The notes beneath the pieces are model-generated. The model was not told the DNA's origin, made no database searches, and saw only the letters and a list, made by a program, of their open reading frames with translations. From assembly GCF_018362975.1 (NCBI RefSeq), contig NZ_CP074371.1, forward strand, positions 2,294,001-2,358,000: DNA of 64,000 bases, read 5' to 3'. The position numbers were made by a program, and so were the translations under genes. Shown piece by piece: positions 1-64,000 of this stretch; position 1 is the first letter of the stretch, and every line of letters begins with the position of its first letter. This DNA comes from Nocardia tengchongensis. GTDB taxonomy: Bacteria > Actinomycetota > Actinomycetes > Mycobacteriales > Mycobacteriaceae.

Positions 1-60
1 TGCGGCCGGTGACCTGGCAGATGGCCGACATGGGCACTCCCTTCCGGGGTTCAATGGTTA

Positions 61-75
61 TGACAACCGTTTTCG
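61..75. promoter_or_regulatory. Zur-box-like site, upstream copy
   Basis: The 15-base stretch TGACAACCGTTTTCG is an imperfect 7-1-7 inverted repeat. It matches about 11 of 15 positions of the mycobacterial Zur-type core TGAAAATCATTTTCA. A better copy lies 55 bases downstream. Its place before a zinc-starvation type gene pair supports the reading, but the assignment is by eye. Confidence 0.45.
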
Positions 76-115
76 ACAACGAACGTATTCCAAGGTACCG
101 TCACTCCTCGGTAAT

Positions 116-130
116 TGAAAATCATTGTCG
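116..130. promoter_or_regulatory. Zur-box-like site, gene-proximal copy
   Basis: TGAAAATCATTGTCG matches about 13 of 15 positions of the actinobacterial Zur core TGAAAATCATTTTCA. It lies directly before the AAAGGGGG ribosome-binding site and GTG start (143) of the CobW/Mrf-like gene, where a bound repressor would block transcription when zinc is plentiful. Zur control of CobW and alternative ribosomal protein genes is established in mycobacteria and streptomycetes; for this locus it is inferred. Confidence 0.6.
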
Positions 131-142
131 AAAGGGGGACCG

Positions 143-1444
143 GTGGCGTCCCAACGCAAGCCCGTGCTCGTCCTCGCGGGGCTCCCCGGACGCGCGGCCG
201 ACGGCGTCGAACAGGCGGCCCGCCTGCTGAGTGAGAAGCCCGGCACCGTCGTGGTGCGGCACGACCTGAGCGAGCTGCGCGAGGGCGTGGTGCGCCGGAC
301 GGTCCGCCTCGACGGACGCGAGACCGTCACCGTGCTGGAACTCGCGCACGGCTGCGTTTCCTGCACCCTGCGCGCCGACCTGCTGCCCTACCTGTGCCTG
401 CTGGCCGCCCGTGATTCGGTGCGGCGCATCGTGCTCGCACTGGATCCGGCCTTCGAGGCGGAAGCGGTGTGCCAGGCCGTCAACGATGTGACGGTGACCG
501 GTGTGGCCGATCGTGCCGACGGCCCGGCCGGCCGCGATGTGCGCATCGATTCCGTGCTCACCTGTATCGATGCCCGTGACTGGCTGGCCGACGCCACCGG
601 CGACGAGACCCTCGCCGAGCGCGGCCGCGCCACCGCCGAGGACGAGCGCACCGTGGCCCAGCTGGCCGTCGGCCAGGCCGAATTCGCCGATGCCCTGCTG
701 GTTTTCGATGCCGGAGCCGATCTGGTGGACCGCGAGCGCACCAATGCCGTACTGGTGCGGCTGGCCCCGCGCTCGCCCATCAGCTGGGTGGCCGATCCCG
801 CCACGCTGGATGTCGACGACCTGACCTGGCTGCTGCGCCGGGTGCCCGCGGACGCGCGCCGCGGCGCCGGGTTCGACCCCCACGCCTCGCTGCTGGCCGG
901 TGCGCCCCCGCTGGAATCGGATTCCGGCGTGGCACTGGTGGAATTCGCCACCGACCGCCCCTTTCACCCCGATCGACTGCATTCGGCCATCGATGTGCTG
1001 CTGGACGGCGTGGTGAGCGCGCGCGGCCGGGCCTGGCTGGCCACCCAGTCCGACGAGGTGGTGTGGCTGGAATCGGCGGGCGGTGGGCTGCGGGTCGGCG
1101 GCGCCGGTAAGTGGCTGGCGGCCATGACATCCCGCGAGTTGGCGGAAGTGGATCCGGAGCGCCGCGCGCTGGCCTCGCTGCGCTGGCACGAGCAGTTCGG
1201 CGACCGTCACACCTCGCTGGTCATCCTGGTCGCCGACGCCGATCCCGACGAGATCCGCGCGGCGCTGCACTGGGCGCTGGTGGACGAGGACGAATTGCGG
1301 CAGCTGCGTTTCGCGCCGGAGCGGGTCGCGCTGTGGTCCGACCCGTTCGGCGACCAGCACGAGGAACCGTGTGACACACCCCGTTCGGGCGAGGCGCGCG
1401 TGCGGGGCAATCAGAGTTCGACGACAGGTGAGGAGAACCGATAA
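143..1444 (+). CDS. mrf: CobW/Mrf-like zinc-starvation GTPase-family protein
   Basis: This 433-residue protein belongs to the CobW/COG0523 group and most resembles mycobacterial Mrf, the ribosome remodelling factor that works with cysteine-free ribosomal proteins under zinc limitation. The motif HGCVSCTLR near residue 70 holds the CxxC typical of Mrf. The N-terminal stretch [13 protein letters not shown] replaces the usual GxxGxGKT P-loop, so nucleotide binding is doubtful; M. tuberculosis Rv0106 is degenerate in the same place. The C-terminal CobW domain ([15 protein letters not shown]) is intact. GTG 143 is preferred over TTG 125 because AAAGGGGG precedes it. The stop overlaps the next start by one base (TAATG), so it is translationally coupled to rpmF. 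Regulation by Zur is inferred from the two upstream sites. Confidence 0.82.
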
Positions 1445-1617
1445 TGGCCGTTCCGAAGCGCAGGATGTCGCGCGCGAATACGCACAGCCGTCGCTCGCAG
1501 TGGAAGGCGAGCCCGCCGGATCTGGTGCCGGTCACGGTCGGGGGAGTGGTGCGGATGGTGCCGCGGAGGCTGCTGCGGGCCGTCGAACGCGGGCTGATCG
1601 ATCTCGGGAAACTCTGA
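1444..1617 (+). CDS. rpmF: 50S ribosomal protein bL32, cysteine-free form
   Basis: The 57-residue product begins [20 protein letters not shown], the hallmark of bL32, and ends [15 protein letters not shown]. It has no cysteine, so the zinc-ribbon of C+ L32 proteins is absent. In bacteria such C- forms can replace zinc-bearing copies during zinc starvation. In mycobacteria, however, the rpmF beside mprA is, as far as I recall, also cysteine-free and may be the only copy, so it cannot be said from this window whether this is a paralogue. It is coupled to the Mrf-like gene by TAATG and followed by a strong hairpin. Confidence 0.93.
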
Positions 1618-1624
1618 GTTTCGA

Positions 1625-1656
1625 GGGGGTTCGGGGGCTTGGCCCCCCGAACCTCC
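1625..1656 (+). terminator. Hairpin after rpmF
   Basis: A 13-bp stem (1625-1637 with 1644-1656, one G-T pair) of very high GC content closes a six-base loop 8 bases after the rpmF stop. There is no T-run, which is usual for actinobacterial terminators. It also lies 30 bases beyond the stop of the convergent gene ending at 1689 and could serve both. Confidence 0.7.
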
Positions 1657-1688
1657 CCGCTGCCGGTCCGGGGTCGCCCCGGTTCCGG

Positions 1689-1913
1689 TCAGCCTTCCTT
1701 CGCGGCCAGGTCCACCAGGGTGGCGGCGAGGCGGAAGTACTTGTTCTTGCCGAGATCGGCGATGGTCTTCACACCGAGCGCCTCGAGCAGCTGGGCGTCG
1801 TGCTTCTCGGTGAGTCCGGCCAGCGCCGACGGCGGGGCGGCCAGGATGTCGTCGAGAGACTTGGATTCGTAGGCCTTGTCGAGAGCTTTGTCGAGTACCA
1901 CGTTGACGGCCAC
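1689..1913 (-). CDS. Small conserved hypothetical protein with HhH-like core
   Basis: This 74-residue protein starts at GTG 1913, seven or so bases after an AAGGAGG site, and reads MAVNVVLDKALDKAYESKSL at the N-terminus. The sequence LLEALGVKTIADLGKNKYF resembles a helix-hairpin-helix-like element. It is acidic and lysine-rich with no membrane segment or signal peptide. A longer open frame extends upstream to 2147, but the ribosome-binding site favours 1913. Function unknown; the family appears to occur in other actinobacteria and archaea, from memory only. It is convergent with rpmF. Confidence 0.72.
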   Translation of the reverse strand: MAVNVVLDKALDKAYESKSLDDILAAPPSALAGLTEKHDAQLLEALGVKTIADLGKNKYFRLAATLVDLAAKEG

Positions 1914-2107
1914 GGGAGCCTCCTTCGTTTGGAACTGAGCAAGAGAACGGACGAGGCAGACACTAGCCTTGAAGTTGCTGTCTCGCCAGGGATCTACCGG
2001 GGTGTTGCGATGGTGTGAATCGCCTGTGTGGTTTTCGCGAGGGTGCGAAAAAGTCTTCCTAAAGTTGTGAACTCGTGGCCTGGTGCCGGTATTCTCGTGC
2101 CTTGAGG

Positions 2108-2137
2108 GCGGGTTCTTCTGATTACAGAAGAACCCGC
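2108..2137 (-). terminator. Hairpin between the small gene promoter region and the DUF1906 gene
   Basis: A perfect 13-bp stem, GCGGGTTCTTCTG (2108-2120) with its complement (2125-2137) and loop ATTA, lies 67 bases past the stop of the minus-strand DUF1906 gene. It is the best terminator candidate for that gene. The rest of 1914-2204 shows no coding pattern and must hold the promoter of the gene starting at 1913. Confidence 0.75.
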
Positions 2138-2204
2138 TCATCGCCACTTCAGAGGCGGTTTCGGGCTTGTCACCGACGGAAGAGATTCCGGCAAATCGCC
2201 CAAT

Positions 2205-3232
2205 TCAGTTGTCGGATACGGCCTTCGAAACGCTGCCCGCCGACGCTTGTCCACTCGCGGCCGGACTATTGGAATGTCCGTTCGGTCCGGTTCCCCAGCC
2301 GGGCAGCGGCACATCCGGCAGCAACTGCTCCAGTTTTGCCAGCTGATCGGCGAAGGCGGTGGCCGGACCCTCGACGAGCGAGAACGGGAACGGCCAGTGC
2401 TGCTTGCCCGATACCCGGTCCAGCTCCGCCTTCAGTTCGGCGGTGGTGGCCTCCAGATCGCTGATCTCGGTGCGCAGTTCGTCGATCCGCGCGAGCGCCG
2501 CCGCCAGCCCGTCGACCACCGTCCGGTTGCGACCCTGGGCATCGGTGCCCAGCTGGGGCCAGCCGTTGAGGCCGGGTCCGCGCAGCTGGATCTGGATGTC
2601 GCGCAATGCCGCGTCCTGTTCGGGTGTCAAGTCGGGTTCCTCCGTTTCTACATCCCACTGACCGAAATCCATTCGGTCGGTTTGATTCACGTCGCATTCC
2701 ACGCCGTCGATGGTGACCTGCTCGCCGTTCTGAAAGATCGCGATCCGCGGATCGACCCGGCCGCCGGACCAGGCCACCGTCTGCCACGCCCAGGTCGCCG
2801 TCCCGCCGTCCAGCGCCCGGCTCACCGGCCAATACCCGCCGTAGATACCGACATTCGAGCGCCCGATGACACTGGCCGCGCCGTCCAGGTAGGCGTCGAT
2901 CGCCACCTGCTGCTGCGGCGTCGCGTCGAAATCGGCGGAGAAGTAGATGGGCCGATCGGCCCGCCCACCGCAACGCAACACCTGCGCCAGCGCCGCGCGC
3001 GGTCGGTCACGCCCGCGCCGTAGCCGTCGAGCATGCGGGCGGCGGTGGTCTCCCAGTTGGCGACGATGGAAATCCCGTGTGCGCGCAGGTCATCCGCTTC
3101 GGCGGGGGTGAGCAACTTGCCCGGCAAGCTGGGCCCGCCATCGGACAGATAGCGAACCACGAAGTCGTAGCCGTTGGCCGTGATGGCACTCGGCGCGGGC
3201 CGACCTGCGGCGTAGTCCAGCCCGAAACGCAT
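2205..3232 (-). CDS. DUF1906 (Rv2525c-like glycoside-hydrolase-like) protein, frameshifted near 2990
   Basis: The N-terminal part in one frame (from ATG 3232, MRFGLDYAAGRPAP) and the rest in another frame (QVLRCGGRADRPIYFSADFD onward) together make one DUF1906 domain, a GH25-like TIM barrel seen in Rv2525c and in phage lysins. The frame changes around 2988-2998 in a CGCGCGCGG run; one added base restores a continuous protein of about 342 residues. The acidic D of FGLDYA and the FSADFD motif fit the family active-site pattern. After residue ~215 a helical region follows, with a coiled-coil-like stretch (IDELRTEISDLEATTAEL). ATG 3298 or TTG 3304 are alternative starts. The shift is more likely a sequencing deletion than a true pseudogene. 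Confidence 0.75.
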
Positions 3233-3447
3233 GACTCCCACTGTAATTCGACGGACACGCGGAATTGGGTGGAATGCGGTGGTTGACTGGTCGGCCATGG
3301 CCAACGTGACAACTGATTTCGTGCGATCGGGGTAACTCGTCGGGGACGTCCAGAATCGGGTTGGCTCTCAACTCCACTTCGCATGCATGCCTGTCAACGG
3401 CTCTCAGCCGGGCGCTGAAGTCGCGGAGAGGCGGAAAAGGAAGACCG

Positions 3448-4232
3448 ATGCCTGTACGCGACGGGGCCTGGCCGCCGGGAACACCGTGCTGGGTCGACTG
3501 CCAGGTCGACGATCCGGCCGGGGCCGGCGAGTTCTACGCCGGCCTGTTCGGCTGGGACGTTCAAGGCGGCGGGGAGGACGCCGGGGGATACCTGATGGCG
3601 CTGCGCGACGGCCAAGCGGTGGCCGGTATCGGCCCGAAACCGGATGCCGCGGTGCCGTCGGTGTGGACCACGTATTTCGCGGTGACCGACGCCGACAAGT
3701 GCGCGCAGGAGGTGACCACGGCGGGCGGCCGGCTGCTGGTGCCCGCCTTCGACGTGATGGAATTCGGCCGCATGTTCGTGGCCGCCGACGCCTCCGGCGC
3801 GGCGTTCGCGGTGTGGGAGGCCCGCGCCCACGACGGCGCGGCGGTGTACAACGAGCACGGCGCGTACGTCTGGAACGACTTGCACACCGGCGATTTCGCG
3901 GCCGCCAAGTCCTTCTACGCGGAGGTCTTCGACTTCACGTTCACCGAATTCGACGACGAGACAACGCGATACGCCACCTTCACCGCGCCCGGCGGGACCG
4001 GCTCGGTCGGCGGCATCAACGACGACAGCGTCAACGGCGTCGCCGCGGCCCAGCCTACTGGCTGACCTGGTTCCAGTTCGAGGACATCGATTCCGGCCTG
4101 ACCCGCGCCGTGGAGCTGGGGGCGACGGTGCTCATGTCGGCCACCGACGGCCCGTTCGGCCGGATGGCGATCATGGCCGCGCCGCAGGGCGAGTTGTTCG
4201 GTCTGCTCGATCCCCGGGACGTCCCGCGGTAA
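3448..4232 (+). CDS. Two-domain VOC (glyoxalase/bleomycin-resistance) family protein, frameshifted near 4055
   Basis: The product starts MPVRDGAWPPGTPCWVDCQV after an AAGGAAG site. It has two tandem VOC domains: residues ~10-125 (FYAGLFGWDVQGG, WTTYFAVTDADKC) and ~135-260 (VWNDLHTGDFAAAKSFYAEV, WLTWFQFEDIDSG). The second domain is split at AAQPTG-stop; reading continues in another frame with AYWLTWFQFEDID. One missing base near 4050-4056 explains this. VOC pairs of this shape are often annotated as hydroxylases or glyoxalases, but the substrate cannot be told. It is divergent from the DUF1906 gene. Confidence 0.8.
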
Positions 4233-4238
4233 GTCCGC

Positions 4239-5073
4239 TCAGAGCACCGATTCCGGCCGGCGCGCACCCGGCTGCGTCGCGGCGTGCTGCGAGGCAGCCT
4301 GCAGCGACGTGCTGTGCACGTCCGCCGGCTCGGGGGTGCGGCTCGGGGTCCGCGCCTCGCGCCGGTCGGGGGCGACCAGGATGGCGGTGATCGGAATCGC
4401 CAGCGAGAGCGTGCCGATGATGAAGAACGGCACGAAGAAGGTGAACAGCACGTTCCCGTGCGGCGCGGGCGCGTTCGGGTCGACGTGCACCTGCAGGCCG
4501 GTCAGTCCGGCGTAGTGCATGCCGGTCACCATGACCGCGTACAGCACCGCGCCGGCCAGCACCATCGGCACCGAGCCGACCCACAGGCTGAACCACAGGG
4601 TGAGCGCCGAGAGCACGAACGCGATCACGTACACCGCGACGGTGGACACCAGGCTGCGGTCCACGGTGCCCTGGATCCGCAAGGCGCCCAGCAGCAGCTG
4701 GTGCACGTCGCCGAACCCGAACGCCATCACGGCCGCCGCGACCAGCAGCCGCCACCAGACCAGCGTCTTGCCGGTGATGAGCAGCGCCAGGAACACCGTG
4801 ATCGCCGACAGCACCGAGAACAGCGTGATCGACAGGTTGTCGTAGCGCAGCTGGGTGCCGCGCACGTCGAAGCCGAGCATCGAGACGAACACCGGCATCG
4901 CGACGCGACGCGCCGCCGACCGACACCGCCGCCACGAGCAGCCACACAATCCGGAACTTCTGGGTCACCGACTTGGCGGACTGCCGGATGCAGGCCAGGC
5001 CGCAGGCGGCTCCCGCGAACGACACGATCACGGCCAGCGCGAGGACCCAGTAGCCCATCGAGAAGTAGATCAT
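4239..5073 (-). CDS. MHYT-domain integral membrane protein, frameshifted near 4915
   Basis: From ATG 5073 (AGAGGTG site upstream) the protein reads MIYFSMGYWVLALAVIVSFA. It continues in a second frame with VAMPVFVSMLGFDVRGTQL and several more membrane helices. Seven helices can be counted, with repeated M/H-containing motifs (MPVFVSM, GDVHQLL, GMHYAGLTG) typical of MHYT sensors thought to bind metal or a gas ligand. No output domain (GGDEF, kinase) follows; the tail is a short polar cytoplasmic segment. The frame break lies in a CGCG-rich run at about 4905-4922. It sits immediately downstream of, and co-directional with, the conservon operon, so a sensory link is possible. Confidence 0.75.
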
Positions 5074-5118
5074 CCAGACACCTCTGTCTTCGTACATCCG
5101 AACCCGGATCGGCGAACG

Positions 5119-5814
5119 CTAACCCTGCTGCGCGGTTTCGCGTTGCGCGGCCATCAGCCTTTCGATCGCGTACTCGGTGACGGCGGCCAGCGAGCGGCGT
5201 ACCTCGGCCGGGTCGCGCGCGTCGATGTCCACGATCGGCACGCCCTCGCGGACGCTGAGCGCCTCGCGCAGTTCGGCGACCGGAAAGCGCGGCGCGTCCG
5301 GGAAGCGGTTGACCGCGATCAGGAACGGCAGCGACTTGGCCTCGAAGAAGTCGACGGCCGCGAAGCTGTCCTCGATGCGGCGGGTGTCGACCAGCACCAC
5401 GGCGCCGATGGCGCCCTTGATCAGGTCGTCCCACATGAACCAGAACCGTCGCTGCCCGGGTGTGCCGAACAGGTACAGCACCAGGTTGCCGGGCAGGATG
5501 ATGCGCCCGAAATCCATGGCCACGGTGGTGGTTTCCTTGCCGGGCGTGGCGGCGAGGTCGTCGACCCCGTCCGAGTAGCCGGTCACCATGGCCTCGGTGC
5601 GCAGCGGCACGATCTCGGAGACGGCGCCCACGAATGTGGTCTTGCCGGCGCCGAACCCGCCCGCTACGACGATCTTGGTCGACGCGGTGCGCGCCTCGTC
5701 GCCCAGCCGCTGCGGGATCTGCAGGGCCGGGTTCGGGAACTGACCGGTCGTATACGCCGGACCCCCGTGCGGGCCGGCGGGGTAGCCTCCGCCGTTATAG
5801 GGCGCGGAGTCCAT
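5119..5814 (-). CDS. cvnD: Conservon GTPase (CvnD-type, MglA/Ras-like)
   Basis: The 231-residue protein has a proline/glycine-rich N-terminus, then a small GTPase domain: P-loop GGFGAGKTT (about residue 52), switch region, the DxxG-equivalent LFGTPGQRRFWFMW and the base-recognition motif AVNRF (N-RF in place of NKxD). It is the last member of a four-gene conservon. In Streptomyces and mycobacteria such operons couple a membrane histidine kinase to a small GTPase in a G-protein-like assembly. Its start overlaps the DUF742 gene by 20 bases. Confidence 0.9.
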   Translation of the reverse strand: MDSAPYNGGGYPAGPHGGPAYTTGQFPNPALQIPQRLGDEARTASTKIVVAGGFGAGKTTFVGAVSEIVPLRTEAMVTGYSDGVDDLAATPGKETTTVAMDFGRIILPGNLVLYLFGTPGQRRFWFMWDDLIKGAIGAVVLVDTRRIEDSFAAVDFFEAKSLPFLIAVNRFPDAPRFPVAELREALSVREGVPIVDIDARDPAEVRRSLAAVTEYAIERLMAAQRETAQQG

Positions 5815-6166
5815 GCAGGGTCCTCTCCATCAGGGACCGGCGCTCGTCGAAGGTCGCCTGATCGCTCAAAGTCGAATGCACACGCAGGGTTCCGGCGACC
5901 ACCAGGTCGCCGATGACAACCCGGACCATACCCAGCGGGCGGCCCAGATGCGCCGCGATCTCGGCGACCGAGAGTCGCGCGGTGCCCAGCCGCAGGATTT
6001 CGGTACGCACGTCGCCGGCGGGCCAGTCGAAGTGGGCGGTGTAGGACAGGGTTTCGACGACCGCTTCCAGCGGTAGCTCCACCGCCGGCTCGGTACGGCC
6101 GGAGGTCAAGGCGTAGGGGCGAACTCGGGTGGTCGGTGGCCGGTTGCCGCCGTGGGGATTCGTCAT
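5795..6166 (-). CDS. cvnC: Conservon DUF742 protein (CvnC-type)
   Basis: The 123-residue protein matches the DUF742 pattern: an N-terminal RVRPYALTSGRTEP, then a winged-helix-like segment (ILRLGTARLSVAEIAAHLGR) and a C-terminal VHSTLSDQATFDERRSLMER. It is the third gene of the conservon, overlapping the GTPase by 20 bases and following the roadblock gene by 11 bases. The helix-turn-helix-like core suggests a nucleic-acid or protein-binding adaptor; its exact role is not settled in the family. Confidence 0.9.
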   Translation of the reverse strand: MTNPHGGNRPPTTRVRPYALTSGRTEPAVELPLEAVVETLSYTAHFDWPAGDVRTEILRLGTARLSVAEIAAHLGRPLGMVRVVIGDLVVAGTLRVHSTLSDQATFDERRSLMERTLHGLRAL

Positions 6167-6177
6167 GTTCGGCTCAT

Positions 6178-6585
6178 CTAGGCAGTGCGGGCGGTGGCCG
6201 AGACGACGGACCCGACCCGGTCGACCAGGAGGGCCATCTCGTATCCGATGCGGCCGATGTCGTGCTGCTTGTTGGCCAGCACCGCCAGGTGCGAGCCGTT
6301 GCCGACACTCATGACCAGCAGGTAGCCACGCTGCATCTCCACGATGGACTGCATCACCTTGCCGCCCTCGAAAAGCTGTGCGGCGCCGGCGGACAGGCTG
6401 GCCAGACCGGCGGTCACCGCGGCCAGCTGCTCACCGCGATCGGAGGGCAGGTGCGGGCTGGTGGCCTGCAGCAGACCGTCCGCGGAGACCAGGACGGCGT
6501 GCGAGACACCCGGCACTTCCTTGGTGAAGCGGGTGACCAGCCAGTTCAGATTCTCATCGGTCGTGGTGCTCTGGGTGTCGGTCAT
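6178..6585 (-). CDS. cvnB: Roadblock/LC7-domain protein (CvnB-type)
   Basis: The 135-residue product begins [20 protein letters not shown] and carries a complete roadblock/LC7 domain ([37 protein letters not shown]). These proteins act as regulators of MglA/Ras-like GTPases, which fits the CvnD gene two positions downstream. ATG 6585 overlaps the stop of the upstream histidine kinase by four bases (ATGA), showing coupled translation. Confidence 0.92.
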
Positions 6586-9500
6586 GCATGCCCTCCGTCG
6601 TTGTACTGGGAGTCGGCCCGTCCGGAGTGGACGCCGCTGAGATGCCTGCTGAGGCTGTTGCGGATCTCTTCCGGGTCGCGGCCGGAACCGTCGTCCTCCT
6701 GGGCGACCGCGCCCGGCACCAGCTGGGCGCCGGGCCGCCGAATCGGCAGGCCGCCTTCGGTACGACTGGTTGTGGTCGGGTTGGCCGCGTCTTCGGCCGC
6801 GGCCCAGCCGAGGTCCGAACTCGACGACCAGGCGGCGCCGGTCTGCTGTCCGTCGGCCGGTTCCACCAGCCACTCGGAGACCATGCGCTGATAGATCGGG
6901 GTCGGAGCGCCCTCGACCGGACGCAGGCCGGTCTGCGGGGCGGCCGGGCGGGTCCCGGCGGGGGCGGCTTCGTTGCCGTGAATGACGTTCTCGGCGTGGT
7001 CGTTGCCGTCGATGGCGCCGTCGGTGTCGCCGCCGGCCGGGACCGTGGGACGGTCGTTGTCACCGAAGGCGCTGAATCCGTTGCCGAAGTAGCTGCCGGT
7101 GTCGGGGCCGTTCGGGTTCTGGCCGTAGCCGTTGCCGCCGTTGCGGCCGTGGGTGATCGGGGCGGTCGGTTCGGGCAGCTGCGCGACCGGCTCGGGGACC
7201 GGCACCACGCGTTCGGGAATCTGCACCACGCGCTCGGGCAGCGGAACGACCCGCTGGGGCAGCTGCGCGATCGGTTGCGGCGCCGGGGCGATCGGTTCCG
7301 GAGCGTGCGTGACCGGTTCCGGCGCCATCGGTTCGGGCGCCATGACCTGGTCGGGAACCGTGGTGTGCGGGTCGGCCGGGGTTTCGGGAGTCCCGGCCTC
7401 GCCCCAGAAGTTCATGCGCGCGGCCGGTTCCGGTCGCGCCGCGCTCGCACCGTAGGCGCGGGCGTCGTCGGCGGTGAATGCGTCGGTGAAACCGTCGGAG
7501 AAGCGATCCTGCGGCTGCGGCGGTTCGGTGTACGCGGGGACGATCGGGTGCTCGCCGGTGTCGGCGCCCGGCTTGCGCTGCGGCAGACCCGAACTGGTGG
7601 TCCCGAAGCGTCCGGTGGTGGTCGCGGCGGGTTCGGGCAGATTCGGTACCGGCGTCAGCCGCGGCGGGTTGACCACGGGGTTCGGACCGGTGATCGGCCG
7701 GCGGGCATCGGAATCTGGCCGGGTCCCATCGGGAGCTGGCCGGCGTCGGCCGGGATCGGACCGGAGAGCAGGGCGGCGGCCGGGATCGGGCCCGAGGCCA
7801 GCGCGGCCGGGGGCATCGGCAGCGCGGACGCCACCGGGAACTGACCGGTCGGGTCGCCGACGCGTTCCGGCGCGGGCGAGACCAGGCTGCCCGGCAGGTG
7901 CACGCTGGCGGTGATCCCCGGCTGCTGCACCATGGCCGAGGTGCGGCGCAGGCTCACCGTGATGTGGTGCCGCTTGGCCAGGCGGCCGACGACGAAAAGA
8001 CCCATCCGGCGGGCGGTCTCGACATTGACCTCGCCACCGGAGGCCAGGCGGTCGTTGATGCCCTGCAGGTCCTCGGCGTTCATGCCCAGGCCGCGGTCGG
8101 TGATCTCGATCAGGTAGCCGCCGTCCACCGCGCGCGCCACCGACACCGCCACCGGGGTGGTGGGCGGGGAGTAGCGCAGCGCGTTGTCGATCAGCTCGGC
8201 CAGCAGGTGCTCGATGTCGACGGCCGGCTCACCGGCGACGATGCCGTCGGGCACGGTGCCGATCTCGACGCGCTGGTAGTCCTCCACCTGGGAGACCGAG
8301 GACCACAGCATGTCCGACAGCGGCACCGGCGCGAGATGGCCACGGCGCAGCGCGGTTCCGGCCAGCACCAGCAGGTTGTCGCCGTTGCGGCGCATGCGGG
8401 TGGCGAGGTGGTCGAGGCGGAACAGCGACTGCAGGCGTTCGGAGTCGTCCTCGTCGCGCTCGAGTTCCTCGATCAGCGACAGCTGCTGCTCCACCAGGGA
8501 TTGGCTGCGGCGCGAGAGGGTTTCGAACATGTTGCCGATCTGCAGGCGCAGTCGCGCCTGCTCGGCGGCCAGGTGGAGGGCCTGGGAGTGGATGTCGTCG
8601 ACGGCTCGGGCCAGCTGCCCGATCTCCTCGGTGGTGTGCACGTCGACCGGCGAGATCTCCGGGGTCGCGCCGCCGGCGCGCACCACCTCGAGTTCCTGGG
8701 GCAGGTCGATGTGGGCCACCTGCAGGGCATCTCGCCGCAGGCGGCGGACCGGGACGACCAGCGAGCGCGCCACGATCAGGGCGAGCGCCAGACCGGCCAG
8801 CAGCATGCCGATCACGACCGAGGTATCGCGCAGCACGTTGTTGCGGGCCTCGGTGGTCAGCTGGGACAGCTTGGAGTCCATCGAGTTCGCGACGCTGGCG
8901 GTCTCGTTGCTGTAGGCGTCCGCGCTGGCGCGCAGCGAGTCCTGCATGGCGGGCAGGTTGCCCGGGTCGGGCACGTTCTGCATCAGGATGCCGACACGCG
9001 CGCCGGCGTTGTCGCGGAGCACGTTGGCGTTCTGGGCGGCGTCGGGCGCCATGCCGCGGTACACCTCGATCATGGTGATCTCGGCGCCGATGGCGGTGAG
9101 CAGCTTGGTCCGCAGCGCGGGGTTGGCGGCCGCGCCGGGCGCGGCCAGCATGATGCGTTCCTGGGTGAGCAGGCGCGAGGAGGTCAGCGCCGCACCGAAC
9201 TGCAGGAAGGACTGCTGCACCCGCAGGTCGCCGATGGTGGGTGCGCCGGCGAGCGCGTTCTGCGCCCGGGTCTGCACCTCGTCGGCCTGATCGCCGATGG
9301 TCTGGGGGGAGCTGGTGCGCAGGCTGTTGCGCATGGTCTTCGACACCGCGACGGCGGTGCTCAGTTCCTTGACGACGCCGGGGTCGGCGTTGGAGGACTT
9401 GAGGGCGGTCTCGAGCTCGGCCTGGGCCTGGTCGAATTTGGCGGTGGCGGCGTCGAGGTCGGCGTCCACGTCCTGGTTGCCGCCGACGATGGCGGCGACC

Positions 9501-9721
9501 GCGAGTTCGTTGGTGCTGGTGAGGAATTTGACCGTGGGGCGGAGCACGTCCATCTGCTCCGAGGCCGCGCTCAGTTTGGAGATGGTCTGCAATTCGCTGT
9601 TGATGCGCAGTACCGCGAAGGTCGCGGCGAGGAGCACCGGGAGCACCAGCACGATGCCGACCTTGCGGGTAACGGGCCAGTTGGACAGGCTGAATTGCCA
9701 CGACCGGGGTGCTGCTTCCAT
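6582..9721 (-). CDS. cvnA: Conservon sensor histidine kinase (CvnA-type), frameshifted near 7690
   Basis: From ATG 9721 the protein has a first membrane helix (residues ~18-38), an extracytoplasmic helical sensor domain resembling nitrate/nitrite-sensing NIT domains, a second helix near residue 300-325, a HAMP-like linker, a dimerisation helix ([19 protein letters not shown]) and a HATPase domain with N-box [12 protein letters not shown] and G-box TDRGLGMN. At about 7680-7700 the frame ends in a chance stop. The neighbouring frame continues with a long proline-rich tail to 6582, ending in the [19 protein letters not shown] block usual for the C-terminus of this kinase family. One missing base would restore a single protein of about 1045 residues. 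A real split into kinase plus tail protein cannot be excluded. Confidence 0.82.
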
Positions 9722-10012
9722 CCCGCTTCCGTCGCCTCCGCTTTCACGATTGACCCCCGGGTACGTATGCGGTTGTACGGCTTTGGGGTCTAGCCCGCGC
9801 AGAACCAACTAAGGGTCTTCTTTTCCGGCCTGCAACATACCGCGTGAGCTGAGTAACGGCAATTCGGGCGACCTCATGTATAAGCCTCCGAATGCGGGCT
9901 TGCCACAACGGCTTTCGCGTCGAAAAGGGTGACACTGCAACCACTCAGCATTGGGGGTCCACAAAACACGCAGGTCATCTGCCTCACCCGCTCGGCGTGT
10001 CGGAGGGGCCCT

Positions 10013-10031
10013 TCTCAGTCACCTCTCAGTC
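10013..10031 (+). promoter_or_regulatory. MprA-box-like direct repeat before mprA
   Basis: Two perfect copies of TCTCAGTC (10013-10020 and 10024-10031), separated by ACC, lie 22 bases before the mprA start. The same octamer pair with a 3-base spacer occurs before pepD. Mycobacterial MprA is known to bind paired 8-bp direct repeats and to regulate its own operon and pepD, so this is a convincing autoregulatory operator. Confidence 0.75.
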
Positions 10032-10052
10032 GTTGTGGGCAGACTGATTGCC

Positions 10053-10742
10053 ATGCGCATTCTGGTAGTCGACGACGACCGCGCGGTTCGTGAATCGCTG
10101 CGTCGCTCGCTGACCTTCAACGGGTACACCGTCGACCTCGCCGTCGACGGTCTGGACGCCTTGGAGAAGACCGCCGGTCAGCGACCCGACGCCCTCGTCC
10201 TGGACGTCATGATGCCCCGCCTCGACGGCCTCGAGGTGTGCCGCCGCCTGCGCAGCACCGGCGACGATCTGCCGATTCTGGTACTCACCGCACGCGATTC
10301 GGTGTCCGAGCGAGTGGCCGGCCTGGACGCCGGCGCCGACGACTACCTACCCAAGCCCTTCGCGCTCGAGGAACTGCTGGCCCGGCTGCGCGCCCTGCTC
10401 CGCCGCACCACCGTCGACCAGGGCGACGCCTCCTCGGAGGCGATGTCCTTCGCCGACCTCTCGCTCGACCCCGTCACCCGCGAGGTCACCCGCGGCGAAC
10501 GTCCGATCAGCCTCACCCGCACCGAGTTCTCGCTGCTGGAGATGCTGATGGCCAACCCGCGCCGGGTGCTCACCCGCAGCCGCATCCTGGAGGAGGTGTG
10601 GGGCTACGACTTCCCCACCTCCGGCAACGCACTCGAGGTGTACATCGGCTACCTGCGCCGCAAGACCGAGGCAGACGGCGAACCGCGCCTCATCCACACC
10701 GTCCGCGGCGTCGGCTACGTGCTGCGCGAGACCCCTCCGTAG
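10053..10742 (+). CDS. mprA: Response regulator MprA (OmpR/PhoB family)
   Basis: The 229-residue protein has a receiver domain ([17 protein letters not shown], phospho-acceptor Asp in [11 protein letters not shown], Lys in [12 protein letters not shown]) and a winged-helix DNA-binding domain ([35 protein letters not shown]). With the kinase, HtrA-like protease and MoaB genes that follow, it reproduces the mycobacterial mprA-mprB-pepD-moaB2 order, so it is very probably the envelope-stress regulator MprA. ATG 10053 is the natural start; the longer upstream frame has no support. Confidence 0.95.
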
Positions 10743-10753
10743 GAAGGGCGCTC

Positions 10754-12217
10754 GTGGGTAGAACCGTTCCCCGGCGGACGGTGGTCGCCGGTCTCGGATC
10801 GAAGACGGACGCGGACGGACTCCGGCCGCCGATGCCACTGACCCGTTCGGTGTCACTGCGCTGGCGGGTCACGCTGCTGGCCGCCTCGGTGGTGGCCGTG
10901 GCCGTCGCCTTCACCTCCATCGCCGCCTACGCCATGGTGGCCCGTTCGCTGTACGCCGACGTGGATTCGCAACTGCGGGCCCGCGCCTCGGTCATGATCG
11001 ACAACAACCTCGACAGCCTCGGCTTCCAGTCGCTGGTGTTCGCGGGGCTGTACTCCAGCGACGTCGGGGTGGCCCTGGTCTTCGCCGACCAGTCGCAGTA
11101 CGTGCCGCCGCAGACCACGATCCCGCCGATCGGCCCGCAGGAACGTCAAGTGGCCCGCGGCGAGATCGGCTTCTCCCTGCGCACCGTGGACGACCAGCGA
11201 GTGCTGGCCCGCCGTACGCATTCCGGGTCCACCCTGGTGGTGTCGCAGCGGCTGCAGCCCACCAAGGAAGTGCTCGACCGGCTGGCCTGGCTGCTGTTCG
11301 TGGTCGGCGGTTGCGGGGTGATCGTGGCCGCGGCCGCCGGAACCACGGTGGGCCGCACCGGGTTGCGGCCCATCGCCCGGCTCACCGCCGCCACCGAACG
11401 CATCGCCCGCACCGACGACCTCACCCCCATTCCGGTCACCGGCGACGACGAACTCGCCCGGCTCACCGAGAGTTTCAACACCATGCTGCGTGCCCTCGGC
11501 GAATCCCGGGAGCGGCAGCGCCGGCTGGTGGCCGACGCCGGCCATGAGCTGAAGACGCCACTGACGTCTTTGCGCACCAATATGGAACTGCTCATCGCCT
11601 CCTCCCGGCCGGGCGCGCCCCGCATCCCGGACGAGGACATGGCCGAACTGCGCTCGGACGTGATGGCCCAGATCGAGGAGTTGTCCACGCTGGTCGGCGA
11701 TCTGGTCGACCTGGCCCGCGAGGACGCCCCCGAGACCGTGTACGAGCGCATCGACCTCGGCGATATCGCCGAACGCGCGCTGGAACGAGTCCGGCGGCGG
11801 CGCACCGGAATCGACTTCGACGTCCAGCTCCGGCCCTGGTTCGTCTACGGCGACGAACCCGGCCTGGAACGCGCCCTGCTCAACGTCCTCGACAACGCCG
11901 CCAAGTGGAGCCCGGCGGGCGCGAAGGTGTTCGTCACCATGCGCGAGAACGGGCGCGGACTGCTCGAGTTCGCCGTCGACGACGCCGGGCCGGGCATCCC
12001 GCCCGCGGAACGGGAGCTGGTCTTCGAGCGCTTCTACCGGACCACCGCTTCGCGCTCGATGCCCGGTTCGGGGCTCGGCTTGGCCATCGTCAAACAGGTG
12101 GTGACCAAACACGGTGGCACCATCAACATCGACAGTTCCGACCGAGGGGGCGCGTTGATCCGTATCGTCCTGCCTGGAGAAACCGCCCCGCCCCTGCCCG
12201 CCGAGGCGGACAACTGA
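10754..12217 (+). CDS. mprB: Sensor histidine kinase MprB
   Basis: The 487-residue kinase starts at GTG 10754 behind AGGAAGGG. It has a membrane helix near residues 38-62, a periplasmic domain of about 100 residues, a second helix (WLLFVVGGCGVIVAAAAG), a HAMP domain, the H-box DAGHELKTPLTSLRTNME with the phospho-accepting His, and N, G1, F and G2 boxes (LNVLDNAAKWSP, DDAGPGIPP, FERFYR, GSGLGLAIVK). It follows mprA by 11 bases. In mycobacteria MprB senses envelope damage and interacts with DnaK; here that role is inferred from synteny. Confidence 0.95.
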   Translation: MGRTVPRRTVVAGLGSKTDADGLRPPMPLTRSVSLRWRVTLLAASVVAVAVAFTSIAAYAMVARSLYADVDSQLRARASVMIDNNLDSLGFQSLVFAGLYSSDVGVALVFADQSQYVPPQTTIPPIGPQERQVARGEIGFSLRTVDDQRVLARRTHSGSTLVVSQRLQPTKEVLDRLAWLLFVVGGCGVIVAAAAGTTVGRTGLRPIARLTAATERIARTDDLTPIPVTGDDELARLTESFNTMLRALGESRERQRRLVADAGHELKTPLTSLRTNMELLIASSRPGAPRIPDEDMAELRSDVMAQIEELSTLVGDLVDLAREDAPETVYERIDLGDIAERALERVRRRRTGIDFDVQLRPWFVYGDEPGLERALLNVLDNAAKWSPAGAKVFVTMRENGRGLLEFAVDDAGPGIPPAERELVFERFYRTTASRSMPGSGLGLAIVKQVVTKHGGTINIDSSDRGGALIRIVLPGETAPPLPAEADN

Positions 12218-12248
12218 ACCCGGAAAGCTCGGCGAAAAGCAAGCACGG

Positions 12249-12267
12249 TCTCAGTCCACTCTCAGTC
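12249..12267 (+). promoter_or_regulatory. MprA-box-like direct repeat before pepD
   Basis: TCTCAGTC occurs twice (12249-12256 and 12260-12267) with spacer CAC, the same arrangement as before mprA. It lies 45 bases before the pepD start. This suggests pepD has its own MprA-controlled promoter in addition to read-through from mprAB, as described for mycobacteria. Confidence 0.75.
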
Positions 12268-12311
12268 GTTCCCGCCAGGCTTGGCGACGAGACTCGAGGA
12301 GAAAACGAGAA

Positions 12312-14155
12312 ATGACCGAGGATTCGAACCAGCGAGGCCCCGAGCCCGAAGGCCACGCCGCGTCCGACAGCGCGGCCCCCGGGTCCGCCGGCCCGGCGTC
12401 CGGCCTGCCCCAGCGGGATCCCGCCGGGTCGGCCGCCCCCGACGCCGAGACCTTCAACGGCTTCGCGGCCCCCGCGGGCCGGGTACGGCCGGCTCGGCTC
12501 CCGCCTCCGGCGGATTCGCGCCACCGGCGCACCCGGGCCAGGCCGCCGGTCCCGCGCCGAGCGCCCCGGGCGCCCCTGGTTTCGGTGCGGCCCAGTCCTT
12601 CTCCGGCGGCGCCTCCTACGCCCAGAGCGGCGGCCCCGCGGCCCCCGGACCGCAGTCGCCCGCCGGCTCCGCACCGGCCTTCGGCGGACCGGGCGGGACG
12701 GCGTACGGCGTTGCGGGGCAACCGGGTTCGGGTGCCGTCGACCCGGCCACCCAGGTGCTGCCGGGCGCCGGTCACGGTGCGCCGCAAGGCGGTCCGGCCT
12801 ACGGCGCGGCTTTCGGTGGGGCACAGCCCTATTCGCAGCAGTTCGGGTCGGGGCAGCAGCCCGGGTACCCGACCGGTTCGTTCCCGGCGTATGCGACCGG
12901 ACAGCACCCGGCGTATGCGACCGGGCAGCACCCGGCGTATGTGACCGGACAGCATCCGACCCAGGTGATGCCGGGCATGCCCGGAGGTCCGGGCGGGCCC
13001 GGTCTGCCGGGCGACCCGGGGCTGTCCTACCCGGGCGCACCCGGGCCGAAGCGGTCCGGCAAGGCCGGGCTGGTCGCCGGCGCGGTGGTGCTGGCCCTGC
13101 TCAGCGGTGGCATCGGCGGCGCGGTGGGCGCGCTGGCCACCCACGACCGCGACCACGGCTCGGTGAGCAATGCCCTGGATCAGCCCGCGGGCAAGGGCAA
13201 GGCGGCGCCCGCGCCGGAGGGTTCGGTGCAGGCGGTGGCGCAGAAGGTGCTGCCCAGCGTCGTCATGATCCGGGTCGCGGGGGCGAAGGCCGAGGGCGAG
13301 GGATCCGGCGTGATTCTGTCCTCGGACGGCCTGATCCTCACCAACAATCACGTGGTCAGCGGCGCGGGCCCGAACGCCAAGATGGATGTGGCGTTCAGCG
13401 ACGGCTCCACCGCTCCCGCCACGGTGGTGGGCGCGGATCCGGTCTCCGACATCGCGGTCATCCGGGTCACCGGCAAGTCGGATCTGAAGCCGATCGAGCT
13501 GGGTCAGTCCGGCAATCTGCAGGTCGGTGAGGGCGTGGTGGCGATCGGTTCGCCGCTGGGCCTGGCCGGCACGGTGACCAGCGGCATCGTCTCCTCGCTC
13601 AACCGTCCGGTGTCCACCAGCGGCGAGCCGGGCTCCCAGGGCACGGTCATCGACGCCATCCAGACCGACGCGGCCATCAACCCGGGTAATTCCGGTGGCG
13701 CGCTGGTCGACATGAACGGCAAGCTGGTCGGCATCAATACCGCCATCGCCACCATGGGCACCGCCGAGTCGGCGGGTGCGCAGAGCGGCTCGATCGGGCT
13801 CGGTTTCGCGATTCCGGTGGACACCGCGCGCCGGGTGGCCGATGAGCTGATCAAGAACGGTAAGGCCACCTACGCCCAGATCGGCATCACCGTGCGGGCG
13901 CAGGACGACGTGAACGGCGCGCGGGTGATGGACGTGTCGCCCGACGGCCCGGCCGCCAAGGCGGGCATTCCGAAGAACGCGATCATCACGAAAATCGATG
14001 ACCAGGTCGTGGATTCGGGTAATTCGCTGATCGCCGGCGTGCGTTCGCACCGGCCCGGCGACAAGGTCAAGGTGACCTACACCGACGACCAGGGGAAGAA
14101 CCCCAAGACCGTCGAGGTCACCCTCGGCGAGGCACCCGCGGAGGGCGGACGATGA
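12312..14155 (+). CDS. pepD: HtrA-family membrane serine protease PepD, frameshifted near 12480
   Basis: ATG 12312 (MTEDSNQRGPEPEGHA) follows a GAGGAG site. The disordered N-terminus shifts frame at about 12470-12485 in a GGGCC run and continues APASGGFAPPAHPGQAAG; one missing base explains it. Next come a G/P/Q-rich region with three near-identical eight-residue repeats (YATGQHPA, 12889-12960), a membrane helix (LVAGAVVLALLSGGIGGAVG), a trypsin-like domain with catalytic His (NNHVV), Asp (SDIAVI) and Ser (NPGNSGGALV), and a C-terminal PDZ domain. It is the extracytoplasmic quality-control protease of the MprAB regulon. Its stop overlaps the moaB2 start (ATGA). Confidence 0.92.
12889..12960 (+). 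repeat. Three 24-base tandem repeats inside pepD
   Basis: Three near-identical 24-base units encode YATGQHPA, YATGQHPA and YVTGQHPT in the cytoplasmic, disordered N-terminal part of PepD. Differences are silent or conservative, indicating recent slippage-type duplication and possible copy-number variation between strains. Confidence 0.8.
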
Positions 14156-14748
14156 GCAACCGTGTCAATGGCAGAGAACCGGTACCGGCGATCCGCGTCA
14201 CCTCCGATGGGGGATGGGAGCTGTTGTCGGACAAGGGCGCTACGGTGAGCACCATGGAAATCGATGCCGCTGTGGCGGGCCGTGCTCTTGTCGTGGTCGT
14301 CGACGATCGAACCGCCCATGGCGGCGTGGACTCGCTGGGTCCGCTGGTCACCGAGCTACTCACCGAGGCCGGGTTCCTGGTGGACGCGTCGGTGTCGGTG
14401 GCGGCCGACGAGGTGGAGATCCGCAATGCGCTCAATACCGCGGTGATCGGCGGTGTCGATCTGGTCATCTCGGTCGGCGGTACCGGCATGTCACCGCGTG
14501 ACGTGACCCCGGAGGCCACCGAGGAGGTGCTGGACCGGGTGCTGCCGGGGATCAGCGAGGCGCTGCGCTCCTCCGGGCTGGCCTCGGGTTCGCTGGACGC
14601 GGGCCTGTCGCGCGGTCTGGCCGGAGTCTCGGGCAGCACGCTGGTGGTGAACCTGCCGGGCTCGCGGGCCGCGGTCCGGGACGGCATGGCCACCCTGGGC
14701 CCGCTGGCGAGCAAAGTCATCGATGAATTGTCCGGTCTGTCGGAATGA
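14152..14748 (+). CDS. moaB2: MoaB/Mog-family molybdopterin-binding protein
   Basis: The 198-residue protein has a 35-residue variable N-terminus and then a MoaB/Mog fold: VVDDRTAHGGVDSLGPLV, the GGTGMSPRDVTPEA molybdopterin-binding motif and NLPGSRAAVRDG. The family adenylates molybdopterin or is a relative of such enzymes. It is coupled to pepD by ATGA and occupies the moaB2 position of the mycobacterial mprAB operon. Whether it acts in cofactor synthesis or has another stress role is not settled. Confidence 0.92.
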   Translation: MSNRVNGREPVPAIRVTSDGGWELLSDKGATVSTMEIDAAVAGRALVVVVDDRTAHGGVDSLGPLVTELLTEAGFLVDASVSVAADEVEIRNALNTAVIGGVDLVISVGGTGMSPRDVTPEATEEVLDRVLPGISEALRSSGLASGSLDAGLSRGLAGVSGSTLVVNLPGSRAAVRDGMATLGPLASKVIDELSGLSE

Positions 14749-14984
14749 CCGACGCCGGGCAGTCTCCTGATCCCTCGGGATCGCCTGATTCCTCCGAGTC
14801 ACCCCGTCCGGCCGAGCGCCGGGCGGGGTCTCGTCGTTTGACCCCCGCCGAACGCGCCCGGCTCGCGCGCATCTTCGGTGACGAGCTGCCGTCCACGACC
14901 GCGGACGAGCGCACTCCCGAGCCGGATTCCGTTCAGTCCTCCGATGATTGGCTGCGCGCGCAGAAGCCGCCCCATCACGGTTGA
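14745..14984 (+). CDS. Small hypothetical protein, last gene of the mpr operon
   Basis: This 79-residue protein overlaps moaB2 by four bases (ATGA). The first half is serine/proline-rich and disordered; the second has a short basic helix (LTPAERARLARIFGDELP) and ends DDWLRAQKPPHHG. No known domain is recognised. The overlap and the following hairpin support it as the operon's last gene. Confidence 0.75.
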   Translation: MTDAGQSPDPSGSPDSSESPRPAERRAGSRRLTPAERARLARIFGDELPSTTADERTPEPDSVQSSDDWLRAQKPPHHG

Positions 14985-14995
14985 GATCCGCTTAC

Positions 14996-15037
14996 ATCAC
15001 GGCTGCCGAGAATTAGCCATAGCTCGGAAGCCGTGAT
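14996..15037 (+). terminator. Hairpin ending the mprAB-pepD-moaB2 operon
   Basis: ATCACGGCT (14996-15004) pairs with AGCCGTGAT (15029-15037). After one mismatch the stem goes on with CCGAG/CTCGG, enclosing a 12-base loop. It begins 12 bases after the stop of the small gene. Confidence 0.65.
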
Positions 15038-15060
15038 TTGGCGCGCCTGTTATCTTATTG

Positions 15061-15090
15061 TTGCCAAACGGTAACTGTTGTGGCTAAAAT
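15061..15090 (+). promoter_or_regulatory. Sigma-70-like promoter for the first porin pair
   Basis: TTGCCA (15061-15066) and TAAAAT (15085-15090) are separated by 18 bases. They sit in the unusually AT-rich stretch 15040-15130, about 140 bases before the first porin start. A leader of roughly 130 bases would result. The match is by eye. Confidence 0.5.
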
Positions 15091-15230
15091 CTCCTTGGGG
15101 TCAACAAAGCTACGGCTGTAAAGAATATGAGCAGCGCGCTTGATAGTTGCTCTTGCCGAGTTCTGTGCCGTAGTGGCTCTCTTCAGCTCCGGTGGTCGGG
15201 GTTGTCCGCAAAAAAACTGATGAGGGAACA

Positions 15231-15905
15231 ATGAGCGAGAACCGGACCGCCGGTTTGCGTCGGGCCGCGCGTGTCGCGGGTATCGGCGCAGCCGCCTCCG
15301 TGGCTTTCGGCCTGCTGTCGACCGGCGCCGCCAACGCCGACACCTTCGTACCGTTGCCGGACGGTCAGAAGGTTGGACCGGGCGTCACCATCAAGCGAAT
15401 CGGCGAGCACGCCGTCATCTCGCCGTCGCTGTCGGCGAACGGCGCGGGCCGCACCGCCTGGCTCTCGGGCAAGGTCGCCGCCGACGTCACCGACACCCCC
15501 GCGGGCACCGTCGGCCCGAACAACGGCCCCACCAACGCCCCGGGCTCCAACAACTCCTCCACCCATGGCGCGTCGCAGGTCAACACCGGCTACATCATCG
15601 GCTGCCAGGTGAACATCGCCGACAACGCCATCTCCGCCGGCATCTCCGGCGGCGTGAGCATCACCGGTGCCAATGCCGGCGGCTCCATCGGCGTGAACCT
15701 GGGCCCCGGCCAGGTGACGTTCCTGCAGATCAACTCGAAGGACATCCTCGAGGCGGGCACCTACTCCATCGATTACAAGGATGTGCCGGTCGACGTGCAG
15801 GGCTGCGCGGGCTACGCCCAGGCGCGCGCCTACACCGTGGTCGAGATCATCGGTGACCACTACTCGAAGACCACCCTCTACGGGCAGCCGTTCAGCCTCG
15901 GCTGA
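15231..15905 (+). CDS. MspA-family porin, NfpB/NfpA-type subunit 1
   Basis: The 224-residue protein has a signal peptide (LRRAARVAGIGAAASVAFGL) with cleavage after ANA. The mature MspA-type barrel begins DTFVPLPDGQKV. MspA-family porins form octameric channels in the mycolic-acid outer membrane; in Nocardia farcinica two adjacent genes, nfpA and nfpB, form a hetero-oligomeric channel. This gene and the next make such a pair. Two cysteines (GCQVN, GCAGY) could form a disulfide. ATG 15231 is preceded by GAGGGAAC. It is closely related to the porin at 16941. Confidence 0.92.
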   Translation: MSENRTAGLRRAARVAGIGAAASVAFGLLSTGAANADTFVPLPDGQKVGPGVTIKRIGEHAVISPSLSANGAGRTAWLSGKVAADVTDTPAGTVGPNNGPTNAPGSNNSSTHGASQVNTGYIIGCQVNIADNAISAGISGGVSITGANAGGSIGVNLGPGQVTFLQINSKDILEAGTYSIDYKDVPVDVQGCAGYAQARAYTVVEIIGDHYSKTTLYGQPFSLG

Positions 15906-15969
15906 CGCGTGGTCAGACAAACCGATTCATCTCTCGCGTAAGCGAATTCGACCCTAGAGGGAAATCATC

Positions 15970-16641
15970 ATGAACGTTCGCAAGACGATGGCGCGGGCCG
16001 CCGGGATCGGCGCCGTCGCCACCGCCGCCCTGGGCCTGTTCTCGACCGGTGCGGCCAATGCCGACACCTTCATTCCGCTGCCGGGCGGCTCCATCACCGA
16101 GACCATGGACGACGGCACCGTCGTGACCATCTCGATGACCGGCGAATCGGCCAACATCAACCCGTCGATGGGCGCCACTCCGCTGCACCGCAATGCCTGG
16201 GTTTCGGGCAGCGCGCAGGTGCAGCTGTCGGGCACCAACGGCAATGTCGGCGGCAAGATCGTCCCCGGTTACGTGGTCGGCTGCCAGGTCAACATCTCCG
16301 GCGGCGGCGCCAACGGCGGCCCGAGCGCGGGCGCCAACTACGACGGCACCAGCCCGTCGGCCGGTGCGAATGTCGGCGGCAACCTGACCCTGGGTCCGGG
16401 CCAGTCGCAGGCGTTCTACGTCCTCGATCAGGAAGCGCCGGACGATTTCGGCAGCGAGGCGCACTACAAGCGCAACAAGTTCTCGGGTAACTCCGGTTCG
16501 GTGACGTGGTCCGACGAGACCATCAACCTGAACGGCTGCGGCGGCTACGCGCAGGCGCGTTCCTTCATCGCGGTTCAGGTCGAGACCGACCATGTGATCA
16601 CCGCCTACACGCTGTGGGGTCAGCCCTTCAGTCTCGGCTGA
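15970..16641 (+). CDS. MspA-family porin, NfpA/NfpB-type subunit 2
   Basis: The 223-residue protein carries a signal peptide ending ANA and a mature start DTFIPLPGGSI. The MspA-like body includes MGATPLHRNAWVSGSAQV, with the usual GNLTLGPGQ and GCGGYAQAR motifs. It follows the first porin by 64 bases and is terminated by a strong hairpin, so the two are one transcription unit. It belongs to the second sequence type in this locus (with the porin at 17685), consistent with the two halves of an NfpAB-like channel. Confidence 0.92.
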   Translation: MNVRKTMARAAGIGAVATAALGLFSTGAANADTFIPLPGGSITETMDDGTVVTISMTGESANINPSMGATPLHRNAWVSGSAQVQLSGTNGNVGGKIVPGYVVGCQVNISGGGANGGPSAGANYDGTSPSAGANVGGNLTLGPGQSQAFYVLDQEAPDDFGSEAHYKRNKFSGNSGSVTWSDETINLNGCGGYAQARSFIAVQVETDHVITAYTLWGQPFSLG

Positions 16642-16665
16642 TCAGTTTCCGCTCAGCGGAATCCC

Positions 16666-16698
16666 AAGGGGCCCGGTGCGATTAGCACCGGGCCCCTT
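16666..16698 (+). terminator. Terminator after porin pair 1
   Basis: A perfect 14-bp stem (16666-16679 with 16685-16698), loop GATTA, followed by TT: a canonical intrinsic terminator 25 bases after the stop of the second porin. The following 240 bases up to 16940 contain no gene and should hold the promoter of the second porin pair. Confidence 0.9.
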
Positions 16699-16940
16699 TT
16701 GCTATCCGCGACTTTCTCGGGATACCTGCGGGTTTGTGTGGGCGAGTGACCGATCCTGTTCGCTCACGTCTCAGAGGTCACAGCTGTGATGTAAAGTGCC
16801 CTGCGTCGCTACGTGAAAAGAATTTGTAACGAGTAACACAGTGGCAACAATGTGGCGACAAACTCAACCGGGGATTCGCAAGAGTCCCATTTCAACCTCG
16901 GTGGTCGAGGTTGACCGCAAGAAACCTGATGAGGGGAAGT

Positions 16941-17621
16941 ATGAGCGAGAAGCGCTCCCACGGTCTGCGTACCGCGGCCCGTTTCGCGGGCATCGGCGCG
17001 GCTGCGGCCGTGGCCATCGGCCTTTTTTCCACTGGTGCCGCTAATGCCGACACCTTCGTGCCGTTGCCGGACGGCCAGAAGGTGAACCCGGCGGGCACCG
17101 TCACCATCACTCGGACGGGTGAACACGCCATCGTGTCGCCGTCGCTCGCTGCCAACGGTGCCGGCCGTACGGTGTGGGTGAGCGGCGCCGCCTCCGCGGT
17201 TGTCACCGAAACCCCGGACGGCACAGTCGGTCCCAACAACGGCCCGGCCGGCATCCCCGGCTCGAACGCCTCGTCCACCCACGGCTCGTCGCAGATCAAC
17301 ACCGGCTACATCGTCGGCTGCCAGATCTCCATCGGTGAGGATGCGATCTCCGCCGGCGTCTCCGGCAGCATCAACCTCGACAGCGCGAACATCGGTGGCT
17401 CGATCGGCGTCAACCTCGGCCCCGGCCAGGTGGCGTTCGTGCAGATCGACTTCAAGGACATCACCAAGGCGGGCACCTACTCGGTCGAGTACCGCGACGC
17501 CGAGATCCAGATTCAGGGCTGCGCGGGCTACGCCCAGGCGCGTGCGTACACGGTTGTCGAGGTCATCGGCGACCACTACTCGAAGACCACCCTCTACGGC
17601 CAGCCGTTCAGCATCGGCTAA
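16941..17621 (+). CDS. MspA-family porin, type-1 subunit of the second pair
   Basis: The 226-residue protein starts MSEKRSHGLRTAARFAG (GAGGGGAAG upstream) with a signal peptide ending ANA and mature start DTFVPLPDGQKVNPAG. It is a close paralogue of the porin at 15231, sharing GTVGPNNGP, VNLGPGQV and the last 20 residues almost exactly. With the gene at 17685 it forms a duplicated NfpAB-like pair with its own upstream region. Two conserved cysteines are present. Confidence 0.92.
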   Translation: MSEKRSHGLRTAARFAGIGAAAAVAIGLFSTGAANADTFVPLPDGQKVNPAGTVTITRTGEHAIVSPSLAANGAGRTVWVSGAASAVVTETPDGTVGPNNGPAGIPGSNASSTHGSSQINTGYIVGCQISIGEDAISAGVSGSINLDSANIGGSIGVNLGPGQVAFVQIDFKDITKAGTYSVEYRDAEIQIQGCAGYAQARAYTVVEVIGDHYSKTTLYGQPFSIG

Positions 17622-17684
17622 GTGGTCACAGCCCGCCAAATCCTTTCTCGCGCAAGCGAATCAAAACCTGAGGGACAATCAGAA

Positions 17685-18365
17685 ATGAACATCCGTAAGA
17701 CCGCGGTGCGGGTGGCCGGTGTAGGTGCCGTCGCCGCCGCAGCCCTTGGCCTGTTCTCCACCGGTGCGGCCAACGCCGATACCTTCGTGCCGCTGCCGGG
17801 CGGCGAAATCACCCAGACCCTGTCCGACGGCACCGTGGTGACGGTGAAGCTGGTCGGCGAGTCCGCCAACATCAGCCCGTCGATGGGCGCCACCCCCGTG
17901 CACCGCAACGCCTGGGTCTCGGCCTCGGCGCAGGTCCACATCGACGGTGACACCACCGCCACCGGCGGCAACATCTACCCCGGCTACGTCGTGGGTTGCC
18001 AGGTCACCATCGACGGCGGCAACGTCAGCGGTGGCGCGACCGGCGGTGCGAGCTGGGACAGCAGTGGCAACGCCACCCCGACGGGCGGCGTCACCTCCGG
18101 CGCCAACCTGACCCTGGGTCCGGGCCAGGCCAAGTCGTTCTACGTCCTGGACCGCGAAATGCCGGACGACTACGGCCGCGAAATCCACAAGACCAAGAAC
18201 AAGTTCAACGGCTCCGACGGTTCGGTGACCTGGTCCGACGAGACCATCGGCCTGAACGGCTGCGGCGGCTACGCCCAGGCGCGTGCCTTCGTGAACGTCG
18301 AGGTCGAGACCGACAACGTGATCAGCTGGATCACCCTGTGGGGCCAGCCCTTCAGCATCGGCTGA
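17685..18365 (+). CDS. MspA-family porin, type-2 subunit of the second pair
   Basis: The 226-residue protein starts MNIRKTAVRVAGVGAVAAAA and is a close paralogue of the porin at 15970: MGATPVHRNAWVSASAQV, LTLGPGQAKSFYVLDREMPD, SDETIGLNGCGGYAQARAF. It lies 63 bases after its partner, the same spacing as in the first pair (64), which indicates that the whole two-gene unit was duplicated. It ends before a strong terminator. Confidence 0.92.
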   Translation: MNIRKTAVRVAGVGAVAAAALGLFSTGAANADTFVPLPGGEITQTLSDGTVVTVKLVGESANISPSMGATPVHRNAWVSASAQVHIDGDTTATGGNIYPGYVVGCQVTIDGGNVSGGATGGASWDSSGNATPTGGVTSGANLTLGPGQAKSFYVLDREMPDDYGREIHKTKNKFNGSDGSVTWSDETIGLNGCGGYAQARAFVNVEVETDNVISWITLWGQPFSIG

Positions 18366-18386
18366 TCCACACCCCGGTGTAATACC

Positions 18387-18419
18387 AACGGACCCGGCGC
18401 TTTTCGCGCCGGGTCCGTT
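18387..18419 (+). terminator. Terminator after porin pair 2
   Basis: A perfect 14-bp stem (18387-18400 with 18406-18419) and TTTTC loop, 22 bases after the last porin stop. It lies between convergent genes (mscL ends at 18441) and could serve both. Confidence 0.88.
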
Positions 18420-18440
18420 TGCCGTGCCGCACTGCGGAGT

Positions 18441-18836
18441 TCAGCGCTGCGGGTCGGAGGTGCGCTCGGCGAGCAGATCCCGGATCTGGTGCAGCAGTTC
18501 GTTGTCGGTGAGTGCGTCGTCGTCCTCGACGCCCATCATCTTCTTGGCCTTCTTGGCCGGCACCACCAGGATGAAGTAGAGCAGGGCCGCGATGATCAGG
18601 AAGTCGATGCCCGCGGTGATGATCGGCCCGATGGCGATGAAGGTGGCCGGTTTGTCGGCGATCAGCTGGAAGCCCAGACCGAGCTGATTGGTGCCGCCGA
18701 ACACCGCCAGCAGCGGCGTGATGATGCCGTCGGTGAAGGCGGTGACGACCGCGACGAAGGCCGTACCCATGACCACGGCCACGGCCAGATCGACGATATT
18801 GCCGCGCATCAGAAAGTCTTTGAAACCCTTGAGCAT
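18441..18836 (-). CDS. mscL: Large-conductance mechanosensitive channel MscL
   Basis: The 131-residue protein begins MLKGFKDFLMRGNIVDLAVA, the invariant MscL amphipathic helix and TM1. It has a periplasmic loop, TM2 (FLIIAALLYFILVVPAKKAK) and a short cytoplasmic helix. It opens on membrane tension to protect against osmotic down-shock. Its position after mprAB-moaB2 matches the mycobacterial gene order (Rv0985c). Confidence 0.96.
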   Translation of the reverse strand: MLKGFKDFLMRGNIVDLAVAVVMGTAFVAVVTAFTDGIITPLLAVFGGTNQLGLGFQLIADKPATFIAIGPIITAGIDFLIIAALLYFILVVPAKKAKKMMGVEDDDALTDNELLHQIRDLLAERTSDPQR

Positions 18837-18935
18837 TGCCGAAACTCCTCTACCTGAGGGATCGAACGCAGAGTCGTGGGGTGTACGGCGATGCTAGCGG
18901 CGTGAGCCGCGCGGCCGCCGCACCGGCACGCCGGT

Positions 18936-19583
18936 TCAGTGGAACACCACCGTGAGCGCCGTCCGCAGGGAAGCGGCCGCCACCTGGGTCGCGCGCCGGG
19001 AATCCAATGCCACCAGCACGACTCGGTCCGTGCGTCCGCGGGAGCCGTCGGCCCCGGGCACCAGCACCACGGCCGCGTCGGCGGCGAGTAGCCGGGCCGG
19101 GCGGCCGTTGCCCCCGGAGTCCTCGCCCGCCACCAGATCCACCCGGTCGCCGGTGCGCAGGATCTCGGCGACGGCGTTGTCCGCCAAGCGAATCGGGACT
19201 ATGCGGGCATCGGGGGAGTGGGCGGCCACGGCGGCCAGCCGGGGGCCCAGCACCCGGACGTCGGTGATGATCTCGCCCTCGGTCAGCGCCGCGGCGAGGG
19301 TGGCGCCGCGCAGCCGGGCGGCGTCGCGTATCGCGCCCGCGGGCAAGGTCGCGGTCTCACGGGCGGCCGGTCGCACATCGTTGTCGCCGAGCACCTGCCC
19401 CGGTGCCAGCTCCCGCGCGGCCACCAGCACCGGTGTCCGGCCCGCGGCGGGGTCGGCGCGGACCGCCAGGAAGCCCGCCGCGACGAGCAACGCGACCGCC
19501 CCGGCCCGCCGCAGTAGCACCGTGTCCGCCCAGGCCAGGCGGCTACGGAACTCGTGCAGCAGTGCTCGATACGGTCGCGTCAT
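18936..19583 (-). CDS. SAF-domain (RcpC/CpaB-like) membrane-anchored protein
   Basis: The 215-residue protein has a cytoplasmic N-terminus (MTRPYRALLHEFRSRLAWAD), one membrane helix (AGAVALLVAAGFLAV) and an extracytoplasmic SAF domain (TPVLVAARELAPGQVLGDND). It continues with a CpaB/RcpC-like region ending TALTVVFH. In Flp pilus systems such proteins bind periodic carbohydrates, but no other pilus genes are present, so the role is open. It keeps its mycobacterial neighbours (mscL, FmdB). ATG 19583 is chosen; the frame runs further upstream without support. Confidence 0.85.
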   Translation of the reverse strand: MTRPYRALLHEFRSRLAWADTVLLRRAGAVALLVAAGFLAVRADPAAGRTPVLVAARELAPGQVLGDNDVRPAARETATLPAGAIRDAARLRGATLAAALTEGEIITDVRVLGPRLAAVAAHSPDARIVPIRLADNAVAEILRTGDRVDLVAGEDSGGNGRPARLLAADAAVVLVPGADGSRGRTDRVVLVALDSRRATQVAAASLRTALTVVFH

Positions 19584-19683
19584 GGGGGCAGCGTACGGTC
19601 GCCCCGGCACCGAAACGCCCGGGCGGAACCCGGGCTGTGGATAACTCTCGGTATGTGGATGACGAGCTCGTGGAGAGCTCGGA

Positions 19684-19998
19684 TCAGGCGGCGGAGGTGC
19701 TCGAACCGCTGGTCGACGACGAGGTCGAGGTGCTCGGCGCGGCCGAAGCGGACGGAGTGGAGCTGGTTCCGCTGTCCGACGAAGAGGACGACGGCTTGGC
19801 CGGCTCGGCGGAGGTGGAGCCGTTGCGGCTGTCGGTGCGGTAGAAGCCGCTGCCCTTGAAGACGATGCCGACGGAGTTGAACAGCTTGCGCAGCTTCCCG
19901 TTGCAGCGGTCACACGTGGTCAGTGCGTCTTCGGAGAAGGACTGCACGATGTCGAACTTGTTGTCGCACTCGGTGCATGCATACGAGTAAGTAGGCAT
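19684..19998 (-). CDS. FmdB-family zinc-ribbon protein (Ruc-like)
   Basis: The 104-residue protein opens MPTYSYACTECDNKFDIVQ with a four-cysteine zinc ribbon (CTEC and CDRC) and the FmdB motif FKGSGFYRTD. It is followed by a long serine/threonine-rich disordered tail. It is the orthologue by position of M. tuberculosis Rv0991c, reported as a redox-regulated chaperone (Ruc) whose cysteines lose zinc on oxidation. That function is inferred here from family and synteny. Confidence 0.9.
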   Translation of the reverse strand: MPTYSYACTECDNKFDIVQSFSEDALTTCDRCNGKLRKLFNSVGIVFKGSGFYRTDSRNGSTSAEPAKPSSSSSDSGTSSTPSASAAPSTSTSSSTSGSSTSAA

Positions 19999-20068
19999 CG
20001 GGAAACCTCCACGCTCTTCGTCGAATTAGCACTCTACAGCTGGCAGTGCCAACGCTGCCAATCGGGTG

Positions 20069-20695
20069 TCAATTCCCGGCCCGATCTTCGAGCCGTCGCA
20101 GCCCGCCCAACGGGGTCAGTGCCCACCCCATTCGATGGTCGTGCGACTCCTCCGGCAAACGGTCCACGAGTTCCTCGTCGCGCACCACCGCGATCAATCG
20201 CGCATCGGCGCGAGACGCGCTCAAACTCCGATCGTAATAACCGGCTCCGCGTCCCAATCGGACCCCGCGCCGATCCACCGCCAGGGCCGGCACCAGAATC
20301 GCCGCGGCCATCGCGATCCCATTCACGACCGGGTCGCCTATCGGTTCGCGCAGCCCGAACCGGCCGCGCCGTAAGCCCTCCGGCCCGGTGTACTCGGCCC
20401 ATTCCAGGGGACCCGGCTCGCCGGTGACCGGGAGCAGCACTCGCGCCCCACCCGCCCGCAACGCGTCGAGCAGGGCGAGTGAACCGGGCTCACCGCCGAC
20501 GGGCACATAGGCGCACACCCACGTCGTCCCGTCGGCCGTCCCAGCCGCCTGCCCGGGCTCGGCGGCCGCTGCCACCAGCTCGCCCGCGGCCGCGGCGAGG
20601 GCGGTCGCCTCGCACTCGCGGACCTCGGCGGGCAGGGCCTTGCGGCGCGCGAGGATGTCCGCGCGCCACGCCGTCTTGTTCCGTTCGTCCGTCAC
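20069..20695 (-). CDS. 5-formyltetrahydrofolate cyclo-ligase
   Basis: The 208-residue enzyme converts 5-formyl-THF to 5,10-methenyl-THF with ATP. It shows the family pattern: N-terminal basic helix (KTAWRADILARRKAL), the substrate-region VCAYVPVGGEPGS, and the C-terminal signature DRRGVRLGRGAGYYDRSL that binds ATP. It lies between the FmdB gene and galU (across the divergent region), as in mycobacteria (Rv0992c). Confidence 0.93.
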   Translation of the reverse strand: MTDERNKTAWRADILARRKALPAEVRECEATALAAAAGELVAAAAEPGQAAGTADGTTWVCAYVPVGGEPGSLALLDALRAGGARVLLPVTGEPGPLEWAEYTGPEGLRRGRFGLREPIGDPVVNGIAMAAAILVPALAVDRRGVRLGRGAGYYDRSLSASRADARLIAVVRDEELVDRLPEESHDHRMGWALTPLGGLRRLEDRAGN

Positions 20696-20720
20696 GCTCC
20701 CACCCTAGGACGGCCGGGTT

Positions 20721-22376
20721 TCAGCGATCCGAGCGTGGCCGGGTGAGGGTGAAGGTGTCGACGGCCTTCAGTTCACTGGTCGGCCCGGTCAGGGCGTAGT
20801 AGGTGCCTTTGATGGTGGTGTTCCCGCCGGGGGTGCCGGGGTCGACGTCGAAAGCACAGAAACCGTACGGGTGTTCGGCATCCTTGAAGGCCGACCAGGG
20901 CGCGTCCTCGAGCACATAGACCGGGGTCTTCTTGCCGGTGGCCGGGTCCGGCGCGCCCACGGCGGTGATGACCCGGCACTTGTCGCCGGGGAAGAACAGC
21001 TGATTGGACGGCGCGGAGGTGCCGCCGCCCCCGATCACCAGGTGCACGGTGCCCTTGCCGGTGTCGACGACGTCCTTGCGGGTGTCGCCGGGCTTGGGGG
21101 TCAGCGTCTCCGATCCGGTCACGCCGCGCACGGGATGTGAACGCTCGTAATGGTGTTCGTGCCCGCACAGCACCAGATCGACCTGGTACTTGTCGAACAG
21201 CGGCAGCCAGTCCTGGCGGATGCCCAGGTCGGCGCCGTTGAACTTGTCGGCCGAGGAGATGGCGACCTGGTGCATGAACACCACCACCCAGTCGATGCCC
21301 CGGTCGGCGCGGGCTTTCGCGAGTTCGCTCTCCAGCCAGCGTTTCTGGGCGCCGCCGGAGTAGCCCTTGACGTAGCTGTTGCCGCCGTCCTGCAGGCAGA
21401 TGTCGTCGTTGGCGACGGCGATCACGCGCATGCCGCCGACGGTGAAGGAGTACCAGAGGCCCTTGGCGTGGTCCTCGGCGCCGGCGTCGGGGACGGTGAA
21501 ATAGGTCTGGAACGCCGCATAGCCGATGTCGCCGTTGCCGAGTTCGTTCTCGTGGTTGCCGGGCGCGGGCATCCAGGGCCGGTAGCGGGCGGAGCGAGAG
21601 TTGTTGGCCCACCAGTCGTTCCAGGTGCGGATGCGGTCGGTGGCGATATTGGCGTAGCAGAGGTCGCCGTTGACCAGGTTGAACAGCGGGGCCAGCGATT
21701 CGACCGCGGAGGTGACGTCCCCGGCGTACTGGGAGCCGAGGTTGTCGTTGACGGCCTTGCCGTCGACGATCTTGCCGACGGTCGGGGTGCCCTGGTCGCC
21801 GAAGCTGGTGAACCGGAACTCGGCGCGGCCCGCGGGTGCGGTGCGGATGGTGCCGAGTTCCGGCGGTGCGCCGTCGTGCCCGGCGGCGTAGACGTAGTCG
21901 GTGTCGGGGGACAGTCCGGTGAGGCGGGCGTGGTGGGCCTGGATCTCGATGCCGGACTTGGCATCCCGGTAGGTGCGGGTCTGCGCGGTCACCGTGGTCC
22001 CGAATCCGGCGTCGGCGGTGCCGTAGCGGACGGTGGGCGCGGTGACCGAGCCGGTGGTGTGCCAGGTGACGACGACCTCGCGGGCGGCGTCGGACCCGAA
22101 TTGCAGGTGCAGTCCGGAGACCCGGGGCGCGGCGGCGCGGTCGGGGGAGACGACGAGTTCGGCGGAGCGGGGCCAGGCGGTCGCGGTCGATCCGGTGTTC
22201 CGCAGCGCGACCGCGCCGCCCGCGCCGGCGGCGAGTCCGGCCAGGCCCGCGACCACGGAGGCGCCGAACAAGCGGCGGCGGCTGAGCCGGTTGGTTGCGT
22301 CGGGGGAGCTCGCGGCGGGCGCGGCGGGCTGGTCCGGCGTGGAATCGGAGTTGTGGGAATCCTCACCATCGGTCAT
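20721..22376 (-). CDS. Tat-exported purple acid phosphatase-like metallophosphoesterase
   Basis: The 551-residue protein has a twin-arginine signal (LSRRRLFGASVVAGLAGLAA), a fibronectin-like purple acid phosphatase N-domain (GLHLQFGSDAAREVVVTWHT) and a calcineurin-like phosphoesterase core. The core carries the metal motifs FGDQG, NGDLCYAN, PGNHENE, MHQ and GHEHHYER. It probably hydrolyses phosphate esters outside the membrane. It is an addition to the otherwise mycobacteria-like block, placed between the cyclo-ligase and galU and transcribed away from galU. Confidence 0.93.
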   Translation of the reverse strand: MTDGEDSHNSDSTPDQPAAPAASSPDATNRLSRRRLFGASVVAGLAGLAAGAGGAVALRNTGSTATAWPRSAELVVSPDRAAAPRVSGLHLQFGSDAAREVVVTWHTTGSVTAPTVRYGTADAGFGTTVTAQTRTYRDAKSGIEIQAHHARLTGLSPDTDYVYAAGHDGAPPELGTIRTAPAGRAEFRFTSFGDQGTPTVGKIVDGKAVNDNLGSQYAGDVTSAVESLAPLFNLVNGDLCYANIATDRIRTWNDWWANNSRSARYRPWMPAPGNHENELGNGDIGYAAFQTYFTVPDAGAEDHAKGLWYSFTVGGMRVIAVANDDICLQDGGNSYVKGYSGGAQKRWLESELAKARADRGIDWVVVFMHQVAISSADKFNGADLGIRQDWLPLFDKYQVDLVLCGHEHHYERSHPVRGVTGSETLTPKPGDTRKDVVDTGKGTVHLVIGGGGTSAPSNQLFFPGDKCRVITAVGAPDPATGKKTPVYVLEDAPWSAFKDAEHPYGFCAFDVDPGTPGGNTTIKGTYYALTGPTSELKAVDTFTLTRPRSDR

Positions 22377-22576
22377 GGGTGTCAGTCAACAACCGCTGGG
22401 TACGAGGGAGGTCACAGTGCGGCGAACGCCAAATGAAAAGATCGGGTCGGTCGGTGGGAATGGCCCCGCTCCGGCGTTCGGTGCGCTCGCGCCGCCCCCG
22501 CCCCTTAGGCTCTCGGGGATATCGAGGCGGCCACGAGCCGCTCTCGGGCATGTGACGGATGGATAGGGTGAAATTC

Positions 22577-23515
22577 ATGACAGCGAATGGCGGCGGAACC
22601 GAGTCGTGCTTCCGCACCGCGGTGGTTCCCGCGGCGGGGCTCGGCACCAGGTTCCTGCCCGCGACCAAGACGGTCCCCAAGGAGTTGCTGCCGGTGGTCG
22701 ACACCCCGGGCATCGAATTGGTCGCCGCCGAGGCCGCGGAGTCCGGCGCCAATCGGCTGGTGATCGTGACCTCGCCCGGAAAAGACGGCGTGGTCGCGCA
22801 TTTCGTCGAGGACCTGGTGCTGGAGAGCACCCTCGCCGAGCGCGGCAAGTTCCATCTGCTGGAGAAGGTGCGCAAGGCCCCCGCCCTGCTCGACGTCACC
22901 TCGGTGGTGCAGGAGGAGCCGTTGGGCCTGGGTCACGCGGTGGCGCAGGCGGAATCGGTGCTCGACGCGGACGAGACCGCGATCGCGGTGCTGCTGCCCG
23001 ATGACCTGGTGCTGCCCGGTGGCGTGCTGGAGCTGATGGCCGACGTGCGCAACACCTACGGCGGTTCGGTGCTGTGCGCCATCGACGTGCCGAAGGAAGA
23101 GGTCAGCGCCTACGGCGTCTTCGACGTCGAGGAGCTGCCCGACAGCCCGTGCGACGTGCTCAAGGTGCGCGGCATGGTGGAGAAGCCGGCCGTCCACGAG
23201 GCGCCGTCGACCTTCACCGCGGCCGGGCGATACCTGTTGGACCGCGCCATCTTCGACGCGCTGCGCCGCATCACGCCCGGTGCGGGCGGCGAATTGCAGC
23301 TGACCGACGCGATCGCGTTGCTGATCGCCGAGGGCCACCCGGTTCATGTCGTGGTCCATCGTGGGTCGCGGCACGATCTGGGCAACCCGGGCGGTTATCT
23401 TCGTGCTGCGGTCGATTTCGCTCTGGAACGCGAGGAATACGGTCCCGCCCTGCGCGAGTGGCTCGAGCACCGGCTCGGTCCGGACTGGAATCCGCAGCTG
23501 ACCACATGCGAATGA
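22577..23515 (+). CDS. galU: UTP-glucose-1-phosphate uridylyltransferase
   Basis: The 312-residue enzyme makes UDP-glucose. It contains the nucleotidyl-transferase motif PAAGLGTRFLPATKTVPKE, substrate motif VVDTPGIE, EEPLGLGHAV, and the metal-binding GRYLLDRAIFD / RHDLGNPGGY regions. ATG 22577 (MTANGGGTESCF) is preferred over ATG 22559 because AGGGTG precedes it at good spacing. Together with moeA/glp, rimJ and glpR it forms a co-directional block matching Rv0993-Rv0996. Confidence 0.95.
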   Translation: MTANGGGTESCFRTAVVPAAGLGTRFLPATKTVPKELLPVVDTPGIELVAAEAAESGANRLVIVTSPGKDGVVAHFVEDLVLESTLAERGKFHLLEKVRKAPALLDVTSVVQEEPLGLGHAVAQAESVLDADETAIAVLLPDDLVLPGGVLELMADVRNTYGGSVLCAIDVPKEEVSAYGVFDVEELPDSPCDVLKVRGMVEKPAVHEAPSTFTAAGRYLLDRAIFDALRRITPGAGGELQLTDAIALLIAEGHPVHVVVHRGSRHDLGNPGGYLRAAVDFALEREEYGPALREWLEHRLGPDWNPQLTTCE

Positions 23516-23548
23516 GGCGACGAGCAGGCGCGACAACGGAAGGGCGGC

Positions 23549-24808
23549 ATGCGCTCGGTTGAGGATCAGCAGATCAAGGTGACCGCAGCGGCCGTGGCCC
23601 CACGGCCCGTCCGGGTCGCGATCAGCGAGGCACAGGGACTGCTGTGCGCCGAGGACGTGGTGACCGAGCGCCCGCTGCCGGGCTTCGATCAGGCCGCCAT
23701 CGACGGATACGCCGTGCGCAGTGTGGATGTGGCCGGTGCCGGCGCGAATATCCGTGACGAGGACGGCAATTCGGTGCACCTGAGCCTGCCGGTGGTGGGT
23801 GAGGTGGCGGCCGGTTCGCGTCAGCCGATCCGTCTGCAGCCCCGCCAGACCGTGCGGGTGGACACCGGTGCGCCGCTGCCGACGCTGGCCGACGCGGTGC
23901 TGCCGCTGGAGAACACCGACGGCGGCCGCGCCCGGGTGAAGGTCTACGAGGCGGTCCGCTCGGGTGACTACGTGCGCCGCATCGGTGACGACGTGCAGCC
24001 CGGTGATCTGGCCGTGCGCGCGGGCACCATCATCGGTCCCGCGCAGGTGGGCCTGCTGGCCGCGGTCGGCAAGGACAAGGTGCTGGTGCATCCGCGGCCC
24101 CGGTTGTCGGTGCTGTCGGTGGGCGGCGAGCTGGTCGACATCGATCGCACGCCGGGACCGGGCCAGGTCTACGACGTGAACTCCTACGCCTTGGCCGCCG
24201 CCGCGCGCGACGCGGGCGCGGACGTGAACCGGGTCGGCATCGTGAGCGCCGATCCGAAGCGGCTGCGAGATGTGGTGGAGGGCCAGCTGGTTCGCTCCGA
24301 GGTGGTGGTGATCGCGGGCGCGGTCGGCGGCTGGGCCTCCGAGCAGGTGCGTGAGGCCCTGGAGGGCCTGGGCGAGCTGGAGATCACCCGGGTGGCGATG
24401 CATCCGGGTTCGGTGCAGGGTTTCGGCCTGCTGGGTCGCGACGAGGTGCCGACCTTCCTGCTGCCCTCGAATCCGGTTGGCGCGCTGGTGGTCTTCGAGG
24501 TCATGGTGAGGCCGTTGATCCGGATCGCGCTGGGCCGCCGCCATCCCATGCGGCGGATGGTGCGGGCGCGCACGATCCTGCCGATCGCTTCGATTCCGGG
24601 CCGCCGCGGCTATCTGCGCGCGCAGCTCATGCGTGACGAGCAGACCGGTGACTATCTGGTGCAGCCGTTGGGCGGCCCGAACGGCGCGTCCTCGCACCTG
24701 CTGGCGACCATGGCGGAGGCCAACAGCCTCATCGTCGTCGATCCCGACGTCACCGAGGTGCGTACCGGTGACGAGGTGCAGGTTGCGTTCCTTTCGCAGC
24801 GTGGGTGA
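23549..24808 (+). CDS. glp: MoeA/gephyrin-like protein Glp
   Basis: The 419-residue protein has the MoeA domain order: the N-terminal LPGFDQAAIDGYAVRSVDV motif, a small beta domain, the central MoaB-like molybdotransferase fold (LSVLSVGGELVDIDRTPGPG, NPVGALVVFEV) and a C-terminal beta domain. In Corynebacterium the orthologue next to glpR acts as Glp, a gephyrin-like partner of FtsZ that links division to the envelope receptor GlpR. In M. tuberculosis the gene here is called moeA1. The GlpR gene two positions downstream supports the division role, although cofactor synthesis cannot be ruled out. Confidence 0.9.
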   Translation: MRSVEDQQIKVTAAAVAPRPVRVAISEAQGLLCAEDVVTERPLPGFDQAAIDGYAVRSVDVAGAGANIRDEDGNSVHLSLPVVGEVAAGSRQPIRLQPRQTVRVDTGAPLPTLADAVLPLENTDGGRARVKVYEAVRSGDYVRRIGDDVQPGDLAVRAGTIIGPAQVGLLAAVGKDKVLVHPRPRLSVLSVGGELVDIDRTPGPGQVYDVNSYALAAAARDAGADVNRVGIVSADPKRLRDVVEGQLVRSEVVVIAGAVGGWASEQVREALEGLGELEITRVAMHPGSVQGFGLLGRDEVPTFLLPSNPVGALVVFEVMVRPLIRIALGRRHPMRRMVRARTILPIASIPGRRGYLRAQLMRDEQTGDYLVQPLGGPNGASSHLLATMAEANSLIVVDPDVTEVRTGDEVQVAFLSQRG

Positions 24809-24845
24809 GGCCCGACATGTGCGGTCAGGGCACGAAGGAGGCAGC

Positions 24846-25541
24846 TTGCGTAACCACGCAGGGCCCCCGGACATGGCGAGTGGGTACAGCGTGAATGTCT
24901 TCCGTACGGCTCAGCATCCGGGCTGGCCTGCGCATCTGGGGCCGGTCCGGGTCGCCGCGGGCACGGTCACGTTGCGGCCGATCCGGTTGCGTGACGCCTC
25001 GGCGTGGGGCCGGATCCGGGTCCGGGACAAGGACTATCTGGAGAAGTGGGAGCCGACCGGGCGCGGACCGTGGGAGGCGCGCAACCATTCGAGCAATTGG
25101 CCCGCGCTGTGGTCGGCGTTGAAGGCCGAGGCTCGGCGTGGCGCGATGATTCCGTTCGTCATCGAGGTGGACGGCGTGTTCAGCGGGCAGTTGACGGTGG
25201 GCAATATCGTGCGGGGCGCACTGCGTTCGGCGTGGATCGGTTACTGGGTGTCGAGCGAGCTGGCCGGGCAGGGGGTGGCCACCGCGGCGCTGGCGCTGGG
25301 TCTGGATCACTGCTTCGGTGAGGTCGGGCTGCATCGGGTGGAGGCCACGGTGCGTCCGGAAAACCTTGCCAGTCAGGCGGTTCTGCGCAATGTCGGGTTC
25401 CGTGAGGAGGGCATGCTGCAGCGCTACCTGGACGTGGACGGTGCGTGGCGGGATCATCTGCTGGTCGGGATGACCGTGGAAGAGGTCTCGGGGACCGTGG
25501 TGGACAGGCTGATTCGCGCGGGGCGCGCCACCAAAGCCTGA
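24846..25541 (+). CDS. rimJ: GNAT acetyltransferase, RimJ-like
   Basis: The 231-residue protein is a GNAT N-acetyltransferase: VTLRPIRLRDASAWGRIRVR at the start of the fold, an acetyl-CoA loop region around SSELAGQGVATAALALGLDH, and the RimJ-type VEATVRPENLASQAVLRNVGF. TTG 24846 is chosen because an AAGGAGG site ends four bases before it; ATG 24873 is an alternative. RimJ acetylates ribosomal protein S5 in E. coli; the actinobacterial substrate is unknown. It lies between glp and glpR, as in mycobacteria. Confidence 0.88.
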   Translation: MRNHAGPPDMASGYSVNVFRTAQHPGWPAHLGPVRVAAGTVTLRPIRLRDASAWGRIRVRDKDYLEKWEPTGRGPWEARNHSSNWPALWSALKAEARRGAMIPFVIEVDGVFSGQLTVGNIVRGALRSAWIGYWVSSELAGQGVATAALALGLDHCFGEVGLHRVEATVRPENLASQAVLRNVGFREEGMLQRYLDVDGAWRDHLLVGMTVEEVSGTVVDRLIRAGRATKA

Positions 25542-25725
25542 TAACTCGCTGAGCGCGGCGTGTAGAAGTTTTCGCGACCGAAACCGTGTGACTAGTGTTG
25601 CGTGTGTGGTCGGCGCGCCTGAGGGGAATGCCTGGGGTGTGGAATTAACCTACGCACGTCGGTGGTGCGTCTGTTTTCCGATCAGAAGGGACAGACAACA
25701 GGGCGGGACGGAGGTGTAAGGGCCA

Positions 25726-26859
25726 ATGCCGAATTCGATCTTGTGGATCGGCTTGGTGGTGCTCTGGGTTTTCGTGCTCTTCCCGATGCTGGCCAATCGC
25801 CATCCCCGCATCCGGCAGCACACCGACGCCGCCCTCTCGACACGAGTGTTGCATCGCGGTGGTGCCAAGCGAAGCACCAGGAAAGGTCCGGCGACCGGAC
25901 ATGACACCGACCCGGACTACGTGCCGGTTCGCAGAAAGCTTCACCCGAGCGAGGATCCGGAGGATCGGATGACCAGATCGGACGACAGCCCCGCTGCACC
26001 GGACGTGAAGGAAGTCGGCACCGAGGACCGGGCAACCATCGCCGAACCCGAGGCCATCACCGCCGCCGCGGAGCCGCCCGATACCGCCTCCGCCGACATC
26101 GTCGCGGCGAGCGTCGAAACCCAGGAGCCGGAGCAGGCTTCGGCCGGCACCGAAGACGAGGACCGGGAGGCGAACACCGCCGCCGAATCCGAGCCCGCCG
26201 CAGCGGAATCCGAGACCGACCCCGAAACCGCCACGGACGAACCCGAATCCGAGACCGCCGAGACCGAGGACGCGCCCGAGCCGCGCAAGCGGGTCTCCCG
26301 CGCGCCCGCCCTGCGCGCGCCGGAGCCGGAACCCGAATCCGAATCCGACGACGAGGACGAGGATTTCGTGCCCTCCCGGCGCGGCCGGGGCGGATTCGAC
26401 CCCGAGGCCGACGCCGTCGCCCGTGCGGCCCGCTACACCTTCCGGCAGCGCGCCGTGCTCGGCCTGGTGCTGGCCGTGCTGCTGTTCGCGGCCTCCGGCC
26501 TGGCCATCTCCTCGATCCTGTGGTGGCTGTCGGCGCTGTCCGGCACCGTGCTGGTGGCCTATCTGGCCTACCTACGCAAGCAGGTACGCGTCGAGGAGGA
26601 CATCCGCCGCCGCCGCGCCGCCCGCGCGAACCGAAAGCTCACCGAGTCCGACGAGGACGCCGAGGAGCAGCGCCACACCCACGAACGCCCCCGCCCGGAC
26701 CGCGACCAGACCCGCACCCAGCTCCGCCGCTCCGTCCTGGTCGAATCCGACGACGAGGACCCGTTCTTCGAGCACCTCGACCTCTTCGACGCCGCCGAGG
26801 CCCGTGCCACCCGCCAGCGCGCCACCAGCGCCCGCGAACGCCGCGCCGTAGGCGAATAA
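25726..26859 (+). CDS. glpR: Membrane receptor GlpR (SepX-like division protein)
   Basis: The 377-residue protein has an N-terminal helix (ILWIGLVVLWVFVLFPMLAN) followed by RHPRIRQHTDAALSTRVLHR, the conserved start of GlpR/SepX. A long acidic disordered segment (residues ~75-215) follows, then two close membrane helices (LGLVLAVLLFAASGLAISSI and a second) and a charged cytoplasmic tail. In Corynebacterium GlpR binds Glp at the septum; in Streptomyces SepX stabilises FtsZ rings. The Glp gene is two positions upstream. A strong terminator follows. Confidence 0.88.
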   Translation: MPNSILWIGLVVLWVFVLFPMLANRHPRIRQHTDAALSTRVLHRGGAKRSTRKGPATGHDTDPDYVPVRRKLHPSEDPEDRMTRSDDSPAAPDVKEVGTEDRATIAEPEAITAAAEPPDTASADIVAASVETQEPEQASAGTEDEDREANTAAESEPAAAESETDPETATDEPESETAETEDAPEPRKRVSRAPALRAPEPEPESESDDEDEDFVPSRRGRGGFDPEADAVARAARYTFRQRAVLGLVLAVLLFAASGLAISSILWWLSALSGTVLVAYLAYLRKQVRVEEDIRRRRAARANRKLTESDEDAEEQRHTHERPRPDRDQTRTQLRRSVLVESDDEDPFFEHLDLFDAAEARATRQRATSARERRAVGE

Positions 26860-26871
26860 CCCCGGACCTAC

Positions 26872-26909
26872 CGAGAGGGGCTCCCCGAGCAATCGGGGAG
26901 CCCCTCTCG
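26872..26909 (+). terminator. Terminator after glpR
   Basis: A perfect 17-bp stem (26872-26888 with 26893-26909) with a four-base loop, 13 bases after the glpR stop. It is among the strongest hairpins in the window. Confidence 0.9.
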
Positions 26910-26931
26910 CATTCCGGGACCGGACCGGATG

Positions 26932-26997
26932 CAGCGGGCGCGTGGATCGGGCCCAGCGGGCGCGTGGATCGGGCCCAGCGGGCGCGTGGATCGGGCC
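26932..26997. repeat. Three 22-bp tandem repeats in intergenic DNA
   Basis: Three identical 22-base units beginning CAGCGGGCGCG lie between glpR and the ParB-like gene. The 26860-27209 interval otherwise holds two hairpins, a short GGGGC-GAA-GCCCC stem near 27095 and a TTCACC/GGTGAA inverted repeat at 27125-27141. No coding pattern is seen. Confidence 0.85.
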
Positions 26998-27160
26998 GTA
27001 GGGCGCTCTGAGAGCTTGTTGGGGGTGTAGAGCGGGCCCTGCGAGCTCTTGGGTGTGTGTGGGTCAACACTCCAAAGCGTTGCCGGGGGTTCTGGGGCGA
27101 AGCCCCTGAGAGCCACGAGAGTTGTTCACCCACTTGGTGAATAGGCTTTCCCTATTACAG

Positions 27161-27192
27161 CGAAAGGGCTCGCCTTTCGGCGAGCCCTTTCG
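27161..27192 (-). terminator. Terminator after the ParA/ParB-like operon
   Basis: A perfect 14-bp stem (27161-27174 with 27179-27192) and TTTC loop, 18 bases past the minus-strand stop at 27210. Confidence 0.88.
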
Positions 27193-27209
27193 GCGGGTGC
27201 TGTCGCGAG

Positions 27210-28304
27210 CTATCCGGCGTCCGGTGTTCGTCCCGCTGCCGGAATCTGCCGCTCGATGAGTTCGGCGAGCGTCCGGAGTTTGGCCGCGAATTCGCGCGCC
27301 GCGACCGGATGTTCGCCGGACCCCTTGACCACCTTCTGGGTGAGTGCGGCGAGCCGCGATTCGACCGAGCTGAACACGTCGGCGGTGGCCGGCTGTTCCT
27401 CGGTCAGGTCCCCGCGCAGCCACGCGCGCAGCCGCTGCACGACCGCGCCTTCGTCGTAGTCGTCGGGCAGCACCGAGACGGCTTCGCGGAGCTTGCCCGC
27501 GGTGACCTTCACGTCGGCGGCCAGCGTGGTGTAGACGGTGACGGCCGCGTCCTCACCGTAGGCCGCGGCCACCGGCAGCAGTTCCCGGATCTGTCCCTCG
27601 TTGAGGGCGGGTGCGACCGGGTGCAGGCGCGCGGCCAGCGGCCAGGCCCGGATCAGCTTGTGCGCGTAGGACCGTTGCATGTCCCACCGCTTCTCCACGT
27701 ACTCGTCGAAGGTGGCGTGGTCGGCGCGGTAGAGCCGGCCGTCGCGGACGATCTGCAGGGCGCGCCCGGCGGTCCAGAAGGCGACCCGCAGTGCGTCGAT
27801 GGAGGATTCGCACACCTCGAGCTGATCGGTCTCGGTCCGGCTCAGCGGCCCTTCGCCGCCCGCGGTGGGCAGCGGCATGTCGAGCACGCCGGGTCCGGGT
27901 GCGGGGGCCGAGGATTCGACCGCCGCGGGTGCCGGAGCGACGGCTGCCGGAGCGGCTGCGGGCGCCGGGGCCGCGGGTCTCGCGGGGGCGGCTGCCGGTG
28001 CCGGGGGCGCGGCCTTCGGCACCGGCGTGACGGCCCTCGGCTCCGGGGTGACGACCACCGGCTCCGCGGTGATCGTCTCCGGCTTCCGGGTGGCGGTCGC
28101 GGGGGCGGTCGCCGGTTCGGCCGGTGGCCGCGCCGGCGTGCCGGGAGCCATCAGGACCGTGGTGGCGGCCTGTGACAGTTTCGGGGTGCGCGGCCATTTG
28201 GCGTCGCGCAGCGGCGAAACCGGGGGAGTGTGCTCGGCCTCGTCGGAGAGCGGGTTGCGGCCGAGGCCGCCGCCGATCGAGGTCTTGCGGCGCTGCGGTG
28301 GCAT
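27210..28304 (-). CDS. Plasmid-type replication/partition (ParB-like) protein
   Basis: The 364-residue protein begins MPPQRRKTSIGGGLGRNPLS and has a long Pro/Ala-rich linker (residues ~60-140). A conserved domain follows with EVCESSIDALRVAFWTAGRA, FDEYVEKRWDMQRSYAHKLI and NEGQIRELLPVAAAYG. This domain is the one found in actinobacterial proteins labelled plasmid replication/partition-related, with a helix-turn-helix in the RSYAHKLI segment. Its start overlaps the ParA stop by one base (TGATG). It probably is the DNA-binding partner of that ParA; the site it binds is unknown. Confidence 0.8.
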   Translation of the reverse strand: MPPQRRKTSIGGGLGRNPLSDEAEHTPPVSPLRDAKWPRTPKLSQAATTVLMAPGTPARPPAEPATAPATATRKPETITAEPVVVTPEPRAVTPVPKAAPPAPAAAPARPAAPAPAAAPAAVAPAPAAVESSAPAPGPGVLDMPLPTAGGEGPLSRTETDQLEVCESSIDALRVAFWTAGRALQIVRDGRLYRADHATFDEYVEKRWDMQRSYAHKLIRAWPLAARLHPVAPALNEGQIRELLPVAAAYGEDAAVTVYTTLAADVKVTAGKLREAVSVLPDDYDEGAVVQRLRAWLRGDLTEEQPATADVFSSVESRLAALTQKVVKGSGEHPVAAREFAAKLRTLAELIERQIPAAGRTPDAG

Positions 28305-29050
28305 CAGGCCGACACCTCCGCCGGGATGCGGGCGTCCTGGTCGGCGTCGAGGTAGGCGCGCACCAGTTCGTCGCCGACGGCCCGGTATTCGCCGAGGTCT
28401 TCGATCGGGTTCTCGGCGCCGTCGCCGACTTCGCCGTCGGCGGCCTCCCGATACCATTTCCAGGCGCTCACGTAGGAGTCGAAGACGTCGTAGCCGGCGT
28501 CCTCGAGATTGCCGCGCTGCGTTCGGTATTCGGTGGACACGTTGACGCCGTTCTTCATGGTGACCGGCACCTTGGTCATGAGCACTCGCACCCGGATGGC
28601 CTTCTCGTATTCGGCCGCGGCCTCTTCGGCGGCGCGGTAGGTACTGGGTACGCGCTTGACCTCCGAGGGGCTGACGCTGGTGACGAGGATGAGTTCGTCA
28701 CTGACGGGCACGGCGGCCTTGAAGATGTCGGCGGATTCACCGCCGGCGTCGACGATGATCACGTCGTAGTTCGCGGCGTTGTCGGTGATGCAGTCGTTCA
28801 CGTGCCGGGAGGGGAAGGCGAGTAATTCGAAGGGTATGTCGATCTCGGCTTTCTGTAGTCGCCGATACCAGGAGTATCCGGTCTGGCTGAGCGGGTCGGC
28901 GTCGATCACGAGTACTCGAAGTTCGTGCGCGGTAGCGAAATACGAGGCGAGGAAGAAGGCGGAAGTCGTCTTGCCCACGCCTCCTTTGAGATTCCCGAGG
29001 GTGACTACCAGGGGCTCGGGAAGATTGGGTAGCGCAGCGGTTTTGGTCAT
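28304..29050 (-). CDS. ParA-family ATPase
   Basis: The 248-residue protein has the deviant Walker A KGGVGKTTSAFFLASYF (residues ~21-37), Walker A' region LRVLVIDADPLSQTGY and Walker B-like YDVIIVDAGGESADI. It is a MinD/ParA ATPase of the small, plasmid-like type without an N-terminal regulatory domain. It is coupled to the ParB-like gene. The chromosomal parAB locus lies near the origin in actinobacteria and is different, so this is a second, plasmid-derived or specialised module. Its promoter faces a 26-bp palindrome. Confidence 0.92.
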   Translation of the reverse strand: MTKTAALPNLPEPLVVTLGNLKGGVGKTTSAFFLASYFATAHELRVLVIDADPLSQTGYSWYRRLQKAEIDIPFELLAFPSRHVNDCITDNAANYDVIIVDAGGESADIFKAAVPVSDELILVTSVSPSEVKRVPSTYRAAEEAAAEYEKAIRVRVLMTKVPVTMKNGVNVSTEYRTQRGNLEDAGYDVFDSYVSAWKWYREAADGEVGDGAENPIEDLGEYRAVGDELVRAYLDADQDARIPAEVSA

Positions 29051-29155
29051 CGATCAACCTCCTGTTGATGGGGAGGGCAGCTTCCTCGATCAGTCTCACA
29101 CGCGCGCGGGACGTGCCCGTGAAGGCTCGCGTGGGGGTGTCGAATTGGTGGAAAA

Positions 29156-29181
29156 CGGCTGTGTCCAATTGGACACAGCCG
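29156..29181. promoter_or_regulatory. Perfect 26-bp palindrome between parA-like and NlpC/P60 genes
   Basis: The half-site CGGCTGTGTCCAA is followed at once by its exact complement. A weaker related stretch (TGTCGAATTGG) lies just upstream at 29139-29149. Position between two divergent genes suggests an operator or a parS-like centromere for the ParB-like protein; a cruciform is also possible. It is not a CRP site, since the TGTG/CACA spacing is ten rather than eight. Confidence 0.7.
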
Positions 29182-29343
29182 TCAATGGTTACCGTTTCGT
29201 AATGAACAACATGCATGTCATTCGTTGCACTCCCTCGCCTTCCGGCGAAATATGCGATCTCGGATCTGCTGGCAGTACCGAAATTTCGCGTGATGGACGG
29301 AAACCGAATGCCTTTCACGGCAAGAATCGGAGGACGACCGCTC

Positions 29344-30402
29344 ATGGAAACAAACGGTGATAGACAGAAGGTTCGATTACTTCCGCGGCTGAGCCTACGG
29401 ACCCTGGCGACAGGAGTCCTCGGCGCGGCAGCCGTAGGAGCGGCCCTGCTGTTCACGGCGGGCCAGGCGCACGCAGCGCCGGTGCACATCCCCGGAGTCG
29501 GGGCGTTCGAGATTCCCAACGAGATTGCCGCCCCCTTCGGCTTGGCGGCCCCCGCGGTCGACATTCCTGCTCCCGCGGTCGACATCCTGACCCCCGCGAT
29601 CGGCCATCCTGCTCCCGCGGTCGACATCCTGATCCCCGCGATCGGCCAACCTGCTCCCGCGGTCGACATCCCGGCCCCCGCGATCGGCATCCCTGCCCCG
29701 GCGGTCACCATTCCGGCCCCCGCCATCGGAGTCCCGACCCCCGCGGTCGGAATCATCGCTCCCGCGCTGGAATCCGCGAACGGCGAGACCGACGCCTCGC
29801 GCATGGTCGTGGCTCCGGGACACATCGCCATCCCCCCGGCCTATCCGCTGCCGGACCCGGTGTCCGCGCTGTCGCTCTCTCCGCAGCCGCTGTTCCCGAC
29901 CGCCGCGACTCCGGCTCCGGAATCGCGCTCGGTGGTGGTGACCGGTCTCGGTACCTTCATGGTGCCCGCGAGTCTGCCCCCGCTGTCCGGGATCCCCGGC
30001 GTGACCGATTCCGCCGTGGCTCCCTTCCGCACTCCGGTGCCCGCCGCAATGCCGAAGACCGCCGGGCAGCGCGCGGTGGACGCGGCGCGCACCAAGATCG
30101 GCGCGGACTACCGCGCGGGCGGCAACGGCCCGGACTCCTTCGACTGCTCCGGTTTCGTGCAGTGGTCGTATCGGGAGGCGGGTGTCGAGGTGCCGCGCAC
30201 GAGCTACTCGCAACTGTCGGCCGGAACCCCGGTGACGCTGGACGAATTGGAACCCGGAGATCTGGTGTCCTACTACGGTGGTGGGCACTCGGCGATGTAT
30301 CTCGGTGACGGGAAGGTCATTCACGCCAGCGACTACGGTTCGGGTGTGAAGGTCTCACCGCTGTCGAATATGCCGGTCACCGGAGCGCGTCGTTTCCAGT
30401 GA
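29344..30402 (+). CDS. Secreted NlpC/P60 peptidoglycan hydrolase with 14-residue repeats
   Basis: The 352-residue protein has a signal peptide (TLATGVLGAAAVGAALLFTA, cleavage near AHA). A proline-rich region follows with about five 14-residue repeats of the type PAPAVDIPAPAIGI, then a spacer and a C-terminal NlpC/P60 domain. Its catalytic Cys is in DSFDCSGFVQWSY, with His in GGGHSAMYLG and VIHASD. It should cleave peptide stems of cell-wall peptidoglycan. ATG 29344 (METNGDRQ) is chosen for its place before the signal peptide; ATG 29293 is possible. Confidence 0.9.
   Translation: METNGDRQKVRLLPRLSLRTLATGVLGAAAVGAALLFTAGQAHAAPVHIPGVGAFEIPNEIAAPFGLAAPAVDIPAPAVDILTPAIGHPAPAVDILIPAIGQPAPAVDIPAPAIGIPAPAVTIPAPAIGVPTPAVGIIAPALESANGETDASRMVVAPGHIAIPPAYPLPDPVSALSLSPQPLFPTAATPAPESRSVVVTGLGTFMVPASLPPLSGIPGVTDSAVAPFRTPVPAAMPKTAGQRAVDAARTKIGADYRAGGNGPDSFDCSGFVQWSYREAGVEVPRTSYSQLSAGTPVTLDELEPGDLVSYYGGGHSAMYLGDGKVIHASDYGSGVKVSPLSNMPVTGARRFQ
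29570..29779 (+). repeat. 42-bp tandem repeats in the NlpC/P60 gene
   Basis: About five copies of a 42-base unit encode PAPAVDIL/PxPAIGx segments. The first two copies are nearly identical in DNA, the later ones degenerate. They form the spacer between signal peptide and catalytic region and may vary in number between strains. Boundaries are approximate. Confidence 0.7.
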
Positions 30403-30577
30403 GTGAGCCGCAGCTCTCATCCGTGACACACCAGATTGTCGTGATCGACCGATGGTGCGAGGACGATATGAGCGTCAGGAAATCGGCGACAGTGGCTTTG
30501 GCAGTACGGCAGTACGGCCGTGGCGGACAAGGCTTCTCGGCCGGACGGCTGTTCGGCGTCACCTTCAACAGCGTGGT

Positions 30578-31240
30578 CTACGAGATCCCCGGCGGGTTCG
30601 ATCCGGACGCCCGCACGGCCGCGCCGTGATCGCCGGCGCGCACCGGTTCACTGAGCAGGCCGACGATCATCGCGAGGATGCTCTCCCGCGCGTCGTTTCG
30701 CTCGCCCTCGTCGGGCTGGGCGAACCGCTCGTAGTCGGCGAGCAGGGCGAACATCACCGTGGTCATGGCCTGTAGCCGGTAGCGGCGCTGCGCCGGAGTC
30801 AGTTCCGCCAGTGCGTGATACAGCCGGGCGACGAGCACTCTAGTTGTCTGCCAACGCTTTTCGTTCAGATTGGGCCCGGTGACCGCGGGATGGGCGCGGG
30901 CCTGCTCCAGGAATCGCGCATAGTGCGTCGATCCCTCCGCGTAGGGCACGTCGAACATGGGTCGCACCAGAATGGCGACCAGCGCGGACACGCTGTCGGG
31001 TGCGCCCGAGGCCTCGTGTTCGGCGAGTAGTTCGGTACGACGGGTTTCCAGCGCGGGCTGATGCCGCTCGATGATGGCGGCGATGAGCCCGTCCCGGGAG
31101 CCGAAGTGATAGTGGACCGCGGAGTTGTTGCGCTGTCCCGCCGCCACCGCGATATCGCGCAGGGCCACGTGCGGCCCGCGTTCGGCGATGGTGCGCTCAC
31201 CGGCGAGCAGCATGAGCTCGCGCGCGTCAGGACTGTTCAC
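30578..31240 (-). CDS. TetR-family transcriptional regulator
   Basis: The 220-residue protein begins MNSPDARELMLLAGERTIAE at GTG 31240 and has a TetR helix-turn-helix (VALRDIAVAAGQRNNSAVHY, YHFGSRDGLI). Its large C-terminal ligand domain contains FDVPYAEGSTHYARFLEQ, as in regulators of lipid or steroid genes. It is divergent from the AmiC/UrtA-like gene with about 90 bases between them and may regulate it. The frame extends upstream to 31327, overlapping that promoter region, which is less likely. Confidence 0.87.
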   Translation of the reverse strand: MNSPDARELMLLAGERTIAERGPHVALRDIAVAAGQRNNSAVHYHFGSRDGLIAAIIERHQPALETRRTELLAEHEASGAPDSVSALVAILVRPMFDVPYAEGSTHYARFLEQARAHPAVTGPNLNEKRWQTTRVLVARLYHALAELTPAQRRYRLQAMTTVMFALLADYERFAQPDEGERNDARESILAMIVGLLSEPVRAGDHGAAVRASGSNPPGIS

Positions 31241-31329
31241 GGTGCTATCGTGCCTCTTCGTCTTGTGCCGCGCGGTCCCGGGTGGGCGCGCGGGCGGATC
31301 GATCGAGGCACGGACGGCGGTGATCACCG

Positions 31330-32414
31330 ATGACGCTACGGCGGTTCCGTTCGCGCCGGGCCACGGTGGACCTCGCTCTGGTCGTCCCGACGAGCGGTTC
31401 GGCCGGTATCTTCGGGCCCTCGTGCGAGGCGTGCGCGACGCTGGCGGTCGAGGACATCAACGCGGTCGGCGGGATCCTGGGTCGTCCGGTGCGGCTGCAC
31501 CCGGTCGACGCGGGCGCGCCGCCGCCGGTGCTGGCCGCCCGGATCGACCGGATGGTGAGCCGGGGCATGATCGACGGTGTGGTCGGGTGGCACCTGTCCA
31601 ATGCCCGCAAGGCGATCACGCCGTACACCGCGGGCCGGGTGCCCTACATCTACACCACCTTCTACGAGGGCGGCGAGGATTCCGACGGCGTCTACATGGT
31701 GGGGGAGACCCCGGACCAGCAGCTGTTCCCCGCGCTGCGCTGGTTCCGTGCCGAATTGGGGGTGCGGCGCTGGTGCATCGTCGGCAACGACTATGTGTGG
31801 CCTCGTGAAACAGCAAGGGCCACTTGGGAATTCACCGATTCGACGGATATCGACGTGGTCGGTGAGGTGTTCGTGCCGCTGGGTGGCCGGGATTTCTCCG
31901 CCGCCCTGGATCTGATTGGCCGGTCGCCCGCCGAGGGGGTGCTGTTGTTCATGGTCGGCGCGGACTGCGCCGCTTTCAATCGCGCGTTCGCGGCGGCGGG
32001 TCTCGACGACGGCCGGGTGCGGCTGAGCATGATGATCGGGGAGGACGTGCTCTACGCGGGCGCGGTCCGGACAGTGCGCGCGGATTGTTCACGGCCTGCG
32101 GCTATTTCGAGAGCCTGGTCTCCAGTGCGGGCATGGCCTTCGGCAGCCGCTACACCGCCCGGTTCGGTCAATTGGCTCCGGCGCTGAACAATATCGGCGA
32201 ATCCTGTTACGAGGGCCTGTTGTTGTTCGCCTCGCTGGCGGAGTCGGCGCGCAGTCTGGACGTGCGGCTGATCGAGCGCGGTGCGGCGAAGGTGAGTTAC
32301 GGGGGCCCGCGCGGTGAGGTGCGGGTGCGCGGGGCGCACACCACGCAACCGGTCTTCCTGGCGGGCGCGGACGTCATGGACTTCACGGTGCTGGCCGACC
32401 TCACCGGATTGTGA
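31330..32414 (+). CDS. AmiC/UrtA-like amide/urea-binding protein, frameshifted near 32062
   Basis: The product (about 361 residues after correction) begins MTLRRFRSRRATVDLALVVP and has the periplasmic-binding-protein fold of AmiC/UrtA: SGSAGIFGPSCEACATLAVE, VVGWHLSNARKAITPYTAGR, PYIYTTFYEG and the C-terminal NNIGESCYEGLLLFASLA. No signal peptide is evident, which favours a cytoplasmic AmiC-like sensor over a transporter component. The frame changes at about 32058-32066 (GCGGTCCGG): the first frame goes on into unrelated sequence, while LFTACGYFESLVSSAGMAFG follows in the other. One missing base explains it. No ANTAR or transporter gene is adjacent. Confidence 0.78.
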
Positions 32415-32620
32415 AGCGGAAGCTGTTCGACTATCGGCGAACGCTACGTTGCGTTCCCAACCCGGTCGACGACCGAATGCCGTCACCATCCTGATAATGC
32501 AAGTGCAGCACAGGATTTCGTGGATCACGATGATCATTTACGACGCCGCTCCGGCGGGGTTTGTGTTGCAATAGGGTGGAGCCGCGCCGCCTCGGCGGCC
32601 TCTGATGAAGGAGCCGCTCC

Positions 32621-33331
32621 GTGCCCGGAGGAAGACTCAGCCAGGATGATCGCCGCCTCATCGCCGCGGGTCTGGCCCGGGGTCTCGGCTATGCCGAGAT
32701 CGCCCGCCGGCTGGCCCGGCCGACCTCCACCGTCAGCCGCGAGGTGACCCGCAACGGCGGGCCCGGCCGCTACCGTGCCGAGCTGGCCCAGGCCGCCACC
32801 GCCGTCCGTTCCCGGCGTCGCATGCCGCGTCCCAAGCCCGCCGAGAAGGCTTCCGGCGTAGACGAATACGGTCGTGACCCGATGCTGCTGGCCGAGTTCA
32901 GCGACGGGTTCGCGACGCTGCTGGCGCGGTCGGGAATGCCGCGCATGGCCGCGGCGGTACTGGCCCGCCTGTACGCCGCGGACTCGGGCAGCTTGACCGC
33001 CGCCGAGCTGGTGGCGCAGCTGCGGGTGAGCCCGGCCACGGTGTCCGCGGCGGTCGGCCAGCTCGAGGAGCGGACGCTGATCCGCCGCGATCGCGATGCG
33101 GGCAGTCGCCGCGACCGCTACGTGATCGACGAATCCGCTTGGTATCGCACCACTCTCGCGCAGGCGCAGGCCAATCAGCGCTTGGCGGCCCAGGCCCGGC
33201 ACGGCGCGGGCACCCTCGGCGCGACCACGCCCGCCGGACGGCGACTGCTGGGCGTGGGCGAATATCTCGAGCGGGTCGGCCTGGATATGGTCCGCTCCGC
33301 CGAACACTGGCGGGCGCGGATCGATCAGTGA
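32621..33331 (+). CDS. Two-part HTH regulator: HTH_38-like domain plus MarR/GbsR-like domain
   Basis: The 236-residue protein starts at GTG 32621 behind GAAGGAGC. The first 60 residues (LSQDDRRLIAAGLARGLGYA, EIARRLARPTSTVSREVTRN) are the helix-turn-helix seen at the start of IS30-type transposases. The second part (LLARSGMPRMAAAVLARLYA, VAQLRVSPATVSAAVGQLEE, RDRYVIDESAWY) is a GbsR/MarR-type winged helix. Actinobacterial GbsR-like regulators of this build are known from memory; the effector is unknown. It overlaps the convergent small gene by seven bases. Confidence 0.82.
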   Translation: MPGGRLSQDDRRLIAAGLARGLGYAEIARRLARPTSTVSREVTRNGGPGRYRAELAQAATAVRSRRRMPRPKPAEKASGVDEYGRDPMLLAEFSDGFATLLARSGMPRMAAAVLARLYAADSGSLTAAELVAQLRVSPATVSAAVGQLEERTLIRRDRDAGSRRDRYVIDESAWYRTTLAQAQANQRLAAQARHGAGTLGATTPAGRRLLGVGEYLERVGLDMVRSAEHWRARIDQ

Positions 33332-33564
33332 GCCGTGCCCGGGAATCTGCGGTGAATGCGATCGAGATACCGGCGCACCGTGGAAAGTTCGGCATTGATC
33401 GTTTGCCGGTCTTCGGGGGTGGGCGCGGTCTGTAATCGCCGCGTCAGTTTGACAACATGTCTTTCCAATTCCTCGCGGAAGATGCGGGCCTGAGCTAACT
33501 CGGGGTCCTCACCGACATCGGGATTGTCGAATCCCCTGTACTGCATATCGCGGAAGTATTCCAC
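33325..33564 (-). CDS. Small conserved hypothetical protein
   Basis: This 79-residue protein starts at GTG 33564 (GGAG nine bases upstream) or ATG 33546. It is highly charged and helical (ARIFREELERHVVKLTRRLQ, TVRRYLDRIHRRFPGTAH), with no membrane segment. It is convergent with the HTH regulator and divergent from uppP. Function unknown. Confidence 0.65.
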   Translation of the reverse strand: MEYFRDMQYRGFDNPDVGEDPELAQARIFREELERHVVKLTRRLQTAPTPEDRQTINAELSTVRRYLDRIHRRFPGTAH

Positions 33565-33723
33565 GCAGCCGGTCTCCCCGCCGCGCAATTGGATTGCGTC
33601 CCGGAGTCCACCTCCGGCGCGGGTGCGCGTCAGCCCGCCGGATCGAGTAGCCTCGCCAGGCGAGCTGCCCCGGCGGGACCCGGGGTGTTCGGATCCCCGC
33701 ACCGCCCCCCGACAGGAATTCGA

Positions 33724-34674
33724 ATGGCCATCAGTTACCTGGAATCCATCATCGTCGGCGCACTGCAAGGGGTGAGCGAGCTCTTCCCCGTCTCCAGCCT
33801 GGGGCACAGCATCCTGCTGCCGGCCTGGGTCGGCGGCAAGTGGGCCGACGATCTGAGCATGTCCGCCAAGGATTCCCCGTACCTGGCGTTGCTGGTGGCC
33901 ATGCACGTCGCCACCGCCGCCGCCCTCGTGATCTTCTTCTGGCGGGACTGGGTGCGCATCCTGCGCGGCCTGTGGGATGTGGCGCTGACCCGCCAGATCC
34001 GTACGCCGGAAGCGAGATTGGGCGTGCTGCTGGTGATCGCGACGATCCCGGTCGGCGTGGCCGGACTGCTGCTGGAGAAGATCGTCCGCCACTATCTCGG
34101 CACTCCGATACCCACCTCGATCTTCCTGGCGATCAACGGTTTCGTGCTGCTGTCCGCCGAGATCATGCGCAAGCGCGAGCCCGAGCCGGAACTCGCCTTC
34201 GCCAGCCCCACCGGGCGCACCACGGACCTGTCCATGGAGGACACCATCGTGCTGCCCACGACCGACCCGGACCGCGCTTCGGATGTGCGCCTGTCCCGCC
34301 TGAGCATGCGCGACGTCACCCTCATCGGCGCGGCCCAGATCGCGGCGCTCTTCCCCGGCATCAGCCGCTCCGGCAGCACCATCGTGGCGGGCCTGTTCAA
34401 GGGCATGCGCCACGAGGATGCGGCCCGCTTCGCCTTCCTGCTGGCCACCCCGGTCATCCTGGCGGCCGGTGTGCTGAAGATGCCGGAGCTGTTCAAACAC
34501 GAGAACCACGCCATCCTCGGCCCGGCCCTGGCGGGCAGCGTGGTGGCGGGCGTGCTCTCCTACGTCTCGGTCAAGTTCCTGACCGCGTACTTCGAGACCA
34601 AGACCCTGACCCCGTTCGCCATCTACTGCCTGGTCGCCGGACTGGGCAGCCTGGTCTGGTTCACCATTCGCTGA
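33724..34674 (+). CDS. uppP: Undecaprenyl-diphosphatase UppP (BacA)
   Basis: The 316-residue polytopic membrane protein recycles undecaprenyl pyrophosphate for peptidoglycan synthesis. Motifs: YLESIIVGALQGVSELFPVS with SSLGHS, and FPGISRSGSTIVAGLFKGM, the two active-site signatures, plus about eight hydrophobic helices. A polar insertion (residues ~160-195, LAFASPTGRTTDLSM) is longer than in E. coli BacA. ATG 33724 follows AGGAAT at normal spacing. Such genes give bacitracin tolerance when overexpressed. Confidence 0.95.
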   Translation: MAISYLESIIVGALQGVSELFPVSSLGHSILLPAWVGGKWADDLSMSAKDSPYLALLVAMHVATAAALVIFFWRDWVRILRGLWDVALTRQIRTPEARLGVLLVIATIPVGVAGLLLEKIVRHYLGTPIPTSIFLAINGFVLLSAEIMRKREPEPELAFASPTGRTTDLSMEDTIVLPTTDPDRASDVRLSRLSMRDVTLIGAAQIAALFPGISRSGSTIVAGLFKGMRHEDAARFAFLLATPVILAAGVLKMPELFKHENHAILGPALAGSVVAGVLSYVSVKFLTAYFETKTLTPFAIYCLVAGLGSLVWFTIR

Positions 34675-34700
34675 GTTCCGCCGACTGCTCGGAAACGCAG

Positions 34701-34732
34701 CGCGCCCCGGTATCCATAGATGCCGGGGCGCG
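34701..34732. terminator. Bidirectional terminator between uppP and the cutinase-like gene
   Basis: A 14-bp stem with one G-T pair (34701-34714 with 34719-34732) sits between two convergent genes, 27 bases after the uppP stop and 16 bases after the other. Confidence 0.85.
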
Positions 34733-34747
34733 TTGTTCTCTCGTCTG

Positions 34748-36388
34748 TCAGTGCGTCGGTGTCGTGGTCGGCGGCGCCGTGGTGGTGGTGACGGCCGGGG
34801 TCGTGGTCGGGACCGCGGTCGTGGTGACCGGCGGGGTGGTGGTGACCGGCGGCGTCGTGGTGTCCGGGGCGACCGTGGTGGTGACGGGCGGCGTCGTGGT
34901 GGCGGCCGCCGGGGCCTGGCCGCTGGTGGTGGTCGTGGAACCGGTTGCGGGAGTGGTGGTTCCGGGTTCGCCGGACTGCGGGGCGGCGGCCAGCGCGGCC
35001 GGCGCCTTCGACGTGGTGGTCGTGGTGGTGGTCGTCGTCGAGGTCAGCGTCTTCGGGTCGAGCTGGTGGGCCTGGGCCTGCTTGGCCAGTTCGGTGAGCC
35101 AGGCGGCGGCGTACTCCGCGGAGCTGACGGGCTTGCCGTTGTCCGGGTTGGAGTCGTGCCAGTAGTCGAAGTGGTGGCCGGTGCCGTTCGGGCCCAAGGT
35201 CAGGTTGTACGGATCGTTCATCACCACCGGGATGGTGTTCTGGTTGGTGGTGATCAGGCCGATGACCTCGTTGAAGACCTTCTGCGGCAGGTACGCCAGC
35301 GGCGACATGTTCTCGGCGGCGATATTGTCCGCGGCCACCGGGGTCGCGTTGGCCTGGTTCGGCTGGTAGCCGGGCTGCGACACCTTGAGCAGGACGTCGA
35401 GGAAGGTCTCCTTGCTCGTCCACCAGCCCGGGTTGTGCGCGATGTCGGCGAACGCGTTGCCCGCGATCTTGCCCAGCACGACCGCCACATCGATGCCGGT
35501 CGTCGGGTTGAGGCCCTCGTTCTGCATCTGGTCGGCATTGATCTGGCGGCCGACATTGATGGCGAGCTGCAGCAGCGAGATGTTCTTCGGCGCGGCGCAG
35601 GTGAGGTCGCCGTCGGAGCAGAAGGAGGCGATCCGGCCGTTCAGCGAGCCGAAGTCACCGGCCTGGTCGGGCAGCGCGCCCTGCCCGCCCGCGATCTGCT
35701 TGCCGGTCTGATAGCCCTGGTTGAAGTTGTCGGGGTGGCTGACGTCCTTCGCGCCCGGGAACGGGCCGTCGCCGGCCGTGCGTCCCGCGTCGGCGAGAAT
35801 GACCACGCCGGCGACATTGCCCGGGTCGACGATCCCGTATTTGCCGTCCGCGCCCGCGGTCTGGTGACCGATCTGCATCGCGACCCGGCGCACCACGTCC
35901 GCGCCTTCGGAATAGCCGACAATGGCGTACTTGGTGTTGGGGCAGGCCGCCGAGATATCCCGCATGACCTGCTCGGCATTGGCGACACCGGTATTCACGG
36001 CGTCCTCGTAGCTGTTCAGATTCGCGGGGTAGGAGATGTAAATGGCCGAATACGAATTCGAGTCGACCGATCCGCCCGGGGCGTTCACCACCGGGTCCAC
36101 CCAGTGGCTCTGGTAATCGTCGGACAAGGCGGCGGGCAGTTCGTTGCCGTTCGCGTCGACCAGCATCTTGGTGGTGCCGGACTGCGGTGAGTCGTTGCGG
36201 CCGGCGACCGAGATGGTCACCATGTCATGGCATTCGGTGACCGACGAGGTCAGCGCCGGATCGGCGGTCCTCGTGTCCGGTCCCGTCAGCGCGTAGGTGG
36301 CCGCGACCGCGGCCGCTACGCCCAGTACCGCAGGCGCGGCGACCGCCGACGCGATCCGATGTCGTTTCGCGAACCCGCGAATATCCAT
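34748..36388 (-). CDS. Secreted cutinase-like serine esterase with Thr/Pro-rich tail
   Basis: The 546-residue protein has an N-terminal signal/anchor (SAVAAPAVLGVAAAVAATYA) and a cutinase-type alpha/beta hydrolase core with the nucleophile in YAIVGYSEGADVVRR. Aspartate (SFCSDGDLTCA) and histidine (GTGHHFDYW) candidates follow. After residue ~440 it ends in a roughly 100-residue tail rich in Thr, Pro and Ala (TTTPPVTTT repeats) that is probably disordered and wall-spanning. Mycobacterial cutinase-like proteins act on lipids and esters; the natural substrate is unknown. It is co-directional with the lipase upstream (36534-37937). Confidence 0.88.
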   Translation of the reverse strand: MDIRGFAKRHRIASAVAAPAVLGVAAAVAATYALTGPDTRTADPALTSSVTECHDMVTISVAGRNDSPQSGTTKMLVDANGNELPAALSDDYQSHWVDPVVNAPGGSVDSNSYSAIYISYPANLNSYEDAVNTGVANAEQVMRDISAACPNTKYAIVGYSEGADVVRRVAMQIGHQTAGADGKYGIVDPGNVAGVVILADAGRTAGDGPFPGAKDVSHPDNFNQGYQTGKQIAGGQGALPDQAGDFGSLNGRIASFCSDGDLTCAAPKNISLLQLAINVGRQINADQMQNEGLNPTTGIDVAVVLGKIAGNAFADIAHNPGWWTSKETFLDVLLKVSQPGYQPNQANATPVAADNIAAENMSPLAYLPQKVFNEVIGLITTNQNTIPVVMNDPYNLTLGPNGTGHHFDYWHDSNPDNGKPVSSAEYAAAWLTELAKQAQAHQLDPKTLTSTTTTTTTTTSKAPAALAAAPQSGEPGTTTPATGSTTTTSGQAPAAATTTPPVTTTVAPDTTTPPVTTTPPVTTTAVPTTTPAVTTTTAPPTTTPTH

Positions 36389-36533
36389 GCCCGAATCCCC
36401 ATTTCACCCCGACAAGTGAACTGTCAGGCCCCGTACCTGACCGGGCCGTCTACCACCGTGGACGTCGTAAGTGGAGATCCGAGTGTTACTTCGGCGAATG
36501 ATTCGTTATCGCACCATGACCCGAATGGCCTGG

Positions 36534-37937
36534 TCAGGCGCCGATGGGCTTGCCGAAGAATGAGGCGAGCGTCTCACCCAGGGTGTCGCCCAGGGTTTGC
36601 AGCTCACCCGGTGTGCCGAGCATGGAGGGCATGTCGGTGGTGGAGCAGCCCGGCTGCGCGGCACGGCCGTCGAGGCGGTCGAACAGCCACATGAGCGCGG
36701 CGGGCCCGCCGCTGACTTCGGCGACGATGTGCTCGCTGGCCCAGTCCCGGGTGTAGGTCACCTGCGCGCCGGGCTGAGCGCAGTAGGTATCGACCAGCTG
36801 ATCGGTGGCGGGCAGCGGGAGGATCTCGTCCCAGCGCGAATGCCACACGAACAGCGGCATGTCCGGCAGGCTCTTACCCAGGCGGGTGTCCTCGAGCATG
36901 GCCTGGACGGCGGGTTCCCGCAGCGGGTCGGGGGAGTCGATCATGCCCGTGATGTTCAGGAACGGCAGCAGCGCGGTCTGATACTGCACGCAGAACGGCG
37001 CTTTCACGGTGCGCAGCAGCTGCCCGAGCGGATTCAGCTTCTGGTCCAGCAAGGCATTGAAGTCCGGGTACTCGCGGGAGAGGCCCAGTACCGCGCCCAG
37101 TACCAGGCCCGCGGTGGCCTGATTGTTGGCCATCAGCAGGGTCGCGCCCAGATCGGCGCCGGTGCCACCGGAGGCCGCGCCCACGATATTCAGTTCCGGC
37201 GCATAGGTTTTGCGCATCTCGGCGGCGTGCATGGTGGGCATGGAACCGCCCGAATAGCCGTACATCGCGACCGGCGTGCCCGCCCCGACCCCGAGCGGAG
37301 CGAAGGCGGTGGCGGCGCGAATGCCGTCCAGGGTGATCCGGCCGCCCAGCGGGCCCGCCGCGTACGCCGAATTCGGGCCCTCGTGATCGGGGATCACCAC
37401 CGCGTAGCCCTTCTGCAACGCGGACTGCGCGAACAGGAATTCGGCGGGGGCGACGATCTGACCAAGGAAGGGCGCGGCCGAAAGATGTTGCAGCGCATAG
37501 GAAGGGCTGCAGTAGCCCTGGGTGGAGTCCTCGGCGATCTGCACCGAGAGCAGCTTGCGCGGGGTCGGCGACGTGCCGCGCGGCTTGATCAGCGTGGCCA
37601 CCGCGGGGATCGCCGCATCGCGACCGTCGTTGGAGCGGTAGGACACCTGCCAGGCGTCCACATTGAGTGGGATCAGCCCGAAGTTGCCGAGGTTGACCTG
37701 CCGGGCCGCGATGATCTCGCCCGGCGCGGCGGCCGCCACCACGTTCGCGGGCGGGTTGTAGAAGCCCGGATCGAGTTCCGGGGGTAGTGGCAGCACCTGC
37801 GCCGGTGCGATCGGAGGCAGTGCCGGCTCGGCCGGATCGGCCTGCGCCGGCCCCACCGTGAATGCCGCCGCCACCAGTGCCGTGATGGACACCGTCCCGA
37901 TGCGTACGAGCCGCCCGGTCAGTCGCCTGGTCTTCAT
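36534..37937 (-). CDS. Secretory lipase (LIP family)
   Basis: The 467-residue protein has a signal peptide ending AQADP, a proline-rich start and the LIP-family alpha/beta hydrolase: YSPSYALQ-like substrate region (GYCSPSYALQHLS), VIPDHEGPNSAYAAG, nucleophile motif GYSGGSMPTM, Asp in WHSRWDEILPLP and His in ASEHIVAEV. Such enzymes release fatty acids from triacylglycerols outside the cell. The 145 bases between this gene and the next show no terminator, so co-transcription with the cutinase-like gene is possible. Confidence 0.92.
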   Translation of the reverse strand: MKTRRLTGRLVRIGTVSITALVAAAFTVGPAQADPAEPALPPIAPAQVLPLPPELDPGFYNPPANVVAAAAPGEIIAARQVNLGNFGLIPLNVDAWQVSYRSNDGRDAAIPAVATLIKPRGTSPTPRKLLSVQIAEDSTQGYCSPSYALQHLSAAPFLGQIVAPAEFLFAQSALQKGYAVVIPDHEGPNSAYAAGPLGGRITLDGIRAATAFAPLGVGAGTPVAMYGYSGGSMPTMHAAEMRKTYAPELNIVGAASGGTGADLGATLLMANNQATAGLVLGAVLGLSREYPDFNALLDQKLNPLGQLLRTVKAPFCVQYQTALLPFLNITGMIDSPDPLREPAVQAMLEDTRLGKSLPDMPLFVWHSRWDEILPLPATDQLVDTYCAQPGAQVTYTRDWASEHIVAEVSGGPAALMWLFDRLDGRAAQPGCSTTDMPSMLGTPGELQTLGDTLGETLASFFGKPIGA

Positions 37938-38231
37938 CGACCCACTTCCTCACCCTGAATCCCCATTTGTGAGACTGCATAGTCTCAATATTGCCGGGAT
38001 CACTGTGCCACAGCTGTGACCGGGCTCGCAATATCCGTGAGCGACGGAAACGAGGGTTGGCTGGAACGGGCAAACCGCACCTTCTTGACCGAAAACCTGC
38101 TGCCCGCATTCCCACCACCCACCCGGAACCGAAGTAGCTCCGCGCGAACACCCCGCCGCCCGTGTCATCTGCGGATGCCGAGCGGTGTTTTTTTCGTCGG
38201 GCTGTCACGCCGCCACGACTTCCGGCGTCTT

Positions 38232-38734
38232 ATGGCCATGAATAACAGCATGGAACCCCGAATCAACCTGTACGCCAACGCCGTCGGCGCCAAGCTCGGC
38301 AAGCGCTTCGCGAGTGTGGGCCTGGCCCTCCAGCAGTCCGGGTTGCCGAAATCGCTGCTCGAACTGGTCGAGCTGCGGGCCAGCCAGATCAACGGCTGCG
38401 GCTTCTGCGCGGACGCGCACACCAAGGAATTGGCCGCCGCCGGCGAACCGGCCGTCCGCATCAATCTGGTGGCCACCTGGCGCGAATCCACCGTGTTCAC
38501 CGAGCCCGAACAGGCCGCTCTGGCCCTCACCGAAGAGGCACCCGGCTGGCCGACGCGAGCCCCGGCGTCTCCGACGAAACCTGGTCCCTGGTCCGCAAGC
38601 ACTACGACGAGGACGAAGCGGCGGCCCTCGTCTACGCCATCGCCTTGATCAATGCCGCCAACCGCCTCGGGGTCATCACCAAGACCAAAGGCGGCTCCTA
38701 CGAGCCCGGCACTTTCGAGAAGATGGCGGACTGA
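38232..38734 (+). CDS. AhpD/carboxymuconolactone-decarboxylase-like protein, frameshifted near 38548
   Basis: The product begins MAMNNSMEPRINLYANAVGA and has the AhpD core CGFCADAHTKEL with its CxxC and His, the redox centre of alkylhydroperoxidase D-like proteins. The frame breaks at EEAPGWPTR. The correct continuation (LADASPGVSDETWSLVRKHY, ending FEKMAD) is in another frame and fits if CCCGG at about 38549 were CCCCGG. The corrected length is about 167 residues, normal for the family. ATG 38238 and 38250 are alternative starts. It is divergent from the lipase gene; 37938-38231 shows no other gene. Confidence 0.82.
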
Positions 38735-38803
38735 TCCGGACCGGATCGGGCTGTGGCGACCGCACTGGCGCACGGCGGGGCTCGGAGGTGGCAGGCTAGC
38801 GGC

Positions 38804-39013
38804 ATGGCCGATGAACCGGAAGTCCAGCAGGATCTAGAGAACGACGCGGCGGAAACGCCTGCGGAAGCCACGAAACGGAAGTTCCGGGAAGCGCTCGAAC
38901 GCAAGAACGGTCACGCCACCGCCGGTGGGGCCGGTCAGAATGCCGCCAAGGTGCGTGGCACCCACGCTCAGGCGGGAGGCAAGCGCACCTTCCGCCGCAG
39001 GGCGGGCGGATAA
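38804..39013 (+). CDS. Small DUF5302-like protein
   Basis: This 69-residue protein reads MADEPEVQQDLENDAAETPA, then KRKFREALERKNGH and a basic tail GKRTFRRRAGG. The pattern (acidic start, KRKFREALERK, terminal RRK/FRR) is that of the actinobacterial DUF5302 family, recalled from memory. It is probably a small cytoplasmic protein of unknown role. A hairpin follows directly. Confidence 0.75.
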   Translation: MADEPEVQQDLENDAAETPAEATKRKFREALERKNGHATAGGAGQNAAKVRGTHAQAGGKRTFRRRAGG

Positions 39014-39020
39014 CACCGAA

Positions 39021-39047
39021 ACCCCCGGCAGCAGGACTGCCGGGGGT
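39021..39047 (+). terminator. Terminator after the DUF5302-like gene
   Basis: A perfect 11-bp stem ACCCCCGGCAG (39021-39031) with its complement (39037-39047), 8 bases after the stop and 35 bases before the stop of the convergent reductase gene. Confidence 0.85.
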
Positions 39048-39081
39048 CGGGGAGGTTTCGGTCCAAGGGGGCGGGGAGTGG

Positions 39082-39954
39082 TCAGGCGCCGAAGTCGGCG
39101 CGGTGGTCGGCGGCCCACTCGGACAGCGGGCGTCCGGGCTTGCCGGTGACGACGGTGGCGGGGCGCACCCGGTCGGGGGTGGTGAGGGTGTCGGACCAGT
39201 AGTCCAGCAGCATCTTCATGATCGGCTCGGGGATGAATTGCGAAGTCTCGGCGCGGAATTCGTCGGCGGTGATCTCGATCAGCGGAATCTCCCGGCCCAG
39301 CGCGGCGGCCAGCGTGGCGACCTGCTCGGCGCGGGTCAGCGCCTGCGGGCCGGTGATCGGGATGATCTGCCCGCTGTAGTCATCGGACAGCAGGGTTTCG
39401 GCGGCGGCCTCGGCGACGTCGAATTCGTGGATCGGAGCCTGCGCGGACCCCAGGTACGGGGCGCGGATCGGTGCGCCCGAGCTGATCTGCCAACGCCATT
39501 CGAGCAGGTTGTTGGCGAAAGTGCCGGGGCGCAGGATCGTCCATCCGCCGGTGCGGTCGGTCACGGCCGCTTCGATGGCGCTGTGGTGCAGCTGGCTGGC
39601 CGAGCCCCGGTCGCGGGGGAACTCCATGGCCGCGGCCAGCGAGGACAGCACGGTGAAGCGCCCGACCCCGGCGGCGACGGCCGCGTCGAGGAACACCTCG
39701 ATGCCGCGGGTGGGGAAGACGAACACGGCATCGACGCCGTCGAAGACCTGCGCGCCGAGCGTTCCGGCATCGGTGAGGTCGCCGGCGACGACCTCGACCG
39801 CTGCGGGCAGGTTCGCGTCCTCGGGCTTGCGGGTCAGCGCGCGGACCGTGGCGCCGCGGGCGAGGAGGGTGGTGACCAGGTGCCGGCCGACCGCGCCGGT
39901 GGCGCCGGTGACGAGGACGGTGGGGCGGGAGTTGCGAGTCTCTGTGCTGCTCAT
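39082..39954 (-). CDS. NmrA/SDR-like NAD(P)-binding protein
   Basis: The 290-residue protein begins MSSTETRNSRPTVLVTGATG with the Rossmann motif GATGAVG and basic residue pattern RALTRKPED (NADP preference). Substrate-region motifs SSLAAAMEF and ILRPGTFANNLLEW follow. The catalytic YxxxK of classical SDRs is not obvious, as in NmrA-type sensors and quinone reductases such as QorB. Function: redox enzyme or redox sensor. Divergent from the DoxX-like gene. Confidence 0.87.
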   Translation of the reverse strand: MSSTETRNSRPTVLVTGATGAVGRHLVTTLLARGATVRALTRKPEDANLPAAVEVVAGDLTDAGTLGAQVFDGVDAVFVFPTRGIEVFLDAAVAAGVGRFTVLSSLAAAMEFPRDRGSASQLHHSAIEAAVTDRTGGWTILRPGTFANNLLEWRWQISSGAPIRAPYLGSAQAPIHEFDVAEAAAETLLSDDYSGQIIPITGPQALTRAEQVATLAAALGREIPLIEITADEFRAETSQFIPEPIMKMLLDYWSDTLTTPDRVRPATVVTGKPGRPLSEWAADHRADFGA

Positions 39955-40058
39955 GACATGAATGTTTCCGGTAAAGCCCCTGCTCCCACATCACGAGAAT
40001 TCGTTATTTACTGCGCCCGTACGTGTCACAACCGGGCCGTGCGGTCGGTCATGAAGGC

Positions 40059-40475
40059 ATGACCATCGCACACACCTGGCCCGGATGGGTCGCCACCGCT
40101 TTCCTCTGGTTCCTCGCCCTCGAGTTCTCGATGGGCGCGATCACCAAGTTCTGGCCCGGCCCCACCTTCTTCGGGCCCGCCTACTCGATCAAGTTCCCGG
40201 AGTGGGGCTGGCCCGCCTGGTCGCGTTTCGTCGTCGGCGGCATCGAAGGCGTTTGCGCGCTGCTGCTGGTGATCCCGTTCCACGAGGCCAGATTCCTCGC
40301 CGCCGCACTCTTGATCCTGGTGCTGACCGGTGCCGTGGTCACCCACATCATCAACCACCACGGACCGAAGGAAAGTACCGCTGCCCCACTGCATTTGGCT
40401 ATCATGGTGATCATCGCCCTCGCCACCTGGCCGCCGCACTGGACCGATGTGGTTCAGCCGCGGCAGTGGTCGTAG
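40059..40475 (+). CDS. DoxX-like small membrane protein
   Basis: The 138-residue protein has four predicted membrane helices (ATAFLWFLALEFSMGAI, FVVGGIEGVCALLLVIPFHE, FLAAALLILVLTGAVVTHII, LAIMVIIALATWPP). The overall DoxX-type layout includes a conserved GAITKFWP near the end of helix 1. These proteins are of uncertain function, sometimes linked to thiol or oxidative stress. It runs convergent with arsR1, seven bases apart. Confidence 0.75.
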   Translation: MTIAHTWPGWVATAFLWFLALEFSMGAITKFWPGPTFFGPAYSIKFPEWGWPAWSRFVVGGIEGVCALLLVIPFHEARFLAAALLILVLTGAVVTHIINHHGPKESTAAPLHLAIMVIIALATWPPHWTDVVQPRQWS

Positions 40476-40482
40476 CGGGTGT

Positions 40483-40842
40483 TCAGCGGCAGCAGTTCGG
40501 GTCGAGGACCAGGCACAACGCCGAGAGCGCGTCGCGCAGAGCGCGGTGGTAGGTGTTCATCCCGCGACGTTCGGATTCGACCAGTCCGGCCTTCTTGAGC
40601 TGGCCGAGGTGGTGGCTGACGGTCGATTCGGCGAGGTCGACGGCCTCGGCCAGCTCACCGGTGTTCCGTGCCCCGGTGGGGTCGGTGAGCAGCAGGGACA
40701 GCAGCTTCACTCGCGCCGGATCGGCAATGGCCTTGAGCCGCAGGGCGATTGCGAGGGCGGCCGCGTCGTCGATCGGTCCGGCCGCGACGGGCGTGCAGCA
40801 GACCGGGGCGGACATGTCGATCACGGGCAGCGCCTTGGGCAT
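40483..40842 (-). CDS. arsR: ArsR-family metalloregulator 1
   Basis: The 119-residue protein has an ArsR/SmtB winged helix (ALRLKAIADPARVKLLSLLL, LAEAVDLAESTVSHHLGQLK). Cysteine pairs sit near the N-terminus (APVCCTP) and at the very C-terminus (LDPNCCR), candidates for an arsenite or thiophilic-metal site of an actinobacterial type. It is divergent from the arsI/cadI gene, and two GACATATGTC-like sites lie between them, so it probably represses both. Confidence 0.92.
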   Translation of the reverse strand: MPKALPVIDMSAPVCCTPVAAGPIDDAAALAIALRLKAIADPARVKLLSLLLTDPTGARNTGELAEAVDLAESTVSHHLGQLKKAGLVESERRGMNTYHRALRDALSALCLVLDPNCCR

Positions 40843-40865
40843 GAATCCACCGTACCAACCTTCTT

Positions 40866-40921
40866 GACATATGTCGAAAAGGTGGCGCAGACTCGGGGTT
40901 ACCAGTTCTTCGATATATGTC
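40866..40921. promoter_or_regulatory. Paired ArsR operator candidates between arsR1 and arsI
   Basis: GACATATGTC (40866-40875), a perfect 10-base palindrome, and GATATATGTC (40912-40921) lie 46 bases apart between the divergent genes. TTGACA at 40865 may be a -35 element overlapped by the first site. Such paired elements fit repression by the adjacent ArsR. Confidence 0.55.
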
Positions 40922-40943
40922 TCACAAGTGGAGGTACGGTCTC

Positions 40944-41474
40944 ATGTCCCGTGTTCAGCTCGCCCTCAATGTCGATGACCTCGATCAGGCGGTCACCTTC
41001 TACTCGACGCTGTTCAAGGTCGAACCGGCCAAGCGCAAGCCGGGGTACGCCAACTTCGCCATCGCGGAGCCCCCGCTCAAGCTGGTGTTGATCGAGAACC
41101 CCGGTCACGGCGGCAGCCTCAACCACCTCGGCGTCGAGGTCGAATCCAGCGACCAGGTCCACGGTGAGATCGCCCGGTTGTCGGCCGCGGGCATGTTCAC
41201 CGAGGAGCAGATCGCGACCACCTGTTGCTTCGCCACCCAGGACAAGGTGTGGGTGACCGCGCCCGACGCCGAGCGCTGGGAGGTCTACACCGTCCTGGCC
41301 GACAGCGAAACCTTCGGCACCGCACCGGTGTTGACCTCCGGCGAGACCGCCGACGACGCACAGGCCATGGCGATCTGCTGCGGCACCGCCGAGGAAGCCG
41401 CCGCCGAGGGCGCGTGCTGCGGCAGCTCCGCCAAGGCCGACGCGGTGGCCTCGGGCGCGTCCTGCTGCGGCTGA
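40944..41474 (+). CDS. arsI: ArsI/CadI-family dioxygenase or metal-binding protein
   Basis: The 176-residue VOC-fold protein begins MSRVQLALNVDDLDQAVTFY. Candidate Fe(II) ligands Gln5, His61 (LNHLGVEV) and Glu113 (RWEVYTV), and the thiol pair Cys94-Cys95 (TTCCFATQDK), match ArsI C-As lyases, which demethylate trivalent methylarsenicals. The same family includes mycobacterial CadI, induced by cadmium. A C-terminal extension has three further CC pairs (AICCG, GACCG, SCCG), which may hold metal. GGAGG lies ten bases before ATG 40944. It is the first gene of the rightward arsenic locus. Confidence 0.9.
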   Translation: MSRVQLALNVDDLDQAVTFYSTLFKVEPAKRKPGYANFAIAEPPLKLVLIENPGHGGSLNHLGVEVESSDQVHGEIARLSAAGMFTEEQIATTCCFATQDKVWVTAPDAERWEVYTVLADSETFGTAPVLTSGETADDAQAMAICCGTAEEAAAEGACCGSSAKADAVASGASCCG

Positions 41475-41515
41475 GCAGCGGATTCGTTCACCCGCCATTC
41501 GCTTGCCAACGGATT

Positions 41516-41535
41516 CGATATCCATCAATATCGAC
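41516..41535 (+). promoter_or_regulatory. ArsR operator candidate before arsR2
   Basis: TCGATAT (41516-41522) and ATATCGA (41529-41535) form a perfect inverted repeat with a six-base spacer, ending two bases before the GTG start of arsR2. It shares the GATAT core with the sites before arsI. Its closeness to the start suggests a leaderless or very short leader transcript. Confidence 0.6.
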
Positions 41536-41537
41536 CC

Positions 41538-41915
41538 GTGTCGAAACAAGAACTGCCGCTGCTGGGCGTGACCTCACCCGCATGTGAGGTCACGCCCCTG
41601 GCCCGCCAACCCTTGACGCCGCAGGCCGCCACGGACCTGGCCGCGGTCTTCAAGGCGCTGTCGGACCCGGTTCGGCTGCGGCTGCTGTCGCTCGTCGCCA
41701 GCCACGCCGGGCAGGAGGCTTGCGTGTGCGACATCTCCGCCGGCTTCGATGTTTCGCAACCCACCATCTCCCACCACCTGAAGGTGCTGCGCGAGGCCGG
41801 GCTGCTGTCGAGCGAGCGGCGCGGGTCCTGGGTGTACTACCGGGTCGAGCCCGCCGCCCTGCGCCAGCTGTCGACGCTGCTGGACATCACGCTGCCCGAG
41901 GCGGTCACCCGATGA
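41538..41915 (+). CDS. arsR: ArsR-family metalloregulator 2
   Basis: The 125-residue repressor starts at GTG 41538 and has the classic ArsR metal motif in the recognition helix region: QEACVCDISAGFDVSQPTIS, with CVCD matching the CxC of ELCVCDL. An additional Cys lies near the N-terminus (TSPACEVTP). It leads the arsR-aqp-arsC-tauD operon and overlaps the aquaporin start by four bases (ATGA). It should release DNA on binding As(III). Confidence 0.93.
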   Translation: MSKQELPLLGVTSPACEVTPLARQPLTPQAATDLAAVFKALSDPVRLRLLSLVASHAGQEACVCDISAGFDVSQPTISHHLKVLREAGLLSSERRGSWVYYRVEPAALRQLSTLLDITLPEAVTR

Positions 41916-42625
41916 GCCTCCTGGGACGCCGGCTCCTGGCCGAGTTCATCGGTACCGCGCTGCTGGTGTGCGTGGTCGTCGGCTCCGGCATCGCGGCCCA
42001 GCAGCTGTCGGCGCACGATGTCGGACTCCAGTTGCTGGAGAACTCGACGGCCACAGTGTTCGGTCTCGGGATCCTGATCCTGACGCTCGGCCCGGTCTCC
42101 GGTGCGCATTTCAACCCTGTTGTCTCGGTCGCGGATTGGTGGGCGGGCCGCCGCGCCGGCACCGGCTTGACCACCCCCGACCTGGCAGCCTACATCGGTG
42201 CGCAGGTCCTCGGCGGGATCGCCGGTTCGGTGCTGGCCAACATCATGTTCGACCTGCCCGCCGTCCAGATCTCCGGCCATCATCGGGTCACCAGCGGTCA
42301 CCTGGTCGGTGAGGTGGTCGCCACCGCCGGCCTGATCGCGGTGATCTTCGCACTCGCCCGCACCGGTCGCGCCGCGCTCTCGGCCGTCGTCGTCGCCGCC
42401 TACATCGGCTCGGCGTACTGGTTCACCAGTTCCACCAGCTTCGCCAACCCGGCGGTCACGACGGGACGGATCTTCTCCGACACCTTCGCCGGTATCGCCC
42501 CCGCATCGGCCCCCGCCTTCATCGCCGCCCAAATCATCGGCGCCGCAATCGGATTCACCCTGATCGGGTTGCTGTATCCCGGCCCCGTCCCGGCCGAGAA
42601 CATCGTCACCCCCAACCCCTCCTGA
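41912..42625 (+). CDS. aqpS: Aquaporin/glycerol-facilitator, AqpS-like arsenite channel
   Basis: The 237-residue MIP-family protein has six helices and two half-helix motifs, HFNPVVSVADWW (NPV in place of the first NPA) and FANPAVTTGR. In Sinorhizobium AqpS and related actinobacterial channels, an aquaporin replaces the ArsB/Acr3 pump and lets arsenite made by ArsC leave down its gradient. The fit with arsR before and arsC after makes that role likely. It is coupled to arsR2. Confidence 0.9.
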   Translation: MSLLGRRLLAEFIGTALLVCVVVGSGIAAQQLSAHDVGLQLLENSTATVFGLGILILTLGPVSGAHFNPVVSVADWWAGRRAGTGLTTPDLAAYIGAQVLGGIAGSVLANIMFDLPAVQISGHHRVTSGHLVGEVVATAGLIAVIFALARTGRAALSAVVVAAYIGSAYWFTSSTSFANPAVTTGRIFSDTFAGIAPASAPAFIAAQIIGAAIGFTLIGLLYPGPVPAENIVTPNPS

Positions 42626-42641
42626 AAGGTCGTGCCCGCTG

Positions 42642-43063
42642 ATGAGCGCGAAACCCAGCGTGCTGTTCGTCTGCGTCCACAACGCCGGCCGCTCGCAAAT
42701 GGCGCAGGGCTTCCTCGCCCACCTCGCCGGTGACGCCATCGAGGTCCGTTCCGCCGGAACCGCACCCGCCGAAACCATCAACCCGTCCGCGGCGGCCGCG
42801 ATGGCCGAACTCGGCATCGACATCACCGCGCAGACGCCGAAGGTCCTCACGCCCGACACCGTGCAGACTTCGACCGTCGTCATCACCATGGGCTGCGGCG
42901 ACACCTGCCCGTATTTCCCGGCGTCGACTACCGCGACTGGGCACTCGACGATCCCGCGGGCAAGGGGGTCGAGGCCGTGCGGCCCATTCGCGACGAAATC
43001 CGCACGCGGGTCGAACAACTCGTCAAGGAACTGCTCGATCCCGGTCAGGGGCCAACGCGATGA
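42642..43063 (+). CDS. arsC: Arsenate reductase ArsC (LMW-phosphatase type), frameshifted near 42918
   Basis: The product begins MSAKPSVLFVCVHNAGRSQM with the CX5R loop (CVHNAGR) of the low-molecular-weight phosphatase fold. Further motifs are EVRSAGTAPAETINPSA and TMGCGDTCPYFP with the conserved C-terminal Cys residues. After CPYFP the frame is wrong; the true end (GVDYRDWALDDPAGKGVEAV through LLDPGQGPTR) lies in another frame, restored if CCCGG at about 42917 were CCCCGG. Corrected length is about 140 residues. It reduces arsenate to arsenite, probably with mycoredoxin or thioredoxin. Its corrected stop overlaps the dioxygenase start (ATGA). Confidence 0.9.
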
Positions 43064-44046
43064 CCGACGCCGATCCCGTGCGGTCACCCGCGGCGTGGCG
43101 TGGCGCGGACTTCACCGATTCCGCCGAATGGGCGACAGTCCTCACCGACACCCAGCGCGACGAGATCGCCGCCGCCGCCCGCACGGCCGCCGCCGCCGGC
43201 CTGACCGCCGGAACCCTGCGCCGCGACGACTTCCCGCTCCCGGGACTGGCTGAGCTGCTTCATGATTGGGCATTCACGCTGTCCCAGGGCCGCGCTTTCG
43301 TCCTCATCCGCCGGTTCCCCATCGACCTGCTCGCCGCCGCCGAAACCGAACTCGCCTATGTCGGACTCGGTCTGCACCTGGGCACTCCGGTCAGTCAGAA
43401 TGCGGCCGGTGATCTTCTCGGCCACGTCCGCGACGAGCGAGTTCCGCGTACGGGTCCCGCCGTCCGCCTCTACACCACCAACGAGCGTCAGGACTTCCAC
43501 ACCGACGGCTCCGACCTGGTCGGACTGCTGTGCCTCGAGACCGCGAGATCCGGTGGCGAGAGCCGCATCGCCAGCTCCCTCGCCGTCTACAACCACATTC
43601 TCGGCCACCGCCCCGACCTCATCGACGTTCTGCGTCAGCCCTTCCACTGGGACCGCAACGATGAGCAATCAACCGGTGAGACACCGTATTTCACGCTCCC
43701 GGCCATCCACGACATCGACGGCACACCCCGGATCTTCTACATCGGCTGGTACATCCGAGATGCCCAACGTCATCCCGGCGTCCCGCCCCTGACGGCCCAG
43801 CAGCTCGAAGCCATGCGCATGCTGGAGGACACCGCCAACGACCCGGCCTTCTATCTCCCCATGGAATTCGCGCCCGGCGACGTTCAAATCCTCAACAACG
43901 CCAAGATCCTTCACAGTCGCGAGGCATACACCGACCACGAAGACCCAGCCCGTCGCCGCCACCTGCTGCGCCTCTGGCTCACCGCCCATGCGTTCGCCAC
44001 CGTCGAAGACTTCCTCCGCGAGGGCATTCCACGCCGCCAGGATTGA
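43060..44046 (+). CDS. TauD/TfdA-family Fe(II)/2-oxoglutarate dioxygenase
   Basis: The 328-residue protein has the double-stranded beta-helix of TauD-type oxygenases: YTTNERQDFHTDGSDLVGLL with the HxD metal pair, and the distal His in NNAKILHSREAYTD followed by RRRHLLRLWL with the 2-oxoglutarate-binding Arg. It is closest to the taurine/clavaminate synthase-like group. ATG 43060 overlaps the corrected arsC stop by four bases, so it belongs to the arsenic operon. The substrate is unknown; an organoarsenical or an amino-acid-like compound can be guessed only from context. Confidence 0.85.
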   Translation: MTDADPVRSPAAWRGADFTDSAEWATVLTDTQRDEIAAAARTAAAAGLTAGTLRRDDFPLPGLAELLHDWAFTLSQGRAFVLIRRFPIDLLAAAETELAYVGLGLHLGTPVSQNAAGDLLGHVRDERVPRTGPAVRLYTTNERQDFHTDGSDLVGLLCLETARSGGESRIASSLAVYNHILGHRPDLIDVLRQPFHWDRNDEQSTGETPYFTLPAIHDIDGTPRIFYIGWYIRDAQRHPGVPPLTAQQLEAMRMLEDTANDPAFYLPMEFAPGDVQILNNAKILHSREAYTDHEDPARRRHLLRLWLTAHAFATVEDFLREGIPRRQD

Positions 44047-44054
44047 AAAGCAAA

Positions 44055-44081
44055 GGGCCGGTCCGCTGTACGGACCGGCCC
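44055..44081 (+). terminator. Terminator of the arsenic operon
   Basis: A perfect 11-bp stem GGGCCGGTCCG (44055-44065) with its complement (44071-44081), 8 bases after the dioxygenase stop and just before the convergent stop at 44095. Confidence 0.88.
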
Positions 44082-44094
44082 GTTTGCGTGCGAG

Positions 44095-44457
44095 CTACGG
44101 GTTGTAGATCTCGACGTAGGCGTTCGTCGCCACGGCGAAGACGCCGGGACCCATCCCGGTACAACCCGTCGACACCCGTTCACCCGACGGCGTGAAGGGG
44201 TAGCTGAGCACCTTGTACGACCCGACGGCGTACAACGGGAACGGTCCGCTCGCGTAGAGGCCGACGCAGTCCAGGTGGAGCACATAGTTCGAGCCACCGT
44301 CGGGCGCGCACACCGCCGACGCGTCGAATATTCCCTTCGTCACGCTGCAGTCCTGCGGCGCGGCCTGTGCGCTGCCGGATCCGATTATGGCGACGAATCC
44401 CAGTCCCGTAATGCTCGCGGCCGCAACTCGCGCGACAACACCCAAAGACCTTCTCAT
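44095..44457 (-). CDS. Small secreted hypothetical protein
   Basis: The 120-residue protein has a signal peptide (VVARVAAASITGLGFVAIIG, cleavage near AQA). The mature domain of about 85 residues has four cysteines (DCSVTKG, AVCAPDG, LDCVGLY, TGCTGMG) that could form two disulfides, and ends YVEIYNP. No known family is recognised. It is convergent with the arsenic operon; 44458-44737 is a non-coding, moderately AT-rich divergent promoter region. Confidence 0.75.
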   Translation of the reverse strand: MRRSLGVVARVAAASITGLGFVAIIGSGSAQAAPQDCSVTKGIFDASAVCAPDGGSNYVLHLDCVGLYASGPFPLYAVGSYKVLSYPFTPSGERVSTGCTGMGPGVFAVATNAYVEIYNP

Positions 44458-44737
44458 GACACCCCTTCAGTTCGAGTTGCATGCAGAGCTACGAATCGAG
44501 ACGTTCCGATGACTATCGGGCAGACATCCCACTTTGTTGCGTCCGCGGTGTGGGATCGCCACGCAAATCCACCCGGATTCGGCCGCTGACCAGCCGAAAC
44601 TTTTCACAATAAAAATCTGTGGACCTACCCGAAATCATAGTTTCACAGCGGAACGGCATTGTCCTACAGTTCTGCCGTCGAGTCGGCCGCGCGCGAGTCG
44701 ACGGTCCGATCAACCGCATTGCGTCCGAAGGATTTCA

Positions 44738-45349
44738 ATGACACACCGAGCAACTCAGCGTGGCATCACTGCCGGCGCCGCGACCGCCGTCGCCGCTGCG
44801 GCGCTGACTCTGCTGAGCACCGGCGCGGCCCACGCCGCCCCCGACTCCGTCACCTGGACCGACCGCGTTGCGACCGTCACCCGCACGGTCAGCGACGCCA
44901 CGCCGAAGGCCGGCGACACCATCACGGTCACCACCAAGTTCGAGCGCAGCACCAACCCTGATCTGCAGCTCAACTGGCTCAAGGACTTTCACGACGCCTG
45001 CCTGACCTACGTCATGGACTCGGCCAAGGTCAGCGACGGGATCACCGAGCGCGGCGTCGAGCCCTACCTCGAGATCAAGCCCGGCTTCGTCGCGGGTGAT
45101 TTCATGGCTACCAGCGTCCCCGTGTACGTCAAGGTCGGCGCCCCCGTGACCTTCACCGCCCGGTACACCGTCGGCGCGAGCTGCAACCGCGGCACCCCGC
45201 TCTCGAGCGGCACGTCCTATCGAGGTTCGCTCGGCACCGGCGATTACAACAGCTACGGCCCGTTCATCACTGTCGCCAAGGACAGCGACGGTGGCGGCGT
45301 CTCCACCGGCAGCCTCGGCTCGCTGCTCGGTACCGGTTCCAGCAAGTAG
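44738..45349 (+). CDS. Secreted immunoglobulin-like protein, short paralogue
   Basis: The 203-residue protein (GAAGGA upstream of ATG 44738) has a signal peptide ending AHA and a beta-rich domain: VTWTDRVATVTRTVSDATPK, ITVTTKFERS, LNWLKDFHDACLTYVMDSAK, FVAGDFMATSVPVYVKVG. It is clearly homologous to the first 190 mature residues of the protein encoded at 47515-48423. Both end in the same short motif (GSLGSLLG). Two cysteines (DACLTYV, GASCNRG) are conserved between them. The fold looks like a bacterial DUF11/Ig-type domain; function unknown. It precedes the GH5 gene by 34 bases and may be co-transcribed. Confidence 0.82.
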   Translation: MTHRATQRGITAGAATAVAAAALTLLSTGAAHAAPDSVTWTDRVATVTRTVSDATPKAGDTITVTTKFERSTNPDLQLNWLKDFHDACLTYVMDSAKVSDGITERGVEPYLEIKPGFVAGDFMATSVPVYVKVGAPVTFTARYTVGASCNRGTPLSSGTSYRGSLGTGDYNSYGPFITVAKDSDGGGVSTGSLGSLLGTGSSK

Positions 45350-45383
45350 CACGCGGCTATCAACCTTCGGATGAGGAACTCGA

Positions 45384-47324
45384 ATGACGTTGACTGAAAA
45401 CCGTTTCCGGCGGTGGCCATGGTGGGAGGCGCTGTCAGCGTTCACCGTTGTCTCCGCGATGCTGCTGGCCTTGGGAGTGCATTTCGCCGCCACCAGCGAA
45501 GCCTTGCCCTGCCTGTTCTCCGGATCCGCCGGTTGCTCCGGTTCAGGGGGATCGGATCTGAAAGGCCCGCTGAGTACCCGCGGGCGCTATATCGTCGACG
45601 CGAACGGGAACCGGGTCAAGCTGCAATCCGGAAACTGGCACGGCTCCAGCGGCACCTGGACCGGCAGCGGCGATGACGAGGACCCGGCCAACAATGCGGG
45701 AGGCGAGATCGGGCATCGAGCGCCCCTGGGCCTGGACCGCGTCCCGATGGACAAGATCGTCAAGGACTTCAAAGCGCTGGGGCTGAACAGCATTCGGCTG
45801 CCGTTCTCGAACGAGATGATCTCCGACACCCGACCGGTGGTGGGTCTGACCGCCAATCCCTCGCTCAATGGTCTCAAGCCGCTCGAGGTGTACGACCGGG
45901 CGGTCAAGGCGCTGACCGACGCCGGGCTCGGCGTCATCCTCAACAACCACACCACCACCACGAAGTGGTGCTGCTCGAACGACGGCAACGAGTTCTGGAA
46001 TTCGGGCCAGGACACCGGCAAATGGGTGGACGACTGGGCGTTCATGGCCGCCCGCTACAAGGGCAACCCGGGTGTCATCGGCGCGGATCTGCGCAACGAG
46101 ATCCGACGCACCACCTGGAACGACCCCAACTGGGGCTGGGGCGACAACCAGGACTGGGAGGCCGCCGCCCACCAGGCCGGTGATCGAATCCTGACCACCG
46201 CCAACCCGAATCTGCTCGTCATCATCGAGGGCCTGAACTGGACCGGCATCCCCTCGGACCTGTTCCCGCACGAACGGCCCATGCTGAAGCCGGTCGCCGG
46301 ACTGAGCGAGACGCTGACGCGCTCCCACAAGCTCGTGTACAGCGCGCACTTCTACGGCTACATCGGCCCGAACCACACCGGCGCGACCGGTCTGGGCGAA
46401 ACCCACGACACCCGGTTCCGCGAAATGTCGCGCGATGACCTGTTCAAGTCGATGGACGAGCTGGCCGGCTACGTCGCCACCACCCCCGACAAGACTTTCA
46501 CCGCACCGGTGTGGGTCAGCGAATTCGGTGTCGGCACCCAGGGCAGCGACCAGGACAAGGCCTGGTTCTCGAACATGGTCGACTACCTGATCGCCCGCGA
46601 CCTGGAGTGGGCGTATTGGCCGATCGTCGGCTTCCAGCAGCCGAACAACCCTCAAGCCGATAACTGGGGACTGCTGCGCTACGCCGCCGACGGCAACCTG
46701 AAAAGCGTGACCGACAGCGGTGATTGGCGCGGTGTGCACTTCCGTCGCCTGCTGGACGCCGCCGGGAAGACCGGTCAGGTCGCACCCGTCCGCACCTGGT
46801 CCATGCTCTACGGCATCCACGAAGACCGGAACGAGTCCCTGCGGGCCGGCAACGACTGGGATCCCGGCGCACGAAAAATGGTCTGCCCCGACGACCAGCG
46901 CATGATCGGTATCAGTGACCGTGGTCAAGGCGGCCTGTGCACGGATACGAACGAGGGCGACCTGTGGCGGCCGGGCACCCAGGCGAACACGGTGAACACG
47001 GAGAAGGTGGACACCGACTGGGCGAGCGGCTTCACCAAATACCAGTGCCAGACCGGTCAATTCATGATCGGTTACAGCCTCCACGGCGACGGTATGTCCG
47101 CCATCCTCTGCGCCCCCGCCCGCATCTCCCTCGCCGGCGCCGGCCGAACCCTCTGGATCGACAAGGGCGACAACCGCCCCGCCTCGGGTGAGGGCGGCGA
47201 CTTCGCCCCCGGCTACTACAAGGGCCAGTGCAACTCCGACGAGTACGCAGCCGGTATCGCCTTCTCCTGGGCCAACCTCCGCTACGGCCACCCGGACGCC
47301 CTCTACTGCCGCAAGCTGAAGTAG
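45384..47324 (+). CDS. Secreted or membrane-anchored GH5 glycoside hydrolase
   Basis: The 646-residue protein has an N-terminal anchor (ALSAFTVVSAMLLALGVHFA) and a GH5 (cellulase-type) TIM barrel from residue ~60 to ~480. Motifs: LGLNSIRLPFSNEM, acid/base Glu in GADLRNEIRR, YSAHFYGYIGP, and nucleophile Glu in PVWVSEFGVGTQG. A further C-terminal domain of about 150 residues with several cysteines (KMVCPDDQRMIGISDRGQGG, KYQCQTGQFMIGYSLHGDGM, KGQCNSDEYAAGIAFSW) shows internal repeats of a C-x-x-x-x-x-GI/GY pattern and may bind carbohydrate. It probably hydrolyses a beta-glucan or mannan outside the cell. Confidence 0.92.
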   Translation: MTLTENRFRRWPWWEALSAFTVVSAMLLALGVHFAATSEALPCLFSGSAGCSGSGGSDLKGPLSTRGRYIVDANGNRVKLQSGNWHGSSGTWTGSGDDEDPANNAGGEIGHRAPLGLDRVPMDKIVKDFKALGLNSIRLPFSNEMISDTRPVVGLTANPSLNGLKPLEVYDRAVKALTDAGLGVILNNHTTTTKWCCSNDGNEFWNSGQDTGKWVDDWAFMAARYKGNPGVIGADLRNEIRRTTWNDPNWGWGDNQDWEAAAHQAGDRILTTANPNLLVIIEGLNWTGIPSDLFPHERPMLKPVAGLSETLTRSHKLVYSAHFYGYIGPNHTGATGLGETHDTRFREMSRDDLFKSMDELAGYVATTPDKTFTAPVWVSEFGVGTQGSDQDKAWFSNMVDYLIARDLEWAYWPIVGFQQPNNPQADNWGLLRYAADGNLKSVTDSGDWRGVHFRRLLDAAGKTGQVAPVRTWSMLYGIHEDRNESLRAGNDWDPGARKMVCPDDQRMIGISDRGQGGLCTDTNEGDLWRPGTQANTVNTEKVDTDWASGFTKYQCQTGQFMIGYSLHGDGMSAILCAPARISLAGAGRTLWIDKGDNRPASGEGGDFAPGYYKGQCNSDEYAAGIAFSWANLRYGHPDALYCRKLK

Positions 47325-47454
47325 CGGCGTTCCCCGCACGACATCGAGCCGCACTTGGCATGCCGGGTGCGGCTTGATCTGTGTAATACCTTCTGGCAGC
47401 GAAACTCCCATTGCGTCGGTAGTCCAGGCGTCGACACACGGAACCAAACGTGAA

Positions 47455-47486
47455 AGCGGCCCGGAACCTGTTGGTTCCGGGCCGCT
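47455..47486 (-). terminator. Terminator after the long Ig-like gene
   Basis: A perfect 14-bp stem (47455-47468 with 47473-47486) with TGTT loop lies 28 bases past the minus-strand stop at 47515, between convergent genes; it could also stop GH5 transcripts. Confidence 0.87.
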
Positions 47487-47514
47487 CTCGCGTGTTCAGC
47501 AGGCGGGGCCGTGG

Positions 47515-48423
47515 CTACTTGCCGGCCCCGAGGCCGCCGAGCAGGGAGCCGAGGCTGCTGAGAATGCCGTCCGCGCTTCCCGTCCCGCCCGCGCCGCCCG
47601 AGGACGCGACGGTGACATTCGCGGTCGCCTGGGAGGCGGCCGCGGAGCTCGAGCCGGAGTATTCGGCTGTGATGGTGTGCTGGCCCGCGGCGGCGGGCGT
47701 CCACTGGACGGTCGCCGTGCCGGTGCTGCCGACCTGGCCGGTGCCGATGGCGGTGCCGCCGTCCTTGAACGTGACCGAGCCTCCGGCCTGGGCCGGGGCG
47801 ATCGTCGCGGTCAGGGTGACGGCCTTGCCGGCCACCGCGCCGGTCACGGGCGCGAGCGTGGTGGTGGAGGTGGCCACGGCCTTGGTAACGGTGATCGTGG
47901 GCCCCTTGGTGGTGAACGTGGCCTTCCCGGCGCTCGACAGGTATTCGATGCCGCTGTCGAGCGCCACGTCCTGCTCGCAGTCGGCGCCGACCATGTACTG
48001 GGCGCTGAAGGTGGGCGAGTCGACGTTGCCCGGCTTCGCGATCACCTGGTAGCTGGTGGCGGTGAAATCGCCTGCGATGTAATCGGTTTTGATGTCCAGG
48101 TTGGGCTCGACCGGGTGGTCGCCGCTCTTGTCGGTCACCTTCGCCGAGTTCGTGACGTAGGTCAGGCACGACGGGTGCCAGTCCTTGAACCAGTTGATCT
48201 TCTCGTCGCCGGAGCCGGTCCGCTCGATCTTGGTGCTGACGGTGATCTGCTCGCCGACCGCCGGGGTCGTGTTGCTCACGGTCCGGGTGTAGTGGCTGGC
48301 GCCGTTGTCCCAGGTGATCGTCGCCGGGGCCGCGCCGGCGGCGGCGGAACCCAGCAGCGTCGCCGCGCCGAGAGCGATGGTGGCGGCCGCGCCGACCGCG
48401 GTGCGGGCGGTTGCGTATGTCAT
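47515..48423 (-). CDS. Secreted Ig-like domain protein, long paralogue
   Basis: The 302-residue protein starts at ATG 48423 behind AAGGAA. It has a signal peptide ending GAA, then a domain homologous to the protein at 44738 (ITWDNGASHYTRTVSNTTPA, INWFKDWHPSCLTYVTNSAK, IAGDFTATSYQVIAK). A second, bacterial Ig-like (Big_3-type) domain follows: GKAVTLTATIAPAQAGGSVT, FKDGGTAIGTGQVGSTGTAT, HTITAEYSGSSSAAAS. It ends in SSLGSLLGGLGAGK, sharing the GSLLG motif with its paralogue. Function unknown, probably an envelope-associated or secreted binding protein. Confidence 0.85.
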   Translation of the reverse strand: MTYATARTAVGAAATIALGAATLLGSAAAGAAPATITWDNGASHYTRTVSNTTPAVGEQITVSTKIERTGSGDEKINWFKDWHPSCLTYVTNSAKVTDKSGDHPVEPNLDIKTDYIAGDFTATSYQVIAKPGNVDSPTFSAQYMVGADCEQDVALDSGIEYLSSAGKATFTTKGPTITVTKAVATSTTTLAPVTGAVAGKAVTLTATIAPAQAGGSVTFKDGGTAIGTGQVGSTGTATVQWTPAAAGQHTITAEYSGSSSAAASQATANVTVASSGGAGGTGSADGILSSLGSLLGGLGAGK

Positions 48424-48597
48424 CGTGATTTCCTTTGTGGTTGACGGGATTTCGAAGGAGCCGTCCAAATGAGTCGGCACCGCAGGCCATTCCCGGTCGT
48501 AGGAAACCGGTGGCCGGCGGTGCCGACGGGCCCCAGCTGCGGGTGGGGCCGGATGCGAGCCGGAACGATCTGCTCGCACGTCTTTTCGCGGTGTCGT

Positions 48598-49354
48598 CTA
48601 GGACCCGGCGGATCCGGTGAGTGCCGCCAGCCCCGGCAGGCGCGACGATCCCGAGTTGCTGTTGCCGGAACCGGAGTTGCTGCCCGGATTACCGCCGGGG
48701 TTCCCACCCGGGGTTTCCGGCCGTCACCGTGGTCGTGGTGAGGGTCGGTGCGGTGCCGGGGTAGCACTTCACGGGCACGTCCACCGCGCCGAGGATGGTG
48801 CCGGAATCCACCGACGCGGTGAAGGTGAGACCCGGATCGTCGAAGCTCGTGCCCGCGAGGGTGCTGGTGATGGTTCCGGCCGCGGCCGCGGTGACCTTCA
48901 CCGTCACCGCCGGCAGGGTGAAACTGGCCCCGGCCGCGATGGTGCCCGGAGCATCCAGGGTGATCCGGCCGCCGGACTGTCCGACGGTCGCGGCGACCGT
49001 GCCGCCGGAAACCGTGCTCGACACGTACGTCGAATTCGCCGGGACCGGCATGGACAGCTTGATGCCGCGCAGACTGCGGAGGGGATGGCCGGAGACCGCG
49101 TCGGGAACCTGCTGGCCGGCCGGAGTGAGCGTAATCGTCACCGCGTCACCGACACTCGCGGTACTCGGCGCCGCGCCGGATACCCCCAGCGTCATCGTGA
49201 AGGTCTGGGCGTCTCCGATCGGGGGCTTGGCCTGGCACTGGAAATCGACGCTCGACGGAACCTGCGGATCCGCCTGGGCGGGAGTAGCGGCGAGACCGAG
49301 CGGCAACAGCGCCAGGGACGTGGCGACGGACGCCCGCACGAGGCTGGGCTTCAT
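48598..49354 (-). CDS. Secreted hypothetical protein with Gly/Asn/Ser tail, frameshifted near 48706
   Basis: From ATG 49354 (AGGAGT upstream) the protein has a signal peptide ending AQADP and a beta-rich domain (VDFQCQAKPPIGDAQTFTMT, LRSLRGIKLSMPVPANSTYV, GRITLDAPGTIAAGASFTLP, CYPGTAPTLT). The frame ends in WEPRR-stop. In the alternative frame the coding continues with a repeat-like tail (NPGGNPGSNSGSGNSNSG) to a TAG at 48598-48600. Removing one base in CCCCGGG near 48706 restores about 251 residues. The layout (one domain, two Cys, low-complexity tail) resembles other short nocardial secreted proteins. Function unknown. Confidence 0.75.
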
Positions 49355-49818
49355 GGATGTACTCCTGCGGCATGGAAAGGGAGGGTGCGGGGCTTCGCAA
49401 TTCGCACCCGAATGCCGGGATTCACGCTAGAACGCCAAGGGAGACAAGAGAAATCAGAATCTCGGGTCCATTCACAAGGCTGGCTTGTCGATCATCGACA
49501 CGATTGACGAGCCAAACGTGACAATCGGCAACAAGAAGTGATTTATCGGGAGATTCCCCGGCAGGTAGGGTTCGGAACCAACCGGAATCTGATCAGATCG
49601 GCGAGGTGGCCACGAACTGGCAGCCGCCGGCCTGGCCGCGGTCAGCGTCGACGACCGGGTGACCGCTGAGATGCCATGGCTGCCTTGCTCCCGGCTCTGG
49701 GATTCCCGCGTCGGCGCGATTGGCAGCAGATGGTTGTCAATGATCAGTGAATCGTGATTTCACTCGGCTTCCCTTGTGAGCTAACGTCTTTCGACGTCAA
49801 CCAGAAAGGGGGTCGCCC
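49355..49818. other. Long intergenic stretch before the IS3 remnant
   Basis: No gene is supported here. The first part holds the promoter of the secreted gene starting at 49354. AGTGAA (49746-49751) and TTCACT (49759-49764) form a small inverted repeat just before the transposase remnant; it could be an operator or part of a degraded insertion-sequence end. No terminal inverted repeats could be matched to a second copy. Confidence 0.4.
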
Positions 49819-50124
49819 GTGGCACCGCCCAAGAAGTACCCGGATGCGCTGCGGGCGCACGCCGTCCGGCTGTATCGCGAGTCCGATCCCAAGCCGACCT
49901 TCCGTGCGATGGCCGCCGACCTCGGCGTGCACCATGAAGCGCTCCGCCTCTGGATCAGGCAGGCGGAAAGCGAAGCGGTCGTGGTCGAATCGGGCCACTG
50001 CGCAAGCGTGTCCGAGGAAAACAAGCGTCTCCGCAAACGCATAGCGGACTTCGAACGGGTAATAGCGACACGGCGTGACTCCCGCCCGATCCGCGCGGCG
50101 ATGTGCGACCGAATGCCGCTGTAG
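49819..50124 (+). pseudogene. IS3-family transposase OrfA remnant
   Basis: The first ~75 residues (PKKYPDALRAHAVRLYRESD, DLGVHHEALRLWIRQAESEA, EENKRLRKR) are a clear IS3 OrfA helix-turn-helix and the start of its leucine zipper. After RLRKRIADFERV the sequence leaves the family, and no OrfB (rve integrase) follows. The element is therefore a decayed fragment that marks past transposition at the edge of the accessory region. Confidence 0.75.
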
Positions 50125-50286
50125 CGAACAACAATTTCCGGTTGTCGGTCGATCGAAAAGAATGATTTCTCTTCGAACCCGTTCCTGGATACCGTCATCG
50201 GTGTGAGTTGAAGGGCTCACATTCACACCGCATCCGGGCCCGACGTTCCGATCGGGCCCGGCACGCCCCTGTCGACGAGGCAGTCC

Positions 50287-50694
50287 TCAGGGCAGGGTTT
50301 GCAAAGTGCCCTCGGACTTGTAGGTGATGTCACGCTCTCCGGCACTGTCGCATTCCCACAGCACCAGCGTGTTAGGCGGGAACTGCAGATCGACAGACGC
50401 CACCCACGGCACCGAGTCCAACATCGCGGACCCCGTCGAGACTCGACTCTTACTCACCTGCGCCGTCTGAGATGCAGGCGGAACAATACTCATACCCTTG
50501 CAAGTCCACGCCGACCCGTCTGCGGGAGCATCGACATGGATCACACCGTGCGGCATCAGCGTGATCCTCGGCGGCTGCGGCGCCGGCGACATCCCACTAC
50601 CCGAACTCGCGGCAAACCCCGTCCCCGAACCGGAAACCCCCAACGACGCCAGCGCCGCCGCCAACAGTCCCACCCGAAAAACATTCCGTACCAA
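50287..50694 (-). CDS. Small secreted hypothetical protein
   Basis: The 135-residue protein has a signal peptide (VGLLAAALASLGVSGSGTGF, cleavage near FAA), a proline-rich linker and a mature domain with two cysteines (AWTCKGMSIVP, LWECDSAGERD) that could form one disulfide. It resembles the other short secreted proteins of this window (44095, 56823) in size and layout, not clearly in sequence. Function unknown. Confidence 0.7.
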   Translation of the reverse strand: MVRNVFRVGLLAAALASLGVSGSGTGFAASSGSGMSPAPQPPRITLMPHGVIHVDAPADGSAWTCKGMSIVPPASQTAQVSKSRVSTGSAMLDSVPWVASVDLQFPPNTLVLWECDSAGERDITYKSEGTLQTLP

Positions 50695-50970
50695 AACAAC
50701 TCCCCATTCAGATCCATCACGCTGAACACGGCGTGCGGCAGCAATGTACCCGATCCCGAATCACCGGCCCCATATCGATTACCTCACCGCTGCCATATCA
50801 GGCTCCGTTGGTCGGAGGCCGTGCGGAGAATGACCGCCTTCTCGCCGAGGCGGGCGTCGAAAGGGTCATGCTCCGAGCTCTCGACCATCCCGAGCACCCA
50901 CAACGGCGCGCCGCTGCGAGCGTCGCGGACACTACTTCCAACCAGATGCCGGCCGCGTAGGGTCTGGATC

Positions 50971-51510
50971 GTGAAGCGTGCGACGCAGTGGAACATCCTC
51001 GGTGAGCGACTGGTCGACGAGAATCGGCATATTCGACTCTCGACTGTCGACGTCGAGCTGCCGGATGGTGTCCGGTTCACTCAGTATGTGGCGCGGATGC
51101 CGCGGTGCGCGATGACGTTGGTGCTCAACGAGAACCGTGAGGTGCTGTTGATGTACCGGCATCGGTTCATCATCGATCAATGGGTGTGGGAACTGCCGGG
51201 CGGTTACGTCGACCACGCCGAGGATGTCGCGGTCGCGGCGGCGCGGGAGGTGGAAGAGGAAACCGGGTGGCGGCCACGCACGATGGAACACCTCGTGACG
51301 TATCAGCCGTCGATCGGTACCTTGGATCAGCCACAGGAGATCTACCTGGCTCGAGGCGCGGACCTGACCGACACCGCACCCGACATCAATGAGGCCGAGG
51401 ACATTCGGTGGATTCCTCTCGACGCGGCTGCGGCCATGATCGATCGGGGCGAGATCGTCGGCGCAGCAACGGTAGTCGGGATCGATCGGGCGCTCAGCCT
51501 CGCCGGGTGA
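50971..51510 (+). CDS. Nudix hydrolase
   Basis: The 179-residue protein starts at GTG 50971 and has a complete Nudix box (GX5EX7REUXEEXGU) beginning GGYVDHAEDVAVAAAREVEE. Flanking regions (MTLVLNENREVLLMYRHRFI, EDIRWIPLDAA) resemble ADP-ribose/nucleotide-sugar pyrophosphatases. The substrate is not determined. It is convergent with, and overlaps by 17 bases, the HTH/TPR-type regulator gene, a pairing seen in other actinobacteria from memory. Confidence 0.88.
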   Translation: MKRATQWNILGERLVDENRHIRLSTVDVELPDGVRFTQYVARMPRCAMTLVLNENREVLLMYRHRFIIDQWVWELPGGYVDHAEDVAVAAAREVEEETGWRPRTMEHLVTYQPSIGTLDQPQEIYLARGADLTDTAPDINEAEDIRWIPLDAAAAMIDRGEIVGAATVVGIDRALSLAG

Positions 51511-52860
51511 GTTCGAGGACTTGCTGTCGGAAGTCGGCGACCTCCGTCAAGTCGTTGAAGGGCCGGAGTCGGTAGCGCAGGTCTCGCAGGTAGGACAGGC
51601 TGCGGCGGGAGGCGAGGTCGGTGGCGATATCGAGCGCGCTGAGGCCGATACGAACCGCTTCACGTGGGTCGGTGGAGGACAAAGCGGACGCGAGCAGGCT
51701 CAGATCGAACGCGCGTCCGCGTTGGTATCCGACCGACATGGTGAGTGACCGTTCTGCGAAATGCGCTGTACGTGTGTGATCGCCGAGTTCTCGGAAGCAG
51801 TGAGCGGTTTTCGCTGAGATGTACGGCTGATCGAAGTAGGCGAGCCACACCGGCTGTTCGCCGGGTTCGGCACGATCGAAGGCGCGTTCTGCGGCAGCAA
51901 GCGCTGTGGTGCAGGATGTTTGATCCTGGCGGGCAGCGTGACCGTGGGCTTCGACCATATGGCATTCGGATTCGAGGGCGGCCAAGCCGGCGGCGCGGGC
52001 GGCGATCCGTGCGGCGCGGGCCAGGTCGATGGCGTCGCCGGGACGGCCGACATAGGTGGCCTGATGGCTCATGGCGGCCATGATTTCCGCGCTGAGTGCG
52101 CCGTCACTGGCGGCACGGGCCAGTCGGAGGGCCTGGATCAGGTAGCGCTGGGCGAGACCATGATCTTCCTGGTCGTAGGCGGCCCAGCCGGCGAGGCGTA
52201 CGAGTTCGGCTGTCGAGCCGAACAATTGGCGGCCGATGTGTTCGTTGAAGCTGCCACGCAGCAGCGGCGCGACCGAGCTGTGCAGGTATTGCACGATCGT
52301 CGATCGGACCTTGCCGCCGCCGACCTTGTTGTCGAGATCTCGGAAAGCTGTTGCCATGGATTGCACCGCGTCGACGTCGATCTGCCCTACCCTCCGTGAC
52401 GTGCCATCGATACCGGATGTTCGGGGCCTGGCAGTGTCAGCCACCGCATGGATGCAGCCGGGTATACCGCGACTGCGTACGAGGTGTCCTGCAGGAACCT
52501 CCGATGCTCGACATCGTTGCGCCACAGAGCTGTAGAGGCATCGACTGCGTCGGAGAGGCTGAGCGAGAATTCGAGGCCGATTTCCGCGGTCGCAGTCGGC
52601 GGGTTGGTCATGCCGCACATTGCCGGTGTGATTGTGCGACCGAGCAATTCGGTCAGTGTGTCGGCGATCAGTCCGGGCACTGGTGGTTGGGGTTGTTCGC
52701 CCGCGAGCCAGCGGCCGACCGAGCTGTGGTCGTAGCAGAGCTCGAGCCCGAGGCTCCGTCCTCGGTCGACGATGCGCCGCGCCAGTGCCTTGCGCACTCC
52801 GCCGGTCTCCTCGACCAGCTCTTCGAACTGCCGATTCGGTTGTTTTGCACGGCGTCCCAT
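51494..52860 (-). CDS. HTH regulator with TPR-like C-terminal domain, frameshifted near 52388
   Basis: From ATG 52860 the protein reads MGRRAKQPNRQFEELVEETG with an XRE-type helix-turn-helix (LCYDHSSVGRWLAGEQPQPP). It is cut at MARHGG-stop near 52387. The other frame carries GQIDVDAVQSMATAFRDLDN and a helical TPR-like domain (AAYDQEDHGLAQRYLIQALR, ALSAEIMAAMSHQATYVGRP) to residue ~455. One G missing from GGAGGG explains the break. The layout is that of a large actinobacterial (Streptomyces/Nocardia) regulator family often linked to secondary metabolism or phosphohydrolases; its target is unknown, possibly the Nudix gene. Confidence 0.8.
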
Positions 52861-53022
52861 AGTCCGCAGTGTGACATCGGGAAATGCCTGCGCGCTATGA
52901 ATCGGTAAGCGTGCACGCCCCCTGTGCACACACCCGCCCGCCCTGCGCGTCTACCGATGACTGCCGGCTGTGCGGTGAACTGGCGTTATCAAACGACCGC
53001 CGAGTACCGAGAGCTGCCAACC

Positions 53023-53199
53023 ATGGACATCCTTCTCGCCATCATGCTCGTCTCGTCACTGGTCTTCGCCGCCGCTACGGCCGGCCGCATCCTGCTGGCG
53101 GATGAGGAGATCGCGCCGCGGCTTACCGTTGCCGACATCCAAGCGCGGCTGGCTGCGGAGCCGCCCTGTACCTACGTTCCGATCAGCCGCGGGCGGTGA
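53023..53199 (+). CDS. Small membrane protein, first of a three-gene set
   Basis: The 58-residue product reads MDILLAIMLVSSLVFAAATA, a single membrane helix, then a short polar tail (DIQARLAAEPPCTYVPISRG). The frame is open from 52924 but ATG 53023 gives a natural membrane protein. It lies 3 bases before the winged-helix gene. Function unknown. Confidence 0.5.
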   Translation: MDILLAIMLVSSLVFAAATAGRILLADEEIAPRLTVADIQARLAAEPPCTYVPISRGR

Positions 53200-53202
53200 G
53201 CG

Positions 53203-53460
53203 ATGGCATTCACCGAAGCGGAGGCGAAAGTGCTGGGCGCTCTGGCGATCCTGGATGTGGATGACGCCTTGACCGTGCGCCAGCTCTGCCGAGCGACCGG
53301 ACTGCCCGACACCTCCATCCACCGCGCACTGATGAGACTGTCGCGCACCGGGCTGGCGATGGGCACGGTGCAGGGCCCCGCACGCTGGCGCTGTACCGAC
53401 CGTGGACGGCGCGCGATCGCGCGGCCGGTCTATCGCGACTATGTCGGAGCGCAGTCATGA
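53203..53460 (+). CDS. Small winged-helix protein
   Basis: The 85-residue protein is a compact winged helix: VLGALAILDVDDALTVRQLC, RATGLPDTSIHRALMRLSRT, ARWRCTDRGRRAIA. It is probably DNA-binding, a small regulator. Its stop overlaps the next start (ATGA), so the two are translated together. Confidence 0.75.
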   Translation: MAFTEAEAKVLGALAILDVDDALTVRQLCRATGLPDTSIHRALMRLSRTGLAMGTVQGPARWRCTDRGRRAIARPVYRDYVGAQS

Positions 53461-53804
53461 CGAACTACGTGATCGGGTTTCTCCGTCGCGACGTCTCGGG
53501 CGACCGGTGGCAAGGAGACCAAGCCCGGATCCATGCATTCGCTGAGCAGTGCGAGTGGAGCGTGACCCTCGTCTACTACGGCGTCCCGGACCGCCCGGGT
53601 GCTGTCATCAATCGCCTGATGAATCTCGCCTACGCCGAATATGCCAACGAGATCGTTGCGCCGAGCGCAAACCACTTCGAGCCCGGCGATATACCGGCGC
53701 TGGTCAAGATCGCAGACGTGATCTGTGTGGACACGGGCACGAGATACACCACAGCCACTGGCGACCCGACGGGGCTACAAGCTTCCCACCGCGTCGCGGA
53801 GTGA
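53457..53804 (+). CDS. Hypothetical protein with resolvase-like N-terminus
   Basis: The 115-residue protein begins MTNYVIGFLRRDVSGDRWQG and continues DQARIHAFAEQCEWSVTLVY, PGAVINRLMNLAYAEYANEI. The pattern recalls the N-terminal domain of serine recombinases (GYxRxS..Q..), but the catalytic Ser environment is changed (RRDVSG) and no DNA-binding domain follows. It may be a degenerate resolvase fold kept for regulation. Coupled to the winged-helix gene. Confidence 0.65.
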   Translation: MTNYVIGFLRRDVSGDRWQGDQARIHAFAEQCEWSVTLVYYGVPDRPGAVINRLMNLAYAEYANEIVAPSANHFEPGDIPALVKIADVICVDTGTRYTTATGDPTGLQASHRVAE

Positions 53805-53832
53805 CTCGAGTAGGACCGCTCGTGTCCTGGTG

Positions 53833-55838
53833 CTATTCCGTCGGCGGGCTATCGCTGACAACTGCCTCGGATTGCGCCGATGTGGCTTGTTTCGGGGCTG
53901 GGGCCACCCATACGCGCAACGGTTGCACCACTGATCCGTAGAACGCGTCGGCTGCGGAGGTGATGCTGCTGATGAAGCTTGCAGCGGTGCCGGAACGCCT
54001 GTTGCCCATGGGAAATACTTGTTCGAGGGTGAAGGACACGATGTCGCCGGAGCGGCCTTCGGTGAGTACTTTCGGGTTGTCGCGGACTACCTGGAGGTGT
54101 TCGCAGGTCTCGTTGCCGTCCGTTGAGAAGGCTGCTTCGAGTTGAACCTGGCCGGGGGCGTCCGGGAGTTGCTTGAGTAGCCAGGAGAGCCGTCGTGCGT
54201 TGGTGCCTTCGGCCGGTGCGGTAACCGTTGTGCGGCAGCGGATTTTATTGGTACGGATGTCTGCGACCACGACCAGGTCGCCGGCGGTGTCCGGGATCTG
54301 CAGTACTGCCTCGAAGGCGCCGTCGGCGGCCAGGCGCTCCGCCACGGCTGCGTTGCGGGCGGCGGGCTCGGAGCGGAAGCGGCGGGGGAGGACGTGTTTG
54401 ACGGTCACTCCAAGTTCGGCGGTGAACCGCAGGGCGAGGTGGCGGGAAAGAGATACCCATCTGTCGGCGACCGATACGGCCTTCTGGTCGCTGGCGCGCA
54501 GGGTTCCGGCGGTGACGCCGTCGCGCACCGCCACCCAATGCCGCCCCATGTCGGTGAATTCGGTGGCGCCTGACCTCGGGTGATCGAGATAGCGGAGGAA
54601 CTCGTTCAGGATCCACGCCTGCAGTTCGTCCTCGATGCCACCGTGCGACAACAGCATTCGCGCTTCGTGCGCGATTTCCGCCCACGACAGATGCCGCAAC
54701 GCGACTTTGGCCAGCTTGCGGCGATCGACCTCGACCGGCAGCTCGCCGGCGCTCGCGGGTACGTCGTTGGACAGGCTGACCACGACGTCGTACTTCTTCT
54801 TGCGGGCCACATCCAGGTAGCTCTCGAGCTGTTCGCGCTTCAGCTTGCCGGTGCCGGTCTTGACCTCGAGTAGCGCGGTCCAAACGCGGCTTCCGCGAAT
54901 CACTTTGAGCACTGCGTCAGGGATGACCTTGGAGTCGCCGCGGTCATACTGCACCTCGATATAGCCCTCGAATAGGCCAACCGGCGCCGCACATCCGCGA
55001 GCAGAGTGCCCGCGCGAACGGGCGCACCGCCTGCATGGTCGCGATCAGCGCCGAGGTCGCACGCCGCTCCTGCTCGTCACCGGCCCCGACTCCGACGACG
55101 GAAAAACAGCCGAGCCGGTTGCCAGGCATCGGACTCCGCGAGCTTGAACTCGATCGGCTTCGCCTTCTTGACCGGCTTCTTCGCGGTGCGAACGCCACTA
55201 TTGGCCCGCTCGCGCGAAGCACTCGATGCACCGGATTCTTCCCGCGTCTCTGTAGCTTCTCCCGCTGCAACAGCAGCGCCGGCCGGTTCCGTCTCGGCGT
55301 CATCGTCGACCACGACACCGAAATCCGTTGCCAGCCCAGCCAGCCCGGAATCCCAGCCCTGCCCGATCGCCCTGACCTTCCACACACCTGCCCGGCGATA
55401 CACCTCGCCGAACTGAAAGGCCGACTCGGTGGTGGCATCGGCGGTGATGTACTCGGCCAGCAACTGTCCCGCGCCATCGACGATCCGGAACGCTATCTTC
55501 CCGACCTCGCCGAAGGTTCCGCTGCCGACGCTACCGGCCAGCGCGACCGCGTGAACGGTGTCGGGCACCGCAGTCAGATCGATGGCGATACGCGTCTGCG
55601 CACCGTCCTCGGTCGCGCTCGCACCCAGGAACCGCACCGAGCCATCGGGCGATTCGGGCTGGTTGTAGAAGATGAAATCCCGGTCGCCGCTTACCTTTCC
55701 GTCCGCATCCAGTAGCAGCGCGGAGGGATCGATGGCGACCTCGGTTTCCGTCCAACCGATCACAACGTCGATACGTTCCACATCCTCCGGCAGCGATAGG
55801 TTCTGCCCTTTGGAAAGCATCGACGAAACCACAGTCAT
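53833..55838 (-). CDS. TerD domain fused to a PD-(D/E)XK-like nuclease region, two frameshifts
   Basis: From ATG 55838 (MTVVSSMLSKGQNLSLPEDV) the protein has a complete TerD domain (IDPSALLLDADGKVSGDRDF, DTVHAVALAGSVGSGTFGEV), an Ala/Glu-rich linker and the block KAKPIEFKLAESDAWQPARL. There one extra T in TTTTTCC near 55105 shifts the frame; coding continues VVGVGAGDEQERRATSALIA, then shifts again near 54990 and continues LFEGYIEVQYDRGDSKVIPD. The next part, PDAVLKV...WTALLEVKTGTG, has the D-ExK-Q pattern of restriction-type nucleases (residues ~300-350). A helical domain of about 330 residues follows. Corrected length about 668. TerD proteins bind Ca2+ and belong to chemical-stress and phage-response systems; this fused form occurs in actinobacteria by memory. 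Confidence 0.78.
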
Positions 55839-56023
55839 CCCTTCTACAGCCCACTCCGCGTCGCCCCCAGCCTCGGACTCGGCACACGAAGGGGTAGCGC
55901 GCCATCGATGCTGCCCGAGCCGCCACTCCCAGGCGACGACGATTCAGACCGCTGGCACGATAGGTCAGAAGACAGTCACATCCCAGCTACACCAGCGGTC
56001 TGTTCCGGGCCCGCCGCTTCATG

Positions 56024-56524
56024 TCAGCTCGCGGTTCGCCGGCGATGTTTGGCCACGTGGACTCGGGTCGAGCATTGGGTGGTGCAGAAGCGGCGCTTGC
56101 CGTTTCGGGAGGTGTCGACGAAGACGGTGTCGCATCCGTCGCGGGCGCAGCGGCCGATGCGGGTCGGGGCCTCGCAGAACAATGTCGCGAGACCGAATGC
56201 GGTGTAGGCCTTCACACGTTCGTCCACCGGGGCTGTTTCTTCGGAGTAATGCAGGTGTGGGGCGCGGCCGTCGTGAATCGAAATGTATGGGCGGCCAGTG
56301 GTTTTGGCCAGCAGTACGTTGAGCCGATCGACCGAGGGATCGCGGAACACCGCATCGAGTTCGCGTATCCACCGCCGCAACTCGGCATCCTGGCGTGCAT
56401 CGATCACGCCGATCGGCTTGTAGCCGATCTCGGCGAGCAGGCGTCCAAGGTCCTCGTCCGGTGCCGCGTTCACCAGTCGGACGGCCAGCTCGGCGGCCAC
56501 ACCACCGTAAGGGTTGAAGTGCAC
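56024..56524 (-). CDS. CGNR zinc-finger (ABATE-domain) protein
   Basis: The 166-residue protein has an N-terminal ABATE-like helical domain (AAELAVRLVNAAPDEDLGRL, DAELRRWIRELDAVFRDPSV). It ends in a CGNR zinc finger: RCARDGCDTVFVDTSRNGKR with cysteines continued in RFCTTQCSTRVHVAKHR. The N of the CGNR signature is replaced within VDTSRNGK, as usual. These proteins are stress-induced putative RNA/DNA-binding regulators. GTG 56524 is the start; no clear ribosome-binding site precedes it, so a leaderless transcript is possible. Confidence 0.88.
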   Translation of the reverse strand: MHFNPYGGVAAELAVRLVNAAPDEDLGRLLAEIGYKPIGVIDARQDAELRRWIRELDAVFRDPSVDRLNVLLAKTTGRPYISIHDGRAPHLHYSEETAPVDERVKAYTAFGLATLFCEAPTRIGRCARDGCDTVFVDTSRNGKRRFCTTQCSTRVHVAKHRRRTAS

Positions 56525-56549
56525 TGAACCATTACATCAAGGTGAAGGC

Positions 56550-56720
56550 ATGTGCGCCACCTGCCCCGAATGTTCCTGGCCGACACCCACTGTCGTCTCC
56601 GCCCACGGCAGCGTCCGCTATCTCCGCTGCGTATGCGGCAAATGGTTGGTCGAGTCCCACGGCGTGATGCTGGCAACCGCCGGCACCAGCGCGTTCGCGA
56701 ATCAGAACACCTCACCATGA
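56550..56720 (+). CDS. Very small zinc-ribbon-like protein
   Basis: From ATG 56550 (GTGAAGGC just upstream) the 56-residue product reads MCATCPECSWPTPTVVSAHG with two cysteine pairs, CPEC and LRCVCGKW, arranged as a rubredoxin/zinc-ribbon knuckle. It is divergent from the CGNR gene, 25 bases apart. Small size makes it uncertain, but the regular cysteine spacing argues for a real protein. Confidence 0.55.
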   Translation: MCATCPECSWPTPTVVSAHGSVRYLRCVCGKWLVESHGVMLATAGTSAFANQNTSP

Positions 56721-56763
56721 CAACGGCTGACGCTGCGAGCCGATGGACCCCGCGAAACGCAGA

Positions 56764-56797
56764 ACCGCCCGTGATCTCTGCCGAGGTCACGGGCGGT
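56764..56797. terminator. Bidirectional terminator
   Basis: An 11-bp stem ACCGCCCGTGA (56764-56774) with its complement (56787-56797) lies between the convergent zinc-ribbon gene and the secreted gene ending at 56823. Confidence 0.75.
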
Positions 56798-56822
56798 CCT
56801 TCGTGTTGATTGCGGGCGGGTA

Positions 56823-57146
56823 CTACCTGGCCGCGACCGCCGACCAGCCGTAATAGGTAGCGGACGTGCCCGCCGCCACGGTCGCAACAGGGTCACCGCT
56901 GCAGTCCTTCGACGCGAACACCAGGAAGTCACGCGAGCTTCGATTCTCGAACCGGATATCGCGCGGGAACCCGCTGGCCCAGCACGAGTCCAGATCGCTG
57001 AGTTCCAGCGTCCCGTCAACAAGCACCACCTGCCGCCCATCCCCGGCACCGAACGACCCAGTAGGCAGCGCCGAAGCAACCGGCGCACCGAGACTGACCA
57101 CCGCAATAGCGAGAGAGCTTATGGCAGAACGCATTACAAAAGTCAT
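56823..57146 (-). CDS. Small secreted hypothetical protein
   Basis: The 107-residue protein (MTFVMRSAISSLAIAVVSLG) has a signal peptide ending ASALP. Its short mature domain has two cysteines (DSCWASGFP, SKDCSGDPV) and ends TYYGWSAVAAR. It resembles short actinobacterial secreted proteins with one disulfide. ATG 57134 is an alternative start. Function unknown. Confidence 0.7.
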   Translation of the reverse strand: MTFVMRSAISSLAIAVVSLGAPVASALPTGSFGAGDGRQVVLVDGTLELSDLDSCWASGFPRDIRFENRSSRDFLVFASKDCSGDPVATVAAGTSATYYGWSAVAAR

Positions 57147-57307
57147 CCGATGATGGTATCGCCCACCCCAACCCAAGCCCTCCCGGGTGCTGCGCACCAC
57201 GTGGGGTGCCCGGCTGCGGCAGCGAGCGGTTGCTGACCGCCGCAAACGAGAGGCCAAGGGGTCTCGGTGCGAACCCGTCTGTCGGTGCAGCTCGCTACCG
57301 TTGAGGA

Positions 57308-58684
57308 ATGGGGTTGGATGGCCGTGTTGATCGTTCATTTGTGGCTGAGATTGCCGAGGCTGCTAGGGGTTTCGAGTGGGTATGGACGCGGTTTGGTGTT
57401 GAGGGGTTTTGTGTCCAGGCGGGGGATGGTGTTCGAGTTTCGGGCACCGATGATCGGGTGGACTACATCGTGGTGACGGTCGCACAGGCGAGCGGTCTGG
57501 ACGAGGCCGATGATCGAGCGTCGCTGCCGGTCGCTTATTTTGAGGTGAACACCGAGCTGTGGAAGCTGTGGGACGCGCCGACCGGTGTGCGAGTAGCTGG
57601 GGAGATTGGTGCGAGTTGGACCTTTCCGAACGTCGTCGTCGGAGTGGTAGCCGCCGCGCGGTCCGTCGAGTTGTGGCTGATCAATCCAGCCGAGCAGATG
57701 CGCTTGGCTGACATCGAACGGTGGGCGATCGTGGAGTTCACTACCTCGGTGGAATGGACCGACACGGTCGCCGCTGTCGCGGTGCTTGCGCAGATCGATC
57801 CGGGCGGCTGGACGCGTACGGATGTGGACCGCGTCTTTCATGCGGTCGGGTGGGGGCGCGAGGAGGAGAACGACGAGTCGGGGACGGCCAAGGGCGGATC
57901 CGGCACTGCGTCCCTCCACGCCTTTCGCGCCTCGGACTATCAGCGCCGTTACGGCTACGGCGAGTTCGAGGGCATGTGGCTGACGGCAGATTTGCCCGAG
58001 GAAGTCTTGGACCTGGCGTATTCGGATCTATTGGCCGAATGCGTTCGAATACTCGGCACGCCGTCGTATGTGGGCGGCCCCAAAGCGTTCGCTACCTGGC
58101 GACGGGATACGACGACGCTGACCCTGTCCCGGAGTGCGCTGTTGGGGGTCGAAGTGGATCTCTACCCGACCGAGGCCAAGGAGAACGAGGAGTATTCCAA
58201 CGCCAAGTGGGACGAGTGCTGGGAACCGTCGGATCTGTGGCGGATCCGCCCGGACCGTACCTCCAGCCGCGCTGATCTCGACGGAATGTGGTTCCCGTCG
58301 GATCGGAAGGTCACCGACTGGGAGTCCTTCGATCGAAATGTGCAGCGGCTCTTCACTTCACTCGCGGCCGACATGCCGGTACTCCATCCCCACGCGACCT
58401 CGATCATCTGGGTCATCGTTTCGGCGGACGAGCAGATACTCGCCGCGCAAGGCTGGTTCGAAGCCACGCGCAGCCGGGTGGAGACCAAGAACGGTGACGA
58501 GCTCGAGTTTCGAGACTTTCCGCCCGGCCCTGCTGCTGCCGAGGAGATCGTGAAGCTCACCCAGGCGGCGGTGCGGACGGTTGCCGAGACTCCGGACGGA
58601 TTGCGGTACTACGCGTTCGCTCCCTCCACACCACAGGCGTTGATGGACTTCCGGCTCGGCCTCGCCGACAGCGTCAACAGGTAG
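57308..58684 (+). CDS. Orphan 458-residue hypothetical protein
   Basis: ATG 57308 begins MGLDGRVDRSFVAEIAEAAR. The protein is cytoplasmic, Trp- and Asp-rich, without signal or membrane segments. The first half includes FEWVWTRFGVEGF and a substrate-free beta region; the middle has TRTDVDRVFHAVGWGREEEN; the last third has WEPSDLWRIRPDRTSSRADL. The middle motif recalls DUF6301-type proteins of actinobacteria, often found near secreted toxins, but this is a weak memory-based link. GC and codon choice look lower than in the conserved core genes (more T-ending codons). Function unknown. Confidence 0.75.
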   Translation: MGLDGRVDRSFVAEIAEAARGFEWVWTRFGVEGFCVQAGDGVRVSGTDDRVDYIVVTVAQASGLDEADDRASLPVAYFEVNTELWKLWDAPTGVRVAGEIGASWTFPNVVVGVVAAARSVELWLINPAEQMRLADIERWAIVEFTTSVEWTDTVAAVAVLAQIDPGGWTRTDVDRVFHAVGWGREEENDESGTAKGGSGTASLHAFRASDYQRRYGYGEFEGMWLTADLPEEVLDLAYSDLLAECVRILGTPSYVGGPKAFATWRRDTTTLTLSRSALLGVEVDLYPTEAKENEEYSNAKWDECWEPSDLWRIRPDRTSSRADLDGMWFPSDRKVTDWESFDRNVQRLFTSLAADMPVLHPHATSIIWVIVSADEQILAAQGWFEATRSRVETKNGDELEFRDFPPGPAAAEEIVKLTQAAVRTVAETPDGLRYYAFAPSTPQALMDFRLGLADSVNR

Positions 58685-58711
58685 TCCGAGCGCGCGCAGG
58701 TCGGAACGACA

Positions 58712-58746
58712 AAAGGGCCCGATCCTCTGTGAGGATCGGGCCCTTT
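58712..58746 (+). terminator. Terminator between the orphan gene and tRNA-Ala
   Basis: A perfect 16-bp stem (58712-58727 with 58731-58746) and three-base loop, 28 bases after the stop. It could also end tRNA transcription from the other strand. Confidence 0.9.
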
Positions 58747-58751
58747 GATTG

Positions 58752-58824
58752 TGGAGCTAAGGGGAATCGAACCCCTGACCTTCTCGATGCGAACGAGACG
58801 CGCTACCAACTGCGCTATAGCCCC
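58752..58824 (-). tRNA. tRNA-Ala(CGC)
   Basis: The 73-base minus-strand sequence folds as a cloverleaf: acceptor GGGGCTA with TAGCTCC, D-arm GCGC-AGTTGGTA-GCGC, anticodon loop TTCGCAT giving anticodon CGC, and T-loop TTCGAAT. The G3-U70 pair in the acceptor stem is the alanine identity element. The CCA end is not encoded. Confidence 0.93.
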
Positions 58825-58921
58825 GCGTTGATCGTTTCCGATCCGCGCTCGGAGAACTTTAGCAGGTGGGATGGGGAGTCGACGAATCGGCTGGTTGGGG
58901 GTGGTTTTCTAGGATGGGTGG

Positions 58922-59847
58922 GTGGACATGAGCGGGCATTCTCGGGTGGGGGCGTGGGAGGGGCCGGTGCGGAGGACGCTGGCCGGGTCGGGGCGGCCGG
59001 AGTTGGGGTGGGCGGAGCTGCGGTTGCTGGGGGAGGGGCAGGACAGTGTGGCGGTGTCCGCGGTGGATGGGAGCGGGCGGTATGTGGTGCGGATGCCGAA
59101 GGGGGCGGACGGGGCGGTGGGGGTGCGGGTGGAGGCGCGGCTGTTGCCGGAGTTGCGGGTGGGGGTGGCGATACCGCGGTTCCTGTTCACGGCGCCGAAT
59201 CCGCTCGGCCGGGGGAGTGCTGCGTGTATCCGGAGGTGCCGGGGGAGGTGTTGAGCGCGGACGAGTGGCGGCGGCGCGGGTTGTCGCGGCGGGCGGAGAC
59301 GGCGCGGACCGTGGCGGAATTCGTGGACGCCGTGCACGCGTTTCCAGTGGGGCGCGCGCGGGAAGTGGAAGTGGCGGAGTGGGATACGCGACGGGAATTC
59401 GCGAGCGATCTGGAGTTGGTTCGAGCACAGGTGATTCCGTTGCTGCCGGCGGCGGACGGGCGGCGGCTCCTGGATTTGTGGGATGAATTTCTGTCCACCG
59501 ACCGGAATTTCGAATACGAGCCGATGCTGATTCACGCCGATGTGAGCGTCGACCATCTGCTCGTCACCGGCGACCGCATCACCGGGGTGATCGATTTCGG
59601 TGACGTCCGGATCGGCGACCCCGACTACGACCTGTGTTACCTGTGGACCGGGGCCGGGCCCGAATTTGTTCGACAGGTGCAGGAATTCCGCGGGCAGCCG
59701 TTCGACGACCGGCTCATCGCCAAACTCCGATTCTGGGAGCGATCCGACCGCGCCATCGACATCCTGCACGCCATCGAACACCGCCTCCCGGACTTCCGGG
59801 ACGAGAGCGTGCACGCACTGCGCGCCACCCTGGCCGGGCCGGACTAG
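58922..59847 (+). CDS. Aminoglycoside/kinase-like phosphotransferase, frameshifted near 59213
   Basis: The protein starts at GTG 58922 (AGGA upstream), reads MDMSGHSRVGAWEGPVRRTL and has the APH/choline-kinase fold: nucleotide region LGEGQDSVAVSAVDGSGRYV, catalytic loop MLIHADVSVDHLLV (H-x-D), and metal-binding GVIDFGDVRIGDPDYDLCY. The frame breaks after PNPLGRG in a GGGGG run at 59211-59215; adding one G joins it to ECCVYPEVPGEVLSADEWRR. Corrected length about 308. The true substrate is unknown; resistance should not be assumed. It overlaps the convergent TetR gene by four bases. Confidence 0.83.
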
Positions 59848-60506
59848 GCCGGTTCGCTGTAGGAGTCGAGGACGCGCAGGAACAGGTCGATTCGGTAGTC
59901 GAGGACCGCGGCGTTGTCGGGCTCCAGCAGACACTGGCCCAGCGTCCCGTCGTGCACGGCGACCAGCGCCCGCCCCAGCGCCGCCGGATCCGGCACCCGC
60001 CTGCCGTTGCGTCCCAGCAGCGCCACCACCACCGGTGTGAGCGCCGCCGCGATCGCCTCCTCGCGCGCGACCATCACCTGCCGCAACGCCGGATTGCGCA
60101 GCGCGTGCGCGGTGAATTCCGAGGTGATCCGAAACCATTTGTCGTCCACCGGAACTGCGGTGAGCACCTGCTCGACCGCGCGCCGCGGATCCGCCGCCAC
60201 ACTGCCCGGCGCGTCCAGTACCGCCGCGGCCTCGTCCAGCATCAGCGCCGAACGCTGCTCCCACATCGCGAGAAACAGCTCCTCCAGCGAGGTGAAATTC
60301 GAATAGAACGCCCCGCGCGTGAAGCCCGCCCGATCACACACCTGCTCGACCGAGCACCGGCCGAAACCTTCCTCGGCGAACGCCTCGAACGCCGCGTCCA
60401 GCAGCCGCTGCCGCGTCTCGGCCCGCCGCCGCGTCCGGACACTGGTCACGCCACCTCCGCCGGAAGTGGCGCCGTCGCGCCCGGATTCGTCATCGGCCCT
60501 GCTCAC
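59844..60506 (-). CDS. TetR-family transcriptional regulator
   Basis: The 220-residue protein has a disordered N-terminus, then a TetR helix-turn-helix (RLLDAAFEAFAEEGFGRCSV, VCDRAGFTRGAFYSNFTSLE) and a helical ligand-binding domain. ATG 60506 is the longest start; GTG nearer the HTH (about residue 20) is possible. The target is unknown; neighbouring genes are the phosphotransferase and udgB. Confidence 0.88.
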   Translation of the reverse strand: MSRADDESGRDGATSGGGGVTSVRTRRRAETRQRLLDAAFEAFAEEGFGRCSVEQVCDRAGFTRGAFYSNFTSLEELFLAMWEQRSALMLDEAAAVLDAPGSVAADPRRAVEQVLTAVPVDDKWFRITSEFTAHALRNPALRQVMVAREEAIAAALTPVVVALLGRNGRRVPDPAALGRALVAVHDGTLGQCLLEPDNAAVLDYRIDLFLRVLDSYSEPA

Positions 60507-60557
60507 GTCCGTATCGTAACCGGTCCGGCACGGTCGGCCTCGCCACTGCCGACGAGG

Positions 60558-61319
60558 TCAGGGCAGGCCCGCGGCTTGGGCGGCGTCGCGCAGGACCTGC
60601 TCGAGCATGGCGGGGGTGAGGCGGCCGGTGAAGGTGTTCTGCTGGGAGGGGTGATAGGCGCCGAACAGGTGCACGGGGGAGTGCCCCCGGGCCGCCGGGG
60701 CCAGTTCGACGTGGGCGCCGTGACCGAATCGGGGCTTGGGTGTGGGGATCTCCCAGCCGGATTCGGACAGGGCGGGCAGCGCCGCCTGCCAGCCCCAGCC
60801 GCCGAGCACGACGATCGAGCGCAGCGTGGGAGCGAGCAGGGTCAGTTCGGTGGTCAGCCAGCGACGGCAGGTGTCGCGTTCCACGGTGGTGGGCTTGTTG
60901 CCGGGCGGGGCGCAGTGGACGGGCGCGGTCACGCGAGTTCCCAGCAAACGCAGGCCGTCGTAGGCGGAGACGCTGGTGGGCTGGTTGGTCAGCCCCGCGG
61001 CGTGCATGGCGGCGATGAGGAAATCGCCGCTGCGGTCGCCGGTGAACATGCGGCCGGTGCGGTTACCGCCGTGCGCGGCGGGCGCGAGACCGATCAGCAG
61101 CAGCCGGGCGTCGGCCGGGCCGAGGCCGGGAACCGGCTTGCCCCAGTAATTCTCGTCACTGAACGCGGCGCGTTTCTCGTGCGCGACCTGTTCGCGCCAC
61201 GCCACCAGGCGCGGGCAGGCGCGGCAGGCGGTCAGTTCCGCATCGAGCTGGGCAATTGTGCGGCACACCAGGAGACTCAACCACAGCGGAGCCCACACCG
61301 TGCGGCTGCGCGGCGGCAT
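60558..61319 (-). CDS. udgB: Type-5 uracil-DNA glycosylase UdgB
   Basis: The 253-residue protein has the iron-sulfur cysteines ([15 protein letters not shown], with further Cys at PVHCAPPG and DTCRRW). Glycosylase motif A is [15 protein letters not shown], without the usual catalytic Asp/Asn, as in family 5 enzymes, and motif B is [14 protein letters not shown]. It removes uracil and other deaminated bases from DNA, useful in a high-GC genome. It matches mycobacterial Rv1259. Confidence 0.93.
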
Positions 61320-61386
61320 GGCGGACCGGGCATACTGGGCGCCGTTAGCCGAGAGTTAGCGATCCAGGAAGGGAACCGGGCGTGCA

Positions 61387-62061
61387 ATGAGTGATCTCGT
61401 CGAACTCGGCACCGCCGCCGATGCGGCGCAGAGCGCGGGAAACCTGATGGGAGTGTTCGCATTCGGCGTCTCGGGCGCGCTGCTCGCGGTGCGCCGCCGC
61501 TTCGATGTGGTTGGCATCGCGGCGCTGGCGATCGCCACCGCGACCGGTGGCGGCGTCATCCGCGATCTGGTGATCGGCCGCACCCCGCCGCGCGCCTTCG
61601 TCGACCTCTCTTACGCCGGCACCGCGCTGCTGGCCGCGATCCTCATCTTCTTCTGGCACCCGCCGGTCCGGCTCACCCGCACCCCGCTCAATATCGCCGA
61701 CGCGGTCGGGCTCGGCATCTTCTGTGTGACCGGCACGGTCACCGCTTTCCAGTACGGCATGTCCGCCACCTCGGCGGCCGCACTGGGTCTGGTGACCGCC
61801 GTCGGCGGCGGTGTGATCCGCGATGTGCTGGCCGGAGTCACACCGAGCGTGCTGAGTGACGGGGAGCTCTACGCGGTGCCCGCACTGCTCGGTTCCGCGG
61901 TCACGGCGACCCTGCTGCACTACGGCCAATACACCTACTGGACAGGCGGTTTGGCCGGTGCCGGAGCGGTCGCCCTGCGCCTGATCGCGCTGTATCGGCA
62001 CTGGCACGCACCCATGGCCCGCCCGCACCGACGCCGCCAGGACGACCCCGCGGCCCGGTGA
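61387..62061 (+). CDS. TRIC/YadS-like (UPF0126) membrane channel protein
   Basis: The 224-residue protein is a tandem repeat of three helices each, with the glycine motif TGGGVIRDLVIGRTPP in the first half and VGGGVIRDVLAGVTPS in the second. This is the YadS/UPF0126 family, related to eukaryotic trimeric intracellular cation channels, that carries glycine or monovalent cations. A basic C-terminal tail (ARPHRRRQDD) follows. Function in this organism unknown. Confidence 0.9.
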   Translation: MSDLVELGTAADAAQSAGNLMGVFAFGVSGALLAVRRRFDVVGIAALAIATATGGGVIRDLVIGRTPPRAFVDLSYAGTALLAAILIFFWHPPVRLTRTPLNIADAVGLGIFCVTGTVTAFQYGMSATSAAALGLVTAVGGGVIRDVLAGVTPSVLSDGELYAVPALLGSAVTATLLHYGQYTYWTGGLAGAGAVALRLIALYRHWHAPMARPHRRRQDDPAAR

Positions 62062-62166
62062 GCGGTGCGGCTCTGTCGTGTCGCCCGGCACGCCCCGCCG
62101 CGATTGATAGCATGGCGAAGGCTTGGCCCACCAGCTGTGAATCACACCTCGAGAGAGTTCCTTCCA

Positions 62167-62610
62167 ATGCAGTTCGAGATCGTCGAGCGGGACGAGACCT
62201 GGGTCGCCGGTTTACCGGTGCGCAGTCCCAAACGCGCCCTCGGTGAACTGCGTGACCACGACCTGGAGGTGGCCTGGGCCGCCGTCCTGCACCAGGACCT
62301 GGGTGGCCCCCTGGCCTCGGCCTACACCGACTACGCGGCGGAACTGGGCACCTACAACACCCAGATCGTCGGCTATCAGTGCAGCTCCCTCGACGAGGTG
62401 ACCCGCGGCCATCTGGTGGCCCGCCTGCCTCGCGGCACCTACGCCCGCTTCTCCTCGATCGGCAATTTCCCGCAGGTGATGACCGACCTGTGGACGCAGA
62501 TCGCCTATGCCGAGGAGCACAACCAGATCAAGCGCATTCACACCGGCGATTTCGAGACCTATCCGCACGCGTACAAGATCGATTTGTATCTGGCGGTCGA
62601 GCCGTCATGA
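62167..62610 (+). CDS. GyrI-like/effector-binding domain protein 1
   Basis: The 147-residue protein starts MQFEIVERDETWVAGLPVRS and resembles the AraC/GyrI effector-binding (SOUL-type) fold, with RGTYARFSSIGNFPQVMTDL and KIDLYLAVEPS at the end. It overlaps the next gene by four bases (ATGA) and is partly homologous to it. Bacterial GyrI-like proteins bind small drugs or act as hydrolases; the role here is unknown. Confidence 0.82.
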   Translation: MQFEIVERDETWVAGLPVRSPKRALGELRDHDLEVAWAAVLHQDLGGPLASAYTDYAAELGTYNTQIVGYQCSSLDEVTRGHLVARLPRGTYARFSSIGNFPQVMTDLWTQIAYAEEHNQIKRIHTGDFETYPHAYKIDLYLAVEPS

Positions 62611-63040
62611 CCTATTCGATCGTGGTCCGCTCCGGCGGTGTGTACGGCGGCCTGGTGGTCCCGCGGGTGCGCCCCAGCTTCAAGGTCTCCAACAGCGAGC
62701 TCATCGAATTCCTGCGCGACCGTCTGCGCGACCGCGACGAGGTCGAGCGTCCCCTCGCCACCGTCTACGTCCCCGACCCCGCCGGCAACTACAACGTCCT
62801 GGTCTCCTACGAATACCCGGCCCCGACGAAGCCCCCATCGGCGACATCCTCATCCGCGTCCCCAAGGGCGTCTACGCCCGCTTCCGCCCCAACGGCGACT
62901 ACCACGACCCTGTCGAGGACGTCTGGGCCCAGGTCGACGACGCCACCGCCTCCGCCGAGATCACCCGCGCCTTCCGCGAGGAGATCGAGATCTGGCACGG
63001 CCCGGCTGAACTGGAGCTCTTCATCTCCATCCTGGTTTGA
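62607..63040 (+). CDS. GyrI-like/effector-binding domain protein 2, frameshifted near 62820
   Basis: The product reads MTYSIVVRSGGVYGGLVVPR, then breaks after NYNVLVSYEYPAP. The correct continuation GPDEAPIGDILIRVPKGVYA is in another frame and is restored if CCCGG near 62818 were CCCCGG. The tail KGVYARFRPNGDYHDPVEDV is the counterpart of RGTYARFSSIGNFPQVMTDL in the upstream gene, so the two are tandem paralogues. Corrected length about 144. Confidence 0.8.
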
Positions 63041-63293
63041 TTGCTAGAAAGTAACTGATCGGAAACAGACCGGTCTTTAGGTTGTATTTGATAACCGATA
63101 GCAATGATCTGACCTGGGTGAGTTTCCGCACTGGCATCCGGGTTTCAGGCAGTTTGCCGGATGTCTGGACAATTATGATTGGGTGGCTGATACTCCTCTA
63201 GGTGCCTGCTCCGGCGCGGTCGATACATGGCCGTATCGGGTTAGGACTCGGGTAGTCGCGCGATTCTCGCGCAGCAACGGAGTAGGAACTTGT

Positions 63294-64000
63294 ATGGCAG
63301 TCGAAGCGACCACGACGGTCCAGAATGGGCAGTGGGCGGGAGGCGGCCCCGGATACCGCGACGAACGGTCCGGATGTGCGTTCCTGATCTGCACCCCGCG
63401 GTCGCATCCTGAGCTCTGGCAGCAATTCATGGCGGGGGCGCTGCGGTCCTACCGGCGCTTCGACGTCGAAGAAGCCCTGGCCTACGACGCGACCATCGAC
63501 GGACGCTCGACCACGGTCTTCGTCGTCGCGGTCGACGACACCGGCCGGGTACTCGGCGGAACCCGCATCCAGGGCCCGTATCGGCAGGTGGACGAGGCGC
63601 ACGCGATCACCGAGTGGGCCGGCCGGTCCGGCGAGGCGGCGATCCGGAAGCTGATCGCCGACCGGATTCCCGAGGGCCTGCTCGAGTTCAAATCGGCCTG
63701 GGTCGACCACGATTCCGAGCACCGCATCGCGGTGCGGGAGGGCTTGGCTCGCAGCGCGATACACGTCCCGCACCTGCTCGGAGCCCGATACGCGCTGAGT
63801 ACCGCCGCCGACAGCGTCGCCGAAGGCTGGCGGGTCAGTGGCGCCAGCGTGGTCTGGTGGATCCCGGCGGTGCCCTACCCGAGCGATCGGTATCGAACCG
63901 TCGCGCTGCTGTGGGACATGCGCACCTTCCGCAAACACGCTGTCGATTCCCAGCTTCCGCTGCTGGACGCCGAACAGGCGGCGCTCGCGACCCAAGCGGG
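63294..64000 (+). CDS. Hypothetical protein, cut by the window end
   Basis: From ATG 63294 (AGGA upstream) the frame is open to the window edge, at least 235 residues. It begins MAVEATTTVQNGQWAGGGPG, then FLICTPRSHPELWQQFMAGA, RVLGGTRIQGPYRQVDEAHA. The layout recalls GNAT-like or autoinducer-synthase-like folds (beta strands around VFVVAVDDTGRVLGGTRI), but no acetyl-CoA motif is certain. Function unknown; the C-terminus is missing. The 250 bases before it (63041-63293) are AT-richer and contain no other gene. Confidence 0.75.
   Translation, partial: MAVEATTTVQNGQWAGGGPGYRDERSGCAFLICTPRSHPELWQQFMAGALRSYRRFDVEEALAYDATIDGRSTTVFVVAVDDTGRVLGGTRIQGPYRQVDEAHAITEWAGRSGEAAIRKLIADRIPEGLLEFKSAWVDHDSEHRIAVREGLARSAIHVPHLLGARYALSTAADSVAEGWRVSGASVVWWIPAVPYPSDRYRTVALLWDMRTFRKHAVDSQLPLLDAEQAALATQA

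Follow-up and report, generated by a model that had tools for sequence, protein, structure and literature searches.

An interrupted TerD–nuclease gene in Nocardia tengchongensis and its candidate role as a conditional DNA nuclease

Described relatives of the fusion

To our knowledge, the biochemical function of TerD proteins is still open. The acidic loop of canonical TerD binds Ca2+, and a 2012 paper on Ter-dependent stress-response and defence systems by Anantharaman and colleagues reportedly names DNA processing in its title. Two later papers (PMC7824862, PMC7159879) suggest that TerD may sense ligands or derivatives of nucleotides, a point of likeness between the Ter-dependent systems and the gene described here. 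This gene lies in a window of 64,000 nucleotides from Nocardia tengchongensis (contig NZ_CP074371.1, positions 2,294,001 to 2,358,000). Its N-terminal domain aligns with the TerD family (PF02342; solved structures 3ibz and 2kxt/2kxv) and passes the Pfam cut-off, whereas the gene is solitary, lacks the acidic loop and is fused to a predicted nuclease and to another domain. The nuclease has the motif order and the predicted fold of the PD-(D/E)XK, or restriction-endonuclease-like, superfamily, but reaches the cut-off of no curated family model. The tail may resemble YbjN and the type III secretion (T3S) chaperones in its predicted fold ('TY-chaperones', PMC9503650), although it has no Pfam sequence match and sits within a nuclease protein; according to PMC5398634, the YbjN/TY-chaperone families share little sequence. 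The parts are known; their combination matched no family model in our scans. We found no published description of a TerD–nuclease fusion, which the 2012 paper may already list.

Frame breaks and intact relatives

Three family segments, each in its own frame, make up the locus (Table 1). The TerD piece scores 150.9 bits against a Pfam cut-off of 25.3, which places it in the TerD family, as the first-pass annotation had proposed. That annotation had also joined the segments into one protein by correcting two one-base shifts, and two changes of frame were indeed observed: family homology runs on in a second frame, whose letters are those of intact relatives read in a different frame, and resumes in a third between 54954 and 53833. 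The TerD piece and the 373-aa piece were used as separate search queries.

Table 1. Features of the TerD–nuclease locus and its surroundings in the window
Feature	Position	Strand	Evidence
Family segments, three frames	53833..55838	-	
253-aa ORF	55077..55838	-	TerD across residues 7–173 (PF02342)
TerD domain, without acidic loop GDNxTGxGxGDDE	55320..55820	-	PF02342, E 3.5e-44; aligns with 3ibz and 2kxt
Lys/Arg-rich linker, TerD to nuclease	55164..55190	-	GVRT-[AVSTQ]-[KRQ] pattern, 114/121 fusion proteins
Second-frame segment: putative nuclease domain start, helix with E-x-Q-E-R	about 54992..55105	-	Relatives
373-aa ORF	53833..54954	-	Pfam, NCBIfam and PADLOC: none at E 0.1
Third-frame segment: predicted PD-(D/E)XK core	54574..54954	-	257/257 invariance; fold
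Putative catalytic D (third frame)	54916..54918	-	
Putative catalytic E (third frame)	54865..54867	-	
Putative catalytic K (third frame)	54859..54861	-	
Putative catalytic Q (third frame)	54829..54831	-	
Predicted YbjN/T3S-chaperone-like domain, frame of nuclease core	53899..54558	-	R. opacus model, fold comparison
CGNR protein	56024..56524		zf-CGNR, E 1.3e-15
Winged-helix protein (weak)	53203..53460		TrmB, E 4.3e-6
ORF	53457..53804		No Pfam or NCBIfam match at E 0.1
NsdA-type regulator gene, two ORFs	51494..52929	-	NF053720 positions 2–144 and 130–432
ORF	58729..59847		APH profile, positions 65–230 only
tRNA-Ala	58751..58824	-	

The 373-aa piece was found in 17 of the 60 genomes searched, including its own genome and 11 of 35 other congeners. 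At 13 of 14 named loci it shares a single ORF with TerD, the TerD part being missing at the remaining one (L033). The best six proteins listed, all named Nocardia tengchongensis, are unbroken at 661–667 aa, with 97–99% identity to the 373-aa piece and 96–100% to the TerD piece. Since these six nearest relatives are unbroken and 13 of the 14 loci hold one ORF, the breaks are a property of the window sequence and not of the family. The NsdA-type regulator gene nearby is also split across two ORFs in different frames, as expected of sequence error. As the breaks are absent from close relatives and this neighbour is split too, comparison of the sequences points to an error, more than to a genuine break, as the probable cause. 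That the gene is a true pseudogene in this strain therefore appears fairly improbable to us. Such a reading would account for both changes of frame seen in the window, damaged copies occur elsewhere (L033, G028), and the window piece has a slightly higher ratio of second- to third-codon-position changes (0.209, 11 pairs) than the other members have (0.180, 55 pairs; 0.153–0.203 by member). Against it stand the six intact relatives, the split neighbour and the catalytic residues, which the window copy retains. A codon-frame HMM of the window gave many same-strand switches and was not counted for the breaks, because it does not distinguish overlapping genes from errors.

The surroundings were partly as annotated. 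The CGNR neighbour was recovered, and one of the small genes is weakly winged-helix, in keeping with the proposed HTH; the 'resolvase-like' label of the other found no matching Pfam or NCBIfam model. Further along the window, a gene with a partial APH match, whose start overlaps the opposite-strand tRNA-Ala, looks interrupted. The G+C content of window positions 50001–58000 is 0.63–0.65, against mostly 0.66–0.72 across the remaining window, with further low bins at 44001–46000 (0.641) and 16001–18000 (0.654).

Nuclease core, TerD domain and tail

The proposed D...ExK...Q pattern was confirmed: 257/257 aligned family proteins share P-D, E, K and Q, in an uneven alignment with 241 proteins from two best-hit lists and their query. 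The E and K correspond to residues 337 and 339 of the R. opacus protein. In an AlphaFold model (pLDDT 85.1), the nuclease region resembles PD-(D/E)XK nucleases by fold comparison, and the predicted core holds the catalytic residues at the expected sites, in line with the nuclease reading of the annotation. The fold matches included AF1548, FokI, Card1, EcoT38I and MspJI. A library of viral structures gave three matches below E 0.001, and only one of them, a PD-(D/E)XK protein, had high probability (1.00) together with a modest fit (TMt 0.52). Pfam matches fell below the cut-offs, with 12.6 bits for VRR_NUC (cut-off 23.8) and 12.8 for Tox-REase-7 (cut-off 25) in the R. opacus module, and 12.9 and 13.6 bits, respectively, in the window piece; the best E-value for a TnsA-like Pfam model, judged by E-values only, was 0.0072. 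Taken with the intact relatives, the invariant residues, these sub-threshold matches and the predicted fold support the view that a single protein joins TerD to a predicted PD-(D/E)XK-type nuclease, as first annotated.

The N-terminal domain aligns with the solved TerD structures over 170 residues, and its own genome gave 15 TerD matches. Eight of these were read, one being the window's own, and the acidic loop is present in five of the other seven. Among the fusion proteins it occurs in 0/127 by a strict pattern and in 1/127 by a loose one. The annotation of a Ca2+-binding TerD is thus unsupported for the fusion subfamily, and Ca2+ control of the fusion protein is doubtful because the canonical loop is absent. 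Another TerD protein of the same genome without the loop (L005, G000:C1:2245558-2246055) has an open frame of 520 aa comprising TerD, a Pro/Gln-rich middle and a further domain that is TerD-like by eye. The basic linker that follows TerD in the fusion proteins may touch DNA.

The C-terminal part had been described as a large helical domain of unknown fold. When modelled from R. opacus (pLDDT 90.9), the domain is instead alpha/beta, and fold comparison suggests a resemblance to YbjN and T3S chaperones; the YbjN and TY-chaperone Pfam models gave no match at E 1 among 53 members.

Distribution, context and possible roles

The nuclease-plus-tail unit occurs in 18/396 sampled genomes of the phylum, its own genome counted. 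It was called at 19 of 20 context loci, nine with TerD and ten without, and the twentieth (L062, the same gene as L022) is a TerD fusion by eye. When an unfused protein served as query, 5565 of the 8000 candidates scored were within E 0.001, and no Pfam domain was found among the 120 matches listed; with the fused query 6950 of 8000 pass, a count that includes proteins possibly admitted by TerD alone. Across the actinobacteria the unfused unit is widespread, frequently under the name stress response protein. In a tree of 37 rows, which is unrooted and in which long branches meet, 15 fusions and 22 unfused proteins are parted by one branch (support 99/92), and a single fusion, or a single split, followed by long retention would fit this best. 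The gene was also found on 11 of 72,556 plasmid records, five from Rhodococcus and six from Streptomyces. An origin in phages was rejected, as 50,697 phage records gave no match and viral contigs gave 19 pattern matches and no relatives.

No conserved partner emerged: besides the family itself, no listed protein cluster occurs in more than 8 of 35 loci, the window included, counted irrespective of position, and no 7-mer is common to more than 9 of 22 upstream stretches. A link to tRNA insertion was rejected because a tRNA, such as the one in the window, occurs at 4/24 fusion loci and in 3/14 unrelated stretches. Plasmid surroundings were read for 10 of the 11 carriers. On pLP337, a type II CBASS set identified with PADLOC (cyclase, E1–E2, JAB and, with a match to NucC at E 5.1e-84, a DUF6602 protein) lies upstream of the gene, and past this set comes a SIR2 gene assigned to the candidate system PDC-S65. 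pRZP3, counted together with pRWAY02 for their common surroundings, has the same set downstream, likened by protein identity (49–75%). CBASS sets with a NucC-type DUF6602 effector (L080:2882-6739 and L079:12375-16226) are thus found in two Rhodococcus plasmid lineages. pR8L1 carries a RES-family gene, together with the two genes that lie upstream on pLP337. This two-gene unit, directly upstream of the TerD–nuclease gene on both plasmids (L080:6790-9128 on pLP337; L084:6722-9060 on pR8L1), is 87% and 86% identical between them and weakly matches LeoA and BnzB. It was rejected as an obligate partner, since its second gene, present on 10 Rhodococcus plasmids, is on eight outside the 11 carriers. 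Away from the Rhodococcus plasmids, known defence genes were few in raw counts: 139 neighbours at 24 loci of genome assemblies gave 34 PADLOC families, none with more than two members, and most of the 25 families listed for these loci are PD-T4-6 models with one member each; 55 neighbours on the six Streptomyces plasmids gave six families with one member each. We take these counts as evidence neither for nor against enrichment.

On balance, we lean towards the window holding an interrupted copy of a conserved TerD–linker–nuclease–tail gene, whose product would serve the TerD stress response as a conditional DNA nuclease, acting on damaged or incoming DNA. From the N terminus, the protein would consist of TerD, the basic linker, the PD-(D/E)XK nuclease and the YbjN/T3S-chaperone-like domain. 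TerD would sense a stress-related ligand or partner, and not Ca2+ via the canonical loop, and would then license or place the nuclease; this enzyme would be metal-dependent and would cut nucleic acid, most likely DNA, and the tail may dimerise or hold a protein partner. The architecture in intact relatives, the invariant signature, the predicted folds, the TerD-less unit and the lack of a conserved operon partner are results of the analysis; the stress- or phage-triggered DNA-cleaving role considered in the first-pass annotation is an inference.

A defence role is possible. The stronger version, a single-gene defence effector whose TerD detects infection or plasmid entry and sets the nuclease free against the DNA of phages, plasmids or the cell itself, seems rather unlikely to us: it would fit the patchy occurrence in the genus, the unconserved neighbours, the plasmid-borne copies, the adjoining CBASS sets and SIR2 gene, and the link of Ter domains to phage defence in PMC10250203 (for example TerB in Shango), yet no PADLOC model matches the protein at E 0.1, no PADLOC family recurs more than twice among its assembly neighbours or more than once on the Streptomyces plasmids, and the CBASS sets already come with effectors of their own. 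Somewhat less unlikely is a nuclease of DNA repair or chromosome maintenance that is recruited through TerD and the tail and has no part in defence. The actinobacteria-wide unfused unit and its frequent name would suit this, as would the YbjN-fold protein DR1245, which binds DdrB according to PMC3575483; the unit is, however, missing from most sampled genomes, which argues against a core repair enzyme. Card1-type enzymes act on single strands, RNA included. Since such an enzyme is among the fold matches and the substrate does not follow from the fold alone, an RNA nuclease may be considered, but the named nuclease matches are mostly DNA restriction enzymes and we regard this as very improbable. 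It is also quite unlikely, though conceivable, that TerD is a ligand sensor that directly switches the nuclease, so that one protein would do the work of Card1 or NucC in response to an alarm signal of nucleotide type and, on the Rhodococcus plasmids, may respond to the same signal as the adjacent CBASS.

The nuclease-plus-tail unit, present in a conditional DNA nuclease as we prefer to read the fusion, represents a large family of actinobacteria for which our scans of Pfam, NCBIfam and PADLOC gave no match above cut-off. With TerD in one chain with a nuclease of invariant catalytic residues, the function of TerD becomes directly testable, and if TerD does switch the nuclease as a sensor, this would give a defined output to a long-unexplained domain.
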